Virus record (IMG/VR): IMGVR_UViG_3300047379_000201
Location: 1-27,119 of that record
Source: a virus
Direction: 5' to 3' (one strand)
DNA length: 27,119 nucleotides
Shown here: positions 1 to 27,119 of the stretch, piece by piece
How the letters are laid out: the number at the start of each line of letters is the position of its first letter
Numbering within the stretch: the first letter of the stretch is position 1
Made by a program: the position numbers and the translations under genes
The notes under the pieces: model-generated
What the model was told of the DNA's origin: nothing
Database searches by the model: none
Seen by the model: the letters and a program-made list of their open reading frames with translations, nothing else

Positions 1-2635
1 CTACAATAATACCGTTTTCATCAAACATACTATTATATTCTATGTTAGCAAGTCTCTTTACTTCATCAGGTGATGCTGCTTTACCAAGGCGTTGTATCTC
101 ATCCATAGCACGGAAACGAGCTTGTGCATTAGCGACATTAGCACTTGTGTAACCATCAAAACCAGTAAATGTATTTGGAATGAATCTAAATACAGGGTCT
201 GCTTCCATTGCTTTAAGATTATCATATAAATCTACAACATATTGAAACCCATATCTACCATTATCAGCTTCAATCTGTGCAATTTTTCTGTACCCATCAA
301 TTTTAGCTTCATTCTTAATTACAAAATCTAACCTAGTAGCATCTTTCACACTGTTAGGATTTTGTGATGCTTTCATAAACATCTTACCAGCATAAGGTAT
401 TGCTTTTTTTTGTGTATCTAAGACAGCACTATAAGCCATCCAGCCACGTTGTACTGATTTAAGATCTTTACGCATTAAAGCACCTGTAAGATAACTTAGT
501 GGTTCTGCTACCATACCACTTAAATTACCATATAGAGCTTTAGCACTAGAAGTTACAGAAAACAAAGAGTTATAAAAATTACCTCTAACAGCTTGTGCTA
601 AAATATTAGGTGCTTCAGGATTACCATCAACAATTGGACGCCACCTAACAAAAGTATTTAGAATATCTTCATTCATTTTAGTGATACTATTGATCTTACC
701 ATCACTAGCCTCATATAACTCAAGAAATCCGTCAAGAACTTCTGGGTTATTTTCTTCTAAATACTGCCAGTTTTGGGTAAACCGATCACTTTCGTCTTGA
801 ATAATACGTAAAGCTTGTGGTGATTGTTCAATAATCTCTTTGTTTAGTTGTTCTGGTGTCTTACCAAATGCACGAACACGCTCACCTAAAGCCATGATAC
901 CACGTTTCTTATCTACATAATACTCGGTAGTTCTTTTTAATTGTTGTAGGTAAGCTAGGTTATCACGTACTTGTTGTTTAGCTTGATCAACAGCAGCTGA
1001 TCCTCGGTTAAGCCTAATACCTTCAGATAGATCAGAAATTTGACCAGCAATTGACGTGGCACTATAAGCTTGTGCTTTTGCAATATCCATACCAGTAAAC
1101 TGCTCAGCTTGATCATCGATCATCCTGAAGATACCTCTGTATCCTTCATCAGTTAATTCTTCCAAACCAAATTGATTTTTTACAATAACAGGATCAAGAA
1201 TCTTACGAATTTCATCTACACCAACAGTAGGGTCAAACAATTCAAGTACTAAGTTATCACCTTGTTCTTGAATTTCATCAAAACTAATTGCCCAATCAGC
1301 TGCATCAACACGATAACGATCAGCATCTTTCAGTTGTTTAGCAAGACCAACAGTAACTTGTTCGACACCACCTGGTGTATTAATAGCAAACTTACGTGCA
1401 GGTTCACTAATAAAGTTACCTAAACGACCATAAACTGATCCTTTGTTTTTTGCAACACGTACTGCATCAACACTAGCACCAATGATACCAAAATCATCCA
1501 AAGAACGCATCCCAACTTCATTCCAATCATAAACGTCGTTTACACCTTTCAGTGGGACGTTAGAATTAGGATTCATAGCTTGATTGTAGTAGCCAAGCTC
1601 ATCAAGATCTGCCTCTTGTTTAGCAGCATATCTAGAAAGTTCTTCTACTAAATCATCACTTTTAGCAGCTGGCTGCATACTATCGATAATTTTCTGTGCT
1701 TTTGATGTTTCACCTATAAGTTTAGGTTCTTGTATAATACCTGATCCAATTTCACCTAAACTACGTTTTAGGTTTCCTAAAGATCCTACAAAAGGAAGCA
1801 AAAACCCTAATGCTAAACCTTCATTAATGTTTTTAATACGTTTTTCATCTGAACTATCTTTATCTAATGTAGCAAAACTATCAGGAATAAAATCAAATTG
1901 TGCTGGTAATTTTGACGTTAAAGATTTGTATAGTCCAGATTTTTTAATAGAACCAGAAAGATTTTCACCTTCAGTTTCAGAACTGATAGCATCTACAAGT
2001 ACACCAGAACCACCTTCAATACCCCTAGTTCCAAGAAACTTCATAAAGGCAGTATTACCTAACCTATTGATTGCGTTACCAGCTCCAAGTAAATTAGTAG
2101 TTGCAAATTGTGCTCTAGTAGCCAGTCCCATACCAACACGTTGAAGAAATAATGTAGGCGCAATAACAGAAATAATGCTTCGTACAGTCTGCGCTAAATC
2201 ATTTTCGTACTTAGATGCTTTAGGGATTTGTAATCCTGTCTTAGACAGTAGTTTATTGGCAAAATCAGTTGGGAAGTCAATTAAACCTTGGACTTCTTTA
2301 AAGTCTAATTCTCTTCCTTCACGCTCCAAGCGTTCATAATCAATGTTTCCTTCAGGAGTCCTGTAAGGAGTGTTTGGTGCACCTACAAGTTTAGTAGGTG
2401 GTTGCTGTTCCGTTGGTACCTCACCCGTAGGTGCAGGTTGTTCAATTGTTGGTGTAGTTTGACCTCCCGTAGGAGGTTGTGTCTCTTGTTGTTGAAGCTG
2501 CTGTTCTTCTTCCTCATAAGAAGCAATTCTTTGTTGAATTTCTTCTATTTGTTCGTTAGTAAGTTGTAGATCAGCTTCTTGTTCATCTAACACATATTCA
2601 CTACCAACATTTGAATAATCTAATGGATCGTTCAT
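1..2635 (-). CDS. gp16: Internal core protein, gp16-like (partial, C-terminus outside window)
   Basis: I translated 878 open codons from the ATG at 2635-2633 to the window edge with no stop, beginning MNDPLDYSNVGSEYVLDEQE. The first 110 or so residues are acidic and rich in Gln, Pro and Thr, so probably disordered. Hydrophobic stretches follow (near TVRSIISVIAPTLFLQRVGMG and a later GLALGFLLPFVGSLG), then a long helical body. By position (last of the gp14-15-16 series) and size this is the T7 gp16 equivalent, the internal core protein ejected into the cell to help carry DNA across the envelope. T7 gp16 carries a lytic transglycosylase domain at its N-terminus; I see none here, and a hydrolase domain sits instead at the end of the preceding gene. 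There is no Shine-Dalgarno; the leader is A/T rich. The assignment rests on synteny more than on sequence. Confidence 0.8.
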   Translation of the reverse strand, partial: MNDPLDYSNVGSEYVLDEQEADLQLTNEQIEEIQQRIASYEEEEQQLQQQETQPPTGGQTTPTIEQPAPTGEVPTEQQPPTKLVGAPNTPYRTPEGNIDYERLEREGRELDFKEVQGLIDFPTDFANKLLSKTGLQIPKASKYENDLAQTVRSIISVIAPTLFLQRVGMGLATRAQFATTNLLGAGNAINRLGNTAFMKFLGTRGIEGGSGVLVDAISSETEGENLSGSIKKSGLYKSLTSKLPAQFDFIPDSFATLDKDSSDEKRIKNINEGLALGFLLPFVGSLGNLKRSLGEIGSGIIQEPKLIGETSKAQKIIDSMQPAAKSDDLVEELSRYAAKQEADLDELGYYNQAMNPNSNVPLKGVNDVYDWNEVGMRSLDDFGIIGASVDAVRVAKNKGSVYGRLGNFISEPARKFAINTPGGVEQVTVGLAKQLKDADRYRVDAADWAISFDEIQEQGDNLVLELFDPTVGVDEIRKILDPVIVKNQFGLEELTDEGYRGIFRMIDDQAEQFTGMDIAKAQAYSATSIAGQISDLSEGIRLNRGSAAVDQAKQQVRDNLAYLQQLKRTTEYYVDKKRGIMALGERVRAFGKTPEQLNKEIIEQSPQALRIIQDESDRFTQNWQYLEENNPEVLDGFLELYEASDGKINSITKMNEDILNTFVRWRPIVDGNPEAPNILAQAVRGNFYNSLFSVTSSAKALYGNLSGMVAEPLSYLTGALMRKDLKSVQRGWMAYSAVLDTQKKAIPYAGKMFMKASQNPNSVKDATRLDFVIKNEAKIDGYRKIAQIEADNGRYGFQYVVDLYDNLKAMEADPVFRFIPNTFTGFDGYTSANVANAQARFRAMDEIQRLGKAASPDEVKRLANIEYNSMFDENGIIV

Positions 2636-2643
2636 GTTGTTTT

Positions 2644-5472
2644 TTAATTAGTTAGTTCTTCTCGTGCAGAAATTAAAGCCGCACGTACTTGATCACGGCT
2701 AATACTAGCTTTATTTACACCATCTTCATAATAACTACGGCCATTTTTGTATTCAATTGAAGCAAATTCTTGAGACAATTGATCAATAGCTAATTCGATG
2801 TCATCACTATTACCTTGTAAATACTGACCAATAGCCTTACGACCAGGCTTATTCATAATGGTTGCTATAAACATCTTTTCTTGGTTTTCAAGAGTAAACT
2901 TAGCATCAGGAGGCAATCCTGCTAGTTTAGCAGCTTTTTCAGGATATAAAAATTGAAAAGCGCCAACTGCTGCTGAAGCACGTCCATCACTTAATTTAGA
3001 CTTTTGAAAGTCTACCAGTTCTGTAGCAATAGTCATATCTAACATTTCTGGATAGTTTTCGCTAGGGAACATTGAAGTAGCACTTCCTTCACCAGAACTG
3101 ACTAAATTTGCTAAACCACGTAATCCAGTACTTTGACCAGTCATACTAGCTCTCACAGGTAGGTTATTACGACCACCTTGACTATTAGTAATTTCAGCAC
3201 CAAGTCTGTTAGCTCTGTTAAAGGTACGATTGGGTATATCGTTATAGAGTTTTTGAACTTCTGGGGCTAACTGATATACAGCATCTTCAACAGGATTAAC
3301 TTCGTTTGCGACAACAGGCTCTCTCATAGATACCCTATTAACTGCACCTATGCTTGCATTATAAACTTCTCTAGGAGTCATAGGACGTTTAGTACGTTGT
3401 GTAATCCTAGATATTTTCATAATTTCAGCTGTATATTCTACGTTTAAAGGATCCTTTTGAATTTGATCTGAAATACGTTCGTAATCATTTTGATCCCCCA
3501 AAGCATAAGGCATGTTAATAACACTTGCTGCATTAAAGTTTCTATCTGCAAGCAGTTTGTCTAATGTTTTAGTACTTTCTTTATTTTGTTTCACTTGGGC
3601 TTTAATTTCAGCATTACCAAATAAATTAGGAAAGTTAGGTACATTGTTTGGTGAATCAGGATCTTTATAAAATAAATTTGTTTTATCGTTTGGTGCTTTT
3701 GCTAAGTACTCCTTTAGGTTATTTACAGAATATTCAGAAATAAATTCTCGTTTAACGCCTTTTTTTTCAGCTTCTAAAGCATATTCTTCTGCTTTATTTT
3801 GCATAGCAATTAACAGAAAAGTAGTTGTTGTATTAATACTACCATCAACAGTTGGATTAAAACCAGCTACAGAAATAGCTTTAGCTTTTAAACTTTTTAA
3901 AACTTTAGGAAATTCAGTACCAAACCTTTTGGCTTGTTGCTCTTTAAATATAGCCTGATATTTGGCCTTTGTAGCAGGGTTCTGTATCGTAGCTATTTCT
4001 TGTTCAGTAAGAGGAACTGTACTTGCAAGCCTCACAGCAAAAAGGTTTTCTTCTTTTTCAATATTTTTAGCAATTGCTACTTGTTCTGCTTGTATTAAAG
4101 TTTGTGGGTAAGGTACTCCAGGGAATTTTTGTGGCCATAAAGCTTTAAATGATTCAAATATCAATGGATCACGTTCGTCGCTTTCTTTATCAGTAAGGGC
4201 CATAAGCTGCGGTATCGCAACAAAACGTGTAAAATCTTTAGCGTTTTGTGTATACTCTGCTTGCTCATCAATTCTAAATTGACGTATACCTTGGTTACGG
4301 TCACGTAGAGCTTGTAAGTAAGCTTGCGAAGGTTTATTACCTCCTTTACCCCCAAAAACTTCACCAAAAGTTTTACCAAAACTAGGTACGAAAACATTAT
4401 TTATATCATCAATTGAAAAATTTGGTTCTCCAGTTCTAGGATCAACAGCTGAAAAAGCCGTATAAAACCTTTTAAGAGCGTTTTCTCTGCTAATGATAGG
4501 ATTAACTAGATCAGATTGCAAAGATGCACCCAACGTAGATACGTTTGTTCTTAGGAAATCAGCTTGTTCAGCTTGTTTTTGAAAATTAGCTGAAGTTTCT
4601 TTTGTTGAAGCATTATTTACAAGAGCATCCTGAATCCCTTTAACTTTTTCATAACCTTCTTGATAGTATCCAGGGTTTTTATCACTCAACCCTAATTTAT
4701 CAAGACTTGTTTCTAAAGAATATTGTGTAACAAGACCCATTTTGTTTGAGTCTTGTAAGGCTTCAATAGGAGCAAAACCTAATTCAGGGATTACAGCAGT
4801 GCTTTGTAGTAATTTTTTTGTATTAGAGTTATAAAATAATTCTAAAGCCTCATTTTTAAATGCTTGGTCATAGACAGCATTTCTACCAGGATTAGCGAAA
4901 AAATCTTTAGAAGCTTCCTTAGGTGTAATTTCTCCACTAGAAAGCCCTTCAAGTGTAAGTCCATCGAGTTTAGCAGTCTCTTCTGGACGAAGGCTTTCTA
5001 GATTTTTATACTTAACTTGTGCTTCTGGATTACTGTAAAAAGCATCTCTAGCGGCTTTCTGAGCTAACCTAGTTTGATCAGCAATCATCTGCTGGGTTCT
5101 TTTAGCAGAAATTTTACCAATAGTTTGACTGAAATCAATTAAACCAGTGACAACTTTTTCTAATTCTTCATTAGGATCTTTTCTATTTTGTATTGCAAAT
5201 CTTTCTTCAGCTTGAGATTTAGCTTGTTGCTGTTGTAGTGCTTGTTGTTCACTTTGAAAGTTACTTTCACGTTGAGTTGCCTCAGCAGCTTGGTTCTGCT
5301 GCATTGCCTGTAAATTACGTTCTCTTTGGGAGATTTCAGCATTACGTCTGCTTTCTAAGTTTCTAATTACTCTGTTGTTTTCTTCCTGCATACGAGTAAT
5401 ACCAGCACTACTTAGTTGAATAGGCTGAAATCCTCTTGGGTTTGTAGCAGGCTGGTATCGTAGTCGTGCCAT
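2644..5472 (-). CDS. gp15: Internal core protein, gp15-like, with C-terminal peptidoglycan hydrolase domain
   Basis: This 942-aa protein lies between gp14-like and gp16-like genes, the place of T7 gp15 (747 aa), an internal core protein ejected at infection. Residues 1-110 are a charged Gln/Glu/Arg-rich coiled coil; the middle is mostly helical with few recognisable motifs. Residues about 784-920 look like a muramidase or lytic-transglycosylase domain. LVSSGEGS has a candidate catalytic Glu at 795, SAAVGAFQF (to 841) matches the G-x-Y/F-Q-F substrate-groove motif of phage peptidoglycan hydrolases, and a later QEFASI segment is also typical. The domain would locally open peptidoglycan during DNA entry. 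T7 places this activity at the start of gp16, so the domain seems to have crossed a gene boundary. The structural role is well supported by context; the hydrolase call is by motif only. Confidence 0.85.
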   Translation of the reverse strand: MARLRYQPATNPRGFQPIQLSSAGITRMQEENNRVIRNLESRRNAEISQRERNLQAMQQNQAAEATQRESNFQSEQQALQQQQAKSQAEERFAIQNRKDPNEELEKVVTGLIDFSQTIGKISAKRTQQMIADQTRLAQKAARDAFYSNPEAQVKYKNLESLRPEETAKLDGLTLEGLSSGEITPKEASKDFFANPGRNAVYDQAFKNEALELFYNSNTKKLLQSTAVIPELGFAPIEALQDSNKMGLVTQYSLETSLDKLGLSDKNPGYYQEGYEKVKGIQDALVNNASTKETSANFQKQAEQADFLRTNVSTLGASLQSDLVNPIISRENALKRFYTAFSAVDPRTGEPNFSIDDINNVFVPSFGKTFGEVFGGKGGNKPSQAYLQALRDRNQGIRQFRIDEQAEYTQNAKDFTRFVAIPQLMALTDKESDERDPLIFESFKALWPQKFPGVPYPQTLIQAEQVAIAKNIEKEENLFAVRLASTVPLTEQEIATIQNPATKAKYQAIFKEQQAKRFGTEFPKVLKSLKAKAISVAGFNPTVDGSINTTTTFLLIAMQNKAEEYALEAEKKGVKREFISEYSVNNLKEYLAKAPNDKTNLFYKDPDSPNNVPNFPNLFGNAEIKAQVKQNKESTKTLDKLLADRNFNAASVINMPYALGDQNDYERISDQIQKDPLNVEYTAEIMKISRITQRTKRPMTPREVYNASIGAVNRVSMREPVVANEVNPVEDAVYQLAPEVQKLYNDIPNRTFNRANRLGAEITNSQGGRNNLPVRASMTGQSTGLRGLANLVSSGEGSATSMFPSENYPEMLDMTIATELVDFQKSKLSDGRASAAVGAFQFLYPEKAAKLAGLPPDAKFTLENQEKMFIATIMNKPGRKAIGQYLQGNSDDIELAIDQLSQEFASIEYKNGRSYYEDGVNKASISRDQVRAALISAREELTN

Positions 5473-5484
5473 AGTTAATTTTAA

Positions 5485-6846
5485 TTATTTATTGATAGCC
5501 TTCAAGAGTTCATCGAGCCCAGGTGGTGGTTTTGGATTAAAAGCTTCATAAACATTTGCACCTGCTGTAACAACCCCTAGACCTTGTTGAATGATATCAG
5601 AAGTTGAAGGTTGTCCTGAAGGTATAGGTGCTTGTGGTCCTAAAAGATCTTCAAAACTTACGTTAGGTGACGGTAAGAAAACTCGTTCAGGAGTGATTTC
5701 TGGATATGGTGCATATTCAAGTTGTGTTGGCATAACACCCACAGCAGCTTCAGCTTGAAGATCTTGGCCTCTTCTTTGCAACTCAATCGCTGCAATATCA
5801 CGTTCAGTTTGAGCAATACGGCTTTCTCTGTTAGCTTGTAATACTCTGTTATTAAATTCAGCTTCTTCGTTAGCAAAGCTAATAGCTTGATCAATTCTAG
5901 CAATATCAATGCCAACTTGTTTTGTTTGAAGACCTGCCGTAACTCTAGCAAATCTAGTTGCTTCATCAATTTTATTAATATTAAGATTAACACCAGTCTC
6001 TCTAACTGCTGAGTCAACATTTAGATTTAATAGTTGAATACCAGCACTACGTCTAGAACCTTTTAAAGCTGATTCTAATTGAGTCAAGGTTCTAAAGGAT
6101 TCAGCCTGAGCAGATTGTATACTTTTACCTCTTGACTTACCAGCTTGCCCTAAAGCAGCTTGACCTGAATCTTGGATTGCTTTAATAGAAGCAGCTTCTT
6201 TTTCAAAGGCAGTTCTATTGTAAAGATTTTTCAGTTCAGTTTGAATACTTTCAGTTTGAATACGTCTATTACTTTGTATACCAAATAAATTTGCTTGTTG
6301 TTGTAATTTATCAAGACCTAGATCAGTAAGTGTATTTTCAAACCCTGTTTTAATAGTTTCTAGTCTGACTTCTTGTGTTTCTCTATTTAAACCTTGGTTA
6401 ATTAATTCATTTTGAAGATCTGCATAAATAGCTTCACGTTGAAATGCTTGATCTATTTCAAAATCTTTGAAAGCAGCTTGTGTAGTAGCAATTGCTAATT
6501 CAGCAGCTTCTTCATTTAAACCTAATTGAGCTTGTGATATTCTTAACCTTTCGTTATAAGTAGCTAAAGAGGCTTCATACTGGAAATCTTGTATTTCTTT
6601 GTCACGTTCCCAACCTTTAACAGCAGTGTCAAAAGCATAATCTCTATTATTATAGTAATTTTCTTTTTCAATTGCATCTTTTTTTTCATTATAATCGTTA
6701 ATATCATTTGCTCTTCTTCGCGCATCTTTTCGTTGCTCTATTTGCGCTCTTTCTTGATCGTCGTTAGCGGCACTGTTGTTACCAAATAAAGTGGTTCCTA
6801 ATGCGGCTCCGGCACTCACGACTGCACCAATTGCTGCTGCTGGCAT
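5485..6846 (-). CDS. gp14: Internal virion protein, gp14-like
   Basis: This 453-aa protein follows tail tube B and precedes the gp15-like gene, the T7 gp14 position. Residues 2-25 form a Gly/Ala-rich hydrophobic segment (AAAIGAVVSAGAALGTTLFG) like those that let gp14-type proteins insert in the outer membrane after ejection. Residues 28-360 are almost continuous charged helix with many Gln, Glu, Arg and Ala, a long coiled coil. The last 70 residues are Pro-rich with a second small hydrophobic patch (GLGVVTAGANVYEAF). It is more than twice the length of T7 gp14 (196 aa). The start ATG lies 2 bases after the stop of the upstream gene. Function is inferred from position and the membrane-active N-terminus; sequence identity to T7 is not evident. 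Confidence 0.75.
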   Translation of the reverse strand: MPAAAIGAVVSAGAALGTTLFGNNSAANDDQERAQIEQRKDARRRANDINDYNEKKDAIEKENYYNNRDYAFDTAVKGWERDKEIQDFQYEASLATYNERLRISQAQLGLNEEAAELAIATTQAAFKDFEIDQAFQREAIYADLQNELINQGLNRETQEVRLETIKTGFENTLTDLGLDKLQQQANLFGIQSNRRIQTESIQTELKNLYNRTAFEKEAASIKAIQDSGQAALGQAGKSRGKSIQSAQAESFRTLTQLESALKGSRRSAGIQLLNLNVDSAVRETGVNLNINKIDEATRFARVTAGLQTKQVGIDIARIDQAISFANEEAEFNNRVLQANRESRIAQTERDIAAIELQRRGQDLQAEAAVGVMPTQLEYAPYPEITPERVFLPSPNVSFEDLLGPQAPIPSGQPSTSDIIQQGLGVVTAGANVYEAFNPKPPPGLDELLKAINK

Positions 6847-6848
6847 AA

Positions 6849-9413
6849 TTAAGCCCTCCTATAATATCGAGGTGAATAGTTTCCTTCCCACATCATCTCT
6901 ACAAGAGATACAGGATATGGATAATCACTTGTCATTTTTAATTCAAAGTTAGTGTTACGTTGATGGATAGGTACATTAAACTTATATTCAGGTTTTACAG
7001 GACTTGTACTAAATGCATAATCATCACTTAATGTTACCTCTTTAATTAAAGTCCATTGTTTAGAGCTACCTAATTTAGTTTCAAATACCAGTGGACCTGA
7101 TCTACCAGTAGATATTTTAATTCTAGCAATAGTTAATATAGCACTAAAGTCAACAGAGTTGCCATCTCTTCGTCTAAAATAAAATGTAGGTAATTGTACT
7201 TCAAAGTGATAGTTATAGCCAATAATAATACTATCAGCTGCATCGCTTAAATTTCCTACAGCTTCAAAATAGTTATAGTTTGTATTGGCTTCAATTTTAG
7301 GTGTTACTTCTACAAAAAAGCCTGCATCTTTATCAGGTTTACCGATTAAAAGTGCACCTTTTTTATTTTTGATAGGTTTATAAGGTGTGTAGATTTTAGT
7401 TACATTGTCAGTTGGGATATAAACAACTTTATCGATAATTCCATCAGGAGATTTTGGGAGTGAAAACAAATCAAGACATGGATTACCTGTTACAACAAAC
7501 TCATTATTAGAATCGAGTACAACAGAAACATCCCCTGTAGGTAACTCATTAACTGTAATTGAGTTTAACAAATACGCATCTTCTTGTTGTGTTACAACTA
7601 CAATGTCATCGTTTAAAACGTAAGCATCTTGAATAGTACCTGTTAATTCCCATTTTGTCCAAGCTTGAAATAGATCTTTTTCACCATCATTATAATAACT
7701 ATACATATAGATATAAGACGATTGTCTATCTATAAGAATAATGAAAGAGTTTTGTGGACTAGAAACTAATCTAGCAACAGTTTCAGGGATCCATTCAAGA
7801 ACAACTTTACTGATGTCTACAACAATAGGTGGTTGTTCTACATCTCGTAACTGCATACTAAATACTTTAGCATAATCAGGTACTTTGTTAACAAAACCTA
7901 CAGTAGTCCCAATATCTACAGGAGATATATTACTATCCATTTCATAGTTAGATACTGTACGGATAATAGAAGACGTAGGTGTCAATGTATTTGCATCAGT
8001 AGCAGATAAAATAAACTGCTGTCGATCACCAAATAACAAAAGACCTTGAGCTGTAGGTAAGACATCAAATAACGTAACAGGTCTTGTACTAGATACATTT
8101 AAATCAATAGGATCTGAAGCAATTTGTGTTAAAGCTGATTTAACAAAGAAGTTAAAAGGTTCATTAGCTACACTTAAGATTACATTATCTTCTGATAACA
8201 AACCAAATCTGTTGTTATAAAAAAATGTAGCCTTGATTGTTTTACCTATAAAGGAAGGTGCTGGACTTGTAATGTCATCACCAACTAGCCTACTTACAAA
8301 AGGTATAGGTTCAAATGTAAATTGATCTACACCATTAACTGTATTATTAAATACAAACCTATGTGGCATTGTGGATGCATCTAGTCCAGGTGAACCATCT
8401 CTAGCAATTGTTTCAAGCCAATAACCTTTACCACGTATTCCATCATAAGCTACATATTTAACATAGTAATCATCACTATCACTATTAGTATTTAAGATGC
8501 GTACGTTATGACCATCAAAAGATTCAGCAGGTAGTTCAGTTACATCATTAACTTGATCTAAAAATGCTTCTAAAGACTCATTATTAAAACCACCTCTAGC
8601 ATCAATACTAAATGCTAAGGGAGTACCAGTAACTGCACTGTAATCAGTTTTAACTGTATTAGTACCAGTACCACGTTTGATGACAATACTGTTGTTATAA
8701 CCTTCTAAATACCAAATACCATCAAAATTTGTATTACCTGCTGTATGTTCTGCTTCAATAGTATCTTTAATAGCATCAATTAAATGATGGTTAGTATTAA
8801 CATTAGAAGCATCATACAACAACATATCATTAAATGTTGTATTTGTTTGTGCTGCTACTTCTGCTACTACATCGTCTGTATTGTTAGCAGCAGCAGCAGG
8901 GAAGGTTACAGTATAATTGTAGCCATCAACAAGTGAAACTAATTTTAAAGTACCTACTGAATTAGCAAAAAAAGTACCAGCTGGTAGCATTGCTGTAACT
9001 TTAGTTTTGTTTGTAATGATTGTTGTATCTTGAATACTACGGAAATGAAAATCATCTGAAGTATTAGCGTTTGTTAAATACGAACCACCATTGTTTGTAA
9101 CATTACATGCTTTACCTGTTTCTGCATTCCAAGCATAAATATTAGAACCTTTAATAGCAGCTACATAAGAAGTGGTTTGACTGCGATCCAGAAAAAACCA
9201 TACAGCATCTTCTAAAGCAGCTTTATCATAAGCATTGTCGTCTGTATCTTTTAAGTGATCAATAAATTTCATACCAGGTCTTTTTAGTAGACCATAGGTA
9301 GGGTCAGGATAACCATTAATACATTCTGATACCTGACCAGCTAGTTTTTTGTCATCGTTTTGTTTAGAGACACCACCTAGAAAATTAGGTGATAGTTGGG
9401 TTACTACTGGCAT
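6849..9413 (-). CDS. gp12: Tail tubular protein B, gp12-like
   Basis: This 854-aa protein is a good match to the T7 gp12 family (794 aa), the nozzle of the short tail. The N-terminus is diagnostic: a QLSPNFLGGVSKQ segment followed by ECINGYPDPTYGLLKRPG, the conserved 'GVSxQ' and 'N..P....G...RPG' pattern at the start of the nozzle protein. The body is beta-rich and full of Asn, Asp and Thr, as expected for its propeller architecture. The end, GNYSPRYYRRA, has the usual basic C-terminus. Its ATG overlaps the stop of the tail tube A gene in a TAATG junction, so the two are probably translationally coupled, fitting their assembly as adjacent rings below the portal. Confidence 0.93.
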   Translation of the reverse strand: MPVVTQLSPNFLGGVSKQNDDKKLAGQVSECINGYPDPTYGLLKRPGMKFIDHLKDTDDNAYDKAALEDAVWFFLDRSQTTSYVAAIKGSNIYAWNAETGKACNVTNNGGSYLTNANTSDDFHFRSIQDTTIITNKTKVTAMLPAGTFFANSVGTLKLVSLVDGYNYTVTFPAAAANNTDDVVAEVAAQTNTTFNDMLLYDASNVNTNHHLIDAIKDTIEAEHTAGNTNFDGIWYLEGYNNSIVIKRGTGTNTVKTDYSAVTGTPLAFSIDARGGFNNESLEAFLDQVNDVTELPAESFDGHNVRILNTNSDSDDYYVKYVAYDGIRGKGYWLETIARDGSPGLDASTMPHRFVFNNTVNGVDQFTFEPIPFVSRLVGDDITSPAPSFIGKTIKATFFYNNRFGLLSEDNVILSVANEPFNFFVKSALTQIASDPIDLNVSSTRPVTLFDVLPTAQGLLLFGDRQQFILSATDANTLTPTSSIIRTVSNYEMDSNISPVDIGTTVGFVNKVPDYAKVFSMQLRDVEQPPIVVDISKVVLEWIPETVARLVSSPQNSFIILIDRQSSYIYMYSYYNDGEKDLFQAWTKWELTGTIQDAYVLNDDIVVVTQQEDAYLLNSITVNELPTGDVSVVLDSNNEFVVTGNPCLDLFSLPKSPDGIIDKVVYIPTDNVTKIYTPYKPIKNKKGALLIGKPDKDAGFFVEVTPKIEANTNYNYFEAVGNLSDAADSIIIGYNYHFEVQLPTFYFRRRDGNSVDFSAILTIARIKISTGRSGPLVFETKLGSSKQWTLIKEVTLSDDYAFSTSPVKPEYKFNVPIHQRNTNFELKMTSDYPYPVSLVEMMWEGNYSPRYYRRA

Positions 9414-10300
9414 TAGCGATACAGTGCGTTAAATGGTTTGTAACTACGGTAATAATTACCGCCTTGTGGTTGACCAAAGAATGTATGGTCACCTTGATTA
9501 CATTCGTATTCGAGAGCCATTGCTCTTGTATACGCTTCTTTTTGTGATAGCACTTGGAATTGCTGTCCATCACCAATCACTCTACTAGAGAATATAGAAG
9601 ATGCTCTAGCTACAATATAAGCTTGAATAGGTTGTGGTAGATACTCATAATTCCATTCCCATAGTACATCAATGTAAAGAGTTTCATCTTCCCATTCATC
9701 TGTATGGTGCATAGTATCATAGAGATAACCTCCACGATTAACACTATTTCTTCCTAAGTTAGCTACATAATCTTGACTAAGATCATATTGAATAGCATTA
9801 TTAGGAATAACTACTTTCTTTGTAGTTGCATCTGGTGTTACTTCTAGATTTAATTCTTTATTAAATGTCCAGCCTTCAGACTGAACTTCACGTGATACTT
9901 CTTTTAAAGTATTAAAAGCAATCGCAACTTCCGGGTTAGTTTGAGTTTCTACTTTATAAGAAACAACTGATTTTAGGATTGATATATTACCTGTTGATGA
10001 ATGTGAAATATTAACAGTGTAATTATATGTTTGTGGGTTTGATGCTGGAACAGCTACACCTGTTGTAGAAACAGCTGTGTTAGGGATAATACCAGTACCA
10101 CTTAAATAAGTACCTACAGGTATGTCTGCTTCTTCAGTAGTTAATGTAGTACCAGAAATACTACCAATAAAAGCAATGAGTGGTTCAAGAACAAAAGTTG
10201 TTTCAGTTGTTAGAGTATTCACGGGAGCCTGACCAACTGACGCCAGGATCTGATTAACAGCTTGTAGCTCAGTATTGGAGCCAGTAGTAGGAAAAGGCAT
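9413..10300 (-). CDS. gp11: Tail tubular protein A, gp11-like, with an inserted beta domain
   Basis: This 295-aa protein forms the gatekeeper ring under the portal in T7-like tails. The start (ELQAVNQILASVGQAPVNTL) matches T7 gp11 ([20 protein letters not shown]), and residues about 122-148 (NPEVAIAFNTLKEVSREVQSEGWTFN with neighbours) match the second conserved block of gp11. T7 gp11 has only 196 residues; the excess is an insert at about residues 34-118. It reads like the Gly/Thr-rich beta motif widespread in phage proteins (ISGTTL, PVGTYLSGTGI, NYTVNIS). The insert sits between two conserved helices and is probably exposed on the outside of the tail. The leader has no Shine-Dalgarno and follows the capsid terminator. 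Confidence 0.9.
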   Translation of the reverse strand: MPFPTTGSNTELQAVNQILASVGQAPVNTLTTETTFVLEPLIAFIGSISGTTLTTEEADIPVGTYLSGTGIIPNTAVSTTGVAVPASNPQTYNYTVNISHSSTGNISILKSVVSYKVETQTNPEVAIAFNTLKEVSREVQSEGWTFNKELNLEVTPDATTKKVVIPNNAIQYDLSQDYVANLGRNSVNRGGYLYDTMHHTDEWEDETLYIDVLWEWNYEYLPQPIQAYIVARASSIFSSRVIGDGQQFQVLSQKEAYTRAMALEYECNQGDHTFFGQPQGGNYYRSYKPFNALYR

Positions 10301-10335
10301 AATTTGATAATGAGTATTATTCTCAATAAATAATT

Positions 10336-10363
10336 AAAAAAAAGGAGTCCCCGAAGAGACTCC
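10336..10363 (-). terminator. Rho-independent terminator after the capsid gene
   Basis: On the minus strand an 8-bp stem is closed by a UUCG tetraloop: GGAGTCTC-TTCG-GGGACTCC (one T-G pair), at 10363-10344, followed by eight T residues at 10343-10336. It lies 14 bases after the capsid stop codon. T7 has its main terminator T-phi at the same place, just after gene 10, where partial read-through sets the ratio of capsid to tail transcripts. The hairpin and T-run are seen directly; the partial read-through is an inference from T7. Confidence 0.93.
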
Positions 10364-10377
10364 CGATATAAGATAAA

Positions 10378-11514
10378 TTAGAATCCGGCAGGCTTGGTAG
10401 CAGTGCCAGCAAACAGTTCAACAGCAGCAGCTGGATTCAGGTAATCAGCACCCATAGCCAAACGGCCAAGGATTACATCACCCTGATAGATAACAGAAAC
10501 GTCACCACTGGTCACTTGGACCTGAGGAGCGATCGCTTCAACACAACCAGCAGCTTCACGCTGGAAGATCAAACCACAGCTATTAGCAAATTCGGTTTCT
10601 TCACCGTACTCATTGTTGATACCGGCAACATCGTTGGCAGCATCTTCAACAGCTTCGGATACAAACGAACCAGTGTTACCAGGATCGGTAACGCCAGGGT
10701 TAGTAGCGGAACCAGTACCGTACTTAGTACCATACTGAGAGAAGAAAGGAATATTCATGGACTTGTAGATCTTAATACCAGCAATCTCTACAATACCGTC
10801 ACCGCTTTGCAGTGCAGTACCTTGTACATCGCGATTAATAAGACCATTAGAACCAGCAGCTTGGATCAGTGCATAGTACTGACGGGGGTTAAGAACACCC
10901 ACACGCCCATCCTGACTGACTCCTTTTTCGTCAAGTGCAGAGGCAGCATCATAGAATGCATTTACCAAAGCACTAGAAGAATAAGCATCAGAAGCATTAG
11001 CAGTAGTACCAACACGAACCTGAGTACCACCGGGCTCAACATAGCCACTAGCAGTAATAGGAGATGCAGCACGTGCACCACGAGTGATAGCACGGAAGAT
11101 CAAACGATCATACTTTTCTGCAAGAGCATAACCGATCTTACGGCTAATCTCAGAGCGCAGATCATAATGAGAAAGAGTCTCATCAAGGTCATAGACAAAA
11201 GCTGAACTGATCAGCAAGTCATCAACCGTGATGGTCTTCTCAGCCACAGGAGGTGCATTGTTGCTATCACCCAAAATGCTATTTCCAGGCGTATGGAACT
11301 CACTTTTTGTGCGCCCAGTGTAAATAAATTGTAAAGATTTGCCGTTCTTAAGTGTACGCTTCATCACAAGATCGCGAGCGATCGTATTACGTTGGAAGCC
11401 TTTGAACATTTCTCCACTAAACAGTTTCAGATAGAGAGCGCGGGTATCACCCGCCAAGTTAGACTGACCCAGCTGAGTAAGCTGAGCGGGGTTAACAGAA
11501 GATTGAAAAGACAT
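10378..11514 (-). CDS. gp10: Major capsid protein, gp10-like
   Basis: This 378-aa protein has the T7 gp10A size (345 aa) and the HK97-fold capsid signatures of the family. An N-terminal segment around GEMFKGFQRNTIARDLVMKR is followed by SLQFIYTGRTKSEFHTPG, then KTITVDDLLISSAFVYDLDE and the RSEISRKIGYALAEKYDRL helix. Later come RVGVLNPRQYYALIQ and the end block SVIYQGDVILGRLAMGADYLNPAAAVEL. It lies after scaffold and portal and before tail tube A, as in T7. Codon use differs from its neighbours: it is visibly richer in G and C, as expected for a highly expressed gene. The ATG has no Shine-Dalgarno; its leader is an A/T-rich stretch. A terminator follows. Confidence 0.96.
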   Translation of the reverse strand: MSFQSSVNPAQLTQLGQSNLAGDTRALYLKLFSGEMFKGFQRNTIARDLVMKRTLKNGKSLQFIYTGRTKSEFHTPGNSILGDSNNAPPVAEKTITVDDLLISSAFVYDLDETLSHYDLRSEISRKIGYALAEKYDRLIFRAITRGARAASPITASGYVEPGGTQVRVGTTANASDAYSSSALVNAFYDAASALDEKGVSQDGRVGVLNPRQYYALIQAAGSNGLINRDVQGTALQSGDGIVEIAGIKIYKSMNIPFFSQYGTKYGTGSATNPGVTDPGNTGSFVSEAVEDAANDVAGINNEYGEETEFANSCGLIFQREAAGCVEAIAPQVQVTSGDVSVIYQGDVILGRLAMGADYLNPAAAVELFAGTATKPAGF

Positions 11515-11566
11515 TTTAAATAATAAATAATAAAGATATAGCTTTCACCAAACGTTTGATGTTTTT

Positions 11567-11602
11567 AAAAAAAATTTGTGGTCTATCCCACCGTCTAGAC
11601 GG
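11567..11602 (-). other. Palindrome and T-tract in the capsid leader
   Basis: The minus strand holds a perfect 12-base palindrome CCGTCTAGACGG (11602-11591), then a small hairpin GTGG-GATAGA-CCAC (11591-11578), then AAA and eight T residues (11574-11567). This resembles a weak intrinsic terminator, but it lies upstream of the capsid start, where termination would be counterproductive unless controlled. It could instead be a processing site or an AU-rich ribosome-landing leader. Only the sequence pattern is certain. Confidence 0.4.
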
Positions 11603-11640
11603 CAAAGGGTGTCCTCGTAAGGGCCAATGCCAATAGTGAA

Positions 11641-11659
11641 GAGGGGAATTGCACCCCTC
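11641..11659 (-). other. Hairpin between the 15-codon ORF and the capsid gene
   Basis: GAGGGG-TGCAATT-CCCCTC forms a perfect 6-bp G/C-rich stem on the minus strand, beginning 12 bases after the stop of the 15-codon ORF. The following bases (TTCACTATTGG) are only mildly T-rich, so a strong intrinsic terminator is unlikely. T7 has an RNase III processing hairpin in a comparable place before gene 10; a processing or attenuation role is possible. The stem is directly seen and the role is unknown. Confidence 0.55.
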
Positions 11660-11671
11660 ATTAGATCTATC

Positions 11672-11719
11672 TCACTTGGTGTATTTTACACCGCGATAGC
11701 AATAAGTTTTGCCTTGCAT
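11672..11719 (-). CDS. Tiny peptide downstream of glutamine riboswitch (15 aa)
   Basis: The ORF reads MQGKTYCYRGVKYTK then TGA. It has a good Shine-Dalgarno, GAGAGG at 11730-11725, five bases before the ATG, which stands out because the large structural genes here lack one. The YRGVKY core resembles the TYRGVxY pattern of cyanobacterial DUF4278 proteins and the very short ORFs reported downstream of Downstream-peptide RNAs. It sits immediately after such an RNA, so it is the natural target of that switch. The codons for GVKYT also contain a small GGTGT/ACACC hairpin. Function is unknown: it could be a regulatory peptide or simply a translated leader that couples to the capsid gene. Confidence 0.7.
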   Translation of the reverse strand: MQGKTYCYRGVKYTK

Positions 11720-11724
11720 AGTAA

Positions 11725-11803
11725 CCTCTCTAGAAGCCTCCACAAGCCCCGTTCCATGCTTATGGTGTCATGCGTCCCGAAGGATGAACGGACGTGCTTC
11801 TAG
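11725..11803 (-). promoter_or_regulatory. Glutamine riboswitch, Downstream-peptide motif type
   Basis: The RNA folds as a three-stem junction. P1 is CCGTTC (11791-11786) with GAACGG (11754-11749). P2 is TCC-TTCG-GGA (11784-11775). P3 is CATG (11772-11769) with CATG (11758-11755). The P3 loop segment CCATAAG (11765-11759) pairs with CTTGTGG (11746-11740) just after P1, a 7-bp pseudoknot with one U-G pair. An outer 8-bp stem CTAGAAGC/GCTTCTAG (11803-11796 with 11737-11730) encloses everything and runs into the GAGAGG ribosome-binding site. The CGTTCATCC...GGACG core, the pseudoknot and a very short downstream ORF are hallmarks of the cyanobacterial and cyanophage Downstream-peptide RNA, shown to bind L-glutamine (Ames and Breaker). 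An alternative pairing CGTCC/GGACG would break P1, a plausible second state. Folded by eye. Confidence 0.83.
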
Positions 11804-11807
11804 CCGC

Positions 11808-11822
11808 TCACAGGTGCCTTAG
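11808..11822 (-). promoter_or_regulatory. Candidate phage RNA polymerase promoter before the riboswitch
   Basis: The minus-strand sequence CTAAGGCACCTGTGA matches 10 of 15 positions of the promoter I recall for the related cyanophage Syn5 RNA polymerase (ATTGGGCACCCGTAA), including the unbroken GGCACC core and the GT..A end. A transcript starting just after it would begin GCGGCUAGAAGC, so the outer stem of the riboswitch would be at its 5' end. I did not see a second equally good match on the minus strand by eye. No E. coli-type -35/-10 pair of quality is present; a lone CATATAACT lies further upstream. Confidence 0.45.
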
Positions 11823-11864
11823 AAGTAGCAAGGTCAAGGGGGGAAGTTATATGCGTTTTAGCTA

Positions 11865-12236
11865 TTAAAATTTGTACTTAACTCCTGCTTTAACAGTTGT
11901 TCCGATAGGCTCCCCTAGATCCATACCACCGCTAGTCAAGAATTTAAATTCACTATAAGCACCAAGACGCTCACTAAGTTGTGTCTTAATACCTACTTTA
12001 CCAGAGGCTTCAGTAGTTGTTGCTTTACCGTCAGGCATTACAAAAGCAGGTCCACCTTGGATATAATATTTTGTTGATTCACTGAATTCTCCTTCATAAC
12101 CAACATCATTACGCAACACTGTTTTATTAAAATCTACACCAGTAGACTTAGACTCACTTTCAATATTTACGTAAGGACCAGCCATTACAGGAGTAGCAGC
12201 AATCAGGGTTGCAGGGAGGATAGCAAGAATTTTCAT
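11865..12236 (-). CDS. Signal-peptide protein, predicted small outer-membrane beta-barrel
   Basis: This 123-aa protein starts with a clear Sec signal peptide (MKILAILPATLIAATPVMA, probable cleavage after the AxA-like VMA at residue 19). The mature part alternates polar and aromatic/hydrophobic residues (STKYYIQGGPAFVMP, KVGIKTQLSERLGAYSEFKFL) and ends AGVKYKF. That is the pattern of an OmpA/OmpX-like barrel with a terminal Phe. A phage-made envelope protein could block superinfection, alter the surface or assist lysis. Its ATG overlaps the stop of the lysozyme-like gene (ATGA), suggesting coupled expression with that enzyme. I do not recognise a named family; similar short proteins seem to recur in cyanophages. 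Confidence 0.8.
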   Translation of the reverse strand: MKILAILPATLIAATPVMAGPYVNIESESKSTGVDFNKTVLRNDVGYEGEFSESTKYYIQGGPAFVMPDGKATTTEASGKVGIKTQLSERLGAYSEFKFLTSGGMDLGEPIGTTVKAGVKYKF

Positions 12237-12685
12237 TGTAATTTATTTAAAAAAGAATAAGTGTATTTTGTACGGTTACCATGAATACCCCAGCCTAACC
12301 AGTAGTAAGCAGCATTCATATAATAACGTACTGTTTGATGATTAGTTTGAAAAGCATAGAGATCTTTTCTAAACCTCATCTCATTAATCATGTAATCAGT
12401 TTGACATTGAAGACCACTAGGATCTTCGTTACGTTTAGTACAATGGTTACCAAGACCAATGTAACGATGTTTAGATGTCCATTGAATTAAACCATAACCA
12501 CCACGAAGGCAGCGATCGTAAGGAACGATAGCACCACCCTCGCATACGTTAGGTTTAAAATTAGACTCTTGTTGGATGTTACCCAGAATGACTGCTAGTG
12601 CTGTACGGTCTTTCACACCAGCAGAAGCCTGTAGTTGTTCTAGAACGTACTGCTGAGGTGCAGTACATTGTGGGCATTCAATCAT
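12233..12685 (-). CDS. Lysozyme-like peptidoglycan hydrolase (tail-lysozyme family)
   Basis: This 150-aa protein carries the pattern of the phage tail lysozyme / Phage_lysozyme2 fold. VILGNIQQESNFKPN has the catalytic Glu candidate at residue 40 within a 'N.x.ES' motif; GGYGLIQWT is the substrate-groove motif; an R(Y)xxL segment follows. Six cysteines, including CPQC at 4-7, suggest disulfides or a bound metal. No signal peptide is present. It is probably the endolysin, since no other free-standing lysozyme or amidase is seen in the window, but a virion role is possible because it lies among structural genes. It starts in an ATGA overlap with the 49-aa basic gene and ends in another with the signal-peptide gene. 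Confidence 0.75.
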   Translation of the reverse strand: MIECPQCTAPQQYVLEQLQASAGVKDRTALAVILGNIQQESNFKPNVCEGGAIVPYDRCLRGGYGLIQWTSKHRYIGLGNHCTKRNEDPSGLQCQTDYMINEMRFRKDLYAFQTNHQTVRYYMNAAYYWLGWGIHGNRTKYTYSFLNKLQ

Positions 12686-12831
12686 TTTTTCTTAGCAGTT
12701 TTAGCAGCTCGTTTAAAGTTGGCAGCAGTAGGAGCACCTTTGCTTCCTGGCTTACGCATCTTTTCACCTGAGCCTTTTGCGATACGCTCTTTCTTTGCGT
12801 GGATGTTAGCGTAGAGACCTTTTTTAGCCAT
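12682..12831 (-). CDS. Small lysine-rich protein (49 aa)
   Basis: The ORF reads from MAKKGLYANIHAKKERIAKG to a TAKKK end. About a third of residues are Lys or Arg and there is no acidic cluster, so it is likely nucleic-acid binding. Its ATG forms a TAATG junction with the stop of the 86-aa gene upstream and its TGA overlaps the lysozyme start (ATGA), strong evidence that it is a real member of this translationally coupled string. The MAKKGLYANI opening looks like small basic proteins common between structural genes of marine phages. Function is unknown; a head-packaged DNA-condensing role is a guess. Confidence 0.8.
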   Translation of the reverse strand: MAKKGLYANIHAKKERIAKGSGEKMRKPGSKGAPTAANFKRAAKTAKKK

Positions 12832-13091
12832 TAGGATTTACCACATTTCCATTTACGTAATGCAAGAGCCTTTCGTGTAGGACGACCCTTGTTGTCCTTC
12901 ATTGGTCCTTTGACCCCACCCATCCTAGCACAGAAAGACTTCTTACGCTTTCCTCCACCAGGTTGAGGTGCCTTTAAATTAGAACCAGTTTCCCGGTTAT
13001 ACTTATCACGACCAGCTTTAGTAAGACCACCAGATCGTGACTTGTGTGTACCAATTTTTAATTTTACGGAAGGTTTACTTTTTGCAGCCAC
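12831..13091 (-). CDS. Small basic protein, DUF6321-like (86 aa)
   Basis: The start is GTG at 13091, with a strong GGAGGT Shine-Dalgarno four bases upstream. The protein is very basic, with HKSRSGGLTKAGRDKYNRETG, KSFCARMGGVKGPMKD and GRPTRKALALRKWKCG segments. This order of blocks matches what I recall of the DUF6321 family found in many phages of aquatic bacteria. Two cysteines lie in the conserved blocks. It sits between Hli and the lysozyme module. The family's role is unknown; basic composition suggests DNA or RNA contact, perhaps in the head. Confidence 0.82.
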   Translation of the reverse strand: MAAKSKPSVKLKIGTHKSRSGGLTKAGRDKYNRETGSNLKAPQPGGGKRKKSFCARMGGVKGPMKDNKGRPTRKALALRKWKCGKS

Positions 13092-13119
13092 CTTTACCTC
13101 CTTTCTTTTTACCAGCCAT
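13075..13119 (-). CDS. Possible 14-aa basic peptide
   Basis: The ORF MAGKKKGGKGGCKK begins in a TAATG junction with the Hli stop, the same junction type used by its neighbours, and overlaps the start of the 86-aa gene by 17 bases. Its codons KGGK encode the GGAGGT ribosome-binding site of the downstream gene, so it may be a translated leader whose passage exposes that site, or merely a spacer. The start context and composition favour translation, but a 14-codon ORF could be chance. Confidence 0.4.
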   Translation of the reverse strand: MAGKKKGGKGGCKK

Positions 13120-13313
13120 TACCAAATACCGGGGATAATTTGACCAGTTAGTGCATACGCTCCAAGCGCAGCCATCACACCTAGCATAGCCAGGCGACCG
13201 TTTAGCATTTCAGCTTTTTCGTTATGTGTCACAGTGTAATCTTTGTCAGTGTACATGGTGGGTTCTTTAGCAAATAGGTTTTGTTGTCCGTGTTCGTTGG
13301 TGGTAACAGTCAT
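13119..13313 (-). CDS. hli: High-light-inducible protein (Hli)
   Basis: The 64-aa protein ends with the single chlorophyll-binding helix of the Hli/LHC family: EMLNGRLAMLGVMAALGAYA with Glu35, Asn38 and Arg40 (the ExxNGR motif that ligates chlorophyll and forms the helix salt bridge), then the GQIIPGIW tail. About 30 polar residues precede it. Hli proteins protect photosystem II and carry chlorophyll under stress; cyanophages use them to keep photosynthesis running during infection. It joins the scaffold stop by a one-base overlap. In many marine T7-like cyanophages hli is followed by psbA; here the next genes are small basic proteins and a lysozyme instead. Confidence 0.95.
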   Translation of the reverse strand: MTVTTNEHGQQNLFAKEPTMYTDKDYTVTHNEKAEMLNGRLAMLGVMAALGAYALTGQIIPGIW

Positions 13314-13960
13314 TAGAATGAGATGTCAGAGTTTTCTAGTTTACGCATAATGTCTGATCTATAGGCAGGATCTTTATCATAACGTGGATCTGACATAGCT
13401 TGTACAAGTTCAGCCTGACTACGGAATGATTCATTCTTTTGATTAGAACCTTTACCTGTCAACAGTTGACCTTCTTTACCTACAGAATCAGTATATTTAC
13501 TATACAATGCTTGTACTGCAAAGAAGATTGCACTGGGATTACCATCTGCCATAACAGAATCATACATTTTAACCTCTTCTTTAGAAAGAGAGTCTCCAGC
13601 CCAATTAACCATTGCTTTATAAGCTTGGTGACCACCAACCATTTCAAACAACTGTTCAGCTTGTTGTTCAGAAAGAACTTCTTTGCTAGATTCTTCTTGC
13701 TCTTCTTGATTGTCTAGTACTTCTTCAGGGGCTTCTTCTTGCTCCCCTTCTTCACTGGTTTCGGATTCATTTCTTGGTTGTCCTAGTTTACTTTGTAGTT
13801 CAAGGTAAGCTTGTTCTAGTGCTTGTGGATCTGAAAACTTACCTGCAAGTAGTTGTGGTTCTCCTGAAATAGATTCTGCTACTTCAAGAGAGTTCTGCTC
13901 ATCAGCATTAAATTGTGGCTGATCAGCAGGTGTTTCATTCATTGTTAAAACTTCTGACAT
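13313..13960 (-). CDS. gp9: Capsid assembly scaffold protein, gp9-like
   Basis: This 215-aa protein lies directly between the portal and the capsid region, the T7 gp9 position. It is strongly acidic (long runs of Glu, Gln, Ser at about residues 60-100) and largely helical or disordered. It contains a FSDPQALEQAYLELQSKLG segment of the kind seen near the N-terminus of T7-like scaffolds, and a GGHQAYKAMVNWAGDSLSKEE block that resembles conserved scaffold sequence. The end is a short helix with basic residues (AYRSDIMRKLENSDISF), where scaffolds contact capsid protein. It would be lost from the mature head. Confidence 0.9.
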   Translation of the reverse strand: MSEVLTMNETPADQPQFNADEQNSLEVAESISGEPQLLAGKFSDPQALEQAYLELQSKLGQPRNESETSEEGEQEEAPEEVLDNQEEQEESSKEVLSEQQAEQLFEMVGGHQAYKAMVNWAGDSLSKEEVKMYDSVMADGNPSAIFFAVQALYSKYTDSVGKEGQLLTGKGSNQKNESFRSQAELVQAMSDPRYDKDPAYRSDIMRKLENSDISF

Positions 13961-13961
13961 A

Positions 13962-15527
13962 TTATTGCTGTGGTGGTGGTTGTTGTTGCATCATTTGAGC
14001 TGATGCTTGCTCACGTTTCTGATCTACTGAAGCTAGTTGTCCAGCTTGTTGAGCCAACATCATTTGTTGTTGTTGTTGAGCAGCAGCCTGTTGTTCTTGC
14101 TGGATCTCTTGCATACTCTTAACAAGATTCAATGTATCAATACCAGACGAAGCAGCCAAACGTTTAACTACTTCTTCAGGATTAATGTATTCTTGAATAG
14201 CTTGTGGTCCCATTGTCTGTGCAATGACAGTAAGGAACTGTGCAAGGCTTTCACGGTCTTGACCACGACCAAGTGCATTAATACCAGCTACAATAGTAGG
14301 CTTGACAATATCACCTTTAGGTAGACGTGGTATCTCACCTGTCTTTTGTGCAACAGAAAGTTTACGATTCAAATAAGGTACAAGGAATTCAACAGTAAGT
14401 AGACTGAACAGTCCACCAAGTTGTTGTTCTAGTTCTAGCTGTGTCATACGTACTTCTTCAGCAGTAGTACGTTCACTATTCCTTACATTAAGAATAAGGA
14501 ATGCATCACTAATTCGTTGTGATAAACCTCCTACCATTTGATAAGCAGTTTGAAAGTCAGCCGTTTTACCAACCTGTACTACACCAATATCATCAGGTCT
14601 ACCTTGAATGATAGCTCCGTTGCCTGCTTGTGCAAGCGTCTGAGGCTTGGTTGTACTGGAGGGTGAAACGGTAAACACTACCTTAGCAGCGGCTGCACTG
14701 CCTTCTACAAGGGCTTGTGACAGAGCTTCAAGTGACTTCAAGTCACCAATGAATTCTTCTACACGTCCACGTCCATAAGCTTCACCATCAACATGGTTAA
14801 ACCTAAGTGGAAGCCAAGGGTTAGAATCAACAGGAGCTTTACCCATTGACTTAGGTAGTATATCATTATAAACCTCCTGATGCCACACCCATCTGTTGTT
14901 GTCTAAGATTACGTGTGTATAAACATCACATTCATCAGTTGATGTGTCATCTACATTTTCCCAATTGTTTTTCTGGTCAAATGCAGGATAATTTTTTTTG
15001 AGTAGTTTTTTAGAGATTGTTTCTTTTGTTACAATTTCAATAACATTACCACTACCATCTCTATCTACAACATAACGGTTCAAAGGATATAGTTTAAGAC
15101 CATCCTTTCCCATATAGATAAGAGCATTACCAGCAACGACTAAATGCTTTAGTGCTTGGTGAACAATTACACGATCAGTAGAAGCTGCAATAGATTCCAT
15201 GATAGTTCGTTCAACTTTAGCAAACGACAAGTCAAGTTCTGATCTAATGTCTGGTCCTAGTTCTCCGGGGATATTAATATCATTAACCTGTAGCTTAAAG
15301 AAGCTGGTTTGTGGTGGTAGCAAAGCAAGCATTAGTTTACTTGCAAGCGTCACCACACCTTTAGCTCCTACACTTTGCCACGGTGTAATGAGATTACGTG
15401 CACCTTTATAAGATGTTTCTTCTCCACGGATTAGATAAGGAAGAGTTAGATCTGCTGCTTGTCTAGCAGTATTTAGAAACTGGGAGCGGTCTGAAGACAA
15501 TCTTTCATAACGTGATTGAGCAGTCAT
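13962..15527 (-). CDS. gp8: Portal protein (head-tail connector), gp8-like
   Basis: This 521-aa protein is a clear T7 gp8 homologue (536 aa). It has LASKLMLALLPPQTSFFKL, a central LEALSQALVEGSAAAAKVVF block, ISDAFLILNVRNSERTTAEEV and a LEQQLGGLFSLLTVEFLVPYL helix, in the family's order. The last 50 residues are almost entirely Gln and Ala, a low-complexity tail. It forms the dodecameric ring through which DNA is packaged and to which tail tube A attaches. Start: ATG at the TAATG junction with the upstream coiled-coil gene. The scaffold gene begins one base after its stop. Confidence 0.95.
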   Translation of the reverse strand: MTAQSRYERLSSDRSQFLNTARQAADLTLPYLIRGEETSYKGARNLITPWQSVGAKGVVTLASKLMLALLPPQTSFFKLQVNDINIPGELGPDIRSELDLSFAKVERTIMESIAASTDRVIVHQALKHLVVAGNALIYMGKDGLKLYPLNRYVVDRDGSGNVIEIVTKETISKKLLKKNYPAFDQKNNWENVDDTSTDECDVYTHVILDNNRWVWHQEVYNDILPKSMGKAPVDSNPWLPLRFNHVDGEAYGRGRVEEFIGDLKSLEALSQALVEGSAAAAKVVFTVSPSSTTKPQTLAQAGNGAIIQGRPDDIGVVQVGKTADFQTAYQMVGGLSQRISDAFLILNVRNSERTTAEEVRMTQLELEQQLGGLFSLLTVEFLVPYLNRKLSVAQKTGEIPRLPKGDIVKPTIVAGINALGRGQDRESLAQFLTVIAQTMGPQAIQEYINPEEVVKRLAASSGIDTLNLVKSMQEIQQEQQAAAQQQQQMMLAQQAGQLASVDQKREQASAQMMQQQPPPQQ

Positions 15528-16066
15528 TATATATTAATACCTAAACTAGAAGAAGCAGGTAAACCCGGAGACAATCCTGTTGAAACTTGGGGTTTGATTT
15601 GTAAAGGTCTACGTTTAAATGCACTTGTACCTCCCTGTGAACCAGGTAAATTAGAAATACTTTGAAGTTGCAATTGGGCAGTTCTACTACCAGCAAGTTG
15701 ATTTTGTTGTGCAGTCCTGCTAGCAATTTCTAATTGTTTCAAACGTTCCTCTTGTTCTCTAGCTAATCGTTCTTGTTCAGCTTTAGACTCAGCAGCTATC
15801 CTATCTAATTCTTGTTGCCTTTGAGCTTCTTCTTGTGCACGTTCCTCTGCACGTTTTTCATTTTCTTGTGCTTGTGCTGCGTCGCGAGCAACAATATCGT
15901 AAACCCCACCAGCAGCTCCTGGTCGGTTATCTGGACTCAATGTATTTGGATTAGCATTTAAAAAAGCTAGTACTTCACGAGGATCTGTACCTGCCTGTTG
16001 AGCGGCATACATATCCATATGACCAAAGTAATCGTTTCTAGCTCCTGCTGCTGTGCTTATAGTCAT
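15527..16066 (-). CDS. Coiled-coil protein before portal, probable virion or assembly protein
   Basis: The 179-aa protein has three parts. Residues 1-50 are mixed. A highly charged helix (about 55-110, repeated EKRAEERAQEEAQRQQEL-like heptads) must form a coiled coil. A Gln/Ser/Pro-rich tail ends in SLGINI and contains GGTSAFKRRPLQIK. The GG..AFKRR element recurs in small proteins encoded before the portal in T7-like phages (T7 gp6.7 and gp7.3, minor virion/tail assembly proteins), so a similar role is likely. It is joined to the portal gene by a one-base overlap. Confidence 0.65.
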   Translation of the reverse strand: MTISTAAGARNDYFGHMDMYAAQQAGTDPREVLAFLNANPNTLSPDNRPGAAGGVYDIVARDAAQAQENEKRAEERAQEEAQRQQELDRIAAESKAEQERLAREQEERLKQLEIASRTAQQNQLAGSRTAQLQLQSISNLPGSQGGTSAFKRRPLQIKPQVSTGLSPGLPASSSLGINI

Positions 16067-16081
16067 AATGTTTAAATTGGT

Positions 16082-16264
16082 TTAGTTTTCTTCCATGTAT
16101 TTAATGATCCATTCAACAACATTACGTTGTCCAGATCTATACATAATTTTTGAATGCGAATCTTCAGGTGAAGGATTCACTGGTGGAAAAGCTTTTTCTA
16201 ATTGATGGACTAAACCACGGGCTTGCATACCCACGGTTTCAAGCGTATTGGGGGAGATTGACAT
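16082..16264 (-). CDS. Unknown small protein (60 aa)
   Basis: I place the start at the ATG at 16264 (MSISPNTLETVGMQARGLVH), which overlaps the end of the RNR small subunit by 26 bases; a longer version from 16333 would overlap it by 95 bases and has poorer sequence. The product has an amphipathic N-terminal helix and a C-terminal YRSGQRNVVEWIIKYMEEN helix, and no recognised domain. The RSGxxxVVxWI pattern resembles small proteins at this place in other T7-like cyanophages, but I cannot name it. Confidence 0.6.
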   Translation of the reverse strand: MSISPNTLETVGMQARGLVHQLEKAFPPVNPSPEDSHSKIMYRSGQRNVVEWIIKYMEEN

Positions 16265-16970
16265 TACTATGCTCGAAGAAGGCTGGCATTCTAGCTGATT
16301 TAGTTGCAGAAAGTTCTGGGGCTTTACCCTCATACATTAAGCGATCACTAGAATCAAGCCAAAATTTTTTGTCCAAATATTTATCGGTAGTATTACTACC
16401 TAGTGGTTGCATTACCCAATTGATAGTTGCCTTGCGGAGTTTATCAAGACTAGGGCTGACAGTAAGCCCCAACTCGCGACAAACAAGGCTATTGGCAGCA
16501 ACGTGAATTTGTTCATCTCTACTTATATCCGCACTAACTGTTCGCATTCCAGCATCACCATTAAAGCGGAAGAATGGTAAAAGAACGAAGAAAATTGCAC
16601 GTTCGGCCACCATCGCTTTGAGGATCGTATGATCAGGATGCGTAGTCCAAGCTTCCCTGATCCGGAGAGCTTCCGATTCAGCTTTTTCGTCAACACCGTA
16701 AGCATTGGCAATGTAACCAAGTGCCAGGTCGTGATTTTCCTCGTCGGTGATATTTGATTCCAGTAACTCCCTCGATAGTTTTGGTACGTCGGTAGCCAAT
16801 CCATCACGAATAAAATCTCCCACAGGTAGTTCCATATGTCGCAACGCAAGAGCACGGAGTACCGTCTCTTCCGCCCCTGCCTTGCATGATCCGGCAGTTG
16901 TCTGGACTGGTGTCCATTTTCTTTTTCTGTTTAGTAGTTTTTCGTAAGGGTTCATTCTTGGCAATCGCAT
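16239..16970 (-). CDS. nrdB: Ribonucleotide reductase, class I small (beta) subunit
   Basis: This 243-aa ferritin-like protein carries all six metal ligands in order: Glu47 (HMELP), Glu77-x-x-His80 (EENH), Glu123 (AERAIFF) and Glu153-x-x-His156 (RDEQIH). It would generate the oxidant needed by the alpha subunit encoded just upstream (19-base overlap). Aligning on Glu77-x-x-His80, the residue four after the His, where E. coli NrdB has radical Tyr122, is Leu84. The protein thus seems to lack the classical tyrosyl radical site. It is also short (most beta subunits exceed 300 aa). Cyanophage RNRs of this kind were formerly read as class II and reassigned to class I (Harrison et al.). The ATG at residue 1 or 6 could be the start. 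Confidence 0.9.
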   Translation of the reverse strand: MRLPRMNPYEKLLNRKRKWTPVQTTAGSCKAGAEETVLRALALRHMELPVGDFIRDGLATDVPKLSRELLESNITDEENHDLALGYIANAYGVDEKAESEALRIREAWTTHPDHTILKAMVAERAIFFVLLPFFRFNGDAGMRTVSADISRDEQIHVAANSLVCRELGLTVSPSLDKLRKATINWVMQPLGSNTTDKYLDKKFWLDSSDRLMYEGKAPELSATKSARMPAFFEHSNVNLPQYA

Positions 16971-18319
16971 GTAATTTGTTCATTTAAAATGTCCTCCAAA
17001 TAAGTCTCCACATCTTCTGCATCTAATGCAGCATATGCATCTGATTTATCTTGTGTATCACTCATTACTTGAAGTGAATAATAAAGGCTTGTTTGCGGGG
17101 ACCGTAGCCACTCTTCCACGAACGCATTGTCGTAGGTTACCATATCACTCCATGAATTGAAGCTATAACCGTGAAGAAGCCCTGTGGTATCTAGTAGAGT
17201 CATGATGCCATCAGCAACACGTTTGTAAGCTTCCCAGCCTACCTTAGAGGCGATCTCTACGTCACCATAGTTATAAGTTTGTACTCCGAAAGTACCTGAG
17301 TCGCGATCGACTGTCTGCGAGATAGGTGGAGCGATTTCTGGTGTGCAAGTATAGCCATCCAGATCCAAGCTTCTATAACTGCAACTGGCGGTTGGAGCGA
17401 TAGCAAAGGCTCGAACCATATTATTAATCCGAGCGATTGTGGCTGCTTGGTTAACTCCTGAAGCAATTTGAGAGACAAGTTCATAAGCAGCAGAGCGGAT
17501 AATTTCTTTGTTGTTGTATTGTTCTAATGCACGTCCAAATTGATCGTAAGTTACTCCGTACCTCCGTAGGAGATTTGCGAGGCCAAGCATGCCGAGTCCC
17601 ACCTGTCTATCAACTTCAGGCGAGAGGTATTCTCCAGAATCTCCGACAGCTGTCCTACTATGTAGGCTGCACAATTCGGACATACCTTCAACAAATGCTC
17701 GTGGGATGTCATCGAACTCACAGGCTCCAAGATTGATATGCTGTAGTAGACAGGTACCTCGTGATGGCAAGTATACTTCGAGACAGACGTTACCTCTGAT
17801 GCGATTTCCTTCATTGTCATACTTTACTTTGTTGAGCCAGATGTCACCTGATTTGATTCCAAATAATAGTTCTTCCTTGAACGTACAATCCTTCCACCAC
17901 TCTTCAGTGATGTTGATGCATCGTTTGACCCAAGGTAGTTCGGATCTACTAGCAGTAATAAACTCCCTAGCATCAGGATGGGATAAGTCAAGGTGCAACA
18001 CAATCGCACCATTCTTGTAGATACCCCCACGTCTAAGTATTTCATTTAATGATGAATAAATTTTACCAAAACTTACAGGACCAGAAGCAGTAACACCTGA
18101 CTTTCGTACATAACCTTTTGGGTCAAGTTTAGAAAGATGGATAGCACAACCTGCGCCGTACCTAAGAGCATGAGAGGCAAACCTCCAGCTAGCCTCAATA
18201 CCATTCGGTCCTTCCATTTCATTTTCAACTACAAATACAGTGCAGCTGACAGGTAAGCGGTGAGTAGGATCATCGATCCATGATTGAACACGTCCTGTGC
18301 GTGAGATTAAATTAGTCAT
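16952..18319 (-). CDS. nrdA: Ribonucleotide reductase, catalytic (alpha) subunit
   Basis: This 455-aa protein reduces ribonucleotides to deoxyribonucleotides for phage DNA synthesis. Active-site residues are visible: Cys26 (PVSCTVF), the Asn177-x-Cys179-x-Glu181 radical loop (NVCLEVYLP), Cys190 (GTCLLQHINLGAC), the paired Tyr413-Tyr414 (SLYYS) that relay the radical from a beta subunit, and a C-terminal CDC that would be rereduced by thioredoxin or glutaredoxin. There is no N-terminal ATP-cone, so no activity-site regulation. The 11-residue gap between the second and third Cys is what I recall for class II enzymes, yet the Tyr pair and adjacent beta gene make it class I. It is much shorter than E. 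coli NrdA. Confidence 0.93.
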   Translation of the reverse strand: MTNLISRTGRVQSWIDDPTHRLPVSCTVFVVENEMEGPNGIEASWRFASHALRYGAGCAIHLSKLDPKGYVRKSGVTASGPVSFGKIYSSLNEILRRGGIYKNGAIVLHLDLSHPDAREFITASRSELPWVKRCINITEEWWKDCTFKEELLFGIKSGDIWLNKVKYDNEGNRIRGNVCLEVYLPSRGTCLLQHINLGACEFDDIPRAFVEGMSELCSLHSRTAVGDSGEYLSPEVDRQVGLGMLGLANLLRRYGVTYDQFGRALEQYNNKEIIRSAAYELVSQIASGVNQAATIARINNMVRAFAIAPTASCSYRSLDLDGYTCTPEIAPPISQTVDRDSGTFGVQTYNYGDVEIASKVGWEAYKRVADGIMTLLDTTGLLHGYSFNSWSDMVTYDNAFVEEWLRSPQTSLYYSLQVMSDTQDKSDAYAALDAEDVETYLEDILNEQITCDCQE

Positions 18320-18695
18320 TGAGTAGATCAGTTAGGTTTGGAGGTTTGTAGCTTGGTCCCTTTAGGACTTTACCGTCTGGTCGATAAATAGGTTGTCCAT
18401 TCTCATCTAGTTTGGACATATTTGATTTATGCACACGATCCATAGCTTTGTCTAAATCCCAGCCTTCGTTAGCAGCAAACTGATAACACACATAGACAAG
18501 ATCACAAAGTTCTTTTAGTTGTTCGTGTTCATTTTTAAAATGAAATGCTTCGTGAAACTCTGACCATTCTTCATCGATCAAAGATTTCTGGGTCTGTCTC
18601 CCACTCATCCCAGATACTTGCAAATTGTAAGCGTCCCGGAACTCTTTTGCTTGATCCAATAGAGTCGTTTTGTGTGTTTTCAAGTTCATTTTCAA
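18312..18695 (-). CDS. mazG: MazG-like nucleotide pyrophosphohydrolase
   Basis: The 127-aa protein shows the MazG/phosphoribosyl-ATP pyrophosphohydrolase-like fold: AKEFRDAYNLQV as helix 1, the metal-binding EEWSE (ExxxE type) in LIDEEWSEFHEA, and ELCDLVYVCYQFA with the second ExxD pair. A C-terminal extension (DENGQPIYRPDGKVLKGPSY) follows, as in many cyanophage versions. Such enzymes hydrolyse nucleoside triphosphates or alarmone-like nucleotides; in cyanophages the true substrate is debated. The first 125 bases overlap the DUF3310 gene in another frame, and since helix 1 is encoded there the overlap is real. It overlaps the RNR alpha start by 8 bases. Confidence 0.88.
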   Translation of the reverse strand: MKMNLKTHKTTLLDQAKEFRDAYNLQVSGMSGRQTQKSLIDEEWSEFHEAFHFKNEHEQLKELCDLVYVCYQFAANEGWDLDKAMDRVHKSNMSKLDENGQPIYRPDGKVLKGPSYKPPNLTDLLND

Positions 18696-18870
18696 GGTAG
18701 TGGATTGCTTTCTTTAGGTCGTCTGTTTTACTGTCCTTATAACCAGCTCGGCTGATGTATTTGACAGCATTGCCTAAGTGGTAGTTGAGGTTTTGGTCTC
18801 TTATAAAGTCCCAAACCTGGATATTTCCTCTTCGGTAGTGCGAGGGTCCAGTTGAATTGGATTCGGCCAT
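18571..18870 (-). CDS. DUF3310 (SaV-like) protein
   Basis: The 99-aa protein contains the DUF3310 pattern: HYRRGNIQVWDFIRDQNLNYHLGNAVKYISRAGYKDS followed by DDLKKAIHYLENEL. In many phages this domain accompanies nucleotide metabolism genes; its biochemical role is not established. The last 40 residues, which overlap the MazG-like gene, are acidic and less conserved in appearance. Both neighbours overlap it (70 bases upstream, 125 downstream), so it belongs to a compressed three-gene block. Confidence 0.88.
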   Translation of the reverse strand: MAESNSTGPSHYRRGNIQVWDFIRDQNLNYHLGNAVKYISRAGYKDSKTDDLKKAIHYLENELENTQNDSIGSSKRVPGRLQFASIWDEWETDPEIFDR

Positions 18871-19073
18871 TGTTTTACTAGGTTGGATACGGTGTTAGCT
18901 AAGGCAAAGTTTTGACGTTGCAGTGCCATAAATAAAGTAATAATATCTGATTTATCAGCTTTAGGTAGTAGGTCTTCAAGTCTTCTTATCTTGAATTCCT
19001 GCTCCACTGTCAACTTTGTAATTGGAGGAGGGGGTAAAAAGGATTGGTTGTTTAGCGGTCCAGTCATAATCAT
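18801..19073 (-). CDS. nblA: NblA-like phycobilisome degradation protein
   Basis: From the ATG at 19073 the product is 90 aa; an open frame extends to an ATG at 19148 but would overlap the exonuclease further. The core KLTVEQEFKIRRLEDLLPKA...ALQRQNFALANTVSNLVKQW follows the NblA pattern: L-T/S-x-E-Q-E-F-x-x-R-x-x-E, a loop, then L-x-R-Q with an Asn and L-x-K downstream, forming two helices. NblA links phycobiliproteins to the Clp protease and triggers phycobilisome breakdown; phage copies are known, including active ones from uncultured marine cyanophages. It could free amino acids for the phage and cut excitation. About 98 bases overlap the exonuclease end. Assignment by pattern only. Confidence 0.55.
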   Translation of the reverse strand: MIMTGPLNNQSFLPPPPITKLTVEQEFKIRRLEDLLPKADKSDIITLFMALQRQNFALANTVSNLVKQWPNPIQLDPRTTEEEISRFGTL

Positions 19074-19743
19074 CGGTGGTAAGGATCTTTGCAAGTCTTG
19101 CGTTTTGCAGTGCAATGTCTTCACCAAGAGCCTTCTCAGCAAAAGCATCTACAACTGTTTTCCAAGTGTAACCTTTTTCTTCAAATAAAGCAACAGCACG
19201 TTTGATACCAATACCAGGTACACCAGCATAACCATCTGTCTGGTCACCTGCAAGCGTCTGTATGAGGTGCCAACGTTGTCCTTCTGCTTCATCCACATTC
19301 ACGGTTTCATCCATGTTGTAGAGCGTTCCAGGTATCTGTCGCATGTCCTTGTCAGGACTGACGATAATGTTACCAGGATATTCAGTAGCGTAAATACCCA
19401 TGCTATCATCTGCTTCAAGAGTATTCATCAGTATAACTTCATACTCATCTTTGAGAGCATTGATCACACGTTTGTATCCACAAGGTTTTTTGCGGTTACG
19501 ATGTCCTTTATAAGCAGGCATGATCTCTTTACGAAAGTTAGTACTATCACTAAAGAAAAGAACTACTTCAGGAACATCCCACATGAACTTATTTTTAATT
19601 TTATTTAGTTCACGTTTTACTGCTGCGTATGCTTCACTGAATTTGCTGACAACTACAATTACATCATCACCAAAGTCTAAGTCAGACTCACAAGAGGCAC
19701 AAGCCTTATAAACAATGTAATCTGCGTCAACAAATAACTTCAT
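18976..19743 (-). CDS. gp6: 5'-3' exonuclease, gp6-like
   Basis: The 255-aa protein belongs to the FEN/T5-type 5' nuclease family. It has Asp6 and Asp8 (LFVDADYIVY), the arch region with FRKEIMPAYKGHRNRKKP, Glu110-Ala-Asp112-Asp113 (LEADD), Asp131 and Asp133 (VSPDKDM), Asp167 and Asp170 (GDQTDGYAG), and a helix-3-turn-helix DNA-binding VPGIGIKRA. It degrades host DNA to supply nucleotides and removes RNA primers. The sequence corresponds to T7 gp6 in gene order (after DNA polymerase). It starts in an ATGA overlap with the 42-aa basic gene. Confidence 0.95.
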   Translation of the reverse strand: MKLFVDADYIVYKACASCESDLDFGDDVIVVVSKFSEAYAAVKRELNKIKNKFMWDVPEVVLFFSDSTNFRKEIMPAYKGHRNRKKPCGYKRVINALKDEYEVILMNTLEADDSMGIYATEYPGNIIVSPDKDMRQIPGTLYNMDETVNVDEAEGQRWHLIQTLAGDQTDGYAGVPGIGIKRAVALFEEKGYTWKTVVDAFAEKALGEDIALQNARLAKILTTDDYDWTAKQPILFTPSSNYKVDSGAGIQDKKT

Positions 19744-19868
19744 TTACCTTGGCCTCTATATTTCTTTTTACCTTTACGTGGCTTACTATGCAAACCGTTA
19801 CCTTGACGGGTTTTCTTTGATGTAAACGGAATTACGTTTTGTAATCCCATCATTGATTTACTTCTCAT
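19740..19868 (-). CDS. Small basic protein ending YRGQGK (42 aa)
   Basis: The ORF reads MRSKSMMGLQNVIPFTSKKT then a Lys/Arg/Gly-rich half ending KKKYRGQGK. It starts with TAATG at the polymerase stop and ends with an ATGA overlap on the exonuclease start, so it fills the only gap in this part. A basic protein ending in (P/K)YRGQG between DNA polymerase and exonuclease occurs in many T7-like phages; the function is unknown. Likely a nucleic-acid-binding partner of the replication machinery, by position and charge only. Confidence 0.78.
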   Translation of the reverse strand: MRSKSMMGLQNVIPFTSKKTRQGNGLHSKPRKGKKKYRGQGK

Positions 19869-21139
19869 TAGTGGGTTTCACTCCAGTTGTTTCCTGTTTT
19901 GGCTTCTGCGTCGATTCTGATTCTGAGGTTGTAGTATTCTCCAGCTGCGAGACTGCTAAATACCAAGGATGTTGATAAGTCAGCTGTCTGTTCAGGGGAA
20001 CACTCGAATTGCAATTCGTCATGTATAAAAGCTAGTTGTGAACAACATAAATTTAATTCTTTAATGTTTTGTTGATTGATGACCATCCAACGTTTTGCCA
20101 GGATGGCAGAGTTACCTTGAAGGCAGTAGTTTAACGCTTTATGTGGGCTATCCACCATAATTTTTCTGCCATCGATAGCTTTGATATATCCTCGTTCTGA
20201 AGCTTTCTTAATAGCCTCCAAGAGTTTATCGAGTCCATCAATTGCATTAATATATGCTTCTCTGATTTCCTTACCTTTCTTCTTGGCTTTTGTGGATGAA
20301 AGAAGTTTGTCATAGCTGTGTCCAATTTTTTCGTCACCTGCACCATATAGGAATGCATAAGTTACCGTCTTAACTAATTTCCTAGAGATACCTATCTTAT
20401 CAGCATTTACTTGATGGATGTCTCCGTTAAGTAAGATGTCTGCATATCGTCCATCATCATATCTGGAAAGGAAATGAGACAACATACGTAACTCAATCCC
20501 AGACAAATCAGCAGCGACCATGACTTGACCTGGAGATGGTAAGAAAAGTTGTCTAAATCGTGGGTCACTGGGAACTTGGGCAAGGTTTGGGTTTCGGTGT
20601 GCACATCTAAAGGTAGAAGTAGCGACAGAACAATGATGATGTATCCTATTAGCAGTCGTAGATAGCTTCAGCCAAGCGTTCGCGCCTTCTGATATCATTC
20701 CAAGCATCTTCGTTATCGTCAAAATCTGGAGGAATGCAAGGGCAATCTCTGTCCCTATCTCCTTCAGTATCGGTTCGTCGATGATAGGCTTCCCAGTAGG
20801 TGTCTTCTGGGTTGGAGTCCAACCATGAAATGTTTGCAGGATCCATGCTATATGATCTCGTGATGTAGGATTTAGTTCTTTAAGGCGTGTAAGTGGAGCG
20901 TTTTTGACATAGCCTTGGGTCCGATTATCTCGCTTAGGAGTAAATATTGGTCCGGCAACGTAAGGATGCCTGTTACGTAGTAATTGATAAGTTTCTTCAA
21001 GCTCTTGTCTGAGAGTTGATGTAAGTTGCCATGCAGCGCGTTCATCAAAATACCATCCATGTAGTTCTTGTTTTGTGAGGATTTCTGCTGCGTCATGTTC
21101 TAACGCAACCCATTCAGGTATGGTTGGAAGTGTGTCCAA
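19868..21139 (-). CDS. gp5: DNA polymerase, polymerase domain (split T7-type family A)
   Basis: This 423-codon ORF holds the whole polymerase part of a T7-type enzyme. Motif A is Asp211 (AADLSGIELRMLSHF); motif B is Arg253, Lys257, Tyr261, Tyr265-Gly (RKLVKTVTYAFLYGAGDEKIG); motif C is His373-Asp374-Glu375 (FIHDELQ). It ends GNNWSETH, like T7 (PNWAICH). Tyr261 corresponds to E. coli Pol I position 762, the Tyr type usual in lytic phages. The only start in frame is a TTG at 21139 with no Shine-Dalgarno, since the frame opens one codon after a stop, and no ATG occurs before about residue 145. The region matching the T7 thioredoxin-binding insertion (residues 60-95 here) is much shorter. Expression probably depends on the upstream ORF. 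Confidence 0.93.
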   Translation of the reverse strand: MDTLPTIPEWVALEHDAAEILTKQELHGWYFDERAAWQLTSTLRQELEETYQLLRNRHPYVAGPIFTPKRDNRTQGYVKNAPLTRLKELNPTSRDHIAWILQTFHGWTPTQKTPTGKPIIDEPILKEIGTEIALAFLQILTITKMLGMISEGANAWLKLSTTANRIHHHCSVATSTFRCAHRNPNLAQVPSDPRFRQLFLPSPGQVMVAADLSGIELRMLSHFLSRYDDGRYADILLNGDIHQVNADKIGISRKLVKTVTYAFLYGAGDEKIGHSYDKLLSSTKAKKKGKEIREAYINAIDGLDKLLEAIKKASERGYIKAIDGRKIMVDSPHKALNYCLQGNSAILAKRWMVINQQNIKELNLCCSQLAFIHDELQFECSPEQTADLSTSLVFSSLAAGEYYNLRIRIDAEAKTGNNWSETH

Positions 21140-21639
21140 AGTTTTTTAGTTACAGTAACGTCTTGTATCATGTAGTCTTCCATTTCTGGTGACCACTCTT
21201 TCCAATCAGTATCTTTACAATAATCACCTTTAGCTTCGTCAAGTCGATAACCCCAAGCAGCTAGTGAATGTGATCCGTAAAGTTTAAGTGGCATACCAGG
21301 CCAAGTCTTTTGTTTATCCCATTCCATCATGTTCGGGTGATAAAGACGGCTAAGCAAAAGAGTGTCCAAGCAATCACCAATACGTCTAAACCATGGATAA
21401 AACTTATTGATGATGCTAAGGTCATAATTAATAATGTTATGACCGACAATACAATCAGCGTCTTCGAGGTATTGGATAGCGCGTACGATAGGTTCAGCCG
21501 CTTGTTTCTGCGTAGCTGACGTAAACGATTGATCATTAAAGACCATTGTTTTTTCAGTGTTGGTGTCGTAGATGCAAAGACAGTGGATTTTGGTAGCATC
21601 ATTTAATAGGCCGTCAGTTTCTAAATCAAAGAGTAGCAT
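21100..21639 (-). CDS. gp5: DNA polymerase, 3'-5' exonuclease domain (split)
   Basis: This 179-aa ORF is the proofreading domain of a T7-type polymerase: ExoI Asp5 and Glu7 (LLFDLETDGLL), ExoII Asp73 (VGHNIINYDLSII), ExoIII Tyr156 and Asp160 (DYMIQDVTVT, compare T7 DYCVQDVVVT). In T7 this continues without break into the polymerase; here the frame stops after HFQPYLNGLR while the polymerase ORF runs in the -1 frame with a 40-base overlap. A run of six A lies at the beginning of the overlap (ACT AAA AAA CTT). The start ATG follows the preceding gene's TGA directly (TGAATG). Confidence 0.94.
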   Translation of the reverse strand: MLLFDLETDGLLNDATKIHCLCIYDTNTEKTMVFNDQSFTSATQKQAAEPIVRAIQYLEDADCIVGHNIINYDLSIINKFYPWFRRIGDCLDTLLLSRLYHPNMMEWDKQKTWPGMPLKLYGSHSLAAWGYRLDEAKGDYCKDTDWKEWSPEMEDYMIQDVTVTKKLWTHFQPYLNGLR

Positions 21640-21900
21640 TCAACGTCCTTGCCATTGATAGGTTTTATCAACAAACTTAGCACGTTTTACTGCCTCCTCA
21701 GTAGGAGGATTAGGTCGTTTCAATCCAGTCTCAAGCTCTTCAGAATATTCAGATAGGTAGTAGTCATGCATTTGATCCTCGACTTCAGTCCAGTCATAAG
21801 TCTGAGAGGAGTAGTACTCATACAGTTTTTCAGAAGTCGGTCGATGGATCGAAGTTTTCTGGTGCTGTTGTTTCATTGAATTTACAAGTGGATAAGTCAT
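21640..21900 (-). CDS. Unknown acidic protein (86 aa)
   Basis: The ORF lies between primase-helicase and polymerase, overlapping the helicase end by 71 bases (47 if the ATG at 21876 is the start). The N-terminal 25 residues are basic; the middle is Tyr- and Glu-rich (SEKLYEYYSSQTYDWTEVED, MHDYYLSEYSEELE) and the end is KRAKFVDKTYQWQGR. No domain is recognised. Its TGA abuts the ATG of the polymerase exonuclease ORF, so it is part of the replication operon and may be coupled to it. Confidence 0.7.
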   Translation of the reverse strand: MTYPLVNSMKQQHQKTSIHRPTSEKLYEYYSSQTYDWTEVEDQMHDYYLSEYSEELETGLKRPNPPTEEAVKRAKFVDKTYQWQGR

Positions 21901-23524
21901 AAGTTAATCGACAAGCAATGCCTGTTTCCCCAGAGTAGCGATTCTTGAGAACTCTAACAATTGTATCAGAGTGTTTAGTTTCACTCTGTTGATTTCTTTC
22001 GAGTCCAATAACTGCATCGCTAAGTTGAGCGATTGCCGCACTTCCTCTAAGTTGTCCGAGTGTAACACGTGCACCTTCTTCATGGTTTTGATCGGATGAT
22101 CCTCGTTTTAAATGTGAAACTAAAAATAATACGATACCAGTACGCTCAACAAGTGAACGTAAGCGTGTCATTGTTTGATCTATCATCCTACGTTCATCAC
22201 CATCAAGTCCACTCATAAGAATGGATAGGTGATCAAGGAAGATGATCTTACAATCAAGTCCTGAGGCTAGGTATTCAATCCTGTTATAAATGATATCAGG
22301 ATCAAAACTACCAAAGCCATCGAAAAGATAAAGGTTCCACTTATTAATACTGGAATCAAACGCTTTTGTAAGAGTGTCATGACTATGTTCTCCTAGTGTT
22401 AGGTTGTTACCTACAGCAGCAGACATCAAACCTAAAGCTGTACGGCGGTTTGACTCTTCAAGTGCCAAGTATCCAACCCGTTCTCCGTTCGATAACAAGT
22501 GAGCAGCCAAGTCTCGACACACGGACGACTTGCCTTGGCCTGATCCTGAAGTAATTGTGACAAGCTCTCCGCGCCTAATCCCGTGAAGCTTTGACTGTAA
22601 TCCTTGAAATGGGTAGTCATAATCTGCTGGTGGTTGTGGTGTGGTAACTAATTCAAGTAAAGATTTAGCATCTACAATACCATCTGGTCTAAATACCTTA
22701 CGTTTAAAGAATGCATCATCGATAGCCTTGTTATCGCTAGCTTGTAAGGCTTCTGAGAGGTCCTTGTAAGCCTCTAGACGGGCGATGTAAGCCTTGCCAG
22801 GTGGTAATACACTTGCAGCTTCCTCAGCAGCCTTCTGGCCTGGTTCATCTGCATCGAACCAAAGTACGATCTCGCTGTAACCTTGAAGGAACTCCAGGTT
22901 CTTTTGGATTGCTTTCTTGGCTCCTGCTGCACCACTGGGTAATGATACTACAGGCCAAGTTGGGTATAGCTCTGCATAAGACACACAATCTAACTCACCT
23001 TCTGTGATGATTATACGCTTACCACTACTTCCCCATAAATGTTGACCAAAGAATGTACCAGGTGTTTCTCCTTCGTAAGTAAATTGTTTGTCTTTAGTTT
23101 TTATCTTAGCACCTTTTACAATGCCAGATGGATCATGATAGTAAAACCTTAGCTTATCTCCATCACGATATACCTTAAATTTCTCACAAGTCTTCTGGCT
23201 GATCTTGCGTTTCTGCAACCGTTCGGCTGAGCCTTTGATTTGCACAATAGAATTAGTGTGAATGTGTGTTGTTATTTCTTGTCCATCAGTGTAAGTATGA
23301 CATACAAAACAATAGCCATGGCCATCTGTATAAATACTATTACCATCAGATGAGCCACAACTATCGCAGGGTGCATGTCTTACAAACTCAGAGGAGCCAG
23401 TCGATTGGGATATTGTGGAATGATGTCCACGGTATGTTATGTTTGTCACACCATTTAGCGTATGTCGTCTTTGATCCTTTACTAATTTTATTATATGGTG
23501 CTTGAAAGACCATACGTAAATCAA
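21830..23524 (-). CDS. gp4: Primase-helicase, gp4-like
   Basis: The 564-aa open frame is a complete T7 gp4-type bifunctional enzyme. A Zn ribbon has Cys53, Cys56, Cys72 and Cys75. The Toprim primase domain shows Glu176 (IITEGELDC) and Asp223/Asp225 (LWFDADEPG). The DnaB-type helicase has Walker A (GSGQGKS, 327-333), Walker B Asp431 (KIIFLDHLS), His471 and an arginine-finger region RVLKNRYSGETG. The C-terminus is acidic and ends in Phe (ENFDPSTDF), as T7 gp4 does where the last Phe contacts the polymerase. The start is uncertain: from 23524 the gene overlaps endonuclease I by 137 bases; a GTG at 23449 is the only later start before the Zn ribbon. Confidence 0.95.
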   Translation of the reverse strand: MIYVWSFKHHIIKLVKDQRRHTLNGVTNITYRGHHSTISQSTGSSEFVRHAPCDSCGSSDGNSIYTDGHGYCFVCHTYTDGQEITTHIHTNSIVQIKGSAERLQKRKISQKTCEKFKVYRDGDKLRFYYHDPSGIVKGAKIKTKDKQFTYEGETPGTFFGQHLWGSSGKRIIITEGELDCVSYAELYPTWPVVSLPSGAAGAKKAIQKNLEFLQGYSEIVLWFDADEPGQKAAEEAASVLPPGKAYIARLEAYKDLSEALQASDNKAIDDAFFKRKVFRPDGIVDAKSLLELVTTPQPPADYDYPFQGLQSKLHGIRRGELVTITSGSGQGKSSVCRDLAAHLLSNGERVGYLALEESNRRTALGLMSAAVGNNLTLGEHSHDTLTKAFDSSINKWNLYLFDGFGSFDPDIIYNRIEYLASGLDCKIIFLDHLSILMSGLDGDERRMIDQTMTRLRSLVERTGIVLFLVSHLKRGSSDQNHEEGARVTLGQLRGSAAIAQLSDAVIGLERNQQSETKHSDTIVRVLKNRYSGETGIACRLTYDLSTCKFNETTAPENFDPSTDF

Positions 23525-23741
23525 GTTCAGGGTGTTGTTCTTTTACGTTCTTGATCTTACGTCTGTCTTCAGCTTCCCAATAACCTTTACATTCTAAATA
23601 TATCCCGTTGGGTAATAGAAAATCAGGAGTGTAGATATGCTGGATGATATATGGAACCTTAGTAGATTCATATTCATATTTTACACCCAGCTCACACATA
23701 AGATCAGCAACTCTTTCTTCAAGTCCTGATCGAAATGCCAT
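23388..23741 (-). CDS. gp3: Endonuclease I (Holliday junction resolvase), gp3-like
   Basis: This 117-aa protein is a close match to T7 endonuclease I. It has AFRSGLEERV (Glu8, T7 Glu20), YTPDFLLPNGIYLECKGYWE (Asp40, Glu50, Lys52; T7 Asp55, Glu65, Lys67), EQHPELDLRMVF and KGSKTTYAKWCDKHNIPW. All catalytic residues are present. It cuts branched DNA and host DNA. Compared with T7 it lacks the first 12 residues and the basic C-terminal tail. The ATG overlaps the SSB stop by one base (TAATG). Confidence 0.97.
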   Translation of the reverse strand: MAFRSGLEERVADLMCELGVKYEYESTKVPYIIQHIYTPDFLLPNGIYLECKGYWEAEDRRKIKNVKEQHPELDLRMVFQAPYNKISKGSKTTYAKWCDKHNIPWTSFHNIPIDWLL

Positions 23742-24304
23742 TAGAAGTCATCCTCTTCAGTTTCAGAAGGCGTTACATTAGGCTCATCAGCTTTGAACCC
23801 TTCAGTCTTACCAAATAGTGCTGCAACGTTCTCAGCAGACATATCACCAGTGTCTACACCAGCTGATGTATTGAGAGACACCAGTTGTACACCAACCAAT
23901 TTAAGGCTTGTTCCATACGTAACTCCATCACGGAGGATGTAGGGTTTTTGGTAGAACGCAAGCTTAACACGACTACCAGCATACAAAGGTGTATTCTCAT
24001 CATCGATAACTGTCCCTTCAGTATCGACAACAGGTGGACGAGATTCTTCATTCCAAGAGAACTTAACTTTGTATTGTCCTTCAGTAACTTCTTCCCAAGG
24101 TTCAGGCTTAAGAGTAGAACGCTTAGGGTTCTTCAGTTTAGCTTCTGCCCACTTAAGGGATTGAACACGATCATCTTCTAGTACATCAACCATTGATTGA
24201 TCAACTAGAGCAGCAAGAGAATAACCAAACTTACTTGGTTTCAGTACAGCTTGATAACCTTCAAGGACTACAGGCTGTGCGGTTTTGTGGATTTGACGTG
24301 GCAT
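23741..24304 (-). CDS. gp2.5: Single-stranded DNA-binding protein, gp2.5-like
   Basis: The 187-aa protein is identified by position (between RNA polymerase and endonuclease I), size (T7 gp2.5 is 232 aa) and organisation. A beta-rich OB-like body (KVKFSWNEESRPPVVD, SRVKLAFYQKPYILRDGVTYGTSLKLVGVQLVSL) leads to an acidic tail ending SETEEDDF. The terminal Phe after acidic residues is the T7 gp2.5 feature that binds polymerase and helicase. It coats ssDNA and coordinates the replisome. The ATG directly follows the RNA polymerase stop. Confidence 0.92.
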   Translation of the reverse strand: MPRQIHKTAQPVVLEGYQAVLKPSKFGYSLAALVDQSMVDVLEDDRVQSLKWAEAKLKNPKRSTLKPEPWEEVTEGQYKVKFSWNEESRPPVVDTEGTVIDDENTPLYAGSRVKLAFYQKPYILRDGVTYGTSLKLVGVQLVSLNTSAGVDTGDMSAENVAALFGKTEGFKADEPNVTPSETEEDDF

Positions 24305-26674
24305 TTAACAGAAAAAATAAGTGGAATCAATTACGGAGCTAGGTTCTAGATCTCCGATAATCGGTGGATCAGACTCTGCTCCTATTTGGTTAGCAAAGTC
24401 TTGCAAGTAATTGTGTTCGGCAAAGAGGTGCATATATGTCTCTCGTACAATTGTACTGAGAGTAGACATGTCGGTAGCACGACACAATACAGAATCATGA
24501 ATGAGAGCGATCGGTGCATTGAAAGCCAATGCGCTGAAGTGGAGAAGGGAAGCATCAAGTGAATGAATTAAGTTAGGTGCTGTTGCATTCTTGTGATGTT
24601 GTTTGTCAACCTTGTCACTATCTTGTGTAGCAACTTCTAACTCACAACGACCAAGCAGTTGTAATTTAACTGTTACAACTTCTTTTTTCATAAGTTTTTG
24701 ATTAACAACAAAACCTGATGGTGTAGACCAAGTTAGTTCTGTTTTACCCATGTCGATTGCTTTAGCAACCTCCTTTTCAATCCAACTCATGACAGCCATA
24801 GGACCAGGTACGACCTCATCCATAGCATCTCTAACAGCGATGACAGTTTTTGTTAAGTCATCTTTATCAATCTCAATACCTTTTTCAAGTAGTGCGTCCT
24901 TGATGTATCCACGATTAGAGAAAGGTTTTGCATTGTAAGGTACGGTCATTACAACACGTTTGACTACCTTTCTATCCATATGATTACGAATAGAACTAGG
25001 GCAGAAAGGAGTAGCAGTACGAGCGACGACAGCATAAGCATCCTGTGGTTTATCAGACGGTAATACGTTAACAAGACTAGCAGTATTCTTATCTTTAGCA
25101 AGACCTGCTAGTATCTGTAACCCGCTACAAGTAGCATCTGTAGCTACAGGCAAGCTTGTAAAATGACGATCACACTTAAGCACACAATGATAATACTCAT
25201 CACATGCTGCAAGAAATTGCCATGGCTCATCAGCTGCTTCCCAGTCGTGAATGTGTAAGATAGGATCACTAGCGACACAAGTTATAAGATGAGTATTATT
25301 CTTTACCCAATCTAATCTTTCTTGCATCGTAGCTTTATCTAGACCATAAGTAGTAGCTACTTGAAAGGCTAACCAGTCTTCAGCTTCAGGAGTTATGTAA
25401 GCTGGTTCAGCAAAAGACAATAAACTTTTTCCAAAGTCTGTGTCTTGTGGTGTTAAGAATGCAGGGATTGGGTAAGCTCTACCTCTGTAATCAAAAGACC
25501 AAGGAATAAAGAATTTATCTTTACCTTTAAATCTTTGTACAGCTTCCATTGTCATTCTTGTTCTACATGACTTCTTAAACTCTTGTGCTTGTAGATTGTA
25601 AACAGCAGCAGCTTGTCTATTATAACTATGACGAGCTTCTTTATTAGTTGCTATGTCTACAGGTTTAGGAGGTAAGTCATGATGAATAATAGGGAGAAAC
25701 TTACCGACAGCTCGTTCCAATCTATCTAGTTCTTCCGCTACACCCACAGTAAAGGGGTTTAGACGGTAAGCAACCTTTTGAATTCGGTTCAAGAACTCAA
25801 TAGGTCTCTCTCCCTGTATACATCCGCCCGTACCACGTCGCACCATATCATGGCCTCGCATCACCTCATTTAGGATGTAACCGCCACATTTTTCATGTGT
25901 CCAGTCATTAGGTTCGATGAGCATTGGCCAAGCAAGTGGACTGAATAATTCAGCATCACGCATTACTGCGTCCTTGATCTCAAGGAATTCTGGAGTTGGT
26001 ACAACATAGTGGACACGTTTGCGTCCTTCTTGTTGCATGTCTTTTGTGAACCACCCGCTGCTTTGCATGATGCAGTCAAGTAACCAACCTCCAAGTTTAA
26101 TACGATTAGCTCTGCCCCATGTTTGCCATTGTTTAACGTCATAGCGATTCATTAAAGTACGGATCACAACTATTTTTTGTTGTGTACCCATTGAACGGTG
26201 CCAATAGTTTTCTTTTAGTGTATGCAGTAAGCCTGGTGCGTGTGTTTCGTAGTGTCTCATTTGACATTCTTGCTCAACAGCAAGACCAATAGAATCACAC
26301 ACATTTACTGCTTGATTGCTTTTGTCTTTATATGAAAAGACTTTATCAAACGTTAGTTTAACAGCTAAAGCAGCAGCAGCCAAAGGTTCAACATCAGCAA
26401 GATACTTTTGTATTTCTTTGAATGATTTACCTGCTCCACCTTTAGTTAGTCTAGTCCTAGTGCCTTCAATACGTGCCACCACAAGAGGCAACAAGGTATC
26501 AATAGAAGCAGCTCCGTATACAGTAGCAGACGCATAAGATTTGTTCTCTAAATCGTAGGTGTTCTTATGTAGACGATTGAGACCTTGTGCAATGGCATCA
26601 CGCTCAAGTTGGATCTGTTCGTCGATCTGTGCTGGTGTCGGCAAATAAGTCCTCCGTGTCAGGTACTGACGCAC
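24305..26674 (-). CDS. gp1: Phage RNA polymerase, single-subunit T7-type
   Basis: This 789-aa enzyme transcribes phage genes from its own promoters. Key elements are KFFIPWSFDYRGRAYP; Asp513 (VATDATCSGLQILAGL, T7 Asp537); the O-helix with Arg568, Lys572 and Tyr580 (DRKVVKRVVMTVPYNAK; T7 Arg627, Lys631, Tyr639); the region equivalent to the T7 specificity loop at about 648-699; APNLIHSLDASLLH; and Asp727 (IALIHDSV, T7 Asp812). The end is a short hydrophobic DSTYFFC. It is about 94 residues shorter than T7 RNAP, mostly N-terminal. Its first 71 bases overlap the frame of the upstream small gene. Confidence 0.97.
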   Translation of the reverse strand: MRQYLTRRTYLPTPAQIDEQIQLERDAIAQGLNRLHKNTYDLENKSYASATVYGAASIDTLLPLVVARIEGTRTRLTKGGAGKSFKEIQKYLADVEPLAAAALAVKLTFDKVFSYKDKSNQAVNVCDSIGLAVEQECQMRHYETHAPGLLHTLKENYWHRSMGTQQKIVVIRTLMNRYDVKQWQTWGRANRIKLGGWLLDCIMQSSGWFTKDMQQEGRKRVHYVVPTPEFLEIKDAVMRDAELFSPLAWPMLIEPNDWTHEKCGGYILNEVMRGHDMVRRGTGGCIQGERPIEFLNRIQKVAYRLNPFTVGVAEELDRLERAVGKFLPIIHHDLPPKPVDIATNKEARHSYNRQAAAVYNLQAQEFKKSCRTRMTMEAVQRFKGKDKFFIPWSFDYRGRAYPIPAFLTPQDTDFGKSLLSFAEPAYITPEAEDWLAFQVATTYGLDKATMQERLDWVKNNTHLITCVASDPILHIHDWEAADEPWQFLAACDEYYHCVLKCDRHFTSLPVATDATCSGLQILAGLAKDKNTASLVNVLPSDKPQDAYAVVARTATPFCPSSIRNHMDRKVVKRVVMTVPYNAKPFSNRGYIKDALLEKGIEIDKDDLTKTVIAVRDAMDEVVPGPMAVMSWIEKEVAKAIDMGKTELTWSTPSGFVVNQKLMKKEVVTVKLQLLGRCELEVATQDSDKVDKQHHKNATAPNLIHSLDASLLHFSALAFNAPIALIHDSVLCRATDMSTLSTIVRETYMHLFAEHNYLQDFANQIGAESDPPIIGDLEPSSVIDSTYFFC

Positions 26675-26768
26675 CTGTAATTGCGTCCTTGATGAATGTG
26701 TAGCATTGAGCTAGCTCAGGATAGTCCTCACTAAACTCTTCGAACTGTTCAATTGTAATCAAGCTCAT
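26604..26768 (-). CDS. Unknown small acidic protein (54 aa)
   Basis: I place the start at the ATG at 26768 (MSLITIEQFEEFSEDYPELA), since the open frame upstream of it is less protein-like and overlaps the previous gene further. The product is acidic with an amphipathic helix (QFEEFSEDYPELAQCYTFIKDAI) and a Thr/Asp-rich tail. It overlaps the previous gene by 20 bases and the RNA polymerase start by 71. Small acidic proteins beside phage RNAP genes may inhibit host enzymes, but nothing here proves that. Confidence 0.6.
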   Translation of the reverse strand: MSLITIEQFEEFSEDYPELAQCYTFIKDAITGASVPDTEDLFADTSTDRRTDPT

Positions 26769-27066
26769 CTTGTTTGTATGTAATAAAGTGTAGTTGATCT
26801 TCAGTGCAGATAACAAATTCGTTGCCTGTTTTCATTAGCTTTTCGATTTTGTTATCAGCAGCATGTGACTTCTGATAAGTGTATTCTTTTACCTTACCTT
26901 TAGCTGTTGTTTCACGTATGATACAGCATATTGAACTAGGTAACTCCCAACCACTAAGTTTCCAATCAGCAAACTCTTCAAAGGTTGGTGCATAAATGAA
27001 CTCATCAGGAATCTCTTTCCATTGTTTCCAATTGTTTGGATAATAAGGTTTTTTACCACTCATCAT
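26749..27066 (-). CDS. Unknown protein (105 aa)
   Basis: The start is one of two adjacent ATGs (27066 or 27063). The N-terminus SGKKPYYPNNWKQWKEIPDE and FEEFADWKLSGWELPSSICC look well folded, followed by an IIRETTAKGKVKEYTYQ beta-hairpin-like part and a Lys-rich helix. The pattern recurs, in my recollection, as an unnamed protein of marine cyanophages. It overlaps the previous gene's end by 14 bases. Position upstream of RNA polymerase suggests an early, takeover-phase gene. Confidence 0.72.
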   Translation of the reverse strand: MMSGKKPYYPNNWKQWKEIPDEFIYAPTFEEFADWKLSGWELPSSICCIIRETTAKGKVKEYTYQKSHAADNKIEKLMKTGNEFVICTEDQLHFITYKQDELDYN

Positions 27067-27119
27067 TGTCTAAATAAACATCCTTTAAATACTCAGAACC
27101 ACCGGACAACTCAGCTGCT
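27053..27119 (-). CDS. C-terminal fragment of an upstream gene
   Basis: The last 21 codons of a gene entering from the right edge are visible: AAELSGGSEYLKDVYLDNDE then W and TAA at 27055-27053. The acidic tail overlaps the start of the 105-aa gene by 14 bases, the packing style of the whole region. Too little remains to identify it. Confidence 0.5.
   Translation of the reverse strand, partial: AAELSGGSEYLKDVYLDNDEW

Follow-up and report, generated by a model that had tools for sequence, protein, structure and literature searches.

The gene at positions 2644..5472 (minus strand) of the 27,119-nt stretch of DNA analyzed here (the window) encodes a gp15-like ejection protein that would carry an enzymatic, exchangeable tip of the lambda lysozyme type at its C-terminus. 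We assign this reading a probability of about 0.8 on the basis of sequence and predicted structure; activity of the tip is a prediction. The window is a contig of a T7-like cyanophage (IMGVR_UViG_3300047379_000201), a virus of marine cyanobacteria. Virion enzymes that help to breach the cell wall are commonly regarded as an invariable component of the ejection machinery. In these phages, the machinery appears to retain its body while the tip varies, in some cases between enzymes predicted to cut glycan and others predicted to cut peptide. A lysozyme on a gp15-like protein is already known from phiKMV gp36, PhiM1 and K1E/K1-5; exchange of cassettes in this slot, judged from sequence comparisons, appears to be new.

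The 942-residue protein is encoded between an ORF in the gp14 position (453 aa, 5485..6846, minus strand; phrog_20153, unknown function, E 1.8e-26) and a gp16-like gene (2..2635, minus strand), the position that marks gp15-like ejection proteins. The same gene order was found in S-SRP02 and other cyanopodovirus records. The gp16-like frame, which is open at the contig end and covers the first 878 residues, matched phrog_6651 ("internal virion protein", E 2.1e-109) and 25 phage records. The neighbor beyond the gp14 position is a gp12-like tail nozzle gene (6849..9413, minus strand; PF25675, E 2.9e-167), and a gp2.5-like annealing protein and an exonuclease are also encoded in the window.

Two parts of the gp15-like protein were distinguished. 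The body (residues 1-773; 3154..5472, minus strand) is conserved, with 73-75% identity over residues 1-760 to four relatives (L022, L023, L024 and L088). Its AlphaFold model is mostly helical (pLDDT 77, pTM 0.43) and aligned in similar register with seven core-protein entries of T7, PhiM1 and E1004 at Z 5.5-6.6 (5.8-6.6 for T7 gp15 and PhiM1 core proteins), all below 8, and three unrelated chains scored 6.7-6.9; no sequence match of the body to T7 gp15 was found. The body ends at a RASM motif (residues 774-777; 3142..3153, minus strand), which is also the point beyond which relatives with other cassettes cease to share DNA homology. By a strict count, adopted since a looser pattern hit a site within the lysozyme in some rows, R.S[MFI] occurred in 41 of 86 rows within a junction region of 115 residues, compared to 0.019 occurrences per 115 residues of body. 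The Met of this motif was considered as an internal start and rejected: among loosely matched motifs, AGA/AGG was not favored for Arg beyond the level of the body, and the Met is not invariant.

The remaining residues, 778-942 (2647..3141, minus strand), form the exchangeable cassette, defined by fold, homology and block replacement in relatives. An earlier note on this DNA had pointed to SSGEGS and GAFQF motifs in the last 160 residues as signs of a peptidoglycan hydrolase. Both are present (residues 792-797 and from 837), and homologs and fold go beyond what chance motifs would give. Thirteen phage records, annotated as lysozyme-like, amidase or hypothetical, matched residues ~781-941 at 31-34% identity, and phrog_90 ("endolysin") matched the C-terminal 270 residues at E 9.4e-8. 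Structure prediction, which the note had proposed as a check, yielded a model of the ~165-residue domain (AF2 pLDDT 84.9, pTM 0.80) with the lambda lysozyme fold. In VIA-align, the nearest match was the baseplate hub of cyanophage A-1(L) (8kea, Z 11.7), followed by two entries of lambda lysozyme R (among 1am7 and 3d3d; Z values of 10.8 and 9.8), and the next row reached only Z 4.0. The fold assignment rests on VIA-align together with sequence profiles: the domain profile retrieved 8kea_A from the PDB at E 0.0015, Foldseek alone gave no match to the model at E<=0.001, and Pfam and NCBIfam searches of the domain gave none. Antibody chains ranked after 8kea_A (E >= 0.16) were taken as noise, as was the single PDB match of the whole protein sequence.

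A candidate catalytic residue could also be proposed. E795 (codon 3088..3090, minus strand), the glutamate of SSGEGS, was invariant in all 14 rows of the A3 alignment, and GEG was found in 13 of 13 members of the window's cassette cluster. In the model, GEG lies at the end of helix 16-28, as expected of a catalytic Glu after the first helix. E795 and lambda lysozyme E19, which we take to be the catalytic residue, have the same offset from the starts of the aligned ranges (model 14.., chain 5..), a correspondence read from the ends of these ranges rather than from a residue-level superposition. The C-terminal end is thus a probable peptidoglycan hydrolase, and the model suggests a lambda-lysozyme-type glycosidase or lytic transglycosylase (the latter presumably GH104), glycan cleavage being predicted. 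Virion-associated lysins such as phiKMV gp36 and the PhiM1 OEP likewise have a hydrolase domain that terminates the protein encoded upstream of gp16, and gene arrangement and predicted fold would place the window's protein with them.

Comparison of relatives suggested that this end is exchanged as a unit. Of 146 loci, 27 had no usable gp15 upstream of gp16 and were dropped; two of the remaining 119 (L130 and L145) had tails too short for clustering. In the resulting 117 loci the C-terminal slot of gp15 holds 23 sequence clusters, defined on the last 115 residues (clustering of 175-residue tails had merged classes via the shared body and was replaced). Enzyme types include lysozyme-like, SleB-like, M23 and M15. 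The classes LyzA, LyzB, LamR, M23a, M23b, M23c, M23f, M15d, M15e and the Syn5 type had no Pfam match above cut-off and were named from weaker Pfam hits, from PHROGs, from the fold or from motifs judged by eye. A gp16 tree was built from 86 of 110 rows after removal of near-copies with the same cassette; loci found through the cassette itself (L150-L219) were excluded to avoid bias. At least 51 cassette changes were mapped on this tree. Because the fine cluster labels divide related families (M23, for example, into five) and inflate this count, we recounted with five coarse groups, which gave 27 changes compared to a mean of 43.5 and a minimum of 38 in shuffled data.

Different cassettes occurred in pairs whose gp16 is 97-98.6% identical. 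In 12 of 12 pairs, chosen from the closest pairs with differing cassettes rather than at random, there was no DNA match across the cassette and homology returned at the gp15 end. For the window, blastn identity to L022, L023 and L088 was 83-87% up to ~3140-3151, absent over the cassette and 92-94% from ~2650 on. Conversely, in five pairs, representing two cassette types, the tails share 96-98% identity although the bodies to which they are joined share 27-32%. Over the last 150 residues, dN/dS was below 0.35 in 15 of 16 pairs; the remaining pair, with little divergence, gave 0.95.

Block replacement and discordance with the tree were observed directly, and they suggest that the tip is replaced by recombination between related phages, with homology provided upstream by the gp15 body and downstream by the region of the gp15 stop and gp16 start. 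Such replacement would yield nearly identical phages with different tips, some of another fold and bond specificity. As for function, a lysozyme-type tip would be joined to a tube-forming gp15 body through the RASM-containing linker. The protein would be packed in the internal core and then ejected into the periplasm, where its copies would build a tunnel, and the tip could cut glycan strands so that tunnel and gp16 pass the peptidoglycan. Sequence, fold prediction and gene position provide the basis of this scheme; ejection, activity and timing are suggested by it, as is any selective reason for exchange.

An unlikely alternative is a pseudo-enzyme with a wall-binding or structural role, which would fix the tunnel in the peptidoglycan without cutting it. 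M23a cassettes, which occupy the same slot, look inactive, as the usual M23 zinc ligands are lacking in all 14 loci judged by eye (of 15, the other being L064), implying that catalysis may not always be the point, and in the available part of the A-1(L) report the hub lysozyme domain is not the part described as active. However, E795 and its GEG context do not vary, no member of the 12 classes tested lacked the loose catalytic-type motifs looked for, and for a dead anchor such a variety of hydrolase families would be unnecessary. Pfam detected no enzyme at the slot in P-SSP7, P-SSP2, L110, L111, L112 and L114; hence the tip is not universal.

The earlier note had viewed the domain as moved from gp16, where T7 carries a transglycosylase, by a domain transfer or a shifted stop/start boundary. 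A probable hydrolase at the gp15 end is supported, whereas an origin from gp16 is not supported for this phage: profiles A2 and A3 of the domain gave no significant match to T7 gp16. For the window's phage, a boundary shift is quite improbable. The comparison of gp15/gp16 boundaries that the note had suggested also argued against it, since the gp15 end and gp16 frame adjoin whatever the enzyme (within -25 to +42 bases in 116 of 119 loci), and with at least 51 cassette changes any single shift would carry little weight. On the other hand, in four relatives (L047, L065, L066 and L069) the gp15 end matches the N-terminal transglycosylase of T7 gp16, with 35-38% identity and a best E of 4e-13. There the DNA order is gp15 body, hydrolase, gp16 body, as in T7, with the stop/start on the enzyme's other side, so that for this class a boundary shift or transfer, in either direction, is possible. 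A site that accepts exchangeable hydrolases is the better description of the slot, and a consequence for the order of ejection, as the note had drawn, could only be surmised.

Other features of gp16 agreed with the note. Its N-terminal part has a stretch (residues ~41-80) rich in Q, P, T and E, in line with the Gln/Pro stretch of the note, and Pfam detected no second hydrolase in the complete gp16 (1325 aa) of L019, which is 98% identical to the window's gp16 over its 878 residues and covers the part beyond the window. Pfam likewise detected none in gp16 of L016 and L007 (whole) and L022 (first 1300 aa), although such scans could miss a strongly diverged hydrolase. The Gln/Pro stretch encodes C(UACG)G hairpins that are conserved and covarying: ACCTCC(TACG)GGAGGT at 2462..2477 and CACC(TACG)GGTG at 2422..2433 (both minus strand). 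Cassette changes per branch length were 4.4 in the hairpin-bearing clade and 1.2 and 1.1 in two hairpin-free clades, the latter values coming from just 3 and 2 changes. When viral contigs were scanned for a 14-mer of one hairpin, at least 120 stretches matched, a number judged, without computation, to be at chance level and left unused. A speculative and rather doubtful extension is that the gp15/gp16 seam is a dedicated exchange locus, where annealing recombination, for which the window encodes an annealing protein and an exonuclease, would insert hydrolase cassettes after the RxSM linker and before the 5' end of gp16, with tandem hairpins just downstream that would flag or favor the 3' crossover or adjust gp16 expression, and with diversity kept by hosts or competing phages that block particular hydrolases.

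It is still less probable that the domain is the phage's lysis endolysin, produced within gp15 or freed from it. The phrog_90 annotation would fit, and in two cyanomyoviruses examined, standalone homologs with a signal-like N-terminus (by eye) adjoin an annotated endolysin gene. However, the window has a separate lysozyme-like ORF (12233-12685; PF18013, E 3.5e-14). In addition, a scan with the window's domain gave 70 loci. In all of the 29 best (L150-L178, 47-99% identity; roughly twelve of these contigs were in the locus set before) the domain lies at the end of an ORF, and in 28 an adjoining gp16-like ORF was detected; in the weaker 41 (30-50% identity) no gp16-like neighbor was detected. 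Finally, it is very improbable that differing cassettes on near-identical neighbors are chimeras of metagenome assembly: although the close swapped pairs are IMG/VR contigs, separate records repeat the same combination of gp16 and cassette (22 groups, of which at least two are a single isolate entered twice), eleven cultured phages alone span nine cassette clusters, seven with a recognized enzyme, and the homology gap falls at one place in all 12 chosen pairs.

An exchangeable tip that differs even among phages with 97-98% identical neighboring protein makes it testable whether wall entry is limited by bond type, limited by host inhibitors or wall modification, or indifferent to the enzyme, and near-isogenic natural pairs are available for such a test. 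Virion lysins could also be fused at the well-defined natural borders that the seam provides.

Several known systems resemble the one described here. Lambda R is a free lysis enzyme with which the window's domain shares its predicted fold and the position of the proposed catalytic Glu; the A-1(L) domain of the same fold is located, according to the accessible portion of its report, in a contractile-tail hub, unlike the window's. The T7 gp16 transglycosylase would do the same job at the same seam, but the stop/start places it in gp16 rather than gp15 and it belongs to another family, with a clear homolog in only four of the tails tested. The phiKMV gp36 domain, which by its motif we take to be a T4-type lysozyme, differs from the window's lambda-type domain and did not match the window's cassette profiles; the phiKMV record names an endolysin domain in gp37 as well. 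As far as the source is available, gp36 of this Pseudomonas phage has a C-terminal muralytic domain (PMC5380687), and as in the window this lies at the end of an internal virion protein directly upstream of a gp16-like gene. Pectobacterium phage PhiM1 has a gp15-like octameric ejection protein (OEP) in which cryo-EM showed residues 718-903 to form a lysozyme-like domain (PMC11440229, from the text available), the counterpart of a domain known here from sequence and model; its gp16-like TEP is described there as holding an endolysin-like domain, whereas Pfam, which might miss it, detected none in the gp16s scanned here. A lysozyme on a gp15-like protein is also described, in the part of the source at hand, for K1E/K1-5 (PMC8954989). 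Tail modules of related long-tailed phages carry several lysin types, according to the available part of an enterococcal survey (PMC10194240); compared to these, exchange was counted here on a tree, its borders were mapped in DNA, and the protein concerned is a podovirus ejection protein.

The record is a linear virus sequence of 27,119 bases. T7-like genes lie on its minus strand, in the order RNA polymerase, ssDNA-binding protein, primase/helicase, DNA polymerase, exonuclease, ribonucleotide reductase, portal, scaffold, capsid, tail protein, nozzle and ejection-protein genes. All 25 records matched by its gp16 come from cyanophages or from marine phages that are uncultured. Upstream of the capsid gene, a 150-aa ORF (12233-12685, minus strand) matched Phage_lysozyme2 (PF18013, E 3.5e-14), making it a candidate lysis enzyme distinct from the gp15 tip, and a glutamine-II riboswitch aptamer was present (11741-11793, minus strand; RF01704, 42.8 bits). 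Judged by gene position, the 942-aa protein (2644-5472, minus strand) is gp15. Its sequence profiles gave no match to T7 gp15. The predicted model of its body (pLDDT 77, pTM 0.43) aligned in similar register with seven core-protein entries from T7, PhiM1 and E1004 (Z 5.5-6.6); three unrelated chains scored higher (6.7-6.9), so this fold match is no proof of gp15 identity.

The C-terminal domain of this protein (the tip, residues 778-942) contains the SSGEGS and GAFQF motifs that an earlier note had regarded as hydrolase-like, and both domain homology and predicted fold agree with that reading. In a whole-protein search, 13 phage records were matched, each only within residues 781-941 and at 31-34% identity. 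Of four matches examined, the best was the corresponding C-terminus of the protein in gp15 position in Synechococcus phage S-SRP02, two from cyanomyoviruses were short separate genes adjoining an annotated endolysin, and that of S-CRES3 was a 'lysozyme-like domain protein'. The C-terminal 270 residues also matched phrog_90 (endolysin). Structure prediction, by which the earlier note proposed to check its reading, gave a lysozyme-like model: an AlphaFold model built from residues 768-942 and ten homologues (pLDDT 84.9) aligned by VIA-align with the baseplate hub of cyanophage A-1(L) (top row; Z 11.7 over 144 residues at 4.2 A) and with lambda lysozyme at Z 10.8 and 9.8, the next row being far lower (4.0), while plain Foldseek gave no match at E<=0.001. 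E795, the proposed catalytic Glu of SSGEGS, was invariant across 14 aligned rows. For the A-1(L) hub, the accessible part of the source names a lysozyme domain, but reports activity for the endoglucanase and peptidase domains (PMC10966104). Standalone homologues of the tip, with an N-terminus that looks signal-like by eye, occur in L003 (5860-6489), L004 (5839-6495) and L005 (11866-12474), L numbers denoting related loci or phage records; in the cyanomyoviruses L003 and L004 they adjoin an annotated endolysin gene.

Loci were collected by gp16-based scans and from 13 phage records, and the ORF upstream of gp16 was obtained in 119 of 146 loci, window included. The 117 gp15 C-ends clustered into 23 groups, whose representatives scored above Pfam cut-off for SLT, SLT_3, Glucosaminidase, Phage_lysozyme2, Peptidase_M23 and Peptidase_M15_3, and at the cut-off for Hydrolase_2. 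Several groups, including that of the window, had no Pfam match, and such groups were named by PHROGs, fold or motif. Pfam recognised no enzyme in five groups (P-SSP7; P-SSP2; L110 with L114; L111; L112), and the tips of L133 and L140 form one pair that was given no enzyme class. In P-SSP7 gp15 (L009 6559-9072), no hydrolase was detected by Pfam in the last 270 residues, and the C-end has repeats like NAIGYFVWDGKEWVRSGQ. Canonical zinc-ligand motifs of M23 peptidases are HxGxD and HxH. M23-like cassettes lacking the usual ligands were present at the gp15 C-ends of L007, L038, L039, L043, L053, L055, L058, L061, L070, L083, L088, L100, L101 and L113, with QPG[IV]D and SIDF at the expected places; these are possible pseudo-enzymes, perhaps serving as activators of a host amidase. 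The gp15 C-ends of L045, L067, L086, L095 and L081, in which a TSTGPH-like motif precedes HGIDYG and, at the end, LHG motifs, resemble M23 peptidases with a circular permutation; the L045 protein matched the M23 profile in its first half only, weakly and at the extreme protein end (E 0.0021). Two enzyme domains in tandem were observed in L013 (5895-6704, Glucosaminidase and M23), L014 (5048-5857, SLT_3 and, by eye, an M15-like end), L102 (6175-6984, SLT and M15_3) and L106 (6146-6955, SLT and, by eye, an M15-like end).

In the window's gp15, body residues 1-760 share 73-75% identity with the bodies of L022, L023, L024 and L088, which carry three other enzymes, and the tail was 56-73% identical to L068, L077, L020 and L080, whose bodies, if matched at all, were much more distant; L019 almost duplicates the window's gp15 body, its tail and its gp16. 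DNA homology to relatives ended at about 3140 and was back at about 2650, shortly before the gp15 stop. In 12 chosen pairs, a DNA match across the cassette was absent in all 12; the upstream match ended 343-696 bases before the gp15 end (11 pairs, L056/L064 giving the downstream side only) and homology returned from 20 bases before to 31 after it (12 pairs), while in the same regions some pairs also had interrupted homology within the gp15 body or lost it downstream of gp16. Different tips occur beside gp16 that is 98.6% identical (L022/L023). Among gp16 pairs, which are not independent, tips differed in 1/19 at >=99% identity, 5/11 at 98-99%, 6/9 at 97-98%, 1/12 at 96-97%, 14/23 at 95-96% and a share of 0.67-0.69 in the bins from 85 to 95%, the random expectation being 0.91. 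Five pairs, representing two cassette types, combine tails 96-98% identical with bodies that share 27-32% identity. Of the 16 pairs tested for dN/dS, 15 gave values under 0.35. It is very improbable that these mismatches between tips and neighbors are chimeras: although the most similar swapped pairs come from metagenome contigs, in 22 groups two or more separate records share the same gp16 and tip (at least two of these groups being one isolate entered twice), and eleven cultured phages alone span nine tip clusters, with a recognised enzyme in seven.

Tip labels placed on an 86-row gp16 tree (a quick tree, with some long branches poorly placed) needed 51 changes. This lies between the minimum of 22 and the mean of 66.3 for shuffled labels, none of 200 shuffles being as low, indicating that inheritance of tips is partial and replacement frequent. 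With five coarse groups, 27 changes remained (shuffled mean 43.5); 16 label changes were between glycan-cutting and peptide-cutting enzymes, the latter including the possibly inactive M23a class. The tip class of the window (11 rows) needed 9 changes, at least 8 forced by well-supported branches. Repeated exchange of hydrolases in this slot was not described among the literature matches listed, chiefly freely accessible papers, nor is such exchange reported in the accessible parts of PMC9860041 and PMC3765740.

Covarying C(UACG)G hairpins, often in tandem, were observed within the gp16 coding sequence (window 2422-2477, minus strand). In the bins of gp16 residues 41-80, amino-acid identity was lowest (0.36 and 0.35) and agreement of four-fold codon third positions was 0.85 and 0.74, compared to 0.47-0.67 in other bins. 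We attribute this agreement to the hairpins, which explain the conserved third positions of this Gln/Pro/Thr-rich linker better than protein selection. With a stem of at least 4, the hairpin was present in 42 of 46 clade loci (57 copies), 100-300 bases past the gp15 end, against 1 in 546,174 other bases; synonymous-codon redraws contained it in a mean of 1.03/46 and a maximum of 4 (200 draws). Outside the clade, it occurred in 5/40 rows (L008, L095, L096, L110 and L111), and S-RIP1 also has it. Such stems flanked 57/78 CTACGG sites in the region versus 1/83 elsewhere, and stem pair 2 over the 78 sites was C-G in 37, T-A in 19 and G-C in 20; the reverse orientation was absent from the region. 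The two hairpins of the window had a folding z of -3.3 and were unmatched by Rfam at gathering scores, the sole window match being the riboswitch elsewhere; the hairpin was likewise unreported among the literature matches listed, chiefly freely accessible papers. A role in recombination may be considered. Tip changes per unit branch length were 4.4 in the hairpin clade versus 1.2 and 1.1 in two hairpin-less clades, rates that rest on 3 and 2 changes only. Shared-cassette blocks ended near hairpins in L022/L031 (+231) and L088/L039 (+244), others ended earlier (+106 to +121) and that of L048/L056 continued past.

The earlier note had also proposed that the hydrolase moved to gp15 from a T7-type gp16, unless a second hydrolase lay in the part of gp16 outside the window. 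None was detected by Pfam in gp16 of L019, which is 98% identical over the portion present in the window, of two cultured phages or of L022 (first 1300 residues). In S-RIP1 (L006 6623-7414 and 7417-10620; 263+1067 aa) and S-CBP3 (L014 5862-7031 and 7085-9676; 389+863 aa), the annotation divides the gp16-like gene into two ORFs, either a natural split or a sequencing error. The proposed movement found only partial support: profile comparison gave no match between the window tip and T7 gp16, whereas SLT tips of L047, L065, L066 and L069 were 35-38% identical to T7 gp16 residues 23-118, so that in some relatives a homologue of the T7 enzyme sits at the end of gp15. In the accessible parts of published studies, lysozyme of K1E and K1-5 resides in gp15-like proteins, such swapping being called a theme (PMC8954989), a C-terminal lysozyme is listed for phiKMV gp36 (PMC5380687), the octameric ejection protein of PhiM1 bears a lysozyme-like domain (PMC11440229), and in cyanopodoviruses the tree of one internal core protein disagrees with most of the other core genes (PMC4646655). 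In the sequence record of phiKMV, the gp36 gene is directly upstream of the gp16-like gene. The order of gp15 body, enzyme and gp16 body is common to T7 and the relatives with these SLT tips (L047, L065, L066 and L069).
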